Shown here: piece by piece, positions 1-64,000 of the stretch | Layout: each line of letters begins with the position of its first letter | Position numbering within the stretch: position 1 is the first letter of the stretch | DNA from: Bacteroidetes bacterium 2013_40CM_41_45 | GTDB lineage: Bacteria; Bacteroidota; Bacteroidia; AKYH767-A; 2013-40CM-41-45 | Direction: 5' to 3' | Assembly: GCA_002215675.1 (NCBI GenBank) | Contig: NGFH01000002.1 | Span: forward strand, 140,975 to 204,974 | Length of the DNA: 64,000 nucleotides | Position numbers and translations under genes: made by a program | The notes under the pieces: model-generated | Told to the model about the DNA's origin: nothing | Database searches by the model: none | What the model saw: only the letters and a program-made list of their open reading frames with translations

Positions 1-26
1 TTTTTTTTAAGCACGTCAAAGTCCGG

Positions 27-620
27 TTATTTTTTTGATTTCTTCCAGGGCTTATAATCCTGCTTTTGTTTTTTTCGTCCTGCTGGAATTTCTCGCAAAG
101 GTTTACATTCTTTCCATAGCTTTTTCATTTCATCCGGCAGTCTTTGATACAGCTCTGTTCCCTTGGTTTTCCATTCCAGCATTTCATCAGAAACATCTTT
201 TACAATTTTAGCGGGATTGCCCACAACAATTTTTCGTTCAGGTATCTGCATCCCTTCCGGAATAAAACATAGAGCACCGACAATGCATCCGTCACCTATC
301 ACCACATTATCCATCACTACTGCATTAATGCCGATTAAAACATTTGTGCCAATGGTGGCACCGTGAATCACAGCACCATGACCTATGTGGGCACCCGCCA
401 TCAACCTGACTGTAACTCCGGGAAACATGTGAATGGTACAGTTCTCCTGCACGTTGCATCCCTCTTCAATAATTATTTCTCCCCAGTCGCCACGTAATGC
501 CGCACCCGGGCCGACATAGGCATTCTTACCTATAATCACATTGCCTGTAACTGCTGCTTGCGGATGAATAAAAGCAGTAGGATGAATAACCGGTTTATAT
601 CCGTTGAATTCGTAAATCAC
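27..620 (-). CDS. Gamma-carbonic-anhydrase / PaaY-like hexapeptide protein
   Basis: A 197-residue left-handed beta-helix protein of the gamma carbonic anhydrase/PaaY family. Hexapeptide repeats fill residues 10-130 and a helical, Lys-rich tail follows. The conserved zinc ligands of the family appear as H64 (CTIHMFPG) and the pair H81/H86 (IGHGAVIHG), and the conserved Arg of the LRGD motif is R43, so the metal site looks intact. PaaY proteins hydrolyse stray thioesters in phenylacetate degradation, while other members are carbonic anhydrases; no paa gene is visible nearby, so the substrate is undecided. The length matches PaaY (about 197). The gene starts 20 bp after the TlpA-like gene ends and is probably cotranscribed with it. 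Confidence 0.85.
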   Translation of the reverse strand: MIYEFNGYKPVIHPTAFIHPQAAVTGNVIIGKNAYVGPGAALRGDWGEIIIEEGCNVQENCTIHMFPGVTVRLMAGAHIGHGAVIHGATIGTNVLIGINAVVMDNVVIGDGCIVGALCFIPEGMQIPERKIVVGNPAKIVKDVSDEMLEWKTKGTELYQRLPDEMKKLWKECKPLREIPAGRKKQKQDYKPWKKSKK

Positions 621-640
621 TTTGATTCAGATAATCTTTT

Positions 641-1870
641 CTATTCTTTAATTAATTTTTCCATAAGCGCATTAAAATCACTCATAAACTCCTCGTAGTG
701 TTTTCCTGTTGCCGGTCCGCTGAATCCTGTATGAATACGCCTCACGTTTCCTTTCCTGTCAATGAAAATAGTTGTGGGAAATGACATGATGTGATTCAGC
801 ATCGGTAATGATTTCTTTTTGTTTTCAGCTGAAGTTGTTCCTGCAAACAAAACCGGGTACGTTATGGTGAGCCGCTTTTGCAAACGCGCTATATTATTCT
901 TTGCTTTTTCAAAATCATTCATACGCTCATAGTCAAGCGCAATAATTTCTACTCCGCGGTTCTTGTTTTTGTTGTAATATTCTGAAAGAAATATGGATTC
1001 ATCCAGGCAATTGGGGCACCATGTTCCCATAATTTGCACAATAACAATATTGCCTTGGTATTTTTTATCAGGAAATGAAAATGACGTGTTTGTGGTGTCA
1101 GGAAAAGTAAAGCTGAATTGCTTGAAACCCGGGTTCAGAAATGTAAGCGAATCAGGATTGGGAAGTTCTATTTTTTCATCGCGCACGGCTGTCCACGTCT
1201 GATGCCAGTGAATGCCTGAATAGAAATCTCCGCTCAACGAACTGTCCGCATTAATCATTGCCTGGTAAAGGAAAGCATGAGAGCCGTCAAAGGCAGAGAG
1301 AAAAACTTTTTTTCCCTGCACGGTGCCTTCCAGGTAGCGGTGGTCACCGGTAGGAGTAAGGATAGTTCCTTCAAGATAATTACCTGTCTGCCTGAATTCA
1401 CCAATGCCCAATGCATCCAGCGGGTCGTCTTCTTTAAAAGTTATTTTCCATTTGCCGCTGATATTCATTACTGGTTTTTCTTTTTTAGGAGTGAACCGCC
1501 AGTCCTGGAACATCTTTGCTTTGAACGGAATAATTTTTTTGTCAACGCGTGTGTTGTTCACGAACCTGCCGTCCAAATCATGTCCTGATGAGAACGCACG
1601 TATCTGCGAATCGAAAAAAGGAAAGTTGATGAACACCGAATCACCATCATAAATAATTTCATCAATCACCATGCGCTCTTTTCCATTTCGGATGGTAAGC
1701 GTTTGTGTTACACCCTGGAATTCGCATGTGAAATTAAATGGAAGCTCTGTGCTGTCGTTTAGCTGCAGTACTCCGCGCCACTGTCCCTGGTGAATCATTT
1801 TCTGGGCAGGTACCGCAAAAGGGAATGCAAAAAGAATTAAAAGAAATGTTTTTCTGAAATCGTAAATCAT
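641..1870 (-). CDS. TlpA-family thioredoxin-fold protein
   Basis: A 409-residue exported protein. It has an N-terminal signal sequence (about 22 residues, ending VPAQ), a long N-terminal beta-rich region, and a C-terminal thioredoxin/AhpC-TSA domain of about 150 residues with the active site TWCPNC (C285 and C288 counted from this start). Family members are thiol-disulfide oxidoreductases in the periplasm or tethered to a membrane. An in-frame ATG eight codons upstream exists, but it lies upstream of a -7 promoter-like box (1884-1891) and would put eight residues before the signal peptide, so the start at 1870 is preferred. The N-terminal half resembles the accessory regions of Bacteroidota TlpA proteins and has no assigned function. 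Confidence 0.85.
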   Translation of the reverse strand: MIYDFRKTFLLILFAFPFAVPAQKMIHQGQWRGVLQLNDSTELPFNFTCEFQGVTQTLTIRNGKERMVIDEIIYDGDSVFINFPFFDSQIRAFSSGHDLDGRFVNNTRVDKKIIPFKAKMFQDWRFTPKKEKPVMNISGKWKITFKEDDPLDALGIGEFRQTGNYLEGTILTPTGDHRYLEGTVQGKKVFLSAFDGSHAFLYQAMINADSSLSGDFYSGIHWHQTWTAVRDEKIELPNPDSLTFLNPGFKQFSFTFPDTTNTSFSFPDKKYQGNIVIVQIMGTWCPNCLDESIFLSEYYNKNKNRGVEIIALDYERMNDFEKAKNNIARLQKRLTITYPVLFAGTTSAENKKKSLPMLNHIMSFPTTIFIDRKGNVRRIHTGFSGPATGKHYEEFMSDFNALMEKLIKE

Positions 1871-1883
1871 AGTGTACCAGCCG

Positions 1884-1891
1884 CTAAAGTA
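1884..1891 (-). promoter_or_regulatory. -7 box candidate for the TlpA-like gene
   Basis: On the minus strand the octamer TACTTTAG differs from the Bacteroidota -7 consensus TAnnTTTG at one position. It lies 14 nt upstream of the chosen ATG. No TTTG element stands at the expected spacing, so this is only a half-site. Confidence 0.35.
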
Positions 1892-1942
1892 CACACCTTA
1901 TTTATAAAGAACGATTATGACAAATCGCATTTTTACAAATAA

Positions 1943-1971
1943 AAAATCCTCCCGGATTACAGGAGGATTTT
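1943..1971 (-). terminator. Rho-independent terminator after rpmA
   Basis: A perfect 10-bp stem (AAAATCCTCC paired with GGAGGATTTT) closes a 9-nt loop. Read on the minus strand it is followed by a T-run. It sits 19 bp beyond the rpmA stop and separates the ribosomal operon from the TlpA-like gene. The A/T flanks on both sides could let it work in both directions. Confidence 0.8.
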
Positions 1972-1989
1972 AAGTATGAGTAAATAATT

Positions 1990-2262
1990 TTAGTTAACCG
2001 CAGAATTTTCAGCGGGTTCAACGGAAACATAGGAACGTTTTCCGTTTTTGGTTTTGAAAATAACTTTGCCATCTGCCAATGCGAACAATGTATGGTCTTT
2101 GCCGATGCCTACGTTATTGCCGGGAAAATGCTTGGTGCCGCGTTGGCGAACAATTATGTTTCCGGCTGCAGCGAATTGCCCTCCGAAAATTTTTATTCCG
2201 AGCCGCTTACTATGACTCTCGCGTCCGTTCTTGGAACTACCTACGCCTTTTTTATGTGCCAT
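1990..2262 (-). CDS. rpmA: 50S ribosomal protein L27
   Basis: A 90-residue protein beginning [14 protein letters not shown] with the family core [22 protein letters not shown], which identifies bL27 of the large ribosomal subunit; its N-terminus reaches the peptidyl transferase centre. It begins directly with the mature-type AHKKG end, with no cleavable N-terminal extension. It is the second gene of the rplU-rpmA pair, separated from rplU by 86 bp that carry a heptamer array and a hairpin, and is followed by a strong terminator. Confidence 0.97.
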
Positions 2263-2271
2263 GTGAAATAA

Positions 2272-2337
2272 GTTATATGTTATTAGTTATATGTTATACG
2301 GTGGTTATGCGTTTTTCCTTTTCGTATAACCTATAAC
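2272..2337. repeat. Heptamer array and hairpin between rplU and rpmA
   Basis: Positions 2272-2299 are four tandem heptamers of the form GTTATAT/GTTATTA/GTTATAT/GTTATAC. The last two units (2286-2299) pair with 2324-2337 through a 14-bp stem with one mismatch, leaving a 24-nt loop, so the cotranscript would fold between the two cistrons. The same 28-nt array occurs in reverse orientation at 17730-17757 with 26 of 28 positions identical. Confidence 0.8.
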
Positions 2338-2348
2338 GCTTAACTATT

Positions 2349-2660
2349 TTAGATTTTAATGCTGTCGATTTGAATTTTGGTAAGATACTGGCGGTGACCG
2401 TTCATTTTCTTGTATCCTTTTCTACGTTTCTTTTTAAAGACCAGAACTTTATCATCTCTCAAATGCTCAACCACGGTTGCGGTAACCTTAGCGCCTTTTA
2501 CAAGAGGAGAGCCCACTTTTACCTTTCCATCATTTTCAGTAAGCACTACATCACTGAATTCGACTTTTTTTCCTGCCTCATCTTTAAGGCGGTGAACATA
2601 AACTTCCTGCCCGTCCGTTACCTTAAACTGCTGTCCGGCTATATTTACAATTGCGTACAT
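2349..2660 (-). CDS. rplU: 50S ribosomal protein L21
   Basis: A 103-residue bL21, with the typical start MYAIVNIAGQQFKV and the C-terminal RNA-binding motif FKKKRRKGYKKMNGHRQ. It is a structural protein of the large ribosomal subunit that contacts 23S rRNA. Length and both ends fit the family. It is the first gene of rplU-rpmA and is driven by a near-perfect Bacteroidota promoter at 2694-2724. Confidence 0.97.
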   Translation of the reverse strand: MYAIVNIAGQQFKVTDGQEVYVHRLKDEAGKKVEFSDVVLTENDGKVKVGSPLVKGAKVTATVVEHLRDDKVLVFKKKRRKGYKKMNGHRQYLTKIQIDSIKI

Positions 2661-2693
2661 TTTTCTCTGGTATTATCAATTTTTTAGGGGACG

Positions 2694-2724
2694 CAAATGT
2701 AAAAAAAGAATAGGTTCACGCAAA
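2694..2724 (-). promoter_or_regulatory. Consensus Bacteroidota promoter of rplU-rpmA
   Basis: On the minus strand TTTG (2724-2721), a 19-nt spacer, and TACATTTG (2701-2694) match the Bacteroidota housekeeping sigma consensus TTTG-N19-TAnnTTTG at every defined base. Transcription would begin near 2687, giving a leader of about 27 nt before rplU. Confidence 0.85.
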
Positions 2725-2729
2725 TGATT

Positions 2730-2737
2730 TATCTTTA
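2730..2737 (+). promoter_or_regulatory. -7 box candidate abutting the DUF255 gene
   Basis: TATCTTTA matches TAnnTTTG at all but the last base and ends 4 nt before the ATG at 2742. If it is used, the transcript would be leaderless or nearly so. No TTTG stands at the right distance, so support is weak. It is divergent from, and close to, the rplU promoter. Confidence 0.3.
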
Positions 2738-2741
2738 AGCA

Positions 2742-4841
2742 ATGTTGAAAACGAGCATATTTTCGTTGATTCTAATTATAATAGCGTTTCCATCTTGTTC
2801 ACAGCAGCCCTCTATGACAACCAATCACCTCGTCCATGAAACCAGCCCATACCTGCTGCAGCATGCCCATAATCCCGTTGACTGGTATCCCTGGGGCAAT
2901 GAGGCATGGGAAAAGGCGAAACAGGAAAATAAGCTGGTGCTGGTATCTATTGGTTATTCTTCCTGTCATTGGTGCCACGTAATGGAGAGGGAAAGTTTTG
3001 AAGACAGCGCAACGGCAAAGCTGATGAACGAAAATTATGTCTGCATAAAAGTAGACCGCGAGGAAAGGCCCGATATTGACCAGGTATACATGAATGCAGT
3101 ACAGCTTATGACCGGCAAAGGCGGTTGGCCGCTCAACTGTTTTACCCTTCCTGACGGGCGTCCTATTTACGGAGGAACCTATTTTCCCAATGAAGCTTGG
3201 AAAGAAGTGCTGGTGAAGCTGCATGATTTTTATAAAACCAATCCGGATACGGCAAAGCAATATGCTGACGAGCTTGTAAAGGGAATCCATCAATCGGAGC
3301 CATTCAAAATTAAAAGCACCGAGCCAAAATTTTCTTCCGAAGTCCTGACCGGAATGGTTGACAACTGGAAAAAAAGTTTTGACTCAAAAGAAGGCGGGCC
3401 AAACCGTGCACCTAAATTTCCGATGCCCAACAATTACGAATTTCTTCTCCGGTATTACTATTTTACCAAGGACGAAAGCATACAGAACCACGTGCTTCTC
3501 ACGCTCGATAAGATGGCTTTTGGAGGAGTTTATGACCAGCTTGGAGGAGGGTTTGCCCGGTATTCTACCGATGCCCAATGGAAAGTGCCGCACTTCGAGA
3601 AAATGCTGTATGATAATGCGCAGCTTGTTACTCTCTATTCTAATGCATACCAGCTTACACATAAAAAACTTTACAAAGATGTGGTGTATGAAACACTCGT
3701 TTTTATAGAGCGGGAAATGACGTACGAAGCAGGTGGATTTTTTTCGGCTCTCGATGCCGACAGTGAAGGGGAGGAAGGAAAATATTATGTATGGAAAAAG
3801 GAAGAGCTTGAAAAATTGTTGGGTGAAAAAGCAAAAATATTTTTTGAATACTTCAATGTAAATAAAAACGGTTTATGGGAACACGGAAATTATATTTTGT
3901 TGAGAAAAGAAACCGATGAGGAGGTTGCGAAGAAGTTCAGCGTTTCTGTTGATGAGCTGCTAAGAATTATTTCAGAATCGAAAAAAATTCTGCTGGCAGA
4001 AAGAGAAAAAAGAATCCGCCCGGGATTAGATGATAAAATAATCACATCATGGAATGCGATGATGATACAGGCATATTGCAATGCTTTTGATGTTTTTGGA
4101 GAGAAAAAATTTCTGGACGCAGCGCAGAAGGCCGCAGAATTCATTTTGAAAAACTCCTCTCAAAAAGATGGAGGAATCCAGCATCACACGCATCCGAAAA
4201 TATTGAGCGGCAAGCCGGAAAAAGAAAGCCAAGGCTTCCTCGAAGATTATTCTTTTCTGTCCGAAGCATTAATTGCATTATACCAGTCTTCGCTTGACGA
4301 GCGGTGGCTGAATGAAGCAAAGCGCCTTTCGGATTATGCCGTCAAAAATTTTTATGATGAACAGTCGGGCATGTTTTATTATACATCTAAATTATCTGCC
4401 AAGCTTATTTCGCGGCAGAAAGAAATAATGGATAATGTAACTCCGTCTTCCAACTCTTCTATGGCGCGCGTCCTGTTTGAGCTGTCGTTATATTTTGAGG
4501 AAAAAAATTTCAGAAAAATTTCGCAGCGCATGTTGAATAATGTGATGGATGACATGGCAGGTTATGGCCCGTATTATTCCAACTGGGGAATTCTTTTGCT
4601 CAATGAAGTGTTTCCATTTCATGAAGTTGCCATTGCAGGCAAAAGCGCTCGTGAGAAGCTGCAGGAGTTGAACCGGTACTATATTCCAAACAAAATAATT
4701 GCCGGAAGTGAATCTGTTTCATCATTAGTATTGCTGCAAGACCGGTTTGTAAATGGCAATACCATGATTTACATTTGCCAAAATAATGTCTGTAAGCTGC
4801 CTGTGGAGCGCGTTTCAGACGCTGTAAAGCAATTGAAATAG
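2742..4841 (+). CDS. Thioredoxin domain-containing lipoprotein (DUF255, YyaL/SPATA20 family)
   Basis: A 699-residue protein with an N-terminal lipoprotein signal (lipobox FPSC, lipidated Cys 19), so it should be membrane-anchored outside the cytoplasm. Residues about 28-190 form the DUF255 thioredoxin-like domain with the signature [15 protein letters not shown] and [11 protein letters not shown]. The rest is an alpha/alpha toroid of the six-hairpin glycosidase type, as in YyaL and SPATA20. The family has a redox-like CxxC (SCHWC), but no reaction is firmly established. It lies alone on the plus strand, divergent from rplU. The lipid anchor is unusual because many family members are cytosolic. 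Confidence 0.85.
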
Positions 4842-4922
4842 AATCATTCGCGTATCAGGAATATCATTGCAAAGAGGAAATTTCCCCGCTTTCGGCATAA
4901 ACTAAACTTCCGTAAAATTTTA

Positions 4923-4953
4923 TTTGACAGCATGAATTATTATCAATATTTTG
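4923..4953 (+). promoter_or_regulatory. Promoter candidate for the collagen-like gene
   Basis: TTTG (4923-4926), 20 nt, then TATTTTG (4947-4953) resembles the Bacteroidota promoter with a -7 box one base short. It predicts a leader of about 60 nt before the ATG at 5020 and argues against the in-frame upstream codon at 4951, which would lie inside the -7 box. Confidence 0.5.
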
Positions 4954-5019
4954 CAATACAATTTTAGCACCGTATATTTTCAATCATACTCTATAAAATC
5001 AGTTTATTTTTTTACACGC

Positions 5020-8000
5020 ATGAAAAAATTTTTACACTTTTTTTTCGTTCAGATAATTTTAGTCTGCTCATGTTTTGTTGCCGTTGCCCAGGTTTCAAAC
5101 AAAATAAACTACCAGGCGATAGCGCGGGATGTAAGCGGCAATGCTCTTGTAAACCAAAATATCGGCTTGCGGTTGAGCATACTTAACGGCAGCGGAGGGC
5201 CTTCCCTCTACACTGAAAGATTTGTTCTCACCACCAATCAGTTTGGTTTATTTACCCTGGAAATCGGAGATGGAACGGTTATCTCTGGCGATTACAATCT
5301 CATTGACTGGAGCCAGGGAAACCTTTGGCTTAAAGTGGAAATGGATCCGACCGGTTTATTCAATTATACCGACATGGGCGAATCGGAATTTCTTAGCGTA
5401 CCGTATGCGCTGTTCGCTGCATCGGGAAATCCCGGTCCAACCGGTCCGACCGGAGCAACCGGTCCAATCGGAAATACAGGAGCAACAGGAGTAACCGGTC
5501 CGCAGGGTGTGGGAGGAAATACCGGAGCAACAGGTGCCACAGGAAATACGGGAGCAACAGGTGCCTTGGGTAATACGGGAGCTACTGGACCTCAAGGTCC
5601 GGTTGGTGCTACAGGACCTACAGGTGTCCAAGGTGCAGTTGGTCCAACAGGTGGTACGGGACCTCAAGGTTTCATTGGTCCAACCGGGCAGCAAGGACCA
5701 CAAGGAAATCCGGGGACCGGATTAACCAACAGAGGGGCATGGGTATCGGGAAGCACTTATAATCCGGGTGATTATGTTTTCGCTCCGTCATCAGCGCAGC
5801 CGCTTGTCAATGCCATGTGGATTGTTCAAAATGCCTCATCATTTATCTCTACAATACAACCGGCAAGCGATACAGCAAACTGGGTGGAATTCTATGCACC
5901 AACCGGGCCAACTGGGCCAACCGGACCAGTAGGTTCCACCGGTCAAACAGGTTCAATGGGTGCAGTAGGACCAACCGGAAATACCGGCATTCAAGGCCCT
6001 CAGGGGCCAACAGGACCAACCGGAAATACCGGTATACAGGGACTACAAGGAAATACCGGTAATACAGGAGCAGCGGGGCCGACAGGATCACAAGGACCAA
6101 CCGGTTCTGTTGGGCCAACGGGAGCTACGGGAGCACAAGGTTTAGCGGGCCCGATCGGACCAACCGGACCGACTGGCGTTACTGGAATAACCGGGTCTCA
6201 AGGGCCCATCGGAGCGACAGGGTCAACCGGAGCAACCGGTCCAACCGGAGCAACCGGACCTACAGGCTTATTAGGATCTGCTGGTCCGACAGGTCCCATT
6301 GGCCCGACTGGCCCTTCAGGTTCAACCGGTTCGTCAGGAGCTAATGGAGACCGTTATGCAACAGCGTCAACTTCATCTCTTACAATCGCTACCGGCATTC
6401 ATACGCTTACTGTTAGTACCGGGCTGCAGTATTCAATTGCACAGAGTGTAATCATCTCAAACTCCGGTTCTAATTATATGACCGGTGACGTTACTTCCTA
6501 TAATTCTTCAACGGGCGTGCTTACTGTTAACGTTACAGCTATTGTGGGAAGCGGGACATTCACATCATGGTCAGTAAATCTTAGCGGTGCGCCAGGACCT
6601 GCAGGCCCGACAGGAGTTGTGGGACCGGCAGGGCCATTAGGACCGACCGGACCTGCGGGACCAACCGGGACAACCGGTTCACTTGGACCTATTGGGCCAA
6701 TGGGACCAGCTGGCCCAACAGGAACACAAGGTGCCACCGGCGCAACGGGTTTAACCGGCGCAACGGGAGCCACCGGTGCAGCAGGAGCAACAGGCGCACA
6801 AGGAATTACAGGAGCCACCGGTTCAACCGGAGCACAAGGTATTGCGGGACCAACCGGAGCAACAGGTGTTACAGGTACAACCGGAGTGCAAGGTGTGACC
6901 GGTACAACAGGAGCAACAGGTTCAACTGGCGCTACAGGTGCAACAGGAGCCACAGGCGCGCAAGGAATTACAGGGGCTACCGGTATTGCAGGTGTAACAG
7001 GAGCTACCGGAGCGACAGGCGCGACAGGAGTTACCGGTGCAACCGGACCGACCGGCTCTACAGGTTCTACCGGAACATCGGGTGCAAATGGAGACCGGTA
7101 TACAACTTCATCATCTACTTCTCTCACTATTAATACAGGAGTGCAAAATCTGACTGTCGGAACTGGTTTATCCTACGCTACAGGACAAACAGTAATTATT
7201 GCATTCGATGCTTCTAATTTAATGACCGGTACTGTGACATCATATAACAATATTACCGGAGTAATGGATCTAAACGTTATTTCAGTTACCGGAAGCGGTA
7301 CGTATACGTCATGGACAGTTTCTCTGAACGGAGCGCCCGGACCTGCCGGACCTACCGGTTTTGCTGGCCCTACGGGACCCACCGGAGTACAAGGTATTAC
7401 AGGACCAACCGGGGCGCAAGGAACAACCGGACCTACCGGCTCTGCAGGACCTGTGGGACCAATGGGCCCGGTAGGAACTCAAGGCCCTTCGGGACCGACC
7501 GGATCAACCGGATCTATGGGTAATACGGGACCCACCGGACCTGCAGGCCCAACAGGGTCAACGGGTGCTTCGGGCGACCGTTATGCTACTATATCCACCA
7601 GTTCGCAAACCATTCAGCTCGGCAGTCATACTCTGACCATAGGTACAAATCTCCAGTATTCTCCAGGGCAAACTGTAATTATTGCCAACTCATCAGCCAA
7701 TTATATGATTGGAACCGTTTCGACCTACAATAATATTTCCGGACAGATGACCGTTACTGTAACAAGTATTGGTGGAAGCGGAACTTTTAGTTCATGGACG
7801 GTAAACCTTAACGGTGCTCCCGGACCTGCGGGCCCCACAGGAGCAACAGGAACAACGGGTACTACAGGAGCAACGGGAGCTACAGGTGCAACGGGCTCTT
7901 CAAGTATTTCGGGAACCACTAATTATCTTATCAAGTTTACAACCGGAACAAGCGGAGGCAACTCGATACTTTATAACACCGGCACTAAGGTAGGAATAGG

Positions 8001-8895
8001 TACTACAACCCCATTGCATAGATTTCACGTTAAAGATAATGTTGCAGGCCCCGCAGCAATCGTGTATGCTGAAAGTAACTATAGCGGACCCAGCGATAAT
8101 GTGGGTGTTGTGGGACGTTCGGTAAATAATCCCGGGTATGGGTATGGCGGTCAGTTTGCCGGAGGAGGTTATGGCGTATATGCAGTTGCTGAAGCGTCTA
8201 CAGATTCCGGAAGTTCGTTTGGCGTGTATGCGCAGGCAATAGGAAGCTTCGGCAGCCGGTATGGCCTCTTCGGTATTGCCACATCAGCGGGCCCCGATTA
8301 TAACGTAGGTGTTTATGGAGTGGCGAATGGTGGTGTCGCTAACTACGGAGTTTACGGAAGCACAAATAGTTCACAGGATTTTGCCGGATATTTTTACGGT
8401 GATGTACATGTAAACGGAACGCTGAGCAAGAGTGCAGGCTCCTTTAAGATTGACCATCCCACCGACCCGCTCAATAAATATCTTGTTCACAGTTTTGTGG
8501 AGAGCCCCGATATGGCAAACATATACAGCGGCAATGTTATAACGGATGCAAGCGGAACGGGCATTGTAGAACTGCCTTCTTATTTCGAGGCAGAGAATAT
8601 GGATTTCAAATACCAGCTTACAGTAATAGGGGAGTTTGCGCAGGCAATTGTTTTGAAAGAAATTTCTCAAAATAAATTCACCGTTAAAACCGATAAGCCC
8701 AATATAAAAGTAAGCTGGCTGGTAATTGGAGTGCGCAATGATAAATATGCGCAGCAGCACCGTATTGTTGCTGAACCATTCAAAGCGGCAAAGGACAGAG
8801 GAAAATACCTGAACCCGGAATTATACGGGCAGCCGGCAGAAAATGCTATTGGCGCTTTACCCAAAGACATCAGGAAAAGAACAGTACTTAAATAG
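5020..8895 (+). CDS. Collagen-like (Gly-X-Thr) repeat surface protein
   Basis: A 1291-residue exported protein. It has a signal peptide ending AVAQ at about residue 24; an N-terminal module (to about 135) with INYQAIARD; long Gly-X-Y tracts rich in GPTG and GATG; and a short inserted module ([17 protein letters not shown] to NWVEFYAP). Three homologous inserts of about 85 residues each begin with GDRYAT or GDRYTT and end with W(S/T)[14 protein letters not shown]. A C-terminal region contains KVGIGTTTP and a Lys-rich terminal domain. Gly-X-Y tracts with Thr in Y suggest a trimeric, perhaps glycosylated fibre. There is no T9SS sorting domain of the YPNP type, so the export route past the Sec step is unclear. 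The tracts contain no lysine; lysines cluster at both ends. The start at 5020 is chosen for the signal peptide and promoter spacing. Confidence 0.85.
5425..7895 (+). repeat. Gly-X-Y coding repeat region with three interspersed modules
   Basis: Nine-base units of the type GGn-nnn-ACn dominate this stretch, broken by one insert near 5719-5898 and by three related inserts near 6338-6590, 7081-7330 and 7566-7815. Codon choice varies between units (GGA, GGT, GGC, GGG), so the tract is not a recent pure microsatellite expansion. The three inserts share sequence along their whole length, which indicates module duplication together with the flanking collagen tract. Confidence 0.85.
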
Positions 8896-8918
8896 ACACT
8901 AAACAATTAATAAATGCA

Positions 8919-8947
8919 CCATCACGCTTTTGGCGTGACGGTTTTTA
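8919..8947 (+). terminator. Terminator of the collagen-like gene
   Basis: A 9-bp stem with one mismatch (CCATCACGC against GCGTGACGG) and a 5-nt loop is followed by GTTTTTATTTT. It begins 24 bp after the stop codon and isolates the collagen-like gene from the downstream repeat-protein gene. Confidence 0.8.
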
Positions 8948-9018
8948 TTTTGAAGAGCGCCATCATAGCATTGCAGAATCACCTAAAAAGCAATAAATAA
9001 TTTTATATCTTTATTGCA

Positions 9019-9444
9019 ATGAAAGATGTATCGTATCCTTTTTCGGCGATGGAAAAGTTATCCGCCGCCATACAAGGCGATGACTATGCGCTGCAATGGC
9101 TCAAAGACAATAGCTATTCCCAGCTTGCCGATTTTTCTGATGCTATTAACGGAGATGAATACGCATTCAGCAACCTGATGAAAGAACATTACCCTGAGCT
9201 TGCCGCTGTCATAGATGCGCTTGACGGAAAAGACGAAGCAAAAAAATGGCTCCTCACCAACGGTTTCCGTGAGTATGCTGCTATGTGCGATGCTGTAGAG
9301 GAAAACAAAGGAGCTCTAATATGGCTTGCAAAATCGGGATACAACGAATGGATTTTAATAGCTAAAGCCATCAATACTAAGCGGCAGCGCGATGAAAAGA
9401 AAAATCCTCTGGGTTTTCTTGGCGGGCTTTTGCCCCGGTGGTAA
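9019..9444 (+). CDS. Small protein of 25-residue tandem helical repeats
   Basis: A 141-residue protein without signal peptide. Residues about 14-113 form four consecutive units of exactly 25 residues that align as hxDAhxGxxxAxxWLxxxxYxxhAx, for example FSDAINGDEYAFSNLM and VIDALDGKDEAKKWLL, with a partial fifth unit. The conserved A/W/L/Y pattern implies two short helices per unit, hence a small solenoid, likely cytoplasmic and a protein-binding scaffold. The C-terminus ends LGGLLPRW. I do not recognise the family. A -7-like box TATCTTTA (9006-9013) ends 5 nt before the ATG. It is a separate transcription unit between the collagen-like and lysyl-oxidase-like genes. Confidence 0.75.
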   Translation: MKDVSYPFSAMEKLSAAIQGDDYALQWLKDNSYSQLADFSDAINGDEYAFSNLMKEHYPELAAVIDALDGKDEAKKWLLTNGFREYAAMCDAVEENKGALIWLAKSGYNEWILIAKAINTKRQRDEKKNPLGFLGGLLPRW

Positions 9445-9633
9445 GCAAAATTTTAATAGTAGTGTAATGCCTATCAGCAGCGGGTTTCACAGCTTTTAGG
9501 CAAATTTCTTTATAAGTAACCAGAGATTCATTTGCATTTTTATAAATTTTAATTGGATAATTCCTCACCGCTCTTGCACGAGAATTAAATAGTTATTAGA
9601 TTGGCAGAAAATTTTTCAAAACCCCACATAATC

Positions 9634-11715
9634 ATGACTAAAAAATTACTCCTTACATTAGTTTTTGTGTTCGCAGTTTATGTGAATTCATTTTCTCAGT
9701 GTACGACCACGAATGCAACATCATGTCAATGCAAAAATATCGGGCAAACGGATTGCGACCTGCTGCCCGACATTGGAATAGGTCTTCCTCCGCTTTATGA
9801 TTCTTTGAACGCGAACGGATACGGTTATGTAGAATACGCGCAAACCGGAAATCCCAATCCTCTCGATAACGGAAGATTGTATATAACCGTTTCCACCACT
9901 AACGTTGGTCACGGACCGCTTGAGCTTCGTGCAACAAATACTTTTGTTTGCGGAACCGATACTTTTACAGGAACACCTCCGTTGTTTTGCCCTGATGGCA
10001 ATACGTATCCCAGAATTCTTATTGACCAGCGCATCTACCATAAAAACGGAGCTACGATGACAAGCTATGATCGTCCTGCCGGAACTATGACGTATCACCC
10101 GGCACACGGTCACATGCATGTTGACAACTGGGGGATTTATACATTACGGGTTCAAAATCCCCTTGACCCGGATCCCACACATTGGGATATATTAGGTACA
10201 GGCGCCAAGCTCGCATTCTGTGTCGAAAATTATGGTTTGTGCAGCAGCCCTACCTGGGTAAATAATTGTACGGACTCTGCCGGCAATCCTCTCAACAATA
10301 ATACTGATTTTCCCAATTATAATTTAGGTTTGAATTATGCATGCTCTCCCACGGTTCAGGGAATTACGGTCGGAAAGCTTGACGCCTATTGGACAACACT
10401 TGAAGGAATGTATATTGATATTCCTCCCGGAACATGCAATGGTCAATATTATGTAGTTATACAAGTTGACCCTAATAATAATTTTCTTGAGGAACAGGAA
10501 TTTAATAATGTGGTCGCGGTTCCTATTTTCCTGCATCAGCAAAATGCTCCTGCCAATCAACCGCCTGTAATTACCATTACTCCGGAAGTAACAAATATGT
10601 GTGCCGGGTCTTCCGTTACACTTTCAGCGGCTGCCGGAACAAATTATTCATGGAGCACCGGTGCTTCAACACGTGAGATAACCGTTAATGCAAGCGGAAG
10701 CTATGTTTGCACGGTAACCACGAATTGCGGCACTACCGCTTCAACCCCGGTTAACATAACAGAACTTAGTTTGCCTTCAGCGCCTGTTGCTGTTAATGAT
10801 ACTATCCCATCTGCCGGTAATGCGCAACTTACCGCTACCGGCACAGGAATTTTAAATTGGTATGATCAACCCACCGGGGGTACGTTGCTTGGAACGGGTT
10901 CTCCATTTACAACACCTTATATTGTAACCACCACCACTTTTTATGTGGATGACACATACCATACACCCGGAACAGCTTATACCACAGGGCTTGTAGATAA
11001 CACTCTGGCTGGCGGTTCTTATTCCAATGTAGAGCAGTCACTGATTTTTGATGTTTATAAAACCATAGTACTGGAATCAGTAAAAGTATATGCAGATGTT
11101 GCCGGCCAGCGCAGCATTGAATTGCTTTCGGGAAACGGTTCAAGCCTCCAAAGCATAACCGTTAATGTTACAGTCGGGATGAATGTGGTTCCGGTCAACT
11201 TCACGATTACTCCGGGCAATGGGTACCAACTTACCCGCCATTTAATAAGCGGTTCGGGAAGTTTGTATCGTAATAATGGTAGTGCTACTATTTACCCGAT
11301 AACGGTTCCCGGGGTAATGTCAATTATTGGCAACACCGCCGGTAATCAATATTACTATTTCTTATACGATTGGCATATTCATGAACTGGATGTGGACTGC
11401 ACAGGCCCGCGTGCTTCTGCAGACGCTGTTGTTTTAGTAACAGGAATTGCAGAGGCCGCTGCCTCAATTTCTCTTAACGTATATCCCAATCCTGCCCATA
11501 ACAGTGTTGCAGTCTTATTTAAGATTCCCGGAGCCACAAAAGCTAATGTCGAATTTGTAGATGCTCTCGGTAAAGTTCAGTACAGGCAGGATTTGAATTC
11601 TGCTAATGGCAACTTTGCTGAAACCTATTATCTCGACTTGCTTGCAAGAGGAGTTTATGTGCTTCACATTTCATCCAACAACAAAAATTACTACCGGAAA
11701 CTTGTAATTCAATAG
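9634..11715 (+). CDS. Lysyl-oxidase-family protein with T9SS sorting domain
   Basis: A 693-residue secreted protein. It has a signal peptide (MTKKLLLTLVFVF to NSFSQC), a lysyl oxidase domain at about 40-300, an Ig-like region from about 310, a further beta-rich domain, and a T9SS C-terminal sorting domain (VYPNPAHNSVAV to LVIQ). The copper motif HGHMH gives H158, H160 and H162, matching HQHYH of animal lysyl oxidase. Lys192 in GAKLAFC and Tyr252 in KLDAYW align with the Lys and Tyr that form the lysyl tyrosylquinone cofactor. The C-terminal LOX signature (YIDI, YYVVIQVDP, EFNN) is also present. The family oxidises peptidyl-lysine to allysine using O2. The ATG at 9634 is chosen over the upstream TTG because the signal peptide begins there. 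Substrate is unknown. Confidence 0.85.
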   Translation: MTKKLLLTLVFVFAVYVNSFSQCTTTNATSCQCKNIGQTDCDLLPDIGIGLPPLYDSLNANGYGYVEYAQTGNPNPLDNGRLYITVSTTNVGHGPLELRATNTFVCGTDTFTGTPPLFCPDGNTYPRILIDQRIYHKNGATMTSYDRPAGTMTYHPAHGHMHVDNWGIYTLRVQNPLDPDPTHWDILGTGAKLAFCVENYGLCSSPTWVNNCTDSAGNPLNNNTDFPNYNLGLNYACSPTVQGITVGKLDAYWTTLEGMYIDIPPGTCNGQYYVVIQVDPNNNFLEEQEFNNVVAVPIFLHQQNAPANQPPVITITPEVTNMCAGSSVTLSAAAGTNYSWSTGASTREITVNASGSYVCTVTTNCGTTASTPVNITELSLPSAPVAVNDTIPSAGNAQLTATGTGILNWYDQPTGGTLLGTGSPFTTPYIVTTTTFYVDDTYHTPGTAYTTGLVDNTLAGGSYSNVEQSLIFDVYKTIVLESVKVYADVAGQRSIELLSGNGSSLQSITVNVTVGMNVVPVNFTITPGNGYQLTRHLISGSGSLYRNNGSATIYPITVPGVMSIIGNTAGNQYYYFLYDWHIHELDVDCTGPRASADAVVLVTGIAEAAASISLNVYPNPAHNSVAVLFKIPGATKANVEFVDALGKVQYRQDLNSANGNFAETYYLDLLARGVYVLHISSNNKNYYRKLVIQ

Positions 11716-11732
11716 CGTTTAATATGAAATAG

Positions 11733-11768
11733 AAAGTGAGCCCTGAATCTTCGGGGCTCACTTTTTAT
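11733..11768 (+). terminator. Terminator of the lysyl-oxidase-like gene
   Basis: An 11-bp perfect stem (AAAGTGAGCCC with GGGCTCACTTT), a 10-nt loop and a TTTTTATTTT tail begin 18 bp after the stop codon. Confidence 0.9.
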
Positions 11769-11805
11769 TTTATGGTTACTATTGTATGGTGCGGCTCCTG
11801 ATACT

Positions 11806-13044
11806 ATGAAACGAAGAATATTGGTTGTGTGTATTTTTATTTTGCAGAAAGTTATTTCGCTTCATGCACAACCGGCATTTACAATTTTCAATACCACTAA
11901 TTCTTCCTTGCCCGATAATACTGTTGAAGGAATTACTATTGACCACCAGGGTAAGAAATGGATTGGTACTGACTATGGTCTGGCTATATACAACGACACG
12001 GCCTGGACCATCTACCAGACAACCAATTCAGGGATATCAGATAATTATATAAAATGCATCACCTTTGATGCAGCAGGAAATGCATGGATAGGAACTTTCA
12101 GTGGCGGAGCAAATAAATTTGACGGTACTACCTGGACCGTTTATAACACACTTAATTCCGGAATATCTTCCGATGAAATCCATGACATCGCTATTGATTC
12201 TCTTGGTAACAAATGGATTGGCACCGATAATGGGCTGGATAAGTTCAACGACACCGTATGGACGAATTACAATGTCGGCAATTCGAATCTCCCTGTCAAT
12301 AATATTGGATGCATCGGCATAGAAAGTAATACCCTGCGATGGATAGGCACTATAAATGGCGGACTTGTGAAAATGGCGGATACCGTTTTCACAACGTACA
12401 ATATTGCCAACTCGGCCATGCCGGATAATTCGATTCTTGGAATTAAGATAGACCCCGCCGGAGCGAAGTGGATGGCCTGCCCTTCCGGAGCGCTTGTCAG
12501 CTATGGCAGCTCCTTTTTCTATTCGTATAGCACGGCTTCGTCAGGCAATCCTTCCAATACGTTTGACGCCATTGCCATTGATTCACTCCAGAATATTTAT
12601 CTCGGGTCGTTCAATAAAGGGTTAGTAAAAAAATCAGGAAGTAATTTTTATTCCTGGTATACCCAGAATTCTCCAATGCCGGATGATATTGTTTACTGCG
12701 TTGCTGTTGAGCGCACGGGAATTATCTGGGCAGGTACTTCGGTTCATGGGCTGGTACGTCTTGATGAATCACTCCTCATATCGGTAGATGAAATGGAAAA
12801 AGAAATTTCTTCCGTCAGTCTTTACCCAAACCCGGCAAGGGATGAGTTATCTATCATATGTAATACGTTGTACGGAAATGAATTCGTGGAGGTATTTAAT
12901 ACTGTCGGTGAAAATATTTTTAAATCCGAAATTAAAAATCCGAAATCCGAAATAAATGTTTCTGCGTTCCCTAATGGCATTTATTTCCTCCGGATTAATT
13001 CGGAGCGCGGAACCTTCACAGGAAAATTTGTGAAAGCAAACTGA
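11806..13044 (+). CDS. T9SS-exported beta-propeller protein
   Basis: A 412-residue secreted protein. A signal peptide ends at about residue 22 (SLHAQ). Residues 25-320 consist of about seven propeller blades of the two-component-regulator-propeller type, each with a W(I/M)GT or WxAxT strand and a following NSxxPDN turn (for example GKKWIGTDYGLAIYND). A T9SS sorting domain closes the protein (LYPNPARDELSI, GIYFLRI, KFVKAN). The blades normally sense ligands in hybrid two-component sensors, but here no kinase is attached, so this is probably a surface binding protein. The sorting domain contains an in-frame heptamer array (12922-12956). The ATG at 11806 is preferred over a TTG at 11782 because the signal peptide starts there. 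Confidence 0.85.
   Translation: MKRRILVVCIFILQKVISLHAQPAFTIFNTTNSSLPDNTVEGITIDHQGKKWIGTDYGLAIYNDTAWTIYQTTNSGISDNYIKCITFDAAGNAWIGTFSGGANKFDGTTWTVYNTLNSGISSDEIHDIAIDSLGNKWIGTDNGLDKFNDTVWTNYNVGNSNLPVNNIGCIGIESNTLRWIGTINGGLVKMADTVFTTYNIANSAMPDNSILGIKIDPAGAKWMACPSGALVSYGSSFFYSYSTASSGNPSNTFDAIAIDSLQNIYLGSFNKGLVKKSGSNFYSWYTQNSPMPDDIVYCVAVERTGIIWAGTSVHGLVRLDESLLISVDEMEKEISSVSLYPNPARDELSIICNTLYGNEFVEVFNTVGENIFKSEIKNPKSEINVSAFPNGIYFLRINSERGTFTGKFVKAN
12922..12956 (+). repeat. Heptamer array inside a T9SS sorting domain
   Basis: Five tandem heptamers (AAATCCG, AAATTAA, AAATCCG, AAATCCG, AAATAAA) lie within the sorting-domain coding sequence. Three heptamers equal seven codons, so the array encodes a 7-residue peptide repeat, KSEIKNP then KSEINVS. 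Confidence 0.85.
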
Positions 13045-13140
13045 GCTGCTCCTTTCAAAGACGCTCCCTTCCTGCGTTACCTGTTTTTATGCGGATTACG
13101 CATAAGATTGACCCAATGTTCTTGAGCGCTCGCCCACATT

Positions 13141-13171
13141 TTTACTCCTCGAAAAATTTTCCTTAGTTTAG
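13141..13171 (+). promoter_or_regulatory. Promoter candidate for the SprB-repeat gene
   Basis: TTTA (13141-13144), a 19-nt spacer and TAGTTTAG (13164-13171) each differ from the Bacteroidota consensus at one defined base. Predicted start of transcription is near 13178, about 44 nt before the ATG. Confidence 0.45.
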
Positions 13172-13221
13172 CATAGTGATGGCGGGATGTTTGGGTTAAC
13201 AGGTTTCTGAAACTTCAATTC

Positions 13222-16200
13222 ATGAAAAAATATTTTTCTGGTTTCAGAAAATATTCGGGTGTAATTCTCGCTTGCTGTTTTTATCCGGGCGTCAATGTTT
13301 TTTCCCAGATTATTGTCAGCCCCGGGGGCGCACCTTCAGCTATCGTTAACTCGTTTGTAAGTGCAGGACTTTTAGTCAGCAACATCCAGCTCAATTGCGG
13401 ACCCGATACAGCCAATGCAGCATACGGAACCTTCTCCAACGGAAGTCTTGGCCTGGGGCTATCGCACGGTATTGTTCTTTCCACAGGTTCAGCCAGTAAT
13501 CTTATAGGGCCGAATTTTCCCGGTGATTCTTCTACCACCGGAACCGGCAGTCACAATGGATACCAGGATCCCCAGCTTGCGGCCATTGCCGGAGATACTA
13601 TAAGCGACCTGTGCGCGCTGGAATTTGATGTTGTTCCGCATTGCAATTCACTTCAGATAAAATTTGTATTCGGCTCCGAAGAATATCCTGAGTATGTAAA
13701 CGCATATAATGATGCTTTCGGTTTTTTTGTAACCGGACCGGATGGAAATTGCAATGCCGGATTCTATGATAATACGAACGTTGCAAAATTACCTGACGGA
13801 ACCCCTATAAGCGTGAACAATGTGAACGATGGATTCTCTTATGGGTGCCCTGCCGTTCTTCCCGGGCCATGCCAGCATTGCTCATACTATATCAATAACT
13901 GCTCCGGCACATGGGTAGAATATGACGGGTTTACGACCGTGATAACGGTGAATCTCTCTGTGTGTCCCTGTGCAACGTATCACTGGAAATTTGCCATTGC
14001 CGATACCAGGGATGCTTTGTACGATTCGGGGGTGATGATTGAAACGTTTGCATGCCAGTCGCCATTGCACACAAGCATCACTTCGAGTCAGACCGGATGT
14101 AACTGCACCGGAACGGCCAGTGTGAATATTCTCAACGGGACTCCGCCGTATTCTTTTTTATGGAGTGAAGGGCAGACTACGCAAACCGTTACAAACCTTT
14201 GTGCCGGTTACCATAGTGTGCAAGTAATGGATGTCAATTCGTGTAATATGCCTGTTATACATTATGTATTGATTGAGGAATTAGGTGTTATAGTAAATTC
14301 AACCAACGTTACCTGCCATGAGGGGAACAATGGCTCAGCAGTTGCATTTGTTAATGGAGGAAATGCACCTTACTCATTTGTATGGAGCACGAACCCTCCG
14401 CAGGTATCTTCCTCTGCATCCAATCTTACGGCAGGAACATATACGGTCAATGTAACCGACAGTTCCGGTTGTTCAGCATCGGCCTCTGTAATCATTCTTC
14501 AACCGGATACTTTTTTTATACTGGTTAATGACAGTGTTCATACAAGTTGCCAACTCAACAACGGCTTTCTGCAGCCGCTGTATTCCGGAGGAACCAATCC
14601 TCTTACATATTTATGGAGCACGAATCCTCCGCAAACATCATCTAATGCCTTTGGTCTTGCACCGGGAATTTATACCGTAACTGCCACCGATGCCAATGGC
14701 TGTATGGCAACAGCAAGTTCCACAGTACTGCCCTCCGAAGAGATGACAACCGGCGGTGATATCACTATTTGCCAAGGGGATAATGTTCTTATATATGTTT
14801 ATGGTGCAAACAATTATGTGTGGTCTCCGCCAAACGGTTTGTATAACACCTCCGGAAGTTTTCAATACGCACATCCTATAGTAACCACTACCTACACTAT
14901 AGTCGGGTATTGCTCCAATGGTCCGTATGACACGACATACATTATGGTGACAGTTATTCCAAGCCCGGTGGTTACTACTTCTCCGGCACAGTATGTTTGT
15001 CATGGAAGCGATGTAACGCTCCAGGCAAGCGGTGCCTTGCATTATAGCTGGGCACCGGACTATTTTATTGTTTCGTATTCGCCCGACAGCTCTTCTATTG
15101 TTGCTCATCCAAGCAACACTGTAAATTTTGTAGTCACAGGATATAACTCGCAGGGGTGTTCAAATAGTACATTTATTCCTGTCACTGTTCAGGAAAACAA
15201 CCAGGTAACCATAAGCAGCACAGGACCGACTATTTTTTGCGAGGGTGATGAAACAAATCTTTACGTTACCGGGCAAGGAAATTATTTATGGAGCACCGGT
15301 GAAACAACTCAAGCCATTACAGTCGCTGCAAGCGGTACGTATTCTGTAACGGTAACAGATATTCATGGCTGTACCAGCACATCATTGCCGGTTCTTGTTG
15401 TTGTTTATCCTGCACCGGTTCCGCTTATTGTTTCAAATGGACCAACAGAATACTGCGCAGGAGACACTATTGCTCTTGATTTGAATGTAAGCCTGGCAGA
15501 CCATTATTTATGGAACACATTGGAAACCGCTCAAACCATTCATGTCACAAGCTCCGGGGTTTATTCTGTAACCGTAACAGACAACCGTAACTGTACAGGG
15601 ACGGCAGTTATGGATATTAACCTGCACCATCCTTCCGCTGTAGTTAACATTTATAGCGGGCCTGCACTATGCGATGGACACCCTGCGTTGCTTTATGCCG
15701 TAACACAGGAAGGAAATAATTTTCTTTGGTCCAACGGTTCAGTAGAACCATCTATTCTCGTTTATGATGACGGAATATATTCTGTTACGGTTACAGATAT
15801 TTATTCTTGTTCCTCAACTGCTTCAGTAACATTAGATTTTAATCCACCTCCCGAAGCGGTAATATCTCCGGCGGGACCCGTATTGGTTTGCTCCAATTTA
15901 TTTCAGGCGCTTCAGGCAAATTCGGGACCCGGGTTTTCATATCAATGGTTCCGCGACAATCAAATGCTCCCGGCAGAAACAAACCAGGAACTAACTGCAT
16001 CGGGGGCGGGTTCTTATGCGGTGAGAGTTACTGATGCAATAGGATGTTCAGCAACATCTTCTCATGTTGAGGTAATGTCGGGAACCGGCCCCGAAGTTTC
16101 AATAAACGCATCTTCCGCATTTGGATGCAGGGATAATGTTGTTTACGCAGGCTACGGACTTCAAAATGTAACGCTCACAGCTATTTCTTCTTCAGCCGTT

Positions 16201-16779
16201 TCATACCTGTGGTCAACCGGGGAAACCACACAAACTATCTCCGTCAATTCCGCAGGCACTTTTAGCGTCACCGCATTTGATGCTGCCGGTTGCCCCTCTC
16301 TTCAATCGGGACAATCACAAATCACCATTACCGAGGTAGACATCCGCTGCGGACACAATCTTCAGAAGGTAGTTCTTTGTCATGTGCCTGAAGGAAATAC
16401 GGCAAACCCCCAGACTATTTGCATTGCTCCTTCAGCCGTCCCCGCTCATCTTTCATTGCATCAATATGACTGCCTTGGTCCTTGCCCCGAAAGCGCAAAA
16501 ATATCATCGGGCCATGATGACCATGAGGTGGTAATTTATCCGGACCCGGTAAAGAATCAATTTACGATTTACGATTTACAATTTACGATTGAAAAAATTG
16601 AAATTTTTGATGCGCTTGGACAGAAAGTTTTTACTTCTTCTATTTTATCCCTCTCATCAGGGAATGGGGATGACAAGGGTGAGGTCATAGATGTATCCTC
16701 ATTCGTGCCCGGAATTTATTTTATAAAGATTTTTTCACGGGATGAAATATCGACAAAAAAGTTTGTGAAAGCGAATTAA
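13222..16779 (+). CDS. Choice-of-anchor L / SprB-repeat T9SS adhesin-like protein
   Basis: A 1185-residue secreted protein. After a signal peptide (cleaved near VFSQ, residue 29), a choice-of-anchor L domain covers about 30-280 (GLGLSHGIVLSTGSA, FVFGSEEYPEYVN). SprB-type repeats follow to about 500 (GTPPYSFLWSEGQTTQTV, GTYTVNVTDSSGC), then several Ig/PKD-like domains with WSTGETTQ(A/T)I repeats to about 1090. The C-terminus is a T9SS sorting domain (VIYPDPVKNQFTI, GIYFIKI, KFVKAN). Such proteins are displayed on the cell surface and act in adhesion or gliding. The sorting domain is longer than usual because it includes a heptamer array (16560-16587) and a further GC-rich insert (about 16645-16690). 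Cys-rich motifs recur in each module. Confidence 0.85.
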   Translation: MKKYFSGFRKYSGVILACCFYPGVNVFSQIIVSPGGAPSAIVNSFVSAGLLVSNIQLNCGPDTANAAYGTFSNGSLGLGLSHGIVLSTGSASNLIGPNFPGDSSTTGTGSHNGYQDPQLAAIAGDTISDLCALEFDVVPHCNSLQIKFVFGSEEYPEYVNAYNDAFGFFVTGPDGNCNAGFYDNTNVAKLPDGTPISVNNVNDGFSYGCPAVLPGPCQHCSYYINNCSGTWVEYDGFTTVITVNLSVCPCATYHWKFAIADTRDALYDSGVMIETFACQSPLHTSITSSQTGCNCTGTASVNILNGTPPYSFLWSEGQTTQTVTNLCAGYHSVQVMDVNSCNMPVIHYVLIEELGVIVNSTNVTCHEGNNGSAVAFVNGGNAPYSFVWSTNPPQVSSSASNLTAGTYTVNVTDSSGCSASASVIILQPDTFFILVNDSVHTSCQLNNGFLQPLYSGGTNPLTYLWSTNPPQTSSNAFGLAPGIYTVTATDANGCMATASSTVLPSEEMTTGGDITICQGDNVLIYVYGANNYVWSPPNGLYNTSGSFQYAHPIVTTTYTIVGYCSNGPYDTTYIMVTVIPSPVVTTSPAQYVCHGSDVTLQASGALHYSWAPDYFIVSYSPDSSSIVAHPSNTVNFVVTGYNSQGCSNSTFIPVTVQENNQVTISSTGPTIFCEGDETNLYVTGQGNYLWSTGETTQAITVAASGTYSVTVTDIHGCTSTSLPVLVVVYPAPVPLIVSNGPTEYCAGDTIALDLNVSLADHYLWNTLETAQTIHVTSSGVYSVTVTDNRNCTGTAVMDINLHHPSAVVNIYSGPALCDGHPALLYAVTQEGNNFLWSNGSVEPSILVYDDGIYSVTVTDIYSCSSTASVTLDFNPPPEAVISPAGPVLVCSNLFQALQANSGPGFSYQWFRDNQMLPAETNQELTASGAGSYAVRVTDAIGCSATSSHVEVMSGTGPEVSINASSAFGCRDNVVYAGYGLQNVTLTAISSSAVSYLWSTGETTQTISVNSAGTFSVTAFDAAGCPSLQSGQSQITITEVDIRCGHNLQKVVLCHVPEGNTANPQTICIAPSAVPAHLSLHQYDCLGPCPESAKISSGHDDHEVVIYPDPVKNQFTIYDLQFTIEKIEIFDALGQKVFTSSILSLSSGNGDDKGEVIDVSSFVPGIYFIKIFSRDEISTKKFVKAN
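16560..16587 (+). repeat. Heptamer array inside a second T9SS sorting domain
   Basis: Four tandem heptamers ATTTACG, ATTTACG, ATTTACA, ATTTACG lie in frame within the sorting-domain coding sequence and encode the peptide repeat QFTIYDL then QFTI. Confidence 0.9.
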
Positions 16780-16781
16780 GT

Positions 16782-17648
16782 TCAAAACCTGCTCAGGATA
16801 TTTTTCACTTCGTGCAGGTATCCTCCTCCGAATAAATTTACATGCACAAGGAGCGGGTATAGATTATGGATATCTACCCGGTTGTTAAATCCTTTTTGCA
16901 GAGGAAAAGTTTCATTGTACGATTCATAAAAATCTGTGCTGAATCCTCCGAAAAGCTTGGTCATTGCCAAATCCATTTCGCGGTGCCCATAATAAACAGC
17001 AGGGTCTATGAGCCATGCTTTGCCGTCAGCGCCGGTCATAAAATTTCCATTCCATAAATCACCATGAATGAGAGAAGGTTTTTCTTCAGGAATAATTTCA
17101 GGCAGCTTATTATATAAGCGATTGAATTGCTGAACCGTTGCGCTGTCTATGGCTCCCGAATTTTTTGCAAGAGCAATTTGCTTTTCCAGCCGCCCCTCAA
17201 TAAAAAATTCCATCCATATTTTTTTTTGGAAATTACTTTGCTGCAACGAGCCGATGTAATTATCATATGGCAACCCGAATAGTTCTGAAGAATTGCTGTG
17301 AAGCCCCGCAAGCGAGCTTCCAAAATTCTGCCAGAAGTTTCTTACTCTTGGTGCAGCCTCAATAAATTCAAGAACAATAAAAGAGTAATTGCCGGCTTTC
17401 TCCGCTCCGAGTACTTCGGGAATGCCGATTGCATTTATCTTCTTTAATAATGTTAAACCTTTGGCTTCGGCTTCAAACATTTTTGGGTACCGTTTAGCAT
17501 CATTCCATTTCAGGAAAAAAATTCCTGCGCTGGTTTCAATTTTCATTGCATTATTTATACATCCGCCACCTATGGATGCGGAGCGCAGAATATCAGTTTC
17601 CTTTCCAAGGAGTTCTTTTATCTTTTCTGAAACCGGAACAGGAATCAT
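16782..17648 (-). CDS. Fructosamine kinase family protein
   Basis: A 288-residue cytosolic kinase of the FN3K/aminoglycoside phosphotransferase fold. The catalytic loop LIHGDLWNGNFM and the metal-binding IDPAVYYGHREMDLAM are intact, and an N-terminal SIGGGCINNAM matches the nucleotide-binding loop. FN3K homologues phosphorylate ketosamines formed by glycation of proteins or small amines so that they decay; bacterial members mostly act on ribulosamine or erythrulosamine adducts. Length is typical (about 288). It converges with the SprB-repeat gene, with only 2 bp between the stops, and diverges from the zinc peptidase gene. Confidence 0.9.
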   Translation of the reverse strand: MIPVPVSEKIKELLGKETDILRSASIGGGCINNAMKIETSAGIFFLKWNDAKRYPKMFEAEAKGLTLLKKINAIGIPEVLGAEKAGNYSFIVLEFIEAAPRVRNFWQNFGSSLAGLHSNSSELFGLPYDNYIGSLQQSNFQKKIWMEFFIEGRLEKQIALAKNSGAIDSATVQQFNRLYNKLPEIIPEEKPSLIHGDLWNGNFMTGADGKAWLIDPAVYYGHREMDLAMTKLFGGFSTDFYESYNETFPLQKGFNNRVDIHNLYPLLVHVNLFGGGYLHEVKNILSRF

Positions 17649-17660
17649 TTCATTATATCG

Positions 17661-17693
17661 TTAGTAAAGTCATCAGCTAAATGTATAATTTTG
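17661..17693 (+). promoter_or_regulatory. Promoter candidate for the zinc peptidase operon
   Basis: TTAG (17661-17664), 21 nt, then a perfect -7 box TAATTTTG (17686-17693). Transcription would start near 17700, giving a leader of about 65 nt that contains the heptamer array. Confidence 0.5.
17678..17685 (-). promoter_or_regulatory. -7 box candidate for the FN3K-family gene
   Basis: On the minus strand TACATTTA matches TAnnTTTG at all but the last base and directly abuts the plus-strand -7 box at 17686. It lies 29 nt upstream of the FN3K start codon. Confidence 0.4.
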
Positions 17694-17729
17694 CAAAACA
17701 GATTACGGTTAAGTCCACAAATTTATTTC

Positions 17730-17757
17730 GTATAACATATAACCAATAACGTATAAC
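17730..17757. repeat. Heptamer array, inverted copy of 2272-2299
   Basis: Four heptamers that on the minus strand read GTTATAC, GTTATTG, GTTATAT, GTTATAC; 26 of 28 bases equal those at 2272-2299. It lies 8 bp before the zinc peptidase start, in its presumed leader. Confidence 0.85.
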
Positions 17758-17765
17758 TTTTTTAA

Positions 17766-18446
17766 ATGCAAGGCATTTATTTAATAGCATTGGTTTTTAT
17801 GCTCATCGGGTGGGTGGTGCAGATGCAACTGCGCAGGAAATTTAAGGAGTATTCAGAGATTCCGCTTTCCGCAGGATTGACAGGAAAGGAAGTGGCGGAG
17901 AAAATGTTAAGAGCGCATGGCATTACTGATGTTAAAGTGGTATCTGTAGAAGGCCAGCTTACAGACCATTATAACCCGCTTAAAAAAACGCTGAACCTAA
18001 GCCCCGATGTTTACAATGGCAATAATGCGGCGGCAGCTGCAGTTGCCGCGCATGAATGCGGTCATGCTGTTCAGCATGCAACGGCATACCCATGGCTTCA
18101 GTTTCGTTCTGCACTGGTTCCTGTAATAAGTGTTACTTCCAATATTGTTCAATGGGTTTTGCTTGCCGGAATTATTTTCGTCAATACATTTCCTAACCTA
18201 TTACTTATCGGCATCATCATGTTTGCTTCGGTTGCATTATTTGCATTCATTACCCTGCCCGTTGAATTTGATGCCAGCAGGCGCGGGCTTGCGTGGCTCG
18301 AGTCCAGCGGAATTACCAGCACCCTTGAATACGAAAAAGCAAAAGATGCTTTATGGTGGGCGGCCATGACATATGTCGTCAGTGCATTAGCTACTCTTAC
18401 CACGCTTTTTTATTACCTCATGATTTACATGAGAAGGCGGAATTGA
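17766..18446 (+). CDS. Membrane zinc metallopeptidase (YugP family)
   Basis: A 226-residue integral membrane protein of the YugP family of neutral zinc peptidases. The HExxH motif is AAHECGHAVQHA near residue 97. Hydrophobic segments occur at the N-terminus, at about 115-165 (two), and near the C-terminus, and the conserved FDASRRGLAWLESSG follows the second pair. Members are thought to degrade membrane or exported proteins, but substrates are not known. Only 6 bp separate it from the subtilase gene, so it heads a three-gene operon of a membrane peptidase, a secreted peptidase and an outer-membrane-type protein. Confidence 0.9.
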   Translation: MQGIYLIALVFMLIGWVVQMQLRRKFKEYSEIPLSAGLTGKEVAEKMLRAHGITDVKVVSVEGQLTDHYNPLKKTLNLSPDVYNGNNAAAAAVAAHECGHAVQHATAYPWLQFRSALVPVISVTSNIVQWVLLAGIIFVNTFPNLLLIGIIMFASVALFAFITLPVEFDASRRGLAWLESSGITSTLEYEKAKDALWWAAMTYVVSALATLTTLFYYLMIYMRRRN

Positions 18447-18452
18447 TTTTCT

Positions 18453-20084
18453 ATGCGTCCTTTTTTTTCCAGGCTCCAAATTTTCATTTCAGTTTTTCTT
18501 TTTCTTTTTTTTGCCGGTGAAACGGCACGTGCGCAGAAAAAATATTGGGTAAGCTTCAGAGACAAGGCAGGGGTTTCATTCAATCCTTACGAATATTTTT
18601 CCTCCAGAACAGTTGAACGCAGAATGCGGTACGATATTCCGCTGTCTGATTCAGCAGATTTTCCGGTGAGCAAAAATTATATTAGCCAGGTAAAAGCTTT
18701 TTCGGATTCCCTTGGTTGGCCGAGCCGTTGGCTTAATGGCATTGCCGTGTATGCTTCGGAAGAAAATGCAAAACACATCAGCGGATTGCCATTTGTGATT
18801 TCGGTTGACGAATTATATTCCATTCCGCAACTTGCCGAGGAAAACGATGACGATGTTGCGGTTTCTCAACTTAAGCCAAAGCAATTAGAGTTGCTTAAAT
18901 ACCAAACCGGGCGCATGAAAGGAAATTTATTTTCGGAGAAAAAATTTGACGGTAAGGGGATTCTCATCGCTGTGTTTGATGCTGGTTTTCCAAGCGTGAA
19001 CACAAGAGAAGAGTTTTCACATCTCATTAAAGAAAAACGAATTAAAGCCACGTATGATTTTGTAACTAAAGACAAAAATGTTTTTTCTCATAACACTCAT
19101 GGCGCTATGACATTATCGTGTATCGCCGGAAAGTATGGCGATATAAATATAGGTCTTGCCACGGGAGCGGAGTTTCTTCTTGCCCGCACCGAGAAAGCCA
19201 CAGGAGAGCCGTTTTCGGAAGAAGAAAACTGGCTTGCGGCAGCAGAGTGGGCAGACAAAAATGGTGCAGATATTATCAGCAGCTCACTGGGATACACCTA
19301 TCACCGGTATTTTAATAATGAGATGAACGGAAAAAAAAGTTTGGTTGCACGAGCGGCATCCATGGCTGCATCGAAAGGAATTCTTGTGGTGAACGCTGCC
19401 GGCAATGACGGAAGCGATAGTTGGAAATTTGTAAGCACCCCCGCCGATGCCGACAGCGTGCTCACCGTTGGTGGCACCAATCCATACAGTGATATGAAAA
19501 TTGAATTCAGTTCCTTGGGGCCTTCATCTGATGGCAGGTTGAAACCCGAAGTTTGTGCACCGGCAGAAGTGATGGCAGCCGGCAGTAAAGGAATGTCTCA
19601 TGTATTCGGCACTTCTTTTTCGTGTCCGTTGGTTGCCGGATTTGTTGCCTGTGTATGGCAAATGCACCGCGAATGGAGTAATATAGAGTTATACCAAAAC
19701 ATCCAGAAGTCGGGACATTTGTATCCGTACTTTGATTATGCACATGGCTATGGAATTCCACAAGCATCTTTCTTTATTTTGGAGAACGAAAAAAACATTG
19801 CCTCCACATTTTCATTTGACACTGAGAATTATAATGTGAAAGTTATTCTTGATGATAAATATTCGCACGCCCGGGACGAGGAACTGCTTGGCTACCCATC
19901 GCAGCGCAACCTATACTATCATATTAAAAATGCAGACGGAACACTTGCATTTTATTCGGTGATTGATGCACAGGAAAAGGAAGTACTATCGCTTGATGTC
20001 AGGAACTACTCTGTAGACCAGGTGTTGGTTGTTCACTTTGAAGGGTACACGGGAACGTACCGGTTCATGGATTTTAAAAGATGA
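18453..20084 (+). CDS. Secreted S8 family serine peptidase (subtilase)
   Basis: A 543-residue protein with a signal peptide ending near TARAQ (residue 28). A prodomain-like region spans about 30-150 and the catalytic domain about 160-430. The triad is complete: D176 in LIAVFDAGFP, H216 in HNTHGAMT, and S388 in GTSFSCPLVAG, with oxyanion Asn318 in NAAGNDG. A short beta-rich tail of about 100 residues replaces the T9SS sorting domain, so the enzyme probably stays periplasmic or leaves by another route. It overlaps the next gene by 4 bp (ATGA), implying translational coupling. Confidence 0.9.
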   Translation: MRPFFSRLQIFISVFLFLFFAGETARAQKKYWVSFRDKAGVSFNPYEYFSSRTVERRMRYDIPLSDSADFPVSKNYISQVKAFSDSLGWPSRWLNGIAVYASEENAKHISGLPFVISVDELYSIPQLAEENDDDVAVSQLKPKQLELLKYQTGRMKGNLFSEKKFDGKGILIAVFDAGFPSVNTREEFSHLIKEKRIKATYDFVTKDKNVFSHNTHGAMTLSCIAGKYGDINIGLATGAEFLLARTEKATGEPFSEEENWLAAAEWADKNGADIISSSLGYTYHRYFNNEMNGKKSLVARAASMAASKGILVVNAAGNDGSDSWKFVSTPADADSVLTVGGTNPYSDMKIEFSSLGPSSDGRLKPEVCAPAEVMAAGSKGMSHVFGTSFSCPLVAGFVACVWQMHREWSNIELYQNIQKSGHLYPYFDYAHGYGIPQASFFILENEKNIASTFSFDTENYNVKVILDDKYSHARDEELLGYPSQRNLYYHIKNADGTLAFYSVIDAQEKEVLSLDVRNYSVDQVLVVHFEGYTGTYRFMDFKR

Positions 20085-20794
20085 ATGCTATGAAAAAAAA
20101 TATTTTAATTGCTGCAGCTCTTATTTCTATTTCGGCTCAAAAAATTTTTTGCCAGACGGTTTTGCTCCAGGAAGACCGGAGCCGGGATACAGTTCCCCAA
20201 ACGTTCGGACAAAACCTGAAATATTATTCTCATGCTTTTCTTGCTTTTGGTTTAGTTTTTGGTGAATCGGGCAACGAACTTCCGGTGATGAATGGCGCTT
20301 CGTATGAGTTTCGTGCGGGCATCCGTACCAAAAGAAAAGTCACACCTGTTTATTCTTTCGGGTACGATTTTTTTTATCGCAACGTCAGCTATTACATCAG
20401 CCAGAATGCGGAGAAAAAAATTCCGGATACATTAAAGCACAAAAGCCAGAAGTATAATTTCTTTTCTTTCGGGCTGGGGTTATACAACCGTTTTAATTTT
20501 GACCCGCATCGCGGAAATTTTTTAGGAACCTATGTGGATGCCGGTATTACCGGTGAATGGGATTTTACAGCACGCACCGTTACCCGCGATGTTTTACCCG
20601 GTAATGAAAAGATAAGAGTAATCGCTAAAAACTTTGACTATGTGAATTCTTTCAGCAGCAGGATTTTCATAAGGGGTGGGCGAAGCAGGGTTCTTGTTTA
20701 CGGAACATACCGCCTCACAAATCATTTTAAAACATCATCTGGCTTTCCGGAGATGCCGCGTTTTATGGCAGGGGTGGAGATGAATATTTTTTGA
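20081..20794 (+). CDS. Outer-membrane beta-barrel-like hypothetical protein
   Basis: A 237-residue exported protein with a signal peptide (MKKNILIAAALISISA to FCQ). The rest shows alternating amphipathic strands and aromatic girdles (YSFGYDFFYRNVSYYIS, FFSFGLGLYNRFNF), and it ends in a Phe (MNIF), as do outer-membrane barrels. I do not recognise a specific family. The ATG at 20081 overlaps the subtilase stop; a second ATG three codons later (20090) is equally possible. The operon with two peptidases suggests an envelope role. No terminator is seen on its own strand. Confidence 0.65.
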   Translation: MNAMKKNILIAAALISISAQKIFCQTVLLQEDRSRDTVPQTFGQNLKYYSHAFLAFGLVFGESGNELPVMNGASYEFRAGIRTKRKVTPVYSFGYDFFYRNVSYYISQNAEKKIPDTLKHKSQKYNFFSFGLGLYNRFNFDPHRGNFLGTYVDAGITGEWDFTARTVTRDVLPGNEKIRVIAKNFDYVNSFSSRIFIRGGRSRVLVYGTYRLTNHFKTSSGFPEMPRFMAGVEMNIF

Positions 20795-20819
20795 TGGTCT
20801 CCCGACTACTTTCATGAAT

Positions 20820-20853
20820 AAAAAAATTCCCCGCCATTTTCACGGCAGGGAAT
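20820..20853 (-). terminator. Terminator, copy 1 of a twin pair
   Basis: A 10-bp stem with one mismatch (ATTCCCTGCC against GGCGGGGAAT on the minus strand), an 8-nt loop and a run of T on the minus strand. It lies beyond the 46-residue minus-strand gene. 32 of 33 bases are shared with copy 2 at 21213-21245. Confidence 0.75.
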
Positions 20854-20936
20854 ACTCAAACATGAAAACAAAAAACCAAGAACTTATTCTTGTTTGATAA
20901 ATTTTAAAACTTTCTTTTGTTCCGCACTACAAGCAT

Positions 20937-21077
20937 TTACTGGCGGTACTGTGTTACAATCAACAACAGCACGCAGATTATAAGAATAATTGTTGCAAAA
21001 AATTTCAGTTTTTTTTCAACGCTTGTACCGGAAGAAAAGCGGGTGTTTGAAATTATTGTGTTGTAACTTTTTTTCAT
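20937..21077 (-). CDS. 46-residue single-pass membrane protein
   Basis: A short gene starting MKKSYNTIISNTRFSSG, with a charged linker (VEKKLKF) and one strongly hydrophobic helix (ATIILIICVLLLIV) near the C-terminus, ending TQYRQ. Only one trans-membrane segment is predicted, with a short positive tail. It occupies an otherwise gene-free gap of 475 bp and is bounded on both sides by the same terminator sequence on its own strand, which argues that it is a transcribed unit. A TAAAATTTG-like box lies upstream on the minus strand but with imperfect spacing. I do not recognise the family, and the call rests on context and composition. Confidence 0.5.
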   Translation of the reverse strand: MKKSYNTIISNTRFSSGTSVEKKLKFFATIILIICVLLLIVTQYRQ

Positions 21078-21212
21078 GACGGTCAGGTTTAAAAAAGTTT
21101 TATGATGCAAATTTTACTTTTATTTCAACAGAAAGTTTTAAAATTCCGTAAATGGTAAAAAAGCAGTTGCGAAACTTGCTTTACTGTTTGTCAAAATAAA
21201 AATGTAAGTGGT

Positions 21213-21245
21213 AAAAAAATCCCCGCCATTTTCACGGCAGGGAAT
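21213..21245 (-). terminator. Terminator, copy 2 of a twin pair
   Basis: The same hairpin as at 20820-20853, again followed by T-residues on the minus strand. It lies 24 bp beyond the dihydroorotase-like stop codon and would end the BatA/dihydroorotase-like transcript. Confidence 0.8.
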
Positions 21246-21246
21246 C

Positions 21247-21267
21247 AATGACTAATGACCTATGACT
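21247..21267. repeat. Heptamer array in the 3 prime region of the dihydroorotase-like gene
   Basis: Three heptamers AATGACT, AATGACC, TATGACT, squeezed between the stop codon and terminator copy 2. The same unit occurs at 25557-25584. Confidence 0.75.
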
Positions 21268-21269
21268 CT

Positions 21270-22547
21270 TTAATTTTCATTCATCACCACCTGTCCTTTA
21301 TTAATAATCCCCACCGCTTTGCCGGTAAATTTTGTCCCGATAAAAGGAGTGTTCTTCGAGCGGGATTTGATTTGTGCTTCCTCTAAAACCCATTCCAGTT
21401 CAGGATTAAACAGGGTGAGATTTGCCGGTTGGTTTTCCTCGATAACCGGAACCGGTATGTTCAGGATTTTGCGGGGGTTGATGGAAATTTTTTTGATGAT
21501 TTCTTCAGTTGTCAAAATTTTTTTGAGGGCAGTATTAGCAACGGCATAAGCTGTTTGCAGCCCTATGATCCCGAAAGCGGCATGGTCAAACTCGCGCTGC
21601 TTGTTCTCGATGTCTTCGGGTGAATGGTCGGAGGTGATTACATCAATGATTCCGTCCTTTAGGCCTTTAATGAGTGCCTCCATGTCCGTTTTGCTGCGCA
21701 AGGGAGGCATTACCTTATAGTTTGTGTCGAAATCGGTGAGCAATGTTTCATCAAGTACAAGCTGATGGGCGGCAACTTCTGCAGTGGCGTGAATTTTTTT
21801 CTTCCTTGCTTCGCGAAGCAATTCAACGGAGCGTGCAGCAGAGAGCGGAGCGAAATGAATTTTTGTTTCGGCATAACCGGCAAGGTATAAGTCACGGGTC
21901 AGCATTATTTCTTCGGCAACCGACGGCATCATTTTAAGACCAAGCCGCGTGGCGGTAACGGATTCATTTACTTTTCCATTCACTGCAATCGATGCTTCGT
22001 GAGCAAAGCTGATAACGAGCCCGCCAAAATTTTTTGCGTACATCAGTGCGCGCAGCATAAGCCCTGCATCCTGCACAGGTTTTTTATCATCGGTAAAAGC
22101 TGCAGCACCCGAGGCAAACATATCGTACATCTCAGAGAGGTGTTCACCCTCGTGATTGTAAGATAATGTTCCTGCCACAAAAACATCTACCGGCTGACTC
22201 TGTGTTTTGTTCCGGATAAATTCAACTTGCGATTTGGTGTGAACCGGGGGATGTGTTGAAGGCATTGTAAGCACACCTGTAAATCCTCCTGCTGCGGCAG
22301 CACGGCATCCGCTCATTAAATCTTCCTTGTATTCAAATCCCGGCTCGCGAAAATTCACACGCATATCAAACCACCCCGGGGAAATATGCAATCCTTCGTC
22401 CGCTATAATTTTAACAACTTTTTCTTTTATGCTTCCCGCTTTTGCAACTTGTTTTATAATTCCGTCTTCAATCAAAATGTCTGTTTTCTTGCCGTTGTGT
22501 TTTGACGAGGGGTCGACAATAACGGCAGAGCGGATAAGTATTTTCAT
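21270..22547 (-). CDS. Dihydroorotase-like protein lacking the HxH metal motif
   Basis: A 425-residue amidohydrolase of the dihydroorotase/allantoinase type. The usual motif DxHxHxREPG reads DMRVNFREPG: both metal-binding histidines are replaced (R63, N65), while D61 and REPG remain. Other conserved positions persist: D153 in FTDD, H183 in FAHE, H231 in KIHF, MPPLRSK, and D307 in ITSDHSPED. Dihydroorotase closes carbamoyl-aspartate in pyrimidine synthesis. Loss of HxH predicts reduced or no activity, as in inactive PyrC-like (PyrX) subunits that support aspartate transcarbamoylase. A similar loss may be common among Bacteroidota homologues, so this could be a lineage feature. It overlaps the upstream BatA gene by 4 bp. 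Confidence 0.8.
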   Translation of the reverse strand: MKILIRSAVIVDPSSKHNGKKTDILIEDGIIKQVAKAGSIKEKVVKIIADEGLHISPGWFDMRVNFREPGFEYKEDLMSGCRAAAAGGFTGVLTMPSTHPPVHTKSQVEFIRNKTQSQPVDVFVAGTLSYNHEGEHLSEMYDMFASGAAAFTDDKKPVQDAGLMLRALMYAKNFGGLVISFAHEASIAVNGKVNESVTATRLGLKMMPSVAEEIMLTRDLYLAGYAETKIHFAPLSAARSVELLREARKKKIHATAEVAAHQLVLDETLLTDFDTNYKVMPPLRSKTDMEALIKGLKDGIIDVITSDHSPEDIENKQREFDHAAFGIIGLQTAYAVANTALKKILTTEEIIKKISINPRKILNIPVPVIEENQPANLTLFNPELEWVLEEAQIKSRSKNTPFIGTKFTGKAVGIINKGQVVMNEN

Positions 22548-24646
22548 TTCGATATTGTTTTAACTGCAGGTTTAATATGAAATAAACGGATGAGAAGAAT
22601 TTCTGTGGCAAGAAAAACAAGTGCAAGTATGATACACCATTTCCAGAGATGGACACCTTCGCTGGTATGCTGCATGATTACAGAAAGGTTTTCATTTCCT
22701 GTTTTCATTGCTGTAATGTTTGCCATTCCTTTTGATGCAATTATATTATCCAGCTCATTGTTGTTCAGGCAAGCAAGGTCCGATTCTGCACGGTTGTAAT
22801 TAAAGGAAATCACAGAAACGGTTTTCTCTTCATCCTGCAACTCATAATTACCTGCCTTGTTGATCTGATTTTGAAACACGACCATTGGTTTTCCGGCAAG
22901 CACTTTCTCCTGGGCAATTATATCCACCGATTCGGCTTTATTTATGAGATGATAAACGCGTTCGCCTCCAACTGTTCCTGATTTTGCAGAAGAATTTATT
23001 TCTGCTTGTTGATCGCGCCCGATAACAGCATTTACCGGCTGAATGCCGGAGCTTAACAAAGCAATCCTGTGCATGAGCGGCACAAACAGCGCATGAACAG
23101 GCAGCCCGCTGAAGTCAGGGTTAAGCGGCACAGCAGAAAGAAATAATTTTCCCCTTCCTGAATTGACCTGGGAAAGTACTGAGCTACGGTTTTGCAGACG
23201 CAGAATTACTTCTTCATTTATTTTTTCCGAAAGCGGAAAATATTTTTTCACCACGGGTAAATCCATGATTTCATTTTTACTAGCCGACTTATTGTCAAAA
23301 ACATCTCTGAACAAAACACTTCCTGTTTCGAGAAGAGCAATGCGTTCCTCGGCAGTAACGGGACTATTGTAAGGCGGAGCATTGAGAGCATTTAAGAAAT
23401 TATTATAAGTCGCAATGTCTGCATCTGCATTAGGGAATAATATCACGCTTCCTCCTTTTTCAAAGAAACGGTTCAGTTCCTGTGCAAGCCCGCTTGAAGG
23501 TGATTTTAGCTCGTTAAGAATAATCAGCTGGTATTTTCCAAGCGAAGAATAATCAATTCTGTTTTCGGGAGTATGGTCGAAGGTGAAATATTCATCGTGT
23601 CCGAAAAGAGCATCGAGATAGCGGTTAGGGTTTGTTCCGTCTACTTCAAGAATATTCAGGCGATCGCTTATAAAGAAGGAAAGAAAATATTTATCATCAA
23701 ACGTTACGGGATAATCGGTAACCGAAACCTCTGCTTGCTGCCAACCGCCCGCAGCTGCAGTAAAGTTGAGGGTATCAAGAACGGTTCCTTTTGCAGGAGC
23801 ATCTACGCTGCCTAACGATTTCTGGACACCGTTTACCGTAAACTTTACAGGAATATTCTGCACATCTTCCTCCGAAGTATTCCGGATCCGGACCAGGAGC
23901 GTTGCCGGAGAATTTATCTGTATGAAAGGTGAAGTAAAATAACATGTATCGATATAAATATTGGCCTGTTTTGGTGAAGCAACCGGTACCAGGTAAATAT
24001 TTTCTGTGCTGTCGGTTCGCATTTCCGAAAAATCGGTAGTTGTTTTTTGAAAATCAGACAGCAGGCAGATGATATGAGAAACATCCGCATTTTTTTCTTC
24101 GCTTTGCTTAACGTCTTTTATCCGCGCAATTACTTCAGACGTCTTTCTCACCGAAGCGCTGGTTTTCACTTCGTCAACCATACTTTCAAATTCTTCTTTG
24201 TTCACCAGCCGCTGGTGGCGTACTTCAAAATCATTTGTAAGCAATTGAAACCTGTCACCTGCTGTGTATGCTCCTGCAATTTCATGCGCTTTGCGTTTTG
24301 CTTCATCCAAAAGTTGCCCGTTTGTACCGATGCTTTCCATGCTGAACGAATTGTCAATGTAAACGCTGACAATTTTACGTGCTGCGTGAGTGGTGCTGCT
24401 GGCCGAAGGAATAAACGGGCGGGCAAATGCAAGTACAATAAATGTAATGGTAAGGATGCGGCACGCCAGCACAAGCAGATACTTAAGCCGCGAGCGTGAC
24501 TGCGTGTCGAGCTTTACCTCGCGTAGAAAGCCCACGTTGGTAAACCAGACCTTTTTAAATTTTCTGAAATTGAAAAGATGAATAAGAATGGGAATGGAAA
24601 GGGCGGCAAGAGCTAAAAGAAAGCCGGGGAAAAGAAAACTCATCAA
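22544..24646 (-). CDS. BatA/VWA domain membrane protein
   Basis: A 700-residue protein starting with the BatA N-terminal module (FPGFLLALAALSIPILIHLF, then KVWFTNVGFLREVK), a second hydrophobic helix near residue 60, and a von Willebrand A domain with the MIDAS motif DNSFS at about 93. A large beta-rich middle domain follows, with a C-terminal membrane helix (WCIILALVFLATEILLI). Such proteins occur widely in Bacteroidota, with the bulk of the protein probably outside the inner membrane; the function is not known, although a role in envelope stress tolerance has been proposed for Bat operons. It is translationally coupled to the dihydroorotase-like gene. Confidence 0.85.
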   Translation of the reverse strand: MMSFLFPGFLLALAALSIPILIHLFNFRKFKKVWFTNVGFLREVKLDTQSRSRLKYLLVLACRILTITFIVLAFARPFIPSASSTTHAARKIVSVYIDNSFSMESIGTNGQLLDEAKRKAHEIAGAYTAGDRFQLLTNDFEVRHQRLVNKEEFESMVDEVKTSASVRKTSEVIARIKDVKQSEEKNADVSHIICLLSDFQKTTTDFSEMRTDSTENIYLVPVASPKQANIYIDTCYFTSPFIQINSPATLLVRIRNTSEEDVQNIPVKFTVNGVQKSLGSVDAPAKGTVLDTLNFTAAAGGWQQAEVSVTDYPVTFDDKYFLSFFISDRLNILEVDGTNPNRYLDALFGHDEYFTFDHTPENRIDYSSLGKYQLIILNELKSPSSGLAQELNRFFEKGGSVILFPNADADIATYNNFLNALNAPPYNSPVTAEERIALLETGSVLFRDVFDNKSASKNEIMDLPVVKKYFPLSEKINEEVILRLQNRSSVLSQVNSGRGKLFLSAVPLNPDFSGLPVHALFVPLMHRIALLSSGIQPVNAVIGRDQQAEINSSAKSGTVGGERVYHLINKAESVDIIAQEKVLAGKPMVVFQNQINKAGNYELQDEEKTVSVISFNYNRAESDLACLNNNELDNIIASKGMANITAMKTGNENLSVIMQHTSEGVHLWKWCIILALVFLATEILLIRLFHIKPAVKTISK

Positions 24647-24670
24647 AGGACAAATGTAAGGATATTCACC

Positions 24671-24711
24671 TCACCCCCAACCCCTCTCCTTTGGAGAGGG
24701 GTTGGGGGTGA
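24671..24711. repeat. Perfect 19-bp palindromic element
   Basis: TCACCCCCAACCCCTCTCC and its exact reverse complement flank a 3-nt loop. It lies upstream of the BatA gene. The GC-rich composition differs from the AT-rich surroundings. Elements of this type recur in many genomes of this phylum, from memory; no search was done. Confidence 0.85.
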
Positions 24712-24747
24712 TAATCTCATCAATAGTTCATGCTGTCAGATAAATCA

Positions 24748-24780
24748 ATCCTCCCCTTTGGGGAGGGCAGGGTGGGGGTT
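24748..24780. repeat. Related GC-rich partial palindrome
   Basis: CCTCCCC-TTT-GGGGAGG followed by GCAGGGTGGGGGTT, ending at the stop codon of the TIGR02757 gene. It shares the pyrimidine-arm, TTT-loop, purine-arm plan of the element at 24671-24711. Confidence 0.7.
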
Positions 24781-25552
24781 AAAATTTCTCAAAGACTCCT
24801 AATCCGAACAAAGCAAAATCATATTTAACCGGGTCATTGGGGTCGAATTCGCGAAGGCGTGCGGTTAATTCCATTACAGCTTTCCAATCGTTTTGTTTTC
24901 GTTTCAGAAGCCCGAGTTTGCGTGCAACATTTCCGGTATGAACATCAAGAGGAATACTTAGCTGAGATGGCTTGATGAATTTCCACAACCCAAAATCAAC
25001 TCCTTGTTTGTCATTGCGAACCAGCCACCGCAAAAACATATTCATTCTTTTTGCAGATGAATTCTGTAAAGGGTCGGGGAGATGCTTTTGCGTTCTTGCC
25101 CCGGGCAATATATAGAACATGGCTTTAAAACCTGAAAGAGCAGGAGAGAGGTCAGCATCTGAAAGCGAAATATGCCTTTGAAAAATGCTTTCCATGCCTC
25201 CATGATTTTTATAAATATTTTTCAGCGAACGGATAAAATAAATTGCATCACCTCCATTAAAAGTCCGGTGAACGAATTTTTTAAAACGGTTTAAATCAGC
25301 AGGCGAGTGGTGAAGAATAAATTCATGAGGGCTGTTATCCATCAGTTCCGCCAGGCGCGAGCCCGCAGCAACAATTGCTTTCCGGTTTCCCCACGCAATT
25401 ACTGCAGAAAAAAATCCGCTTATTTCAATGTCTTCTTTTTTTGAGAAGCGATGCGGAATGCTGATGGGGTCATCAGAAATGAAAGAAGAAGAATTGTATC
25501 GTAACGTTTTTTCTTCCAGAAAATCTTTTAACTCTTTATCAGAAAATTTCAT
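24779..25552 (-). CDS. TIGR02757 family protein
   Basis: A 257-residue cytosolic protein of the conserved TIGR02757 family (DUF2400). Recognisable family segments are the N-terminal FLEEKTLRYN, DPISIPHRFSKKEDIEI, GGDAIYFIRSLKNIY and the C-terminal IPLDVHTGNVARKLGLLKRK. The DVHTGNVARKLGL part resembles the helix-hairpin-helix region of DNA glycosylases, so a nucleic-acid role is plausible but undemonstrated. Length is typical. The stop codon lies in a GC-rich repeat element. Confidence 0.85.
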   Translation of the reverse strand: MKFSDKELKDFLEEKTLRYNSSSFISDDPISIPHRFSKKEDIEISGFFSAVIAWGNRKAIVAAGSRLAELMDNSPHEFILHHSPADLNRFKKFVHRTFNGGDAIYFIRSLKNIYKNHGGMESIFQRHISLSDADLSPALSGFKAMFYILPGARTQKHLPDPLQNSSAKRMNMFLRWLVRNDKQGVDFGLWKFIKPSQLSIPLDVHTGNVARKLGLLKRKQNDWKAVMELTARLREFDPNDPVKYDFALFGLGVFEKF

Positions 25553-25556
25553 TTAC

Positions 25557-25584
25557 AATGACTAATGACCAATGACCAATGCAC
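25557..25584. repeat. Heptamer array upstream of the TIGR02757 gene
   Basis: AATGACT, AATGACC, AATGACC and a degenerate AATGCAC stand between the YdcF-like stop and the TIGR02757 start. The unit is the same as at 21247-21267. Confidence 0.8.
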
Positions 25585-25597
25585 CGAGTGACCTAAC

Positions 25598-26368
25598 TCA
25601 CGCATACCCCATAATTTTATAAATGCCGAAACCAACAATTTCGTGCAGCAGGCTATTCCAGTCAAAAAGTGTTCTGGCATTGGGCAGCAAGAGATGGTCG
25701 GGATAATATTTTCGCGGTCCGCTATAACGGTCGGTACCGTAAGGGGTAACTTCCATTCCAACTTTTTTAAAACACGCAACGGCCCTTCGCATGTGGAATG
25801 CAGAAGTGAAAAGCAAAAATCTTCCATTTGGGAAGTCACGCTGCAAAATTTCTTTTGTAAAGATGGCATTCTCGTACGTGTTGTTCGATTTATTTTCAAT
25901 GATGATATCTTCAGGGGGGATTCCGATTTCGACCAGAAACTTTTTCACCATTTCAGATTCTTTCAGGTACGTGTATATTAAACTACCCGAGCCGCCTGAA
26001 AAAAAAATCTTCTTTATCTTTTTCATTTTGTACAAGATGATGGCCTGCATGAGCCGGTCATTACGCCTGTTAAACTGAATACGGTCTAAGGAATTATCAT
26101 ACGTAACCATGCCACTAAGCACAATACCGGCATCGTATGTTCCCGGGATGTCAGAAATTTTTGTTGCCGGCAGTTCCCAGGCTCTCATGGCTTCATCAAG
26201 CAAAAAGGAATTTGAAAAAACAAACAGCAATATGATAGTCGTGAGAAGGAGGTTCCTTTTTCGTTTCGGATGTTTAGAGAGAAAAGCCAGAACCAACAGC
26301 GTTACAAGCCATACCAGCGGCTCAATAAGGAAGTCGAGGATTTTGGAGATGATAAAAAATGCGCTCAT
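25598..26368 (-). CDS. YdcF/ElyC-like DUF218 membrane protein
   Basis: A 256-residue protein with two N-terminal hydrophobic helices (LVWLVTLLVLAFLS and LLLTTIILLFVFSN) and a DUF218 domain at about 75-240. Typical family elements are DAGIVLSGM, RLMQAIILYK, IFFSGGSGS, NNTYENA and FLLFTSAFHMRRAV. ElyC and SanA relatives affect cell-envelope polysaccharides, probably lipid carrier metabolism, but the reaction is not known. It starts 4 bp after the HD-domain gene ends, so the two are likely cotranscribed. Confidence 0.85.
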   Translation of the reverse strand: MSAFFIISKILDFLIEPLVWLVTLLVLAFLSKHPKRKRNLLLTTIILLFVFSNSFLLDEAMRAWELPATKISDIPGTYDAGIVLSGMVTYDNSLDRIQFNRRNDRLMQAIILYKMKKIKKIFFSGGSGSLIYTYLKESEMVKKFLVEIGIPPEDIIIENKSNNTYENAIFTKEILQRDFPNGRFLLFTSAFHMRRAVACFKKVGMEVTPYGTDRYSGPRKYYPDHLLLPNARTLFDWNSLLHEIVGFGIYKIMGYA

Positions 26369-26372
26369 GGTT

Positions 26373-27593
26373 TTAAAAGCGTATGCTGCATAAATAATAC
26401 TTTACAACCGGAACTGATAATGCCGAAATATTCATCAGGTCTGATGCCTCTGTTATATCCTTAACCGTACCGTCTTTATACAGGATGTTTATTTTTTCCT
26501 GCGAGCTGTCGTAAGCGTGATTCACAACAGTTCCCGAGGAAATTAAATAATCACATTCTTTATCATCAGCATTAAAATGGTTTTTTATTTTTTTTCTCAA
26601 ATCATCTGCAACAAAGGCTTCAAACGGCTTACTGCCCATTTCAACCCTGAACAATTTGCGGTTCACCATTCCACTGCAAAGCAATGAAAGAATTTTATCA
26701 GGATGATTGGTCCACTCTTTTATGGATGCGACTACATCATAGTCGTCAAGCAAAGCAAAGGAATCAAGAAGCGATTCATCGTCCCGAAAATTTTTGAGGG
26801 AGAAATCAGCGCGAAGAAATTTTTTCAATGCTGATGTGCCAAACAATTCTGTTCCGTGCACAGAAAGCTCTTTCGCCCGTCTCAGGATATTCACCATATG
26901 AACCTCAGCGCTCAGCACCGTCTTATGCAAATAAACCGCCCAGTACATCAACCTGCGTGCAATAATAAATTTTTCGACGGAATACATTCCCTTTTCGTCA
27001 ATCACCAGTTTATTTTCATGCACGTTGAGCATCTGGATAATGCGGTTGTAGCTGATGATGCCTTCAGATACACCCGTAAAAAAACTATCACGATTCAGGT
27101 AATCCATCCTGTCCATGTCCATTTGCCCTGAAACCAGTTGGTGCAGAAATTTTTTGTGGTAACGATTCCTGAAAATATCAATAGCCAGGGAAAGAGCTCC
27201 GCTAAAAAATATATTGAGGCGATTCATAAATAAGTCTGATAATTCCTCGTGTTTTACTTCCGGAACAATGGCGTCTTCCAGCGCATGCGAGAACGGACCA
27301 TGGCCGATATCATGCAACATTACTGCAATGGCTGATGCCTCTGCTTCTTCATCGGAAATTTCGTGTCCCTTGGAGCGAAGCACGTCAATGGCCTGCGCCA
27401 TAAGGTGCATAGCGCCCAGTGCATGGTGAAAACGGGTGTGATGTGCGCCTGAATACACGAGGTGCGTCATGCCCAACTGCCTGATTCTCCGCAACCGCTG
27501 AAAGTAGGGATGCTCAATGATAGACTTAACAAGTTCACTGTTAATTGTAATAAAACCGTAAATGGGGTCGTTGAGGAGTAATGTTTTGGTCAC
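26373..27593 (-). CDS. HD-domain phosphohydrolase (dGTPase-like)
   Basis: A 406-residue cytosolic protein with an HD domain at about 40-170. The metal motif is HTRFHHALGAMHL, then VMLHDIGHGPFSHALE, which matches the dNTP triphosphohydrolase subgroup and YwfO. Conserved C-terminal features are DMDRMDYLNRDSFFTG and a 4-helix region. Homologues hydrolyse dNTPs to nucleosides and triphosphate; the natural substrate here is not shown. It diverges from porX, with 108 bp between the start codons. Confidence 0.85.
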   Translation of the reverse strand: MTKTLLLNDPIYGFITINSELVKSIIEHPYFQRLRRIRQLGMTHLVYSGAHHTRFHHALGAMHLMAQAIDVLRSKGHEISDEEAEASAIAVMLHDIGHGPFSHALEDAIVPEVKHEELSDLFMNRLNIFFSGALSLAIDIFRNRYHKKFLHQLVSGQMDMDRMDYLNRDSFFTGVSEGIISYNRIIQMLNVHENKLVIDEKGMYSVEKFIIARRLMYWAVYLHKTVLSAEVHMVNILRRAKELSVHGTELFGTSALKKFLRADFSLKNFRDDESLLDSFALLDDYDVVASIKEWTNHPDKILSLLCSGMVNRKLFRVEMGSKPFEAFVADDLRKKIKNHFNADDKECDYLISSGTVVNHAYDSSQEKINILYKDGTVKDITEASDLMNISALSVPVVKYYLCSIRF

Positions 27594-27670
27594 AAAATCT
27601 TTTTAAAATAAACGGGAGAAAGAAGCCGTTAAAATTCATCAAAAATTTTTACATATCGTTTTCTTTTATT

Positions 27671-27678
27671 TATCTTTA
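27671..27678 (+). promoter_or_regulatory. -7 box candidate of porX
   Basis: TATCTTTA matches TAnnTTTG except for the last base and precedes the porX ATG by 23 nt. A TTTT rather than TTTG stands 20 nt upstream. Confidence 0.4.
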
Positions 27679-27701
27679 ACAAAACTCTAATATTATACAC
27701 G

Positions 27702-29261
27702 ATGACGGATAAAGTAAGCATTCTCTGGGCTGATGACGAAATTGATTTGCTCAAACCCCATTTGATTTTCCTGAGAGAGAAGGGTTATGAGGTGGTTACC
27801 ACCACCAACGGAAATGATGCGCTTGTCAAATTTGCTCAAAATTCTTTCGATATAGTCTTTCTTGACGAGAATATGCCGGGACTTTCGGGGCTTGAAACGC
27901 TGAACAGGATAAAAAATCTGAAGAGCGAAATTCCCGTGGTCATGATTACCAAGAGCGAAGAAGAGACTATCATGGAAGATGCCATCGGCTCCAAGATTTC
28001 AGATTACCTGATTAAGCCCGTTAACCCCAACCAGATTTTACTTTCCATCAAAAAAAACCTGGAGAACAAACGGCTTGTGAGTGAAAAAACATCGGCTGCG
28101 TACCAGCAGGAGTTCCGCTCATTGGCAATGATGCTTAATGAACGCCTCGACCATGCCACCTGGACCGAACTTTATAAGAAAATTGTTTATTGGGAGCTGG
28201 AGCTTAACAGCGCTAAAGACAGCGGTTTGTATGAGGTGCTGGTTCAGCAAAAAAGCGAGGCGAATAATCAATTTTGCCGCTTCGTTGAAAACAACTACTT
28301 GCGTTGGCTTAAAGAACCGGATAAAGATGCACCCATAATGTCGCATACCCTGTTCAAGAAAAAAGTCCTTCCGGTGCTAACCACGTCTAAAAAACCAATG
28401 TTTGTTTTCCTGATTGATAACCTAAGGTATGACCAGTGGAAAGTTATTCAGCCGCTGGTTATTGAAAGGTTCAGGCTGAAGAGCGAGGAAACCTATTACA
28501 GCATTCTGCCCACTGCAACGCAGTTTGCGCGGAACGCGATTTTTGCCGGGCTCATGCCTAAATATATTGATGAGCGGTTTCCCGGCAAATGGGAGCCGGA
28601 TGACAGCGACATGGGGAAAAATCTTCAGGAGGAGGCATTCCTTGCAGACCAGTTAAAGCGACTCCGTTTTGAAGGAAAATTTTCTTACTCCAAAATCATT
28701 TCGCACCGCGACAGTACTGAACTTGCAGAGCGCATCCTTAACCTGCTCACCAACCGCCTGAACGTGATTGTCATCAACTTTGTGGATATGTTGTCACATT
28801 CAAAATCAGAGATGGACATGATTCGCGAACTGGCAGATGATGAAGCGGCCTATCGCTCGCTGACTTTGTCGTGGTTTACACATTCACCGCTTCTCGAAGC
28901 GCTTGACAAGTTGTCGGAAAAGGAAATTGATATCATTATAACGACAGACCATGGTACTATCCGTGTTCAGGAGCCGTCAAAAGTTATTGCCGAGCGGGCT
29001 ACGAACTCCAACCTGAGATACAAGCACGGGCGTGCGCTCACCGTTATTCCTAAAGATGTTTTTATGGTAAACAACCCGGCAGAAGCCATGCTTCCCACGC
29101 AATTTGTAAATGATAAATTCGCCTTTGCAAAGCAGGATAAGTTTTTTGTTTACCCAAACAATTACAACCAGTTTGTAAATCATTACCGGAACACGCTGCA
29201 GCACGGAGGTGTTTCGCTCGAGGAAATGATAGTTCCGTTTATACACCTGGAAAACAAATAG
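27702..29261 (+). CDS. porX: PorX-type response regulator with PglZ/alkaline-phosphatase domain
   Basis: A 519-residue two-domain protein. Residues 1-125 form a receiver with the acidic pair D11/D12, phosphoacceptor D55 (IVFLDENMPG), T83 and K105 (LIKP). A helical linker leads to a PglZ/alkaline-phosphatase-like domain (about 225-515) with FLIDNLRYDQW, ILPTATQFARN, VINFVDMLSHS and IIITTDHGTI. This is the architecture of PorX, which with PorY and a sigma factor controls type IX secretion in Porphyromonas. No PorY-like kinase is in the window. Three T9SS clients lie 15-18 kb upstream. It is followed by tsaE after 16 bp. Confidence 0.93.
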   Translation: MTDKVSILWADDEIDLLKPHLIFLREKGYEVVTTTNGNDALVKFAQNSFDIVFLDENMPGLSGLETLNRIKNLKSEIPVVMITKSEEETIMEDAIGSKISDYLIKPVNPNQILLSIKKNLENKRLVSEKTSAAYQQEFRSLAMMLNERLDHATWTELYKKIVYWELELNSAKDSGLYEVLVQQKSEANNQFCRFVENNYLRWLKEPDKDAPIMSHTLFKKKVLPVLTTSKKPMFVFLIDNLRYDQWKVIQPLVIERFRLKSEETYYSILPTATQFARNAIFAGLMPKYIDERFPGKWEPDDSDMGKNLQEEAFLADQLKRLRFEGKFSYSKIISHRDSTELAERILNLLTNRLNVIVINFVDMLSHSKSEMDMIRELADDEAAYRSLTLSWFTHSPLLEALDKLSEKEIDIIITTDHGTIRVQEPSKVIAERATNSNLRYKHGRALTVIPKDVFMVNNPAEAMLPTQFVNDKFAFAKQDKFFVYPNNYNQFVNHYRNTLQHGGVSLEEMIVPFIHLENK

Positions 29262-29277
29262 CGCACAGGTTTTTAGT

Positions 29278-29739
29278 ATGCAGGCGACAGACGGTTTGTT
29301 TACGATTTCCCAAGTTGATTTAAAGGAACTGCCTGCGGCCGCAAAAAATATTTTAGACAGCATTGGTGATGAAACTGTAATTGCTTTTTACGGGGAAATG
29401 GGAGCGGGAAAAACAACACTCATTAAAGAAATTTGCAGGCAGCTTAGCTCGGGAGATAATATAACAAGCCCCACGTTTGCCTTGATGAATGAATACCTCA
29501 CCGATTCAGGAAAAAAAATTTTTCATTTTGATTTTTACAGGATTAATTCGGTAGCGGAAGCGTTTGACATGGGCTACGAAGATTTTTTTTACAGCGGCAA
29601 TTTATGCCTTGTAGAATGGCCCGAAAAAATTAAACACTTGCTGCCTCAAAATTGTTTAAGCGTGTTTATTACCGTTGAAAATAATCTTCGTACTATTACG
29701 GTTCGAAAATGGCCGCACAAGGAAATATTTCGAGGATAG
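29278..29739 (+). CDS. tsaE: tRNA threonylcarbamoyladenosine biosynthesis ATPase TsaE
   Basis: A 153-residue P-loop protein with Walker A GEMGAGKTTLIKEI and the conserved TSPTFALMNEY and FHFDFYRI. TsaE helps TsaB and TsaD form the N6-threonylcarbamoyl group on A37 of tRNAs that read ANN codons. Length fits the family. It overlaps the 5 prime end of the alanine dehydrogenase gene by 31 bp if that gene starts at 29709. Confidence 0.93.
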   Translation: MQATDGLFTISQVDLKELPAAAKNILDSIGDETVIAFYGEMGAGKTTLIKEICRQLSSGDNITSPTFALMNEYLTDSGKKIFHFDFYRINSVAEAFDMGYEDFFYSGNLCLVEWPEKIKHLLPQNCLSVFITVENNLRTITVRKWPHKEIFRG

Positions 29740-30929
29740 CAGCCTCGGCAATGCTTCAGCCGCAGGAAAGTTTGCTGGAAGTAAAAAAGCAGCAGCAGCA
29801 TCTTTTTATCGGCATTCCCAGGGAGACCTCATTCCAGGAAAATCGCATACCTCTTATTCCGGAATCTGTTGCTTTATTAGTAAACCACGGGCATGAACTG
29901 GTAATGGAAACCGGTGCCGGCCAAACCAGCAATTACCAGGATTCCGATTACAGTGAGGCGGGCGCCCGTATTGCATATAGCCCCGAGGATGTTTACAAAG
30001 CGGATATTATTTTAAAAGTGGCTCCTCCCTCTGCAAAAGAAATGGAGCTATTGAAAACACAGCAGACGCTGATTTCAATTCTGCAAATGAACATGCAGAA
30101 CGAAAGATTTATCCGCAACCTTAGTTCAAGAAAAATTACCGCTTTCGCTTATGAATACATACAGGATGAATCGGGCAGGTTCCCGATTATCCAGGCGATG
30201 AGTGAAATTGTGGGCAGTTCATCCATTTTGATTGCAGCTGAATATCTCAGCAATACCTTTAGCGGAATAGGGGAGTTGCTGGGTGGAGTTGCAGGAATTC
30301 CACCGACACGGGTTGTAATTATTGGTGCAGGAACAGTTGCCGAGTTTGCAGCGCGGGCAGCACTGGGGCTGGGAGCCATGGTAAAAGTCTTTGATAATTC
30401 TGTATACCGTCTCAGGCGAATTCAGGCTAACCTCGGTTCAAGAATTTTTACTTCCACGCTTGTTCCCGAAACTTTAATGAAGGAATTAAAAACCGCAGAT
30501 GTTGCTATTGGTGCGCTGCGCCCTGTGAATGGAAGAACTCCTTGCGTGATAAGCGAAGAGATGGTGAGTGAAATGAAATCAGGTTCAGTTATAGTAGATG
30601 TAAGTATTGACGGAGGGGGTGTATTTGCAACTTCTGAAGTTACCAATCATAGTAATCCTGTGTTCAAAAAATTCGGTGTGATTCATTATTGTGTTCCGAA
30701 TATCGCATCACGCGTTTCCCGCACGGCATCAACCGCACTAAGCAATATTTTTACTCCCATACTTACCAGCATTGGCGATGAAGGAGGTATTGACGATATG
30801 CTATGGAAAAATCCCGGGGTTAGAAAAGGAGTTTACCTTTATAAAGGTGCGGTAACCAACCGCTACATCAGTGAGATTTGCCGCACTCCATTCAAGGACC
30901 TTGATCTGATTATGTCTGCAAGAGTTTAG
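29709..30929 (+). CDS. ald: Alanine dehydrogenase
   Basis: A 406-residue NAD-dependent enzyme of the alanine dehydrogenase/pyridine nucleotide transhydrogenase family. The N-terminal domain starts FIGIPRETSFQENRIPLIPE; the NAD motif is VVIIGAGTVAEFAARAA; and the helix EIVGSSSILIAAEYLSN is typical. It converts alanine to pyruvate and ammonia. About 30 residues precede the usual N-terminus, as in other Bacteroidota forms. A start at 29751 would remove the tsaE overlap. The stop codon shares bases with that of the convergent asnB-like gene (TTAG). Confidence 0.9.
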   Translation: MAAQGNISRIAASAMLQPQESLLEVKKQQQHLFIGIPRETSFQENRIPLIPESVALLVNHGHELVMETGAGQTSNYQDSDYSEAGARIAYSPEDVYKADIILKVAPPSAKEMELLKTQQTLISILQMNMQNERFIRNLSSRKITAFAYEYIQDESGRFPIIQAMSEIVGSSSILIAAEYLSNTFSGIGELLGGVAGIPPTRVVIIGAGTVAEFAARAALGLGAMVKVFDNSVYRLRRIQANLGSRIFTSTLVPETLMKELKTADVAIGALRPVNGRTPCVISEEMVSEMKSGSVIVDVSIDGGGVFATSEVTNHSNPVFKKFGVIHYCVPNIASRVSRTASTALSNIFTPILTSIGDEGGIDDMLWKNPGVRKGVYLYKGAVTNRYISEICRTPFKDLDLIMSARV

Positions 30930-32836
30930 GCAGGTACTTTCATTGCAGGTTTTTCCCGCGCAGGATTTTTTCTTTTATCAAATTCGCTCAGGAATTTGTG
31001 AAGGATAATGAGCGCCCAAAGCCGCTGGTACAAATATTCTTCTCCTGCAAAAAATCTTTTCTTCAGATTTTTAACAAACGGATATTGCACAATACCGTAA
31101 TGCCTGATGGTTGATTCGTTGAGGTAATCATCCACGAGGTATTTTAATTCATTGTTGAGCCATAGCTGCATGGGCAGCGAAAATCCCCACTTGGGCCGCG
31201 CAAATAAATTTCTCGGCATGTAATCGGCCAGGGTTTCTTTCAATAGATATTTTTGAATATTACCGCGCATTTTTAATTTCGAATGCAGGTTGATGGCAAA
31301 CTCCACGATACGATAATCAAGAATAGGCACACGTACTTCTAAACCGTATTTCATGCTGGCGCGGTCAACTTTTGCGAGCAAGTCATCCTTCAAATAATAC
31401 TTCAGGTCGTACAGCGATTGGTCTTCCTTTGCATTTAAGTCTCTGCGGAGGGAGCTGAAAATTTCTTCGTGAAAAATTTCATGCGAAAAATCGGGAGTCA
31501 TCAGCATGTGAATTTCGCTCTCGGAAAAATACCCCTGCTCCTGCGAGAAGATGTGCCCCTTAATGGTTTCTTTACCCGGGTATTCAAACAAGTTGGCAGC
31601 CCTTTTTTCGCGATTCGAAAAAAACTTGGAAAGTGAATACGCAATCTGGTGCCTGAATAATGAAATGAACGGGTTGGAAAGCCGGCTTGCCCATTTATAC
31701 GCCCCATAGCCCCAGAATAATTCATCGCCTCCGTCACCGGAGAGAACCATCTTTACATGATTGCGCGCCAGCTTGGAAACAAGCATGGTTGGCACAGACG
31801 AGGAATCAGCAAACGGCTCATCGTAAGTGGAAATAATTTCATCAAATAATTGCAGTGCATCTGCATAGGAAGCGGTGAATTCGTGATGCTCTGTGTTAAG
31901 GAATTTCGCTATCGAACGGGCATGAGGCGCTTCATTAAACTTTGCTTCCTTAAAGCCGATAGTAAAGGTGGTAACTTTTTGCGGAGTGAGTCTTTGAGCC
32001 ACAGCTGCTACCAGGCTTGAATCCGTCCCTCCGCTAAGGAAAATGCCGTAAGGAACATCGGAGATAAGACAATAATTTACAGCATCGGTGAGTAATTCTT
32101 TAAACCTTCTTTTAGCAGTATAGAAAAACCTGTAAACTTCCTGGTCAATTTTCTCTTCCGGTTTCCAGTACGAAGAAATATTCAAACCATATTTATTTAT
32201 AGTAAGAACGGAGCCTGAAGGCATCTTGAAAATATTATGAAAGATAGAGTGCGGCTCAGGCACATAGCCAAGATAAAGAAACGTACTAATGATGTTTTTA
32301 TTAATAGAGAGCGAAGAACGGATTTGCTTTGCAAAAGTCAGCGACTTCAGTTCAGAAGCGAATGCAAAATTTTTCCCATCATAATAATAATACAGTGGTT
32401 TAATTCCAACGCGGTCGCGGAAGAGGGATAATTGTTTTTCCTGCTTGTCATAGATAGCAAATGCAAACATTCCGTTAAAACGATTCACACACTGCGGCCC
32501 CCACTGAGCAAACGCCTCGAGTACCACTTCAGTATCTCCCGATGTATGAAGCTGCAGTTCGGGATTTATCCTGCTTAACTCGCGCGCAATTTCCCTGAAA
32601 TTATATACTTCACCGTTGTATGAAATCACGTACCTGCCCGACCGCGAATGTATCGGCTGATTGGCGAGGGCGGATAAATCAATAATGCTGAGGCGTCTGT
32701 TTCCCAGCCCCACTACATCATCTTCAAAATAACCTCCCGCATCGGGACCGCGGTGCAGAATGCTTTCGGTCATCTGCCTTAAATCATCAGAAGAAAAAGA
32801 ATGAGAGGAAGAAAAATACCCGGCAATACCACACAT
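30926..32836 (-). CDS. Asparagine-synthase-type amidotransferase (copy 1)
   Basis: A 636-residue class II glutamine amidotransferase. Cys2 of MCGIAGYFSS is the nucleophile, with RRLSIID and YNGEVYN in the glutaminase domain. The synthetase domain has the PP-loop FLSGGTDSSLVAA. AsnB makes asparagine, but several surface-polysaccharide homologues amidate uronic acids instead. It is the last gene of the minus-strand polysaccharide locus, 8 bp downstream of a glycosyltransferase, which favours a sugar substrate. It is more divergent from copies 2 and 3 than they are from each other. Confidence 0.85.
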   Translation of the reverse strand: MCGIAGYFSSSHSFSSDDLRQMTESILHRGPDAGGYFEDDVVGLGNRRLSIIDLSALANQPIHSRSGRYVISYNGEVYNFREIARELSRINPELQLHTSGDTEVVLEAFAQWGPQCVNRFNGMFAFAIYDKQEKQLSLFRDRVGIKPLYYYYDGKNFAFASELKSLTFAKQIRSSLSINKNIISTFLYLGYVPEPHSIFHNIFKMPSGSVLTINKYGLNISSYWKPEEKIDQEVYRFFYTAKRRFKELLTDAVNYCLISDVPYGIFLSGGTDSSLVAAVAQRLTPQKVTTFTIGFKEAKFNEAPHARSIAKFLNTEHHEFTASYADALQLFDEIISTYDEPFADSSSVPTMLVSKLARNHVKMVLSGDGGDELFWGYGAYKWASRLSNPFISLFRHQIAYSLSKFFSNREKRAANLFEYPGKETIKGHIFSQEQGYFSESEIHMLMTPDFSHEIFHEEIFSSLRRDLNAKEDQSLYDLKYYLKDDLLAKVDRASMKYGLEVRVPILDYRIVEFAINLHSKLKMRGNIQKYLLKETLADYMPRNLFARPKWGFSLPMQLWLNNELKYLVDDYLNESTIRHYGIVQYPFVKNLKKRFFAGEEYLYQRLWALIILHKFLSEFDKRKNPAREKPAMKVPA

Positions 32837-32844
32837 GAGGGCAG

Positions 32845-34077
32845 CTAATTTACAGTTAAAAGTTTTTGATATACGGAATCGTACTTTTCAATTCCACCGG
32901 CCAGCGAAAAATATTCTTCAGCTGCTTTTCTGAAGCGGTCAGTATCCGATGCACGAAACTTACCCATCTGTTTAATTACATTACTATAAGCGTCATCTGT
33001 GAATCCATCAGTTAGGATACCGCAGTGGTATTTGCTTACAATATCGTCCATATCTCCGATACCACGGTTGCAAATAAAAGGAATTCCCATGCTTAGGAGT
33101 TCTCCGAATTTTGTGGGCGAAGATGCCATTTTTGAATATACAGGTTTTATAAATGCGATTGAAAAATCAGAAAAGGAAAGCAGCGATGGCAATTCATGCC
33201 TTTCTGATTTCTGCACCAGTATGTTTTCATCAGGAATATTATGCAATTGCGATTTCATTCTTATGGCCTGTTCACGTTCATGGGTTATGAAAAGAAATTT
33301 TGCATTTGGTTTTTCGGATGACAATAGTTTAAAAAAACCGAGCATCTCATCCAGCATATACCATGTGCCGATTGTGCCAAGATAAGTCAAAATAAAGGTA
33401 TCTTCAGTGATTCCGAGTTTTTGTTTAAAACCCATACGCAAGTCCTCACTGATATAGTTGCGCGAAAACAAATTCAGGTCTGTACAGGTTGGGATAACTT
33501 CAATATTCAACGGTTTTGGGCTCGTGTTTTTCCATGACAGGATTTCATCTTTGGCTTTCTGAGTAAGGGAAACAATATAATCTGCCATGCCGAAAAATTC
33601 TTTTTCCTTTTTTTTAAAAAAGCGGTAAACCCAGTTATAGAAAGGGTTTCGGAGGTTCCATATTTTTCCATCAATGCGTTCCTCAATCCAGAAACCCCGA
33701 ATGTCAAAAATAAATTTAACGCCGTATTTTTTCTTAAGAAAGAGCCCCGCAAATGCGGGTATGTAACTTCGGCAGTGAACAATTTTGAATTTATTTTTAT
33801 GTTGCAACGCACGCGCCTTAAAAATCATTCTTACTATATCCCACACTGTAGAAAGTATAGGTGGCGACTTGGTGTAAGCCAGCGGATACCATTGAATATT
33901 ATTTTTTTTAAGAATGCCTCTTACGGCAGCTTCACCGGATAAGAATTGTTTTTTTTTTTCGAAGCTTATCAAGTCAATTTCATGTCCTTTTCCGGACAGC
34001 CCGCTGAGATATGGAATTACCTGCGATTGCCCGAGCGGGTCCGTCATACCATCGTAAGAGATATACAGTACAGACAC
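32845..34077 (-). CDS. Glycosyltransferase, GT4-like
   Basis: A 410-residue GT-B-fold glycosyltransferase. The N-terminal segment YISYDGMTDPLGQSQVIPYL is typical of a GT4 subgroup found in exopolysaccharide clusters. The C-terminal donor domain ends in the region SSPTKFGELLSMGIPFIC. Donor and acceptor are not evident. It lies between GT2 and asnB-like genes in the same direction with gaps of 8 and 17 bp. Confidence 0.85.
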   Translation of the reverse strand: MSVLYISYDGMTDPLGQSQVIPYLSGLSGKGHEIDLISFEKKKQFLSGEAAVRGILKKNNIQWYPLAYTKSPPILSTVWDIVRMIFKARALQHKNKFKIVHCRSYIPAFAGLFLKKKYGVKFIFDIRGFWIEERIDGKIWNLRNPFYNWVYRFFKKKEKEFFGMADYIVSLTQKAKDEILSWKNTSPKPLNIEVIPTCTDLNLFSRNYISEDLRMGFKQKLGITEDTFILTYLGTIGTWYMLDEMLGFFKLLSSEKPNAKFLFITHEREQAIRMKSQLHNIPDENILVQKSERHELPSLLSFSDFSIAFIKPVYSKMASSPTKFGELLSMGIPFICNRGIGDMDDIVSKYHCGILTDGFTDDAYSNVIKQMGKFRASDTDRFRKAAEEYFSLAGGIEKYDSVYQKLLTVN

Positions 34078-34094
34078 CGGGGACGAATGAGAAA

Positions 34095-35006
34095 TTATTT
34101 GGTAACGTATTTTACCAATGCTTTATAAAGCAAAGGGTTTGTGTACGTATGCGGAAGCCGCAGCGATTCAAGAAAAAATGGCGTAGCGAGTTTCTTTTTT
34201 CCGTCAGACAAAAGTGTATTGGCGCATAACAACCAGATGAATGATTTTAATTTTCTGCGCAGTGAACGTGCCAGGAGAGGAGAATTAATGAACATCATTA
34301 CGGTCATCTCTTTCCAGAGAACAAAATCCTCCGAAGAAATAAGGCGCATGGTGCGGTTGGGATGGTCGAGAAGTTCATTGGTCACTGTATTTACCTTTAG
34401 CATCGTAGTCTCTAAAAGAAGCAGGCGGGTAAAGAGCCAGTCTTCTGATACTGGAATATTTTCATTGGTAAAACGTGTGTCAATTTTTGTTTTGTTAAAA
34501 CACAACTGGTTTATTTGTAAAGAGCCCGAAAATATTATGTCTTTAAGATTTATTTCCTGGATGCTTTTACGCAGCTTGGGGTTGCCATACTTTTTTGTTT
34601 TGCCGCTTATGATTTGCTCAGTGGCAAACAAATGATATTTTGGATTTTGCTGAATCAGGTTGTAATGAGTTTCAAGATGATTCGGATAAAAAATATCATC
34701 GGAATCGAGAAAGCAAATCCATTCGGAAGCGGCAAGCTCAATGCCTGTGTTTCTCGCAACACAACGCCCCTCATTTTGTTTCAACTCAACCAGGCGTACC
34801 CTTTTATCTTTTTTTGCAAAGTCATTGATTATGCTGACAGAACTATCGGTGCTTCCATCGTCAACACAAAGCAATTCAAAATCAGCGAACGTCTGATTTA
34901 AGACAGATGAAATGGAAGTTGTTAAAAAACCAGCCCTGTTGTATATGGGCATAATGACGGAAAAAAAAGGTCGGTTCAATGTATTTGTGCTTTGCTGAGA
35001 ATGCAA
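34095..35006 (-). CDS. Family 2 glycosyltransferase
   Basis: A GT-A enzyme of about 303 residues. The domain begins FFSVIMPIYNRAGF, continues LLCVDDGSTDSS and has the DxD-like CFLDSDDIFYP. An ATG at 35108 would overlap the upstream glycosyltransferase by 89 bp and add unrelated residues. A TTG at 35006 gives a 13-bp gap like that between neighbouring genes; another TTG at 34979 is possible. The start is uncertain. Confidence 0.8.
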   Translation of the reverse strand: MHSQQSTNTLNRPFFSVIMPIYNRAGFLTTSISSVLNQTFADFELLCVDDGSTDSSVSIINDFAKKDKRVRLVELKQNEGRCVARNTGIELAASEWICFLDSDDIFYPNHLETHYNLIQQNPKYHLFATEQIISGKTKKYGNPKLRKSIQEINLKDIIFSGSLQINQLCFNKTKIDTRFTNENIPVSEDWLFTRLLLLETTMLKVNTVTNELLDHPNRTMRLISSEDFVLWKEMTVMMFINSPLLARSLRRKLKSFIWLLCANTLLSDGKKKLATPFFLESLRLPHTYTNPLLYKALVKYVTK

Positions 35007-35019
35007 AATTAATAAGTTA

Positions 35020-35949
35020 TCACGAACGAAACCTGCCCCGAACCTTATGCAGCCCGAAAATATATTTAAGCGCGGCCAAAAAATTCCTCGAAAAAACGAC
35101 CATTGCATCTTCTCTAACTGAAAGAAACAGGTAATGTATGGCTGCTTTACGGTAATGGGCTAAGCCTAAATGGAGAGACAGGTAACAATAATTAACGGCA
35201 TATATCCTGCTGTTATATTTTGAATATTTTTTTTGAAAACGTTGATTATTCTTCACATGCCACAATACTTTTTCTACGCGCTTTATCAGCGCATTCTTTT
35301 GAGATACCTCAAGCACACTTCGGCTGGGGTGATGAATGATAGCAGATGTGATGGTGTTGGCGTAAGCGAATTCATACTGCGCTGCAAGCCTTAGCCAAAG
35401 TTCATAATCTTCAGAACCTGAAAGTTCCCGGTCTTCAACAAATAAATTCTCTGCCACAATTTCCCTCCTGATAAAAATTCCCATGCAGCCTAATATATTC
35501 CCAAACCTGATGAGGTTGATGTTTAAACTTCCTGAACGGTTGTTACACTTTTTAACAAGGCTTCCATCGGTTCTTACAATTTCATAAGCGAGATGAAAAA
35601 GCTCGGGAGATTTTTTTTCGCGGATAAGATAAATAGCTTCCTGCAGATGTTGGGGATAAAGAATATCATCTGAATCGAGGAACGTAACATAGTCGCCTTT
35701 TGCATGATAGGTGCCGAAGTTACGTGCTGCACCCCGCTCCTGATTATTTTTTTTGAGGTAAGAAATATTTGAATGCTGTTTCAGAAGCGGCTCCAAAATA
35801 TTTTCGGTATTATCGGTGCTTCCATCATCAACAATAATTATCTCAAACGATTTATAAGTCTGACTCAAGACTGAATTTACAGTACGCGTAATGAACTCAG
35901 CCCTGTTATAGGTTGGAATAATTACTGAAAATAGAGGTGCATTTTCCAT
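35020..35949 (-). CDS. Family 2 glycosyltransferase
   Basis: A 309-residue GT-A enzyme: FSVIIPTYNRAEF, IIIVDDGSTDNTE and VTFLDSDDILYP at residues 8, 40 and 90. It resembles the neighbouring gene at 34095-35006 over the N-terminal 120 residues, and the two are probably paralogues. It transfers sugars from nucleotide donors at the cytosolic face. A 13-bp gap to the upstream gene implies one operon. Confidence 0.88.
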   Translation of the reverse strand: MENAPLFSVIIPTYNRAEFITRTVNSVLSQTYKSFEIIIVDDGSTDNTENILEPLLKQHSNISYLKKNNQERGAARNFGTYHAKGDYVTFLDSDDILYPQHLQEAIYLIREKKSPELFHLAYEIVRTDGSLVKKCNNRSGSLNINLIRFGNILGCMGIFIRREIVAENLFVEDRELSGSEDYELWLRLAAQYEFAYANTITSAIIHHPSRSVLEVSQKNALIKRVEKVLWHVKNNQRFQKKYSKYNSRIYAVNYCYLSLHLGLAHYRKAAIHYLFLSVREDAMVVFSRNFLAALKYIFGLHKVRGRFRS

Positions 35950-35962
35950 TGCGACTTTATTT

Positions 35963-37534
35963 TTACATTTCAGGAATTACATGAAAGGAACCCGATGCTT
36001 TATCAAAGTATAAAATCTTTTTTTCCGAAGTTGGCATCACTTTTTGAACAATATTCTTGTTACTGTCGTGTAAAAACAAATTGATAACCTGAGCAGTGTT
36101 CCAGTCACTGTAAATTACCGTATCTCCGGGCGCATACATGCTTTCTAATTTTTGTGCAGCTGGTTCATAATGCTCGCGTGAATAATATTTGCTAAGGTTG
36201 AAATCAAGAACGTCTTTATGAAGCTGAGGGTTACTGTTATATGTTTCTGCAATGCCTGTATAGGCAGGTATTGCAGAAACCATGAAAATGAAGAAGGTAA
36301 TTGCGAGACAAAGGCCCGTAAAAATTTTTTTCGTCACAAGCAATGAATTGAACAGGACAGCGTGCAAAGCAGCAGCCAGCAAAGCGCAGGCAAATGGTAT
36401 GGCATAAATTCCGTACCGTGCATTAAATGATATGGTATGGCCGGATTTGATTGCAAGTAATGCTGAAAAAACTATTACGGAAATTATGGCTCCCGCCAGA
36501 AAATTTATTGCCCTTCTGCCCGGCAAATTTTTAAAATGATTGAAGCAAAGCAGAACGGCGCCTACAGGGAATGCCAGCAGAAAGGCAAAGCTTCTTAAAC
36601 GGAATCCAAGGTACTGACCATAATTTCCGAATATGGCTAACAACTGTTGAATGGTTCCTTCAGCAAGAGACCTTGCCGACGTATGAACCTGTGCCGAAGT
36701 ATATTTTAAATACCACGCATCAATCTTGCGCATTTCCTGCAGCCCCTCGAAGCCGCCATTTTTCAGCCAAAGGAAAATTATAGAGGAGGCGACAAGAAAA
36801 GCCAAAGCTGCTGCAAACAAATGCTGCCTGAAAAAATTTTTGTTGGTAACCAAAAATAGAGCGAGGAATATAAAAATTGCCACCGATAAATAGTGCGACA
36901 ATATTGCAAGAGCCGTCAGTAGTGCAAGCACCATGTACAGCAATATTCTCATACGTGAATTTGCCCTGCCATCCGTAATGCGCAGCACAACATAAGCAGC
37001 CGCAGTAGTAAAACAGAGCGATGCAGCGTACCCCCTTGCCATATGTGCATGGTGAAGCAGCAGAGGGTGAATGGAAAGTATGATGCATGAAATAAAAGCA
37101 ATGGAAATATTGTCCGTTAGCTTTTTAACGACAAGGAACGTAAACAGCACGGTTAATAGAGCAAACAACGCAGAGAGCAGTCGCGCATTAAATACAGATA
37201 TGCCTAGGAAGTTAAGCCAGCCGTGAAGCATAAGGTGATATGCTACCATATTACCGCTATCGAAATTAATGGTGGAACGGATGACATTTCCGGCAGTATT
37301 TCTTTGACTGTAATCACGCTGTGTAAAAATATTTTTCTCCAGCGGAGCTGCCTGCGTGCTTCGGAACGATGAATTGCCCTCAAAGCGATTCATCGTTATT
37401 CCTGCCCCGGCTGCGCTACTCAGTGACGCCCTCTCGTCTCCGGATAATTGATACCTGTTATTGATGACATTCAGGAAAAAAGAAGCAAATAAAATAAAAG
37501 CAAGAAAAAAATATTCTTTACGCGACAAGTTCAT
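35963..37534 (-). CDS. Polytopic membrane protein, GT39/ArnT-like glycosyltransferase
   Basis: A 523-residue integral membrane protein with about ten hydrophobic helices and an N-terminal periplasmic loop carrying acidic residues, as in GT-C enzymes such as ArnT and PMT. These use lipid-linked sugars (polyprenyl phosphate) at the outer face of the membrane. The polyprenyl-phosphate glycosyltransferases elsewhere in the locus could supply the donor. The specific sugar is unknown. Confidence 0.75.
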   Translation of the reverse strand: MNLSRKEYFFLAFILFASFFLNVINNRYQLSGDERASLSSAAGAGITMNRFEGNSSFRSTQAAPLEKNIFTQRDYSQRNTAGNVIRSTINFDSGNMVAYHLMLHGWLNFLGISVFNARLLSALFALLTVLFTFLVVKKLTDNISIAFISCIILSIHPLLLHHAHMARGYAASLCFTTAAAYVVLRITDGRANSRMRILLYMVLALLTALAILSHYLSVAIFIFLALFLVTNKNFFRQHLFAAALAFLVASSIIFLWLKNGGFEGLQEMRKIDAWYLKYTSAQVHTSARSLAEGTIQQLLAIFGNYGQYLGFRLRSFAFLLAFPVGAVLLCFNHFKNLPGRRAINFLAGAIISVIVFSALLAIKSGHTISFNARYGIYAIPFACALLAAALHAVLFNSLLVTKKIFTGLCLAITFFIFMVSAIPAYTGIAETYNSNPQLHKDVLDFNLSKYYSREHYEPAAQKLESMYAPGDTVIYSDWNTAQVINLFLHDSNKNIVQKVMPTSEKKILYFDKASGSFHVIPEM

Positions 37535-37552
37535 GATTTAAGTTCTTATTGG

Positions 37553-38659
37553 TCAGGTGGAATACAACTCCTCTAACTTTTTAATAAATATTCTTAGCGC
37601 AAAAGGTTCAACCGACTTTTGCCCGTTGCGTATCAGTTCATTTCGAAGCGATTCATCTCCGAGAAGTTCGGTTATAGCGTCATATATTTCGTCAAAATTT
37701 TTAAATCCAACTACTAAAGCATTCCTGCGGTTTTCTATAAATTCTTTTGCTACGCCTGATAAAGTAAAAACAGCGGGTACACCTGAAGCCAGCGCTTCAA
37801 CATACGTTTGTCCGAATGCTTCAATGTTTTTGTTGATAGGAGTATGAACGAAAATATCAAACAATTTATAAAGCGTAAACAAGTCTTCTTCAAATGTGAT
37901 TTCGGTATAATTATGCTCCGGAATTTGTTTCAGGAGCCCCTTGATTTCTTTCTCATAATCGCCTTTTGCATTGGCAAGAATAAGATGCGCCTGCGGATAT
38001 GTTTTTAGTAATTTAATAAATGCGGGGATTATATACTGGATTCCTTTCCATTCGATATACCGGGAAATGACACCAATGACGGGATAACCTGAATCCAGGT
38101 TATATTTTTTCTTCATCCCGATAATTTTTTCAGCGCTCACTTCCCTAAACCCTTCCAGGTCGAAACCGTGATGAATAAGATGGATTTTTTCAGGGGCTAC
38201 ATTTTCATAATCAATGAGAATATCTTTTACGTTTTCACTTATTGCGACAATATCTGTGGAAAGGGTATTAATAAACCTATCATACTTGATAGCCGATGGA
38301 AAGTACTCAAGATGATAAGAACCATGGTGCCGTGAATAGATTCTTTTTTTTACACCCGCCAGCCGCGCGGCAATCATGCCTGCAAGGGTTGCCTCAAATA
38401 AATGAGTGTGGATAGCAGATATATTTTCGTTCTTCAATATCCTGTAAATCTTTACAATGGCTTTTGGCAGGTCCTTTTTTCCGTGAAATGGTATCCTGTA
38501 AACCGTAAAATCTTTGCGAAGGTTCTGCTCAATAGATGAATCGCCCGGGTTAAGGAGAATAAAAACAAGGCGGAATTTCTCTTTGTCAATTTCCGCCCCA
38601 ATCCATTCAAAGGCAAGCGCCTTATCGAGGTTTGAAATTATATATGCGATATTTTTCAG
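37553..38659 (-). CDS. GT4 glycosyltransferase with a probable non-ATG start
   Basis: A GT-B enzyme of about 368 residues. The first ATG/GTG/TTG-type codon (TTG at 38437) would cut off the N-terminal nucleotide-binding half. Reading the same frame upstream without a stop to 38675 gives a typical GT4 start, KNIAYIISNLDKALAFEW, then FVLILLNPGDSSIE and GKKDLPKAIVKIY. I therefore propose the CTG at 38659, or an ATA or ATT a few codons away. The C-terminal domain has EAFGQTYVEALASGVPAVF, the EX7E motif. A -7 box at 38686-38693 fits this start. Confidence 0.75.
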   Translation of the reverse strand: MKNIAYIISNLDKALAFEWIGAEIDKEKFRLVFILLNPGDSSIEQNLRKDFTVYRIPFHGKKDLPKAIVKIYRILKNENISAIHTHLFEATLAGMIAARLAGVKKRIYSRHHGSYHLEYFPSAIKYDRFINTLSTDIVAISENVKDILIDYENVAPEKIHLIHHGFDLEGFREVSAEKIIGMKKKYNLDSGYPVIGVISRYIEWKGIQYIIPAFIKLLKTYPQAHLILANAKGDYEKEIKGLLKQIPEHNYTEITFEEDLFTLYKLFDIFVHTPINKNIEAFGQTYVEALASGVPAVFTLSGVAKEFIENRRNALVVGFKNFDEIYDAITELLGDESLRNELIRNGQKSVEPFALRIFIKKLEELYST

Positions 38660-38685
38660 AAAGTGAAGTATGAATTATCCGGGCG

Positions 38686-38693
38686 CTAAGGTA
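38686..38693 (-). promoter_or_regulatory. -7 box candidate of the non-ATG GT4 gene
   Basis: On the minus strand TACCTTAG matches TAnnTTTG except one base. Predicted transcription starts near 38679, 20 nt before the proposed CTG. The box lies in the 50-bp gap between divergent genes. Confidence 0.45.
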
Positions 38694-38709
38694 TGTCAAT
38701 ATCAAAACT

Positions 38710-39666
38710 ATGAAACGCAAGGTATCTGTTGGCATTGTATATTTGAAACTTTTAAAGATGGCAATTACAAACAACTGTACACGATTTTTGTTTTACGCGA
38801 AAAAGTCCGGGTGCGATTTTACTGATACACTCATGCTGGGCCGGCTGCGCCTGGTTGCCGGTCATGATTATATAAAGCGTTGTATTGCCAGGTACGGAAA
38901 CAATTCAAAAAATTTTGAAGATGTAGCTTTCAAGGACGATTATTCCGAGCCGCTTTTTGAAATCTTGGGAGCTCATAAGGTTGAAAGCGTGGACTATTCC
39001 GATTACGAAAAGGCGACTATCATTCATGATGTGAATCTTCCGTTTCCTCCTGAACTGAAAGGAAAATTTTCTGCAATAGTTGACGGGGGTACGCTTGAAC
39101 ATATTTTCAATTTTCCGCAAGCCATAAAAAACTGCATGAGCGCCCTGAAACCGGGAGGTCATTTTATAGGAATGGCTCCCGTTAATAACCTGATGGGACA
39201 TGGCTTTTACCAATTTAGCCCTGAATTATATTATCGTATTTTTTCGGAAGCAAATGGGTTCACGGTAAAACAAATGTTTATCACCGCAGGAGAAAATTTA
39301 AACCGTCATTTAAAATGGTTCGAAGTTGCTGACCCTGACAGGGTAAAGGATAGAGTAACACTTATTAATCAAAAGCCACTTTATATTCTGACGCTGGCAC
39401 AAAAAACAGCAGAGAAAGAGATTTTTTCTGTCGTTCCGCAACAAAGCGATTATACGGCCGTGTGGGCTATAATGAATTCGCTAAAAAGCGATGTGAAAAC
39501 TGAGCAAGACAGCACTATAAAATTTCTTTACCGGAAATATGTTCCTGAAAAACTGAAAACCCTGCTTCGCAACATCTATTTTCTCTTAAATAAAAAAACA
39601 GTCTATTCCGAAGAGCTTGGTAAAATAAATCCTGAGCATTTCAAAGAGTTTAAAGAAGATGAATAA
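38710..39666 (+). CDS. SAM-dependent methyltransferase-like protein
   Basis: A 318-residue cytosolic protein with the second half of a class I methyltransferase fold: FSAIVDGGTLEHIFNFP, then ALKPGGHFIGMAPV. The SAM-binding glycine motif at the N-terminus is degenerate. It stands alone on the plus strand in a minus-strand cluster. The C-terminal about 90 residues are not recognised. The substrate is unknown, although a sugar or lipid carrier is likely given the locus. Confidence 0.7.
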   Translation: MKRKVSVGIVYLKLLKMAITNNCTRFLFYAKKSGCDFTDTLMLGRLRLVAGHDYIKRCIARYGNNSKNFEDVAFKDDYSEPLFEILGAHKVESVDYSDYEKATIIHDVNLPFPPELKGKFSAIVDGGTLEHIFNFPQAIKNCMSALKPGGHFIGMAPVNNLMGHGFYQFSPELYYRIFSEANGFTVKQMFITAGENLNRHLKWFEVADPDRVKDRVTLINQKPLYILTLAQKTAEKEIFSVVPQQSDYTAVWAIMNSLKSDVKTEQDSTIKFLYRKYVPEKLKTLLRNIYFLLNKKTVYSEELGKINPEHFKEFKEDE

Positions 39667-39684
39667 AATTTTCTCTGAATTGAA

Positions 39685-40431
39685 TCAGTATTTTTTAAAG
39701 TTGGCAGCTAAAAATTTTATGTAGCTAAGTGAGGTCGTCAGTATTTTCATTTTTGACTTTCCTTTCCTGGCACCCGATTTAAGTACCATCGGCACTTCAA
39801 TAATTTTTGCTTCTGCTCGTATTGCTTTTAAAAGAATTTCAATCATACAGATAAATCCTTTTGACTCAATAATCGTTGTGTGTTTCTCTTTAATCTTCGC
39901 GATAAGATTCAAATGATAAATCCTGAAGAAAGAACTTAACGTGAGCACTTTTATATCAAATGCAAAACGAAGCAATTGATTGGCGATAAAGGAAATAAGT
40001 TTACGCAATAGGGTAGTGTCTTTGAAACCACCCCCTTGCGCATACACTGATGCTAATACAAGAGAATAACCCGAAACAGAAAGCATCACCATGGTATCTA
40101 ATATTTCGAGGTCTGAAGTATTATCTCCTTCAAGTGTAACCACTATATCCGTGTGTAGTTGGGCAGAGTGCGAAAGGACCCATTCAAACCCCGCATTAAA
40201 TGAATCACCCGGCCCCCGGTTTTTATCTTTGGTAACGAGGCGAAAATTTTTTTCGTCTTTAAATAAACGGGTTATGGCATTAACTGTATTATCGGAAGAG
40301 CCGTCATCAACAAGAACAAAAAACTTTTTGTAACCGGGGCAGGCTGCCGTAATATTTTTATGAAGGAGTGCAACGTTTTCTTCTTCGTTGTACAGCGGTA
40401 CCAAAAAATATACAGTTCTTTCGTCAGTCAT
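39685..40431 (-). CDS. Family 2 glycosyltransferase (dolichol-phosphate-mannose-synthase-like)
   Basis: A 248-residue GT-A protein: FLVPLYNEEENVAL, FVLVDDGSSDNTV and VTLEGDNTSD. It corresponds to polyprenyl-phosphate mannosyl/glucosyl transferases, without a C-terminal membrane domain. It may supply lipid-linked donors to the GT-C enzymes in the locus. The start overlaps the upstream epimerase gene by 8 bp. Confidence 0.82.
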   Translation of the reverse strand: MTDERTVYFLVPLYNEEENVALLHKNITAACPGYKKFFVLVDDGSSDNTVNAITRLFKDEKNFRLVTKDKNRGPGDSFNAGFEWVLSHSAQLHTDIVVTLEGDNTSDLEILDTMVMLSVSGYSLVLASVYAQGGGFKDTTLLRKLISFIANQLLRFAFDIKVLTLSSFFRIYHLNLIAKIKEKHTTIIESKGFICMIEILLKAIRAEAKIIEVPMVLKSGARKGKSKMKILTTSLSYIKFLAANFKKY

Positions 40432-41392
40432 TTAGTCCTGTCTGCCACTTAATGGTTTCGGTTAATCCGTCTTCAAGGCCGTATTTCGGCTGATACTTGA
40501 GTATGGTTTTTATCTTAGATATGTCAGGCACGCGTCTCAATACATCTTCGTAATTTCCGAATGAAGCGTAGGGAATAAAATTAATTTTTGGTTCAGCATC
40601 ATTGCCTCTTATCAATCGCCATATTAATTTTCCTAAATCAAGTATGGTAATTTCTTCTTTCGGTTCCGAAGCAATATTAAAAACCTGGTTCGATGCATTG
40701 GAATCAAAAATGCACCGGCTTAGTCCGTCAACAGTGTCTTTGATAAAAGTGAACGTACGTGTTTGCTTGCCATCGCCATGAATTTCTATAGGAAGATTTT
40801 TTAATGCCAGTCCAATGAATACGGATTGCGGCCCGCCCCACCAGGTGAGATTTTGATTGTAACCATAGGAACCAAAAAATCTTGCAATGGTGTAATCCAA
40901 TCCATACTCATCATGATTCGCAATAATATAATGCTCACCATAAATTTTTGAAACAGCGTACGCCCAGCGTTTCACATTGGTTTTTCCAACGGTCAAGTCA
41001 GATTCTTCAGAATAGGGAACGTTTGGATTTTTACCATAAACATCGGATGTAGATGCATAGATGATTTTAATTTTATCCTGTACACATTTAGCCACAACGT
41101 TCTTTGTCATAGTGGTATTATCATCCAAAGTAACTAATGCGTTGCTGTACCGGGGTATTTTCTGTGATGCGAGATGAACAATGGCATCGCAATTAATTTT
41201 AGAGAGCGCAGCTTTATCTCTCAGGTCTCCCTCAACGAAAGAAAATTTTTTATTGTTTCTGAAAGGAGCAATATTTCTTTCGAACCCGTAGCTGAAATTA
41301 TCAATGCCCGCAACCTGGTGCCCCTCATTAAGAAGATGACCAACAAGATTTGACCCTATGAATCCTGCCGCACCGGTAACAATTAATTTCAT
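40424..41392 (-). CDS. NAD-dependent nucleotide-sugar epimerase/dehydratase
   Basis: A 322-residue extended short-chain dehydrogenase. The Rossmann motif TGAAGFIGSNL and catalytic STSDVYG and YAVSK are intact. The C-terminal segment (RRVPDISKIK, KYGLEDGLTETIKW) is typical of UDP-sugar 4-epimerases and decarboxylases. The exact sugar cannot be told. It overlaps the downstream glycosyltransferase by 8 bp. Confidence 0.85.
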   Translation of the reverse strand: MKLIVTGAAGFIGSNLVGHLLNEGHQVAGIDNFSYGFERNIAPFRNNKKFSFVEGDLRDKAALSKINCDAIVHLASQKIPRYSNALVTLDDNTTMTKNVVAKCVQDKIKIIYASTSDVYGKNPNVPYSEESDLTVGKTNVKRWAYAVSKIYGEHYIIANHDEYGLDYTIARFFGSYGYNQNLTWWGGPQSVFIGLALKNLPIEIHGDGKQTRTFTFIKDTVDGLSRCIFDSNASNQVFNIASEPKEEITILDLGKLIWRLIRGNDAEPKINFIPYASFGNYEDVLRRVPDISKIKTILKYQPKYGLEDGLTETIKWQTGLND

Positions 41393-41414
41393 ATTCCTGC
41401 CAGATAATTAATTA

Positions 41415-42542
41415 CTAATTTATGTTCCACGCTTTAAGCAACGCTGCATTATTGCTTTCTATAGTGTGATATTTCCGAACCCATTCTACTTTTTCCAGCA
41501 TATCAGATTGGCTTCTTCGTTTTACCTTTTCAATGCATTTTATTATTACCTCTTCAAGGTTGTTGACGTTTGCAATTTCAATAGGACAGCCGGGAAACAA
41601 ATCAGGTTTTAAGTGCTCATCCACATAGCAGATCACTTCTTTTCCAGTGGCAAGCGCTTCTACGGTCAGCAGACCATACCAACCGGTGATGAGTTGGTCT
41701 ATGACAATGTCTGCTTCCTTGAAATGTTTGAATAACTCATACCGTGTGGAAGAATAAGGAGTGCTTCTGCGATTGTCTTTTTCAGAGGGAAGAATAAGCC
41801 GTAGCTTATACTGAGGCATTGCTGCAACCTGTTTGAGTGCAGGAATAATATAGTCGGTGCCTTTGGTTCGTGTATGGTATAAATTAGAAGGAGAATGAAG
41901 AATGGTTATTTCATCAGAAGTTTTTTCGACCGGAATGTCTTTCAGTTCATCCAGGTATTTATCTAAATCCAGCAGCACGGGGAAGTAAGTTGCTTGCGGA
42001 ATAATTTCTTTTAAATCAGGAGTAGATACCAGGATATTATCTGCATATTGTTCTGCATCTGCAATTAATTTTTTTTGCCACGGCTCTGATTTTGGAAAAG
42101 CATCAGCGCCCGCCAGGTATTGCTGTATGTTTAATGCTTTCCAGTGGCTGTAATCCAGGCTTCTTATGTCGCAGCCCACAAAATGCATAATGACTTTTTT
42201 CCCAAACAATTTGTAAAGCATCAATTCAAAGCGCCTTAGTTTCCGTGGCAGCAAAGTTTCGCCCGAAAAAAAATGAAATACATCATACCGGAACAGGCAG
42301 CGTAAAAAATTGACCAATGAAAGCGACCACCGGTACAGGAAATTTTTTCCTTCAAAATGGAACTCGTAATCATAACGGGTGCTGTAATGCTCTTTGGGGA
42401 GCAGGGAAATGGTAAGAGACTCGGTTTTCAGATAGTCGGCAAAATGCTGCCTGATAAATTTTGTATATAACTCTATACGGTAACCGATATCCACTGCTGC
42501 AAACAACATTCTTAGGGGGCGTTTAATCTTTTTATCCGTCAT
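41415..42542 (-). CDS. GT-B-fold glycosyltransferase
   Basis: A 375-residue protein with a GT4-like C-terminal domain (ITILHSPSNLYHTRTKGTDY, then WYGLLTVEALATGKEVICYV, the EX7-type region) and a less conserved N-terminal half (YDVFHFFSGETLLPRKLRRF). It overlaps the LpxD-like gene by 11 bp, implying coupling. The donor is unknown. Confidence 0.78.
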   Translation of the reverse strand: MTDKKIKRPLRMLFAAVDIGYRIELYTKFIRQHFADYLKTESLTISLLPKEHYSTRYDYEFHFEGKNFLYRWSLSLVNFLRCLFRYDVFHFFSGETLLPRKLRRFELMLYKLFGKKVIMHFVGCDIRSLDYSHWKALNIQQYLAGADAFPKSEPWQKKLIADAEQYADNILVSTPDLKEIIPQATYFPVLLDLDKYLDELKDIPVEKTSDEITILHSPSNLYHTRTKGTDYIIPALKQVAAMPQYKLRLILPSEKDNRRSTPYSSTRYELFKHFKEADIVIDQLITGWYGLLTVEALATGKEVICYVDEHLKPDLFPGCPIEIANVNNLEEVIIKCIEKVKRRSQSDMLEKVEWVRKYHTIESNNAALLKAWNIN

Positions 42543-43482
42543 TTTTCAGCTCTATCTGCTTCCTGAGAAAATCATTTATTTTTTTAAGTGACTCCGTTGT
42601 ACGCGCAGGATTACCTGCAACGGTTGCGTCTTTCTCTACCGGTTTAGTTACAACTGCTCCCATTCCCACGGTTGCACCGTCACCGATTTGTCCTTTATTG
42701 ATTACAGATGCAGATGGTGCTACCCAGCAGTTTTCTCCAATCACGGTGCTGCCGCCAATCATGGCATTAGCAATGATGAGTGAATTTTTTCCGATGACAA
42801 CCCCGTGCGCAATGTGTACCAGGTTATCAATCTTAACATTCTCGCCAACAATAGTTGAACCGATTACTGCACGGTCTATACAGGTGTTATTTCCGATTTC
42901 GACTTTGCTATGAATAACTACATTACCCAAGTGAGGCATCACGGTGTAACTGCCATCCTCATCTTTTTCATATCCGAAACCGGTACCTCCAATTGTATTG
43001 TTACATCCTATTATTACATCGTCACCAATTTGTGTGCCCTTTAGTAATACGGTGTTGTGCCCGATTTTTGTGCGGCTTCCTATTATACAATCTTTTTCAA
43101 TCACAACATGGTTTCCGATGTAAACGTCTTTACCAAGCTTTGCAGAAGAATGAATAATAGCGGTGTCAGAAATTCCGGTTGCAGTTTCGTTGGCTTTGGC
43201 AAATAAGCCAAGGACTTTAAGAAATGCCAGGCGTGGCTTTGAAACAACGAGGTAATTTATTTTTTTGTTGATGTCTTCCTTCAGCGCATTGCTGTTGCAA
43301 ATCAATGTGCCCGCTTTCAGTTCTTTTATTTTTGGAACGAAAGAATCGTTGCACCAGAAAATTACATCATCGCGTGCGTTGTCAACATTAAATGGTACAG
43401 GTTCGCTTACCTCAATTTCTTTATCCGAACTGTAAATTATTTTTTCAGAATTCAGAATTGAAATTATGTCTTGAAGTTTCAT
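42532..43482 (-). CDS. LpxD-like N-acyltransferase in the polysaccharide locus
   Basis: A 316-residue left-handed beta-helix acyltransferase. The N-terminal uridine-binding-like domain spans about 1-100 and the hexapeptide repeats 105-285. The catalytic histidine corresponds to NLVHIAHGVVIG, and the family signature GGTGFGYE is present. LpxD transfers 3-hydroxyacyl groups from ACP to a UDP-glucosamine derivative in lipid A biosynthesis. No lpxA, fabZ or lpxB lies nearby, so this is probably a paralogue used for N-acylation of an amino sugar. It follows a PIG-L deacetylase by 27 bp. Confidence 0.8.
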   Translation of the reverse strand: MKLQDIISILNSEKIIYSSDKEIEVSEPVPFNVDNARDDVIFWCNDSFVPKIKELKAGTLICNSNALKEDINKKINYLVVSKPRLAFLKVLGLFAKANETATGISDTAIIHSSAKLGKDVYIGNHVVIEKDCIIGSRTKIGHNTVLLKGTQIGDDVIIGCNNTIGGTGFGYEKDEDGSYTVMPHLGNVVIHSKVEIGNNTCIDRAVIGSTIVGENVKIDNLVHIAHGVVIGKNSLIIANAMIGGSTVIGENCWVAPSASVINKGQIGDGATVGMGAVVTKPVEKDATVAGNPARTTESLKKINDFLRKQIELKNDG

Positions 43483-43509
43483 GAGCAGGAATTTATTGCA
43501 ATCTGAAAA

Positions 43510-44139
43510 TCAGTATACCATTCTCACAACCTCAAAAACCTCTGCATATTCACTTCCAATCTGCACTCCTCTTACCCTTCCCAGTGATTTTATGAATTCC
43601 TCGTTTGCATATGATTTATGCTGCTGCGACTTATAACATTTAAGCGCCCTCAGCTTTGACTCGATGTTTGCCTGGCTTAGAGTGAAAAAGCAAGACGTTG
43701 TAAAAGAAAAATTATTCCATGGCAGCTCGTACGATAAAAGGGTTGACAATTTAAATGCCCTCACACCTTCGTTTGAAATAATAAAATGGTCCTGGTGGAT
43801 ATCATTGACCGAAGGAATGAAAACAAGGTCGGGTTTGATATCATTTTTCAGCTTGATAATCTCCTCAAGTATTTCCTGCCTGCGAGAGCTGAAAGTTCTC
43901 ACCTCGTAGTCGTATAAAATTAAATTGGAAGAAGGGATCCCCAATTCTTCAGTGGCAGCTTTAACTTCAGTTATCAGGATATCTTCGGGAAATTCTTTCA
44001 ATACCGACTGGCGGCATGCTGAAAAAGCAACATAAAAGATCTCGCTGCCGCTTTCAGATAAGCGGGAAATAGTTCCTCCGCAGCCGAATTCACCATCATC
44101 AGTATGAGGGGCTAGTACCAGTGTTCTTTTGAAATTCAT
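43510..44139 (-). CDS. PIG-L family deacetylase
   Basis: A 209-residue zinc-dependent deacetylase. The metal-binding motif APHTDDGEFGCGGTI near the N-terminus and the C-terminal HQDHFIISNEG are intact. PIG-L proteins remove acetyl from GlcNAc in glycolipids or small molecules. Immediately downstream is the LpxD-like acyltransferase, so a deacetylation followed by N-acylation can be imagined on the same sugar. Confidence 0.87.
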   Translation of the reverse strand: MNFKRTLVLAPHTDDGEFGCGGTISRLSESGSEIFYVAFSACRQSVLKEFPEDILITEVKAATEELGIPSSNLILYDYEVRTFSSRRQEILEEIIKLKNDIKPDLVFIPSVNDIHQDHFIISNEGVRAFKLSTLLSYELPWNNFSFTTSCFFTLSQANIESKLRALKCYKSQQHKSYANEEFIKSLGRVRGVQIGSEYAEVFEVVRMVY

Positions 44140-44180
44140 TTCCTGAAAAATTTTTGTAAAAGTAGTTCGTTTTTTAAATC

Positions 44181-46019
44181 TTAATTTTTATCCCACGAAA
44201 TGGTTAGCAGAGTATAGAGAGCAATATAATTCCAGGTCAATGCCGGGATTTCATACGAAATAATTTTTTCTTTTTTCAGGTAAGATACAGATTCAGCGAA
44301 GTATTCTTTAAAGCCGGGTGTATTGAGCCAGTCCTGTTGTGGCGGCTCGTATCCCACCTTATCTTTTCTCCAGGCAATCTCTGAAGGAAGGATATCACTC
44401 ATGCTTTTACGCAAAACATATTTTGTCCAACCGTTATGGATTAAGAATTCTTCCGGCAGGCTGAAAGCAAATTCCACGAGCTTGTGCGACAAAAACGGCA
44501 GCCGCACTTCTACCGAATGAGCCATAGAGTTCCGGTCGGCATAGCGTAAGAGCTCATTCAACCCGTGGCGTGTGGTGGCATGGTAAAGCATTTCTTTCAG
44601 ATGCGATGGCTTGTAAATAGGATTCTTTTCCTTCTTGTACCTGTTCACGAGTTCCGGTTCAATACCATTAAAAAAAGGAGCATCCGCTTTTTGCATCCTG
44701 CGTTTTATATCCTGCAGGCGATTATACAATTTTTGAGAATAGGACTGGAGGTAAAAATGCAGGGCAGAGGGGAGAGGCATTTTATACCCGTGAAGTTCTT
44801 CCAGGCCAAATTTTACGTCCCTGTATTTTTTTCTACCCTGGCGAAAGAGCTGCATCAGGTAATACGGCCAGTACATGGTATAACCTGCCAAAACTTCATC
44901 GGCTCCCTGCCCGTCCAAAAGAACTTTTATGTTATTGTCCTTTGCAAGCTTCATTACCTCGTATTGCGAAGTAACACTCATGCTTCCAACAGGCCATTCA
45001 TGATGATAGGCGATTTTTTTAAGATTATTAAAGACGGATTCAGCGGAAGGAAGGACAAAATGCGGTTCAACGTTGGAGCTCTGTGTTACAAGATTCATGT
45101 ACGGACTTTCATCCTTGGCAAAACCGGGAAACCGCGCGGAAAATGTTTTCTGCAATTGTCCGCCATGCTTTATTTTATCAATCATCATTACAATGCTTGA
45201 TGAATCCAATCCGCCCGATAAGCTGCTGCCTACCGGAACATCACTCCTCAATCTTCTTTTAACGGATGTAGTAAATAACTCCCTGAATTGTTCCTCTGCT
45301 TTTTCTTCTCCAACGCTTACGGTATGTTCAAAATTTATATCCCAGTATCTTTTCCTGGCAATGTTGCCGTTTAAATCCAGGATTATGTAATGCGCGGCTT
45401 CCAGCTGGTGAATGCTTTCAAAGAAAGTTGTGTGTGTGTCATGCATGTTTTCGCACGTCCCGTAAAGAAGATAATCATACACGTGCTTCATGTTTATTGC
45501 ACGCGGAATGTCAAGTTGAAAGAGTGCTTTCATCTCTGAGGCAAATGCAAAAACATTTTTGTCCTGGTAATAATAAAATGGTTTTTCTCCAAAGCGGTCG
45601 CGCGCGCAAAAAAGATTTTTTTCTTTTTCATCCCAAAGGGCAAAAGCAAACATGCCGTCCAGGTCGTCCAACGCTTTTTCTTTTTTCAGGTCATAAAGCG
45701 CCAGCAGCACTTCTGTATCCGAAGTAGAATGAAACGTGTAATTTTTTTGCAGGAGAAATTCTTTCAGCTCAAGGTAATTATATATCTCACCGTTGAAAAT
45801 TATGGTATATCTTCCGTCTGCATAATGCATGGGCTGACTGCCCGTTTCGGTAAGGTCAATAATTGAAAGCCGCCTGTGACCGAAACCGATATTCGCTCTG
45901 TCATTCGTCCAAAACCCTTCACCGTCCGGCCCTCTATGCGCAATAGCATCCGTCATTTTTTTCAAATGCTCCCGTTGTACGCTGCCTTCAAATGAAAGTA
46001 TTCCTGCTATGCCGCACAT
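44181..46019 (-). CDS. Asparagine-synthase-type amidotransferase (copy 2)
   Basis: A 612-residue class II amidotransferase: Cys2 in MCGIAGILSF, HRGPDGEGFW and FNGEIYNYLEL, then the PP-loop SLSGGLDSSSIVMM. It is very similar to copy 3 at 48284-50101 (both have HRRLSIIDL, GEKPFYYYQ or GEKPFYYHY, SDVPVGSSLSGGLDSS and WRKxKVGxEPP). Probable uronic-acid amidation, by analogy with other polysaccharide loci. Confidence 0.86.
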   Translation of the reverse strand: MCGIAGILSFEGSVQREHLKKMTDAIAHRGPDGEGFWTNDRANIGFGHRRLSIIDLTETGSQPMHYADGRYTIIFNGEIYNYLELKEFLLQKNYTFHSTSDTEVLLALYDLKKEKALDDLDGMFAFALWDEKEKNLFCARDRFGEKPFYYYQDKNVFAFASEMKALFQLDIPRAINMKHVYDYLLYGTCENMHDTHTTFFESIHQLEAAHYIILDLNGNIARKRYWDINFEHTVSVGEEKAEEQFRELFTTSVKRRLRSDVPVGSSLSGGLDSSSIVMMIDKIKHGGQLQKTFSARFPGFAKDESPYMNLVTQSSNVEPHFVLPSAESVFNNLKKIAYHHEWPVGSMSVTSQYEVMKLAKDNNIKVLLDGQGADEVLAGYTMYWPYYLMQLFRQGRKKYRDVKFGLEELHGYKMPLPSALHFYLQSYSQKLYNRLQDIKRRMQKADAPFFNGIEPELVNRYKKEKNPIYKPSHLKEMLYHATTRHGLNELLRYADRNSMAHSVEVRLPFLSHKLVEFAFSLPEEFLIHNGWTKYVLRKSMSDILPSEIAWRKDKVGYEPPQQDWLNTPGFKEYFAESVSYLKKEKIISYEIPALTWNYIALYTLLTISWDKN

Positions 46020-46021
46020 AA

Positions 46022-47179
46022 TTAATGGACCTGCTTATTGTTTTCTGCTGCCAACCCCGAAACAATAGAATGAATCTTTTTCATGTTAGATTCTGAAGTA
46101 AGTATTTTAGCGGCAAGATGTGAATTTTGTTTGTACTGCATTATTTTTTCTGCAGTTAAGCTCTCAATAGCCCCTGCCATATCCTTTGGAGTGAACCCTG
46201 AGCTTACAACCCCAAGCTTGTAATCGTTGACCAGTTTTGCCATCTCATGTGTGGGGGAAACTACCACGCACAGCCTTGCTTGTACAAATTCAAAAATTTT
46301 ATTGGGAAGTAAATTCCGGTTATTGAAGTTGGAAGATGCGAGGCAATAAAATCCAATGTCATACCTATTAATTGTACTGATAATATCATTGAACGGCACA
46401 GGGTCTAAAAAAAAAATATTGGTGTATCCGGCAGCAGCTTTTTTCAACTGGTAATAATATTCACCCCCCTTACCCGTCAGCATAAGATAGAGGGAATATT
46501 TGTTATCCAGGTGCTTCATTGTCTCAATCATCACTTCAATTTTTCTTCCTTCAATAGCGGCCCCATGATGGATTAATTTGATGTTGTCTTCTTTTGTTGC
46601 AACGGGCTCCATATCGTAATAACGCGTTGCATTGGTAATGACATGCGGCAGAATGTTTAGATATTTATGATAACCTTCAGCAATGCTTTGCGAACTGGTA
46701 GAAAATGCCGCTGCCTTCGGGATGTATTTTCTGCATAGAAACCGAATGAAAGGCCTGACAAATATTTTCCATTTTAAATCATCATTAAATTCATCGGGAT
46801 GATAATCATGCGAATCGAAATAAACTTTCGAATAGTTGTCTGCAATACCCAAAGCAAGAGGGAGTGTTTTAATATCATTTGCAATAATGACATCGTATTT
46901 TTTGGGAGACAAATTAGCTACTAAACTTTTTTTGTAATCGTCCCAATAGTAATTGTCATACATCCTGAAAATAAATTGAAACAATCGCGTTAACTTTCTT
47001 GTTATCGAAGATGGTGGTGTTTCATAAATCTGGTAAAAAGGAATATCATTTATCCCGCTGTCACCTTTTGCGCAAACTTCAATATTAAAATCGGGTTGCA
47101 GCGCTTCAATCTGCCTCTGCACTCTTGGGTCAGATTTTAGATCGCTGTAACATAGTATGAGTATCTTTTTTTTATTCAT
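46022..47179 (-). CDS. Glycosyltransferase, GT4-like (paralogue A)
   Basis: A 385-residue GT-B enzyme beginning MNKKKILILCYSDLKSDPRVQRQ and with a donor site LLPNKIFEFVQARLCVVVSP. It is a close paralogue of the next gene: DPRVQRQI, IPFYQIYE and NKIFEFVQARL are shared. Only 2 bp separate it from the asnB-like gene, and 1 bp is shared with the upstream paralogue stop region. Confidence 0.88.
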   Translation of the reverse strand: MNKKKILILCYSDLKSDPRVQRQIEALQPDFNIEVCAKGDSGINDIPFYQIYETPPSSITRKLTRLFQFIFRMYDNYYWDDYKKSLVANLSPKKYDVIIANDIKTLPLALGIADNYSKVYFDSHDYHPDEFNDDLKWKIFVRPFIRFLCRKYIPKAAAFSTSSQSIAEGYHKYLNILPHVITNATRYYDMEPVATKEDNIKLIHHGAAIEGRKIEVMIETMKHLDNKYSLYLMLTGKGGEYYYQLKKAAAGYTNIFFLDPVPFNDIISTINRYDIGFYCLASSNFNNRNLLPNKIFEFVQARLCVVVSPTHEMAKLVNDYKLGVVSSGFTPKDMAGAIESLTAEKIMQYKQNSHLAAKILTSESNMKKIHSIVSGLAAENNKQVH

Positions 47180-48291
47180 TATGAAACCAATTCCCTGATT
47201 AACCTGTAATTATTTTCTGCACTCAATTCCCTGGCGTGTTTATCCGCCTGTGATTTGAAGTAAGGAATTTTTCCTGCAACCTCCATAATGGCTTCTGCCA
47301 TTGACTTCGGACGGTAATCCATACTGGTTTTTCCCAGGTTGTATGTATTTATTAAGTTTTTCATTTCCGGATTGGGAGTAGTAACAATAGCCAGCCTCGC
47401 TTGTACGAACTCGAAAATCTTATTAGGCAAAGCGTGTTGATAATTGAAATTAACTGGAGGAAGCAGGAATACTCCGATATCATATTTATTTATCTCAACA
47501 CAGATTTTATCGGCAGGGACAGGGGGAATAAACTTTACTTTATTATTGCTTTTCTCCTGCAACTTATCCAGATATTTCTGATGGAAAGAAGTCAACATTA
47601 AATAAAGGATAAAGCGGTCCGGTAAATACTCCATCATCTCTATTGTTCTTTCAATTTTTCTTTCAGGTATAGCGGCTCCGTGATGGATAAGCTTGATCGG
47701 AGGTTGAGTTGGAGAGGGAGAAAGTTCCCTGTATTCTCCTGCGTTGGATACCACCACAGGTTTTATACCTGTGAACCTGTAGTATTCATTTGCAATAGCA
47801 TCACTTACAGTAGAAAAGGAATTAACTTTCGGGATATACGTTTTACATAAGTACCCGATAAAAGGTTGGTACATAAATTTCCACATTAAAGATGCCCATT
47901 CCCGGGGGTGGTATTCATGTGCATCAAAATATACATGAGCTTTTGTCTTTTCTTTTATCGCCAGGGCCAGCGGAAGGGTATTAATATCGTTGGCAACGAT
48001 AGCATCAACCTGTTGATTCATATATTTTTTTACAATCTCTTTTTTGTAATCGTCCCAATAGAATGATTCGAATTGCCCGGTGAATAACCAAAAAATCCGT
48101 TTCAGTTTTCTTGTCAATGAAAATGGAGGTGCTTCGTATATCTGGTAAAACGGAATGCCTTTTATTCCACTCTCACCTGTAGCGCAAACTTCAATCTTGA
48201 AATCGGGCATCAGCGCAGCAATTTGTCTTTGCACCCTGGGGTCGGATACAAGATTACTATATGACAGGATCAGCACTTTTTTCTTATCCAT
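47179..48291 (-). CDS. Glycosyltransferase, GT4-like (paralogue B)
   Basis: A 370-residue GT-B enzyme starting MDKKKVLILSYSNLVSDPRV, with donor site ALPNKIFEFVQARLAIVTTP. The ATG at 48291 is chosen: a start 34 codons upstream would run deep into the asnB-like gene and add non-homologous residues, whereas this start aligns with paralogue A. It overlaps the upstream asnB-like stop by 8 bp. Confidence 0.88.
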   Translation of the reverse strand: MDKKKVLILSYSNLVSDPRVQRQIAALMPDFKIEVCATGESGIKGIPFYQIYEAPPFSLTRKLKRIFWLFTGQFESFYWDDYKKEIVKKYMNQQVDAIVANDINTLPLALAIKEKTKAHVYFDAHEYHPREWASLMWKFMYQPFIGYLCKTYIPKVNSFSTVSDAIANEYYRFTGIKPVVVSNAGEYRELSPSPTQPPIKLIHHGAAIPERKIERTIEMMEYLPDRFILYLMLTSFHQKYLDKLQEKSNNKVKFIPPVPADKICVEINKYDIGVFLLPPVNFNYQHALPNKIFEFVQARLAIVTTPNPEMKNLINTYNLGKTSMDYRPKSMAEAIMEVAGKIPYFKSQADKHARELSAENNYRLIRELVS

Positions 48292-50101
48292 TATTAAACA
48301 GCTTGTAAACCATAAGGTATTCCCATACTTTATTTTTTTTGATGCCGCTTTCTTCCAGGATTTTTTCATTAACCAGCCAGCGAACAGCTTCATTGCACCT
48401 TTCTTTCATCAATGTTGTATTCATCCACTGGTCATGCGGAGGTTCAAAGCCGACTTTTTCCTTTCGCCATGTTATTTCAGAGGGAATTATTCCTGCAAAT
48501 GATTTGCGAAGCATGTATTTTGTCCAGCCGTTATGTATTTTGTAAACAGAAGGCAAACTGTAAACAAACTCTACCAATTCATGACTTAAAAACGGAAGAC
48601 GCACTTCACGAGAGAAAGCCATGGAATTCCTGTCGCCATACCGCAGGAGCGCTTCAAACATTCCGTTTACTCTCAGGGTATAATTTAAATGATGATTGAG
48701 CGATGGGCTGAAGGTGAGCGGCTTGTAACTGGCTGCTTTATATTGATTGTAAAAGTCGCGGTGAAGATCGTTATGAGGCAGCGCGCCTGCCCTTAGATTC
48801 AAATATGAATTATACAGATTCGGAAATTTTGCCTGCAGCTTAAATTTCCAGTCAGGAATAAAATGATTTCCTCCCCATTTTTTATAGGTACCATATTCTT
48901 CTGCAAACAAAGTTTTATCTGACGCATACAGTTCCTGGAAAAAAGTTCTGAAGTAATAAACATAACCGGCAAGCACTTCATCGGAACCCTGCCCGTCAAG
49001 CAGCACCACCGTACTATTCTGCCGTGCCAGCTTCATCACCTCCCACTGTGCGAACTGGCTGCCGGTAGCCACGGGCTCCTCATGATGATAAAAAAAAGTA
49101 TCAAGCTCCTTCGACAATGTTTCTGCATCAGGTATTGTAAAATAAGATGACACTTTAGTCTGCTCAGCAACCATTTTCATGTACTTCGTTTCATCTTTTT
49201 CAAACCCGGGAAACGAAGCTGAAAATGTTTTTTGTCCTGAAGAGAGGTTGAATGAATTAAGAATACACACAATAGTTGAACTGTCGAGCCCGCCTGATAA
49301 GCTGGAACCTACCGGCACGTCAGAACGTAATCGTTTTTTTACGGATGTTTCCATCAACTCCCTGAACCGGCTGCTCGCTTCATCAAAAGATACAGATGAT
49401 TTTTTATCGAGGTTCAGGTCCCAGTAGCGCTGGTATGCGATGATGGAATTATTTTTCACCACAAGGTAATGAGCCGGCTCAAGCTGCTTAACGTCTTCGT
49501 AAAATGTTTCTGATTTATCAAACGGGTTATAGAGATTTCCGTTGGTGAGATAATTGAAGAGCAGGTTATGGTTGATTAGTTTTTCGATGCCGGCGGCAAA
49601 AAGCGCTTTCATTTCTGAGGCGAACAAAAAATGTTTGCCAGGCACATAGTGATAGTAGAACGGCTTTTCACCGAAGCGGTCGCGTGCGCAAAAAAGGATC
49701 TGTTCCTTGTTATCCCATAAAGCAAAAGCGAACATGCCGTCTAATTCTTCCAGGCATTTTTCTTTTTTAGAATCATACAACGCAAGCAAAACTTCCGTGT
49801 CGGACTGTGTTTGAAATTTATATCCTTGTTTCAGCAGTTCGTCTCTTAATTCTATGTAGTTATAAATTTCCCCGTTGTAAATAATGGTGTACCTGCCCAG
49901 GTAATGCATGGGTTGGCAAGCGCTTTCGGATAAGTCGATAATGGAAAGCCGCCTGTGTCCGAAACCAATGTCTTGCTTTTCAGAAATCCAATGTCCTTCT
50001 CCGTCCGGCCCGCGATGCTTCAAAACATCGGTCATTGTTTTGAGACGGGCGATGGAAATATCACCGGTGTTATGAGAAGCTATCCCTGCAATTCCGCACA
50101 T
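48284..50101 (-). CDS. Asparagine-synthase-type amidotransferase (copy 3)
   Basis: A 605-residue class II amidotransferase: Cys2 in MCGIAGIASH, HRGPDGEGHW, YNGEIYNYIEL, and PP-loop SLSGGLDSSTIVCI. It resembles copy 2 along its whole length. It is the first gene of this part of the minus-strand locus and diverges from the plus-strand operon at 50279, with a 177-bp shared promoter region that contains no perfect consensus. Confidence 0.86.
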   Translation of the reverse strand: MCGIAGIASHNTGDISIARLKTMTDVLKHRGPDGEGHWISEKQDIGFGHRRLSIIDLSESACQPMHYLGRYTIIYNGEIYNYIELRDELLKQGYKFQTQSDTEVLLALYDSKKEKCLEELDGMFAFALWDNKEQILFCARDRFGEKPFYYHYVPGKHFLFASEMKALFAAGIEKLINHNLLFNYLTNGNLYNPFDKSETFYEDVKQLEPAHYLVVKNNSIIAYQRYWDLNLDKKSSVSFDEASSRFRELMETSVKKRLRSDVPVGSSLSGGLDSSTIVCILNSFNLSSGQKTFSASFPGFEKDETKYMKMVAEQTKVSSYFTIPDAETLSKELDTFFYHHEEPVATGSQFAQWEVMKLARQNSTVVLLDGQGSDEVLAGYVYYFRTFFQELYASDKTLFAEEYGTYKKWGGNHFIPDWKFKLQAKFPNLYNSYLNLRAGALPHNDLHRDFYNQYKAASYKPLTFSPSLNHHLNYTLRVNGMFEALLRYGDRNSMAFSREVRLPFLSHELVEFVYSLPSVYKIHNGWTKYMLRKSFAGIIPSEITWRKEKVGFEPPHDQWMNTTLMKERCNEAVRWLVNEKILEESGIKKNKVWEYLMVYKLFNNG

Positions 50102-50278
50102 AACTGGCTCGTTATTTTCATCTTCTTAAAAAGATTAACACTTTACACCAAACCTTATACAAGAGAATGAATTTTTTTGCGGTTCGGCTTTGAGATTAGT
50201 ATACTTTGCATGAATGAATCTCGTCCACAATAATCGATATTTTTTGCATTTCTTTGTGTGATAAGAATTTAATATTAA

Positions 50279-51460
50279 ATGAGTTCAAAAATAAAAGTAT
50301 TATATATTCCAAGTTGGTATCCCAACAGGCATTCTGCTTCGATAGGGCAGTTTTTCAGACGACAGGCGCTGGCTTTAAGGGAAAAATACGAGTTAATTGT
50401 ACTCTATGTCGGCTTTTCGCCATTGAACAAAGAAAAGTTTGAAACAGAATGCAGCCGGGAGGATGGGCTTACGGTTTATAGAATTTATATAAAAGGCAAT
50501 GTTACTTTTTTCATCAGTAATATTTTTGACCTCCGGAATCTTCTTATAGCCTATTGGAAAGGATTCAGGATAATAAAAAAAGAGATGGGTTATGTAAGCG
50601 GAGTTCATATTTGTGTGACTGACCCCGCAGGACTCATTGGATTTCTATGGTTTAAATTAAAAAGAATACCCTATATCATTTACGATGTTTCATCGGTATT
50701 TTTGCAGGCGGATGGCCGTTATTATAGTTTTAAACGATTTAGGAAATATCTTATAGCGCTGGTTATTCGAAACGCTAAAGCAATAGCGGTGGTGGCGACA
50801 CCGCTGAAGAATGCAATGCTTCGGCATAAACTCAGAGCAAATTATTTTATAATCCCACCCACTGCCTTCGAGAGAAAGGAATTTTTTCCGCCTCAAAAAA
50901 AAAATTCTTCTCTCATTAAGATGCTCCATGTTTCCAATCTCGATGCGCGGGCAAAAAACCCCCGATTAATGATAAAAGCAGTTTACGAAGTTTCAAAAAT
51001 CAGGACGGATTTTGTTCTTGACATTGTGACGGGCAACAAGGAGATGAAAAGGGAATTAGAGAAATATGCTGAAGAATTGAATATACGCACCGGGTTAATA
51101 CGGTACCACGAGAATAAAAAGAATGATGCTGAAATAGGAGACATTATGCGCCAGGCAGATTTTTTTATTCTGACAAGTAATTACGATACGTTTGCAACCG
51201 TTGTCTCAGAATCGCTTGCCTGCGGTGTTCCTGCAATTATTACGCGCTGCGAAGGTCCAGAAGATTATGTAACGGAAGAATGCGGAATTATTGCAGAACC
51301 CGGCAACGAAGAGCAAATGATAAAAGCTGTTCTGTATATGCTAGACAATCATCAAAAGTATAACAGGCAAAAAATTGCTGCCTATGCACAACAGAAGTTT
51401 TCCAAAGAGACATTTGTAAAGCAGGTAGGGGACTTATATGAAAAATATTTTGCCTCCTGA
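50279..51460 (+). CDS. GT4 glycosyltransferase
   Basis: A 393-residue GT-B enzyme. The N-terminus is VLYIPSWYPNRHSASIGQFF, and the donor-binding part is SNYDTFATVVSESLACGVPA followed by GPEDYV. It heads a compact four-gene plus-strand operon (gap of 3 bp, then two ATGA overlaps), which also makes nucleotide sugars. Upstream, TTTCTTTG (50249-50256) is a -7 candidate. Confidence 0.9.
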   Translation: MSSKIKVLYIPSWYPNRHSASIGQFFRRQALALREKYELIVLYVGFSPLNKEKFETECSREDGLTVYRIYIKGNVTFFISNIFDLRNLLIAYWKGFRIIKKEMGYVSGVHICVTDPAGLIGFLWFKLKRIPYIIYDVSSVFLQADGRYYSFKRFRKYLIALVIRNAKAIAVVATPLKNAMLRHKLRANYFIIPPTAFERKEFFPPQKKNSSLIKMLHVSNLDARAKNPRLMIKAVYEVSKIRTDFVLDIVTGNKEMKRELEKYAEELNIRTGLIRYHENKKNDAEIGDIMRQADFFILTSNYDTFATVVSESLACGVPAIITRCEGPEDYVTEECGIIAEPGNEEQMIKAVLYMLDNHQKYNRQKIAAYAQQKFSKETFVKQVGDLYEKYFAS

Positions 51461-51463
51461 ATT

Positions 51464-52321
51464 ATGAAGGCGAAAAGTATATTGGTAACGGGCTCGTCTG
51501 GTTTTATTGGCAGTTATTTACTTAAGTCGCTGGCCGCAAAGAAATATAAGATAACCGAATTTAATCATCGGGACGGTGATATTGCGAATACGAAACTTAA
51601 ATTCAAAAACATTGACCACGTCTTTCACCTTGCGGGAAAATCTTTTGTTCCTGACAGTTGGAAAAACCCTGCGGAGTTTTATTATGTAAATGTTATGGGA
51701 GCACTGAACATTTTAGAATTTTGCAGACATAACAATGCGGCCCTTACATTTATCAGTTCTTATGTATATGGTGTACCCGAATCCAATCCTGTGAGCGAGG
51801 AGCATCCTATCAACCCCTCAAACCCTTATGCTCACAGCAAGTTCATAGCAGAAGAAACGTGCAATTATTATCGGAAAAATTTTAATGTGCGAATGGCAGT
51901 CATCAGGCCATTCAATATTTACGGAGCCGGGCAAAATGAAAAATTCCTGATTCCAATGATAATAAAGCAGATGCTTGACAAATCCTGCAAACGAATTGAA
52001 GTGATGGACCTTAAACCGAAGAGGGACTATATTTACATTCGAGATTTAATTAATGCGATGATTATGTTGTTTGAACATGATACATTTGACACTTTTAATG
52101 TAGGGAGCGGAACTTCACTAAGTGTGGAAGAGGTTATCCGTAAAATATTTTTAATTACGGGAATTGAAAAGGAAATCAGCGTCAAACAGGAAGAAAGAAA
52201 AAATGAAATCCCTGAGGTGACTGCAGATATTTCAAAAATTAGAAAAGAAATAAACTGGCATCCGGAATATTCATTTGAAGAAGGCCTTCGTGAAATAATT
52301 AAAAAGCAAAAAATGAAATGA
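51464..52321 (+). CDS. NAD-dependent epimerase/dehydratase
   Basis: A 285-residue extended short-chain dehydrogenase: VTGSSGFIGSYL at the N-terminus, catalytic Tyr-Lys in NPYAHSKFIAEE, and RPFNIYGAGQNEKFL, a feature of GDP-mannose 4,6-dehydratase-like and related enzymes. The substrate is not evident. The stop overlaps the start of the nucleotidyltransferase gene (ATGA). Confidence 0.85.
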   Translation: MKAKSILVTGSSGFIGSYLLKSLAAKKYKITEFNHRDGDIANTKLKFKNIDHVFHLAGKSFVPDSWKNPAEFYYVNVMGALNILEFCRHNNAALTFISSYVYGVPESNPVSEEHPINPSNPYAHSKFIAEETCNYYRKNFNVRMAVIRPFNIYGAGQNEKFLIPMIIKQMLDKSCKRIEVMDLKPKRDYIYIRDLINAMIMLFEHDTFDTFNVGSGTSLSVEEVIRKIFLITGIEKEISVKQEERKNEIPEVTADISKIRKEINWHPEYSFEEGLREIIKKQKMK

Positions 52322-53019
52322 AAGCGATAATTCTTGCAGGAGGCCTTGGTTCAAGATTGAAACCGTTCACTGAAATTATTCCCAAACCGCTGCTGCCCAT
52401 TGGCGAAAAATCAGTGCTGGAAATACAAATTGAGCGCCTGAAAAAATACGGCTTCAATGAAATTTATCTTGCCACCAATTATAAAAGCGACTATGTAGAA
52501 AATTTTTTCGGCGATGGAACACGGTACGGAGTAAAACTTACCATCAGCAAAGAAGCAAAACCGCTGGGAACCGTGGGGCCGCTCACCCTTCTTAAAAAAG
52601 AACTGGATGAACCCTTTATTGTAATGAATGGTGATGTGCTGAGTTTGATGGATTTTGGAAAATTCCATTCATTTTCCGTTACGAAAAAATTACCGCTCAC
52701 CATTTCCATCAAAAAAATAATTACGCCTTACGCTTTTGGAAACATTTTCTTTGAAGAAGATTTCGTCACAGGCCTTGAAGAAAAACCCGACATCATAACG
52801 TACGCTCTTGCAGGAATTTATTCCATGACACCGGAAATTTTTCAGTATATTCCGGAAAATGAATATTACGGTATGGACTTATTAATACGAAATCTTTTGT
52901 CGAAGGCAGTTCCCGTGGCGAAATATGAAACCACCGAGTACTGGCTCGACATAGGCCGAATAGAAGATTACACTAAGGCGCAGGAAGAATATAAACTTCA
53001 CTTTAAAGAGGAGAAATGA
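52318..53019 (+). CDS. Sugar-1-phosphate nucleotidyltransferase
   Basis: A 233-residue NTP-transferase of the RfbA/HddC type. The pyrophosphorylase signature AIILAGGLGSRLKPFTEIIP with IPKPLLPIG is complete, and the metal-binding MNGDVLSLMD follows. It activates a sugar-1-phosphate as NDP-sugar. In this operon it may feed the adjoining dehydratase, although the base and sugar cannot be read from sequence. The length lacks the C-terminal beta-helix or acyltransferase domains of bifunctional enzymes. Confidence 0.88.
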   Translation: MKAIILAGGLGSRLKPFTEIIPKPLLPIGEKSVLEIQIERLKKYGFNEIYLATNYKSDYVENFFGDGTRYGVKLTISKEAKPLGTVGPLTLLKKELDEPFIVMNGDVLSLMDFGKFHSFSVTKKLPLTISIKKIITPYAFGNIFFEEDFVTGLEEKPDIITYALAGIYSMTPEIFQYIPENEYYGMDLLIRNLLSKAVPVAKYETTEYWLDIGRIEDYTKAQEEYKLHFKEEK

Positions 53020-53987
53020 AAAAAATTCTTATTACCGGAGCAGGCGGCTTCATTGGTTCTCACCTGGCAGAATATTGTGTAGAAAGCGGATATAAAGTGA
53101 AGGCGTTTGTCAGGTATAATTCTGCCAATCACCGGGGGTGGCTCGAAGATTCTGTTTACAAAAAAGAAATTGAAGTTGTGGCCGGTGATATCCGTGATTA
53201 CGATTCGGTTCATGATGCGCTCGGGGGCTGCACGGAAGTTTTTCATCTCGCTGCATTAATCGGCATTCCGTATTCTTACGTTTCGCCCCTTGCGTATATC
53301 AAAACAAACATCGAAGGAACCTACAATATACTGGAGGTATCGAAAAAACTGAACCTGGAAAACATCCTGATAACCTCTACGAGTGAAACATACGGCACGG
53401 CACAATATGTGCCGATGGATGAAAACCACCCGCTTGTTGGACAATCACCTTATTCTGCCTCCAAGATTGCGGCAGACCAATTGGCGCTCAGCTATCATCG
53501 CTCCTTTGATTTACCGGTAAAAATTGTTCGCCCCTTCAATACTTACGGGCCGCGCCAATCAGGACGCGCCGTTATTACCACCATTATTATGCAATTGCTA
53601 AAGAATGAAAAAATACATTTGGGAAATCTTAGCCCAACACGCGACTTCACTTTTGTAAAGGATACGGTTGCGGGATTTCTTCGGATTTCTGAGAATAGGA
53701 AACTCAATGGTACGGCCACCAACATTGGGATGAATGAGGAGGTTTCTGTCGGAGAGCTTGCAAAAATCATTGCCGGCATGATGAATAAAGAGATTAAGAT
53801 GGCCAAAAACAAGGAAAGAATGAGGCCTGCCAGCAGCGAAGTGGAGCGCTTGCGATGCGACAACAGCCGCATTTTGAAAACCACAAATTGGAAACCGAAG
53901 TATAACCTTAAAAAAGGATTGCGGGAGACCATAGAGTGGGTTCGAAAAAATCACTCCCGTTTCAAGCACGACATATATAATATCTGA
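53016..53987 (+). CDS. LegB-like NAD-dependent 4,6-dehydratase
   Basis: A 323-residue short-chain dehydrogenase that closely resembles LegB, the UDP-GlcNAc 4,6-dehydratase of legionaminic acid synthesis. Features are TGAGGFIGSHLAEY, LAALIGIPYSYVSP, STSETYGTAQYVP, SPYSASKIAADQLALS with catalytic Tyr/Lys, RPFNTYGPRQSGRAV, SPTRDFTFVKDTV, EVERL and the C-terminal end HDIYNI. The other Leg genes (legC, legI, legG, legF) are absent from the window, so the pathway may be completed elsewhere or the product may feed another amino sugar. It closes the plus-strand operon. Confidence 0.85.
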   Translation: MKKILITGAGGFIGSHLAEYCVESGYKVKAFVRYNSANHRGWLEDSVYKKEIEVVAGDIRDYDSVHDALGGCTEVFHLAALIGIPYSYVSPLAYIKTNIEGTYNILEVSKKLNLENILITSTSETYGTAQYVPMDENHPLVGQSPYSASKIAADQLALSYHRSFDLPVKIVRPFNTYGPRQSGRAVITTIIMQLLKNEKIHLGNLSPTRDFTFVKDTVAGFLRISENRKLNGTATNIGMNEEVSVGELAKIIAGMMNKEIKMAKNKERMRPASSEVERLRCDNSRILKTTNWKPKYNLKKGLRETIEWVRKNHSRFKHDIYNI

Positions 53988-54042
53988 TTGGAAACGCTTG
54001 AAATAACAAACCTAAGTTATACCCGGAATAAACATTTCATAA

Positions 54043-54810
54043 TTATATATCTGCCCTTACGTAAACCAAATTATCACCTTTGGAGTACTGATTGAAATTA
54101 TACTTTTCAATAGCAGAATAAAATGCAATTGCGCATCCGGGTTTAAAGCGGTCATGCAGTTCAATAATCAGCACATCCACAAGATGAATCCATCTCCTGT
54201 AATTCTCCTCAAATAATTCTTTCTCTGTACCTTCAATATCCAGTTTTAGAATATTTATTCTCTCAAAACCGGAATCATTCAATATTTTTTCCACGGTTAC
54301 AGCCTGCATTGAATCTAAATCGGTGGATGAAGCTTCCACAATTCTGAATTCTGTCTTGCCTGCTTGGGGATTCATAATTTTCACCAGCCCATTCGTCTTC
54401 CACACGGCCGACTGAATGCATTGAAAGTTTTTGTATGATGAGCAATTTCTGCTAATCATTTCAACATTGGATGATTCGGGCTCAATAGCTATAACCTTGG
54501 CATCGGGGTACTTATTAAGAAATACTACAGAAGCATAACCTGCATTTGCCCCAGCGTCAATGATCAACTCAGGATGTAAATTATCCGGAAGAGGGAAACG
54601 GAGGTAAAGAAAATTTTCTAGAAAATTAGAAACATCTGATGTTCCTAACCTTACATGAATCGGGTGTTTAATTTCCGGAATATGTAAAGAGACAATTTCC
54701 GCAGAGCTGGACTTTGGAAAAAGTTTTTGAGCAATCCGTACCCCATTGCGTATCCCAAACCTTTCCATGTAAGGCATGTAGTTTCTCAGCCTGCTTTCGA
54801 TATAACTCAT
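54043..54810 (-). CDS. FkbM family methyltransferase
   Basis: A 255-residue class I SAM methyltransferase of the FkbM family: motif I IDAGANAGYASVVFL, VIAIEPESSN and ILKLDIEGTEKELFE. FkbM proteins O-methylate hydroxyl groups of sugars or polyketides. It is the last gene of the right-hand minus-strand operon, 59 bp from the flippase gene. Probable target: a glycan sugar. Confidence 0.87.
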   Translation of the reverse strand: MSYIESRLRNYMPYMERFGIRNGVRIAQKLFPKSSSAEIVSLHIPEIKHPIHVRLGTSDVSNFLENFLYLRFPLPDNLHPELIIDAGANAGYASVVFLNKYPDAKVIAIEPESSNVEMISRNCSSYKNFQCIQSAVWKTNGLVKIMNPQAGKTEFRIVEASSTDLDSMQAVTVEKILNDSGFERINILKLDIEGTEKELFEENYRRWIHLVDVLIIELHDRFKPGCAIAFYSAIEKYNFNQYSKGDNLVYVRADI

Positions 54811-54869
54811 ATTGCTTCCAGGGAAATAGTGTACGCAAAATTACGATAAAATGTCGGTGGATTCGTCCT

Positions 54870-56183
54870 TTAATTAAGCATAATATCTCTCAATTTCGCT
54901 CTGAGGAAAACGATATCATTCCTGTTAATAATAAAAAGCTGTTTGAGGGAACTATGACTTGCTTTTATGTAAACAAAGACTGTATAAACGGTACTGACAC
55001 AGTAGGAAATTATAGTTGCGATAGCTGCGCCTTGATTTCCGTAAAGAGGAATCAAAATAATATCGAAGCACAAGCAGAAAATAAATCCGATTATCCCACC
55101 CACCATATTTATCCTTACTTTACCTTTTCCTACAAAATAAGATGCAATAACAGTGGTTATACTGAAGGGTATAACTCCGGCAAGCAACATTTTAAACAAT
55201 ACAATTGAATCTAAAAATTCATGCCCGTAGAAAAGGGGAATCATAAATTCAATGGCAAAATATAAAATTGCTCCTACAACTAAAAGGACGCTAAATGCCG
55301 TCCGTGTGAGTGCGTTGGTCTGATTCACTATCGTATCATGATTGCCAGAGCCGGAATAGGCAACAAAAATACTTGCTATTGCTTGCGGAAGAAGCCAAAG
55401 CATTTGGGCCAAACTCACAGCAAGCGAATAAATGCCAAGTTGTTCACTTCCACTGTAGTGTTTTACAAACCAGAAATCCATACGGTAGCTCATGAACTGA
55501 AATAAATTAGCTATATATGCTGTGAAAGAATAAGTGAGAATATATTTTAACTGCGTAGAATCCAGAAACTTGAATTGGAAAGGCGGACGCGCGTATCTTA
55601 CGTATAGATAAAAAGAAGCGAGAACCTGCAAAAAATTAATAGCTACATAGTAAATGATGAATGCCCTTAAAGATAATTTCGTTTGCCATAAATAAAGCGC
55701 AATGTATATGGCAAGTGAAACGGGTATATAAAGGAATGAGAGTTTCTGCTGTTCGCGGAATAACTTTTTGCCGCTCAGAATAGAGTTAATGAGAATGCTT
55801 GTGGTTGAAGTAATGAATATAGCAAGTAAAACTGCTTTGGTATAAAACAAATTACGTCCTTCCGGTAGCAGGAAATTAAATTTATCGAAAGGAAAAAAAA
55901 GCAATGTTCCTAGGCATCCAAGAACAAGAACGATGGTAATAAATGAAATAGAATTTATAGTTTCTCTCAGCGGTGCACGGTTTGTAGAAATCACATGAAC
56001 AATTGCCGGACTTAAGCTTAGGCCTAGCAACAAAACCAGAAATTGAGAAGTGTTTAACAGCAACGCAAAATCTCCCCTGCCACCTGCTCCGAGAATTCGT
56101 GCTGTGAGTATAGAAATAATGAAACCGGAAACAAGTCCCAGGATCTGAACAAAAAATTGACGGATGATATTGTTTGACAGCAT
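54870..56183 (-). CDS. Wzx-like polysaccharide flippase
   Basis: A 437-residue polytopic membrane protein of the MOP exporter superfamily. The first helix pair is typical (QILGLVSGFIISILTARILG followed by GRGDFALLL), and about twelve hydrophobic segments are seen, ending in AAIATIISYCVSTVYTVFVY. Such proteins flip lipid-linked oligosaccharide units across the inner membrane. A Wzy polymerase is not certain in the window; one of the large membrane proteins could serve. Confidence 0.87.
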   Translation of the reverse strand: MLSNNIIRQFFVQILGLVSGFIISILTARILGAGGRGDFALLLNTSQFLVLLLGLSLSPAIVHVISTNRAPLRETINSISFITIVLVLGCLGTLLFFPFDKFNFLLPEGRNLFYTKAVLLAIFITSTTSILINSILSGKKLFREQQKLSFLYIPVSLAIYIALYLWQTKLSLRAFIIYYVAINFLQVLASFYLYVRYARPPFQFKFLDSTQLKYILTYSFTAYIANLFQFMSYRMDFWFVKHYSGSEQLGIYSLAVSLAQMLWLLPQAIASIFVAYSGSGNHDTIVNQTNALTRTAFSVLLVVGAILYFAIEFMIPLFYGHEFLDSIVLFKMLLAGVIPFSITTVIASYFVGKGKVRINMVGGIIGFIFCLCFDIILIPLYGNQGAAIATIISYCVSTVYTVFVYIKASHSSLKQLFIINRNDIVFLRAKLRDIMLN

Positions 56184-56267
56184 GGCGGATTGCTCGGCTT
56201 CAATGCCCTAGACCTTTTAGGCCCAGCGAAAACTTGCTCGCAGGTTTTATTTCATATTCAACAGGGT

Positions 56268-57743
56268 TCATTCTGCAGCAGCTTTGCGGGTGAATAATTT
56301 TTTTCCATAATCGTAGAAGCGAAAACAAAAATAGGACACTCCCAATATCAGAAATGGATACGAAGGAGCAAAATAGCGGAACTCTGTTGCTCGCAGACCA
56401 AGCGGAAAAAAAATAACCAGGTACAAAGGAATCAAAAGCAGCATATAGGTGCGTTTGTCTTGTAAAAACATGAAAATAAGCCCCGCAAATCCTGCCGTAA
56501 ATGCTAAATAATACAGCAATGATTGTAAAATCTTCAAAGCCCATTGATATGAATGATAACATTCCGAGCCTTTTTTTACAGGCATATAATAGCTGCCGCT
56601 GTGGATTAAAAAATTTTTGCAAAGAATAAGCGGAGTAAGAAAATAATAGGAAAACTTATGGTCTCTCTTATAAGTTTCAGTCATCAAATTAAATTTATTG
56701 ACTGTCAGGTTCTCCAATGAATCGGTCGGATTTCTTCTAAATGCTAAATATAAATTCCTGGCTTCTTCAATATCTCTCATTGTTAAATCAGCGCTGAAAA
56801 TCCGCTTCGGAAATTTATAAATGCAAGGTATTGCTTCCTGTGGCTCAAAATAGCATCCTGCACTTCGGGTATCCCAAAAGGTAAAACTTTCTCCTATGGT
56901 TTTAATAAAAGTTATATACGCCTGGCTGGCCGGAGGAAAGGGGTACCCTGCGTAAATATTTTGCTGAAACGGGATAAACTTATTAAACAATTTGTAATTC
57001 CGGACAACCCACGGAGCATCCAGCACAATTATGGGGATAGAAACAATAATGGAAGATGTAAGTATTTTTTTTGCGTAATCTGAAAGTTTAAAACGCCGGT
57101 AATGCCATAATAACTCTGCACCCATAAAAATAAACAGCAAAGAAAAATAGGGTTTGAACAAAATTGTTAAAGCAAGAAAGAGCCCGGTCAGTACTAATTT
57201 CTTATTGCTTCGCTCACCGCTCAGGTAAGTATAGTATTGATATGCGAACAGGCATAAAAAACTTATACCGAAACTTTCCGACAAAATATAAAAATCAAAA
57301 AATGTTATATTGAGTGATAAGAGAGACAGAAAAATAAAAACCCAGAACGCCTTTCGATTTTTAAATAAACCTGCACATAGCTTAGCGGTATAATAAATGG
57401 CAATGCTTTCCATTAGTACTTGCAGGATCACCACTATGCTTAGTGCAACATTTTTTTCAAAGAGCAATCGAAAGAGATAATAGACAATTCCTACGTAAGG
57501 CATCCGGCCTGCCTTTGCAGATCCAAAATAATAGCTTCCTTCGTTTATATAATTATCAATCGGTGTAATATATGAGGAAGCATCACCTGTCATGGAAGCC
57601 AGGCCTGAAAAGAAAGATGGAGCCAGGCATTTAGAAAGATGAATAAGATATAGTACGCTCAATAATTTAATAAAGAAAATAAAACCGATTATTAAATAAG
57701 GATTGTACTTATTTTTTAATAAGCCGCCAAAGGATAGTGTCAT
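56268..57743 (-). CDS. Polytopic membrane protein, GT-C-like
   Basis: A 491-residue protein with about ten membrane helices and a long extracytoplasmic loop in the C-terminal half (residues about 265-385). The first loop carries acidic residues after helix 1, as in GT39/GT83 enzymes, but a diagnostic motif is absent. It may be a GT-C glycosyltransferase that uses a polyprenyl-linked sugar, or a polymerase. It lies between the GtrB-like GT2 gene and the flippase gene, which favours a donor-acceptor pair with the GT2. Confidence 0.7.
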   Translation of the reverse strand: MTLSFGGLLKNKYNPYLIIGFIFFIKLLSVLYLIHLSKCLAPSFFSGLASMTGDASSYITPIDNYINEGSYYFGSAKAGRMPYVGIVYYLFRLLFEKNVALSIVVILQVLMESIAIYYTAKLCAGLFKNRKAFWVFIFLSLLSLNITFFDFYILSESFGISFLCLFAYQYYTYLSGERSNKKLVLTGLFLALTILFKPYFSLLFIFMGAELLWHYRRFKLSDYAKKILTSSIIVSIPIIVLDAPWVVRNYKLFNKFIPFQQNIYAGYPFPPASQAYITFIKTIGESFTFWDTRSAGCYFEPQEAIPCIYKFPKRIFSADLTMRDIEEARNLYLAFRRNPTDSLENLTVNKFNLMTETYKRDHKFSYYFLTPLILCKNFLIHSGSYYMPVKKGSECYHSYQWALKILQSLLYYLAFTAGFAGLIFMFLQDKRTYMLLLIPLYLVIFFPLGLRATEFRYFAPSYPFLILGVSYFCFRFYDYGKKLFTRKAAAE

Positions 57744-57773
57744 ACAAAATCAAATGCTGCACCGTCACCGCAA

Positions 57774-58688
57774 TTATTCATACCTTTTGTCTATTATATA
57801 ATTGGGTCGTTTTTTTACCTCATCTAAAATTCTCCAGATATATTCTCCTATAATGCCAATCATCAGCATGGTCAGCCCTCCAATGATTAAAATTAAAATC
57901 ATGATGGGAGCCCATCCTTTAAAGGGAGTATCCTTGGCAAAATATGCATATAAAATGTTTATGGCATACAAAAAACCTGAAAGCGCAACGAACACGCCGA
58001 TGAAAGATAAAATCCGCAGGGGAAGATAGCTCACGTTTAAAAACGCTGAGTAGAAATTTCGAAATCGCTTAAATGAATTATACTGCGACTTCCCGATTTT
58101 TCTTTCTAATTTATCGTAAGGAATAAATTTGACTTTAAAACCTATCCACAAAATATCATACTGATAAAACCGGTGATGTTCTTTGAGTGAGTTTATCACA
58201 TCGAGCGCTTTTCTGTCGAGCAGCGCAAAATCAAAACCGCCTGGCGGGGCGCTTGGCAAAAGCAGCTTATAAAATACTCGTGAAGTAAAACGGTTCAGGG
58301 AAGAAGTTTTATGTGTGCTGCGATAGCTGATAACAATTTCGTTTCCCTCTTCCCATTCTTTAATCATTTTAGTGCATTGCTCGGGAGGGTCTTGCAGGTC
58401 TGCAGCCATATTAATTATAACATCTCCGGCTGCATATTTCCAACCGGCAAGAATGGCAGCCATCTGTCCGAAGTTCCGGGAGAATGAAATTACTTTAATG
58501 TTTTTATCGTGTTCTTTCAATTCCAAAATTTCATTCAACGAATTATCCTTTGACCCATCGTTTACAAATAACAATTCATATTCGTATTGAGGGAAATAGG
58601 TTCTCAGCTCATGCGCCATCCTCTCGTACAAAGGTTTGAGAGCACCTTGGTTTTGATACACAGCAAAGCAAATGGAAATTCGTTTCAT
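57774..58688 (-). CDS. GtrB-like polyprenyl-phosphate glycosyltransferase
   Basis: A 304-residue GT2 protein: ICFAVYQNQGALKPLYERM, LLFVNDGSKDNSL and MAADLQDPPEQCTKM, with two C-terminal membrane helices (LSFIGVFVALSGFLYAI and MILILIIGGLTMLMIGIIGE) and the tail IWRILDEVKKRPNYII. That architecture is typical of GtrB and related undecaprenyl-phosphate glucosyl/mannosyl transferases. It would make a lipid-linked sugar for the GT-C protein encoded next door. Confidence 0.9.
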   Translation of the reverse strand: MKRISICFAVYQNQGALKPLYERMAHELRTYFPQYEYELLFVNDGSKDNSLNEILELKEHDKNIKVISFSRNFGQMAAILAGWKYAAGDVIINMAADLQDPPEQCTKMIKEWEEGNEIVISYRSTHKTSSLNRFTSRVFYKLLLPSAPPGGFDFALLDRKALDVINSLKEHHRFYQYDILWIGFKVKFIPYDKLERKIGKSQYNSFKRFRNFYSAFLNVSYLPLRILSFIGVFVALSGFLYAINILYAYFAKDTPFKGWAPIMILILIIGGLTMLMIGIIGEYIWRILDEVKKRPNYIIDKRYE

Positions 58689-58712
58689 CTTGAAATGGTC
58701 AGGTTCGGACGG

Positions 58713-59462
58713 TTAGGAAGTTTTTTTTCCTTTCTCGCATAACAAAAAAATGCTCGAGCAAAGGTCGGGGTATTGCTGACCAAGTTGATAGCATCCTTCA
58801 AGATATTCCCTACTTATTATGTCAGTATTCAGTAACCTGTCCCACTGAAAATTAGCAAGCGCTTTAAAAAATATTCCGGAACGATAAACCACTTTTAAAC
58901 CCGCAGCCCTCGCATCTCTTTCCAGCGTGTCCAATGAATAGGTGATTCTATGACCATGTTCTTTCTCGGCCGGAGTCACCGCTGAATTATGATTTATTAA
59001 TCCCATCTTAACGGCAATTTGCCTGGATGGAGCATTGGCATTGGGGCAAACCAAAAAGAACCTTCCTGTGTCTGATAACCATTCTTCGTTTATTCTTCTT
59101 AGCACCAGCACCGGGTCATCAAGATGTTCCAGCACATGGGTCAGCACAATGTTATCATATTTACCGGGTAAGCTTACCTCTTCAAAAAGTGCATTAAAGT
59201 AGCGGATGTTTCCACCAAGTGTTTCTTTTGCAACTTTGATTCCTTCATCTGATGCCTCCACGCATGTAATGTCTTTAAAGTATGGAAGAAAGCGTTTGGT
59301 AAAATCTCCTTTAAAGCTTCCTAATTCAAGAAGGTTGCCTTCACGAAAGAAGGGAAGGAACGACTTGAGCATGAAAGGATGCATTACATCAAAGTCAAAA
59401 TTGTAAGCATATTTATGCTCTTTGGTGTCTTTGGATTCGGCATTATAATTTCGTTGGTCCAT
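58713..59462 (-). CDS. Class I SAM-dependent methyltransferase
   Basis: A 249-residue enzyme with motif I LLELGSFKGDFTKRFLP and the post-motif sequence VLTHVLEHLDDPVLVLRRIN. It belongs to the Methyltransf_11/23 group, often involved in sugar or lipid-carrier methylation. It is directly adjacent to the GNAT gene (no gap). The substrate is unknown. Confidence 0.87.
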   Translation of the reverse strand: MDQRNYNAESKDTKEHKYAYNFDFDVMHPFMLKSFLPFFREGNLLELGSFKGDFTKRFLPYFKDITCVEASDEGIKVAKETLGGNIRYFNALFEEVSLPGKYDNIVLTHVLEHLDDPVLVLRRINEEWLSDTGRFFLVCPNANAPSRQIAVKMGLINHNSAVTPAEKEHGHRITYSLDTLERDARAAGLKVVYRSGIFFKALANFQWDRLLNTDIISREYLEGCYQLGQQYPDLCSSIFLLCEKGKKTS

Positions 59463-59915
59463 TTAAGACAGTTTTAATTTCATCAACAACTGATTATCCT
59501 TGTTTTCATAAACCAGGAAGTTAAATTTATTGTAGAGCTTAATGGCATCAAAATTGTCATCAGAAACTTCTAACCGTATTTCTACAAAGTTATTTTTCCG
59601 TGCATACTCAATGCAGGACTTGATTAATTCCGATGCTATTCCTTTTCCCTCATATCGTTTAACAACGCTCACATCTGTAATGTATCCGTAATGATTAGCG
59701 ATGTCATTGAAATACGCTGCAATTAAAGCAACGAGATTTTTTTTATCCCACGCCTCAAAGGTAACAGCATTTTTAAAAATTTTTTTTGCATAATCGGGCA
59801 GATTAACACGCTGACGCAACTGATTAATAAAATTTTCGTCACAACCTTCGAAGTGAGAAAGCAAATCCGTTATCGTTGCAGTTGCTGATGTAAACATTAA
59901 CCCGGATTTATTCAT
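59463..59915 (-). CDS. GNAT acetyltransferase
   Basis: A 150-residue N-acetyltransferase with the CoA-binding signature VKRYEGKGIASELIKSCI (R-x-x-G-x-G/A type) followed by EIRLEVSDDNFDAIKLYNKF. In this locus it may acetylate the amino group that the DegT-type aminotransferase introduces. The WbqC remnant lies between them, separated by two propeller genes. Confidence 0.85.
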   Translation of the reverse strand: MNKSGLMFTSATATITDLLSHFEGCDENFINQLRQRVNLPDYAKKIFKNAVTFEAWDKKNLVALIAAYFNDIANHYGYITDVSVVKRYEGKGIASELIKSCIEYARKNNFVEIRLEVSDDNFDAIKLYNKFNFLVYENKDNQLLMKLKLS

Positions 59916-59924
59916 TCAGCGATT

Positions 59925-60890
59925 TTAATTTTCTAACAAGGCAAGTCCAAAACCATAACGCCCGAATTCATTCCCATTATAGAGCAAATATATCCTGCCA
60001 TCGCATTCAAAAATATTTGGATAACACATCATATCAGAATCCCACCCATTTTCTGAAACATCAATTCCAAGATTCCTGTCATCTCTTACCCAGTGATTCA
60101 AATCTTCAGAATATGCAAGGCCAAGACGATAAGCATTCGCTTTGTTTGTTCTGAAATCGATAGCCTGCCTGTAACAAAACACCATAAAGTATTTAGTTCC
60201 TAGTTTTATTACACTCGGCAGTGCCTGGCACTCATCTGCATTTAATTTATCGGGGATTACCTGTCTATTTTTTTTCTGCCAATTAATTCCATCTCCAGAA
60301 GTTGCACAACCGATTTTGTACACTCTCTCCGGAGATTCATTTCCGGCCGGCTGAATCCACCGTGTTCCGTAGATATACCACATAAAGTAATTGCCGTTAA
60401 AGATAGTTACAAACGGGTCACCGACTAAAAATGGCTCATACAGAGAAGCGGTAAGGATTGGGCCGTCACCGCTCTTCCCGAATGTCAAGCCATTGTCTCT
60501 GCTTACAGCCAAACCAATCGAGGTTTCAACCGGTACCGATATCCTGCGGCTCCATCCGCACGTATAGCTAATGATTTTATTTTTATCCCGGACAACATTC
60601 ATCGGAAAAATTCCGTGCTCGTCAAAACACCCCGGCCTGCCTAATTCAATAACAGTTTGTGAAGAGTTATTAATAATTTTATTGAATTGTTTATCCATGT
60701 CAATAAAAGCAATATGGCTGAGATATTTTCCCGATAAATCTTTTTTTCTCACAGAAAAATAAATCCGGACAAAGTCATCGAACACAAGCGCTTGCGGCGA
60801 CTGTGCAAATTCATGGTATTCATTAAATAATTTAAATGTTGTTGGATCGAAAATCTTTCCCTGCTTTTTCCATTTCATTTTCTGTGGCAT
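59925..60890 (-). CDS. Five-bladed propeller, glycosidase-like protein (copy A)
   Basis: A 321-residue protein resembling GH43/GH32/GH130-type five-bladed beta-propellers: FAQSPQALVFDDFVRIYFS, FDEHGIFPMNVVRD, YEPFLVGDPFVTIFNGNYFM, NADECQALPSVIK and SEDLNHWVRDD. There is no signal peptide, so it acts in the cytosol. Proteins of this type recur in polysaccharide clusters, yet their reaction is unclear; they may be nucleotide-sugar modifying enzymes or phosphorylases. It is paralogous to the following gene. Confidence 0.8.
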   Translation of the reverse strand: MPQKMKWKKQGKIFDPTTFKLFNEYHEFAQSPQALVFDDFVRIYFSVRKKDLSGKYLSHIAFIDMDKQFNKIINNSSQTVIELGRPGCFDEHGIFPMNVVRDKNKIISYTCGWSRRISVPVETSIGLAVSRDNGLTFGKSGDGPILTASLYEPFLVGDPFVTIFNGNYFMWYIYGTRWIQPAGNESPERVYKIGCATSGDGINWQKKNRQVIPDKLNADECQALPSVIKLGTKYFMVFCYRQAIDFRTNKANAYRLGLAYSEDLNHWVRDDRNLGIDVSENGWDSDMMCYPNIFECDGRIYLLYNGNEFGRYGFGLALLEN

Positions 60891-60900
60891 TTAGCAATCT

Positions 60901-61854
60901 TCACGTCATTAACCGGGCTATGCCAAAACCATGTTTGCCCACTTGGTTTCCCAGGTAGAGCATGTAAATTTCATTATCCAGTTCAAATACGTGAGGGTAG
61001 GCGACCATTTCAGAATCCCATCCCGTGTCAGAAATATCTATTCCTGCTCTGGTATCATCCCTGGTCCAATTCAGCATATTATCAGAGGATGCATAGCCAA
61101 TCCGATATCCTCCTTCTTTGCCGCGATAGTTCAAGCTCTTGCGATAACAAAAAAACATATGGTATTTATTCTTGTAATAAAAAACATCGGGGCTTGCCTG
61201 GCATTCATTTTCTTCCAATTTACTTTCAATCAGTTCGTGATTCATTTTCGTCCAGTCAATTCCATTATCGGATGAAGCCATTCGAATCTTATAAACGGGT
61301 TCCATTCGGGTCTCAGCAGTCAGCCATTTTTTACCTGCTATGTACCATAAATACCAGCGGTTATTAAACCTCCGGATTTTCGGGCCGCTTAAAATAAACG
61401 GCTCATCTATAGTGTATGAAAGCACAGGGCCGTTGCCAAGCTTTGTAAATGTCTTTCCGTCGTCATGACTTACTGCGCAACCGATGGCAACATCAAAGGG
61501 CACAGATTCGCACCGGGTCCAGCCGCCATAATATGCAAAAATCTTGTCCTCATTTCTTATAACGGATGTAGGGTAAATTCCAAACTCGTCAAAAGCTCCT
61601 TTGCCGCCTAATTCCATAATAGGTTTTGCTGATACATTTAATATTTCGAATAAATTTTTTCGGTTAATATCCACGTACCCCGTATAACTCACGTAGTTCC
61701 CGTTATTTTCCCGGGGAGGCCTGCCCGAAAAATAAATTCGTACAAAATTATCGAACACTAAAACACATGGCGCCTGTGCAAATTCAGTAAGCCATGAAAT
61801 TCCCTTTACGTCTGACGGGTTAAAAATTCGACCTAACTTCTTCCACTTAAACAT
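60901..61854 (-). CDS. Five-bladed propeller, glycosidase-like protein (copy B)
   Basis: A 317-residue cytosolic propeller protein with FAQAPCVLVFDNFVRIYFS, FDEFGIYPTSVIRN, DEPFILSGPKI and NECQASPDVF. It is a tandem paralogue of copy A (10 bp apart). Acidic positions near each blade are shared, so both may be active. It is preceded by the disrupted wbqC. Confidence 0.8.
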   Translation of the reverse strand: MFKWKKLGRIFNPSDVKGISWLTEFAQAPCVLVFDNFVRIYFSGRPPRENNGNYVSYTGYVDINRKNLFEILNVSAKPIMELGGKGAFDEFGIYPTSVIRNEDKIFAYYGGWTRCESVPFDVAIGCAVSHDDGKTFTKLGNGPVLSYTIDEPFILSGPKIRRFNNRWYLWYIAGKKWLTAETRMEPVYKIRMASSDNGIDWTKMNHELIESKLEENECQASPDVFYYKNKYHMFFCYRKSLNYRGKEGGYRIGYASSDNMLNWTRDDTRAGIDISDTGWDSEMVAYPHVFELDNEIYMLYLGNQVGKHGFGIARLMT

Positions 61855-61862
61855 TTTAATGT

Positions 61863-62566
61863 TCAGATTAAAGTATAACCGGAGCTTAAATATTCTTTTA
61901 TTTTCTCTTTCGAATTAAACATCATCACATCAATCATCGACAACCAGGGTATAAACTTATTATTAAACTGGGGGTATATAATTTCATTCGACTTCAGGAA
62001 GCTTAAACCAATTCCCCTGTCTGCAAAATTTTTTTGTGAATAAAGCCCGGTGCCTCCAAGGGGGTTAATATATGCAGTGGCTTTTAGCGCCCGGCAAATT
62101 TCTATGACCTTCATTTCAGATTTCAGCGCATGGTCAATAGAAACTGAGGAAGAAATTATGAGACGGGCAGGTATGTTAAAATAATTTTTCAATTGTTCCA
62201 GCGAATAAAAAATAAAACGGAATAAATTATTCTCATTGCAAAGAATACAATCTTCAATGAGCGGGAATGCTGAAGTAAAGTGGGGAGATTTTTTATATGC
62301 TTCGGTTATTCTACGCAGCATTTTTTTTTTTCATCCTCCCAGCTATCGGCTAAAAATCTTTCTCCTACCTGCAGGTAATCTGACCCTTTTTTCAGCGGAA
62401 TGGTTATGAATATGTCCTTTCCGTTTACCAGTATCCGGTTCCTGTTTATCCAGCCCTTTTTCGTAAATTCAATATTATCGTAAACTACAAACGTATCTAC
62501 AGCATTCATCAACTGGAAATATCCGAGGTAGGGGAAAAAATAGGGTTGCATTATTGCTGCTTTCAT
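61863..62566 (-). pseudogene. wbqC-family gene split by an A11 frameshift
   Basis: The upstream part (from 62566) begins with the WbqC signature AAIMQPYFFPYLGYFQL and runs to GERFLADSWEDEKKK, then hits a stop. The downstream part (from 62321) continues in another frame with MLRRITEAYKKSPHF, PARLIISSS and GGTGLYSQKNFADRGIGLSF, which is the rest of WbqC. The two frames meet at a run of 11 A on the minus strand (62331-62321). One extra A, or two fewer, restores a single frame of about 234 residues, the normal family length. WbqC-like proteins occur in O-antigen loci near aminotransferases and are proposed to act on amino sugars. This may be a sequencing error, a phase-variable switch or a slippage site. 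Confidence 0.8.
62321..62331 (-). repeat. A11 homopolymer in wbqC
   Basis: Eleven consecutive A on the minus strand (T on the plus strand) at the exact frameshift point. Such tracts are prone to replicative and transcriptional slippage. 12 A or 9 A would join the frames. Confidence 0.95.
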
Positions 62567-62585
62567 AAGAAAGATTTTGAAAAGT

Positions 62586-63659
62586 TTACATGCTGTGTTT
62601 TATCAACCGTCCAATCATGTCTGCTTCTTCAAGAGTCAGCTGCGGATACAAAGGCAGGCATAACACACGGCTCGCAATATCTTCTGCTGTTTCGCAGCGC
62701 TGATAATTTTTAAGGTATGGAAGTTTATTCAGGGAAGGGAAAAAATACCGCCTGGTAAAAATTTTATTTTCGGCTAATATGTCCTTAATCCTCATTAAAG
62801 TATTTTCATCTTCGAATATCACAGGATAATACGCAAAGTTGTACAAAATATTTTTTGGTTTCTCCGGGAATTTCAAATTCACCCCCGATAAAATAGTGTC
62901 GTAACGTTCGCTCAGCTCTTTTCTTTTTTTAATTATCGAGGCAACATAAGGCAGATTACAGAGTCCCATGGCGGCATGAAATTCTGAATTTTTTCCATTA
63001 ATACCGGTACTTAAATACTCTTCTCCTATATGACCAAAGGATTTGAATAAAGAAATTTTTTTATTCAAATCACCCGACTGCGTAATGACGGCTCCCCCTT
63101 CGATGGTATGGAAAAGTTTTGTTGCATGAAAACTTACGGTGGAAATATCTCCGAAATTAAAAATAGATTGATTATTTATTTTAACACCGAAGGCATGCGC
63201 GCCATCGTAAATCACTTTGAGGTTATGTTTTTTTGCAATGCCTCCGATTTTATCGACATCGCATGGATAACCGTAAACATGCGTAGCAAGTATCGCTGAA
63301 GTTCTTTTGGTAATTACGCTTTCAATTTTATCGGCATCAATGCAAAATGTTTTTTTTTCAATATCGGTAAATACCGGCTCGCAGTTTTCCCATAGTATAG
63401 TGCCTACGGTGGCAACATAGGAAAAAGGAGTAGTGATTATTTCTCCTTTCAATTCAAGCGCCTTAATGGCTATTTGCAAAGCAATGGTACCGTTAGAAAC
63501 GAATTGTACATGCCGCACATCGAGGAACTCAGCAAGTTCTGTTTCCAGTTTCTGCACCATCGCTCCATGGTTGGTAACCCATCCGCTTTCCCAAATCTTA
63601 TGCAGACACGAAATATATTCTTCAATAGGAGGCAAATATGTCTTGGTTACGTTAATCAT
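62586..63659 (-). CDS. DegT/DnrJ/EryC1/StrS sugar aminotransferase (VioA-like)
   Basis: A 357-residue PLP-dependent sugar aminotransferase. The PLP lysine lies in STVSFHATKLFHTIEGGA, and the N-terminal YLPPIEEYISCLHKIWESGW and FVSNGTIALQIAIKALELKG closely match VioA-type enzymes that make dTDP-4-amino-4,6-dideoxyglucose. YDGAHAFGV carries the PLP-stacking Asp. With wbqC and the GNAT gene downstream, an N-acylated 4-amino-4,6-dideoxy sugar is the likely product, but no rmlA or rmlB is in the window. It is the first gene of the right-hand minus-strand cluster. Confidence 0.88.
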   Translation of the reverse strand: MINVTKTYLPPIEEYISCLHKIWESGWVTNHGAMVQKLETELAEFLDVRHVQFVSNGTIALQIAIKALELKGEIITTPFSYVATVGTILWENCEPVFTDIEKKTFCIDADKIESVITKRTSAILATHVYGYPCDVDKIGGIAKKHNLKVIYDGAHAFGVKINNQSIFNFGDISTVSFHATKLFHTIEGGAVITQSGDLNKKISLFKSFGHIGEEYLSTGINGKNSEFHAAMGLCNLPYVASIIKKRKELSERYDTILSGVNLKFPEKPKNILYNFAYYPVIFEDENTLMRIKDILAENKIFTRRYFFPSLNKLPYLKNYQRCETAEDIASRVLCLPLYPQLTLEEADMIGRLIKHSM

Positions 63660-64000
63660 TTATTGCAATGATAAGAATCAATTTTAGATTACCATCTCAG
63701 CATTACAAACTCCTTTTTCTGAAACCGGATTCTATATTTTTTTGTGGAAAACTTTCACAATCCGGTGCGTACAGATGAAATACCTGTGGTCATATTTACA
63801 CTCAGAAATTTACATGGCAGTGATGGAAATGAATCTTGATATCTTGCTTTCAGGATATTGCTCTTCATGTATTCAAAGAAAAAACAGAAATACCAGGCAG
63901 CGCGGGCACATATTCACTATCCATGAAGAACTTTTTTTTAGTTTTATGCTTTAATATTTCAGACGTATTAAACAGAAGAGCGTGATTATGTTGCTGGATA
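63660..64000. other. Region with no recognisable gene
   Basis: 341 bp upstream of the aminotransferase gene. Short reading frames on both strands have no family signature and biased composition, and no hairpin with a T-run is seen. TATCATTG (minus strand, 63675-63668) resembles a -7 box, 9 bp upstream of the aminotransferase start, but no TTTG stands at the right spacing. Confidence 0.5.

Follow-up and report, generated by a model that had tools for sequence, protein, structure and literature searches.

The gene wbqC is part of an extensive glycan locus in the window (the whole stretch of 64,000 nucleotides analysed here), where it is the second gene of a DegT-WbqC-(glycosidase-like)-GNAT-methyltransferase cassette (window positions 58713-63659; Table 1). 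It is present as two frames, which cover the Pfam profile PF08889 contiguously and each score above the curated cut-off (21.3 bits; profile length 218). The whole domain was recovered in this way, but as two frames and not as a single uninterrupted one, which makes the gene a frameshifted copy of a WbqC gene. Over approximately 700 bp, the sole lesion is the pure A tract at which one frame gives way to the other. The sequence-only reading had placed the split exactly at an 11-A run and had described both WbqC halves as preserved without further damage, and both statements hold.

Table 1 Features of the wbqC region and its cassette (window positions; aa, amino acids)
Feature	Position	Strand	Evidence or context
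wbqC 5' part, 86-aa frame	62306..62566	-	PF08889 positions 1-72, E 6.8e-25, 88.6 bits
wbqC 3' part, 152-aa frame	61863..62321	-	PF08889 positions 78-217, E 8e-37, 127.6 bits
Pure A11 tract at the frame break, one short of an in-frame 12	62321..62331	-	sequence
GGGAGG, Shine-Dalgarno-like, 3 nt 5' of the A11 tract	62335..62340	-	sequence
DegT/DnrJ/EryC1 aminotransferase, intact, directly upstream of wbqC	62586..63659	-	directly upstream in 60/80 homolog loci
Glycosidase-like gene (weak Pfam matches, GH32/GH43/GH130-type), intact, downstream of wbqC	60901..61854	-	
Second glycosidase-like gene, same kind, intact	59925..60890	-	
GNAT N-acetyltransferase, intact	59463..59915	-	downstream in 42/80 homolog loci
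Methyltransferase, intact	58713..59462	-	downstream in 43/80 homolog loci

The tract is T11 on the plus strand and A11 on the minus strand, on which the sequence across the break reads ...TGG GAG GAT GAA AAA AAA AAA TGC TGC GTA GAA TAA. The 86-aa frame comprises 82 WbqC residues followed by C-C-V-E and a stop, which is reached 12 nt past the A11 run, and the 152-aa frame starts at an ATG that takes its A from the final base of the tract. When transcripts with different tract lengths were simulated, 12 A yielded a product of 234 aa, i.e., the full length of about 234 residues given in the sequence-only reading, and 9 A yielded 233 aa; tracts of 8, 10, 11, 13 or 14 A yielded a stub of 84-87 aa. 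The GGGAGG element in front of the tract encodes part of W-E-D and is not present in the homologs, and it is probably incidental. The frame break is a real feature of the assembly and is ordinary in kind.

Homologs of WbqC were collected by a scan of a genome collection, from which the 80 nearest were used (identity up to 63%); the closest were mostly from Bacteroidota, other phyla were represented as well, and the genomes searched included none of the same genus. All 80 homologs are unbroken single chains. None of them has A11 or longer at the site of the tract, and one has A10. Several close homologs carry an A8 at this site as GAA AGA AAA AAA ATG (E-R-K-K-M), and in the wbqC gene of the window a K replaces their R, by which the A run becomes pure. 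The 12-A product aligns to the closest homologs without a gap (W-x-x-E-R/K-K-K-M-L). Most simply, the comparison points to an in-frame ancestor with 12 A, in this lineage only, from which one A then went missing. Since the A11 tract is private to this genome among the homologs, the break is either recent or miscalled, and in both cases one would expect the halves to be intact. The preservation of the two halves is hence no sign of selection on both of them, contrary to what the sequence-only reading had suggested.

The cassette recurs across many phyla (loci L032-L111). Neighbours of the homologs were found by tblastn, and in 29 of the 80 homolog loci all cassette parts were located within approximately 3 kb downstream. 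In the window, the A11 break is the only damage in the cassette, the remaining genes of which are open. Damage confined to one spot of a cassette that is widespread and working agrees better with a recent mutation, an allele that leaks or a miscall than with old decay.

For the protein itself, a predicted model of an intact homolog (L034, 3001-3702; m6229d312aa19) showed one domain with a pLDDT of 95, and the wbqC break maps inside helix 76-91 of this fold; either half by itself is predicted to be inactive. A Foldseek search of the model against the PDB gave no significant match. A second-look structure alignment placed it closest to BshC (4wbd; Z 13.7, 3.4 Å, 225 aligned residues), with the next best hit at 8.1. 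BshC is the bacillithiol cysteine ligase and has a HUP fold, which the predicted model of the homolog matches over nearly the whole domain. In the model, MQPYFFPYIGYFQ follows the first strand, where HUP-fold enzymes have the HIGH motif. At the sequence level, profile comparison gave no link between WbqC and BshC (hhalign probability 1% against six BshC sequences of the order), no solved relative was found by PDB sequence search, and NCBIfam and PHROGs gave no match. In the literature searched, WbqC appears only as an uncharacterised protein of an O-antigen cluster (PMC5532660), and no paper on its biochemistry was found. A shared BshC-like fold shows no function; together with the DegT partner it suggests that WbqC may be a ligase with an amino sugar as substrate. 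The role in N-acylation or amino-sugar chemistry that the sequence-only reading had proposed would fit both the DegT neighbour and the predicted fold.

The first alternative to be weighed is an undercall during sequencing or assembly, in which the genome truly has 12 A and wbqC is an ordinary intact gene. An A11 run is the weakest spot of any sequencing platform, and a miscount at this position is therefore possible; the 12-A form fits all homologs, the remaining cassette is intact, and only one other A/T run of the genome (3.38 Mb, 11 contigs, ~41% G+C) is as long as that in wbqC. This genome contains 16 A/T runs of at least 10 nt, and the two with a length of 11 are both in the window. Thirteen of the 16 runs are in frame inside genes, which speaks against a general undercall, and two are at or before gene starts; of the 16, the wbqC tract alone interrupts a conserved gene. 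Shorter runs were surveyed in 464 kb, i.e., the window plus 400 kb elsewhere in the genome, where frames of at least 150 aa contain 128 runs of 8-9 nt; if none of these 128 is broken, the break rate at such runs is below ~2.3%. When frames split at a run of at least 7 nt were searched for, 31 candidates were returned; the 12 longest of these were checked by eye and turned out to be the ends of genes or pairs of different adjacent genes and not homopolymer breaks. A second homopolymer break was accordingly not found in the 464 kb among the 12 longest of the 31 candidates. The only G/C run of at least 8 nt in this sample is a G9 (L129:17169-17177), which is in frame in a conserved gene that looks NIF3-like by eye. 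Taken together, a systematic or gross homopolymer error is unlikely and an error from long-read-only sequencing is disfavoured, whereas a single error at this tract is possible; we consider the undercall the main rival explanation and a real possibility, albeit one on the unlikely side.

If the missing A is real, the effect on the product would depend on slippage at the tract, for which dnaX of the same order was used as a comparison. In 26 of 30 genomes of the order, which are mutually related so that no probability is attached to this count, dnaX contains a run of A8-A10 followed by a stop at most three codons on in the +1A/-1 frame; among the other in-frame A runs of at least 8 nt in the genome of the window, such a stop follows in 29-33%. 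The dnaX gene of this genome has an A10 (C7:21322-21331, minus strand; L161, with the relatives in L162-L190). The position of the run varies across the order (aa 367-478), and a conserved Shine-Dalgarno-like stimulator is apparently absent from the runs of the 30 dnaX genes. The dnaX run of the order is likely a recoding site for the gamma subunit, and slippage on A8-A10 tracts appears to be in use in this order. For wbqC, the same direction of shift would be needed, on a longer tract.

Published cases cover a range of outcomes. At the A9 of Thermus thermophilus dnaX, ~50% of the product is shifted (PMC1088944), in endosymbiont genes frameshifted at poly(A) 12-50% of the transcripts are corrected (PMC5009743), and E. 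coli lacZ with an A11 is another cited case of slippage (PMC6260861). The precedent nearest to wbqC is the V. cholerae O-antigen gene wbeL, in which a shortening of the A8 to A7 kept partial function, which was lost once the tract was interrupted (PMC3441752). Speaking against leakage, a transcriptome study from 2017 detected no reading frame restored by transcription indels in E. coli or Buchnera (PMC5574713). The wbqC break resembles transcriptional realignment at the A9/A10 tracts of dnaX (in Thermus and in the two-ORF A10 type, PMC3711429) in that the frame is shifted by one extra A or by a slip of -1, and it resembles the two-ORF A10 type further in that the longer product needs the slip. 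However, conservation throughout the order is seen for the dnaX tracts and not for the wbqC tract; all 80 WbqC homologs are organised in a single frame, whereas the slip site and frame organisation of dnaX are maintained. The genes of Buchnera and Blochmannia that are frameshifted at poly(A) and rescued by transcriptional slippage (PMC5009743) are similar to wbqC in that the shift occurs at a long A tract and the rest of the gene is intact, but they belong to AT-rich, reduced endosymbiont genomes, in contrast to a genome of 3.4 Mb with ~41% G+C that depletes long A/T runs. A programmed -1 ribosomal frameshift with stimulators was considered for wbqC but is not favoured: the Shine-Dalgarno-like element does not occur in the homologs, and the fold 3' of the tract is weak (z = -2.4; 5 of 200 shuffles as good).

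The wbqC gene is best explained as an otherwise intact gene in which a hypermutable A tract was caught one base short, leaving an allele that is probably leaky; we give this explanation about an even chance. The gene belongs to what would be a surface-glycan amino-sugar cassette, in which a recent Arg-to-Lys change (AGA to AAA type) would have merged with the codons of the conserved lysines to give an uninterrupted run of 12 A, a length at which replication becomes hypermutable. The sequenced clone or population would then carry the tract minus one A. Normal decoding of the A11 would end in the 86-aa stub, which terminates in the core helix. As slippage occurs on tracts of at least 9 A, either in transcription by RNA polymerase or as a -1 slip of the ribosome, the wbqC frame should be restored in a minority of mRNAs or translation events, which would yield the 234-aa WbqC; the allele is therefore probably leaky and reversible and not null. 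The tract, the break, the intactness of both halves and of the cassette, the arithmetic of the frames and the lack of such a tract in homologs are observations; that the cell truly lacks the A, that the allele leaks and that it can revert is what we infer from them.

A plain recent pseudogene, i.e., a fixed frameshift with no functional product and decay that has just begun, is unlikely. Full-length glycan-type wbqC is patchy among the relatives in the order, and the other wbqC found there (G023:C20, L026:1246-1950) is a pseudogene with several frameshifts and stops, from which it follows that loss of the gene is tolerated in the order. This decayed copy adjoins a transposase-like fragment. 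In the window, however, there is no second lesion in ~700 bp, the other cassette genes are undecayed, and an A11 is expected to leak and not to be silent.

Selected phase variation, in which wbqC would be a contingency locus whose tract length toggles the sugar chemistry of the glycan, is quite doubtful. The tract has a hypermutable length and switches the frame (A11; among the lengths of 8-14 tried, 9 or 12 A alone give the full-length product), and all four runs of at least 10 nt in the window (at 33949, 46407, 50895 and 62321) lie in glycosyltransferase or wbqC genes. Compared with expectations computed from dinucleotides, A/T runs are strongly depleted in the 400 kb outside the window (4 observed versus 20.5 expected at 10 nt or longer, 0 versus 7.6 at 11 nt or longer) but not in the window itself (4 versus 3.1 and 2 versus 1.2, respectively). 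This is compatible with contingency loci; the clustering in glycan genes was noticed post hoc, though, and relaxed selection in AT-biased accessory glycan genes would give the same pattern. A close precedent are the poly-A contingency loci wbeL and manA of V. cholerae O1 (PMC3441752), where, as in wbqC, a surface-glycan gene carries a pure A tract and the loss of one A leads to a short stub; the wbeL* variant retains some function in a tract-dependent manner. The in-frame A8 of wbeL is invariant in 37 strains and its variants are phage-selected, whereas the wbqC tract is longer and private to this genome. Upkeep of the tract in orthologs, as expected of a contingency locus, was not seen in any of the 80 homologs at 11 A or longer. 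The sequence-only reading had listed phase variation, slippage and error, which were the right options to consider, and a leaky slippage is made plausible by dnaX and wbeL; a selected switch gains no support from the homologs. Two further A10 runs lie just past the start codon and in frame, one in a cytosine-5 DNA methylase gene (L004:1501-1510) and one in a CheB/CheR fusion gene (L020:1501-1510), positions that are typical of slippage-switched genes.

A wider version of this idea, which we regard as speculative and improbable, would have the glycan locus spared from the purging of A/T runs, with its A tracts acting as joint switches at the DNA and RNA level: tract length would set a heritable on/off state, slippage would set a leaky, intermediate dose of WbqC, and WbqC would add an amino-acid-like group to the amino sugar made by the DegT enzyme. 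A two-chain enzyme, whose halves are translated separately and then associate, is highly improbable, as the break lies inside a helix of the predicted fold of L034, a normal start would have a shorter GGGAGG-ATG distance and the 80 nearest homologs have one chain, even though the second frame has its ATG at the tract, 13 nt past GGGAGG, and shares 16 nt with the end of the first frame.

On balance, the split is most likely due to a chance loss (or a miscount) of one base at a slippery A run, rather than to an evolved switch, in a glycan gene that has no other damage and is probably leaky. If the A11 is a miscall, the consequence is limited to a correction of the annotation. If it is real, wbqC would add to the glycan genes in which the reading frame depends on a slippery A tract, here within a genome that is not reduced, and dnaX of the same order would provide a built-in control for the leakiness of frameshifted "pseudogenes." The case is also a caution against calling split genes of this kind dead in an annotation.
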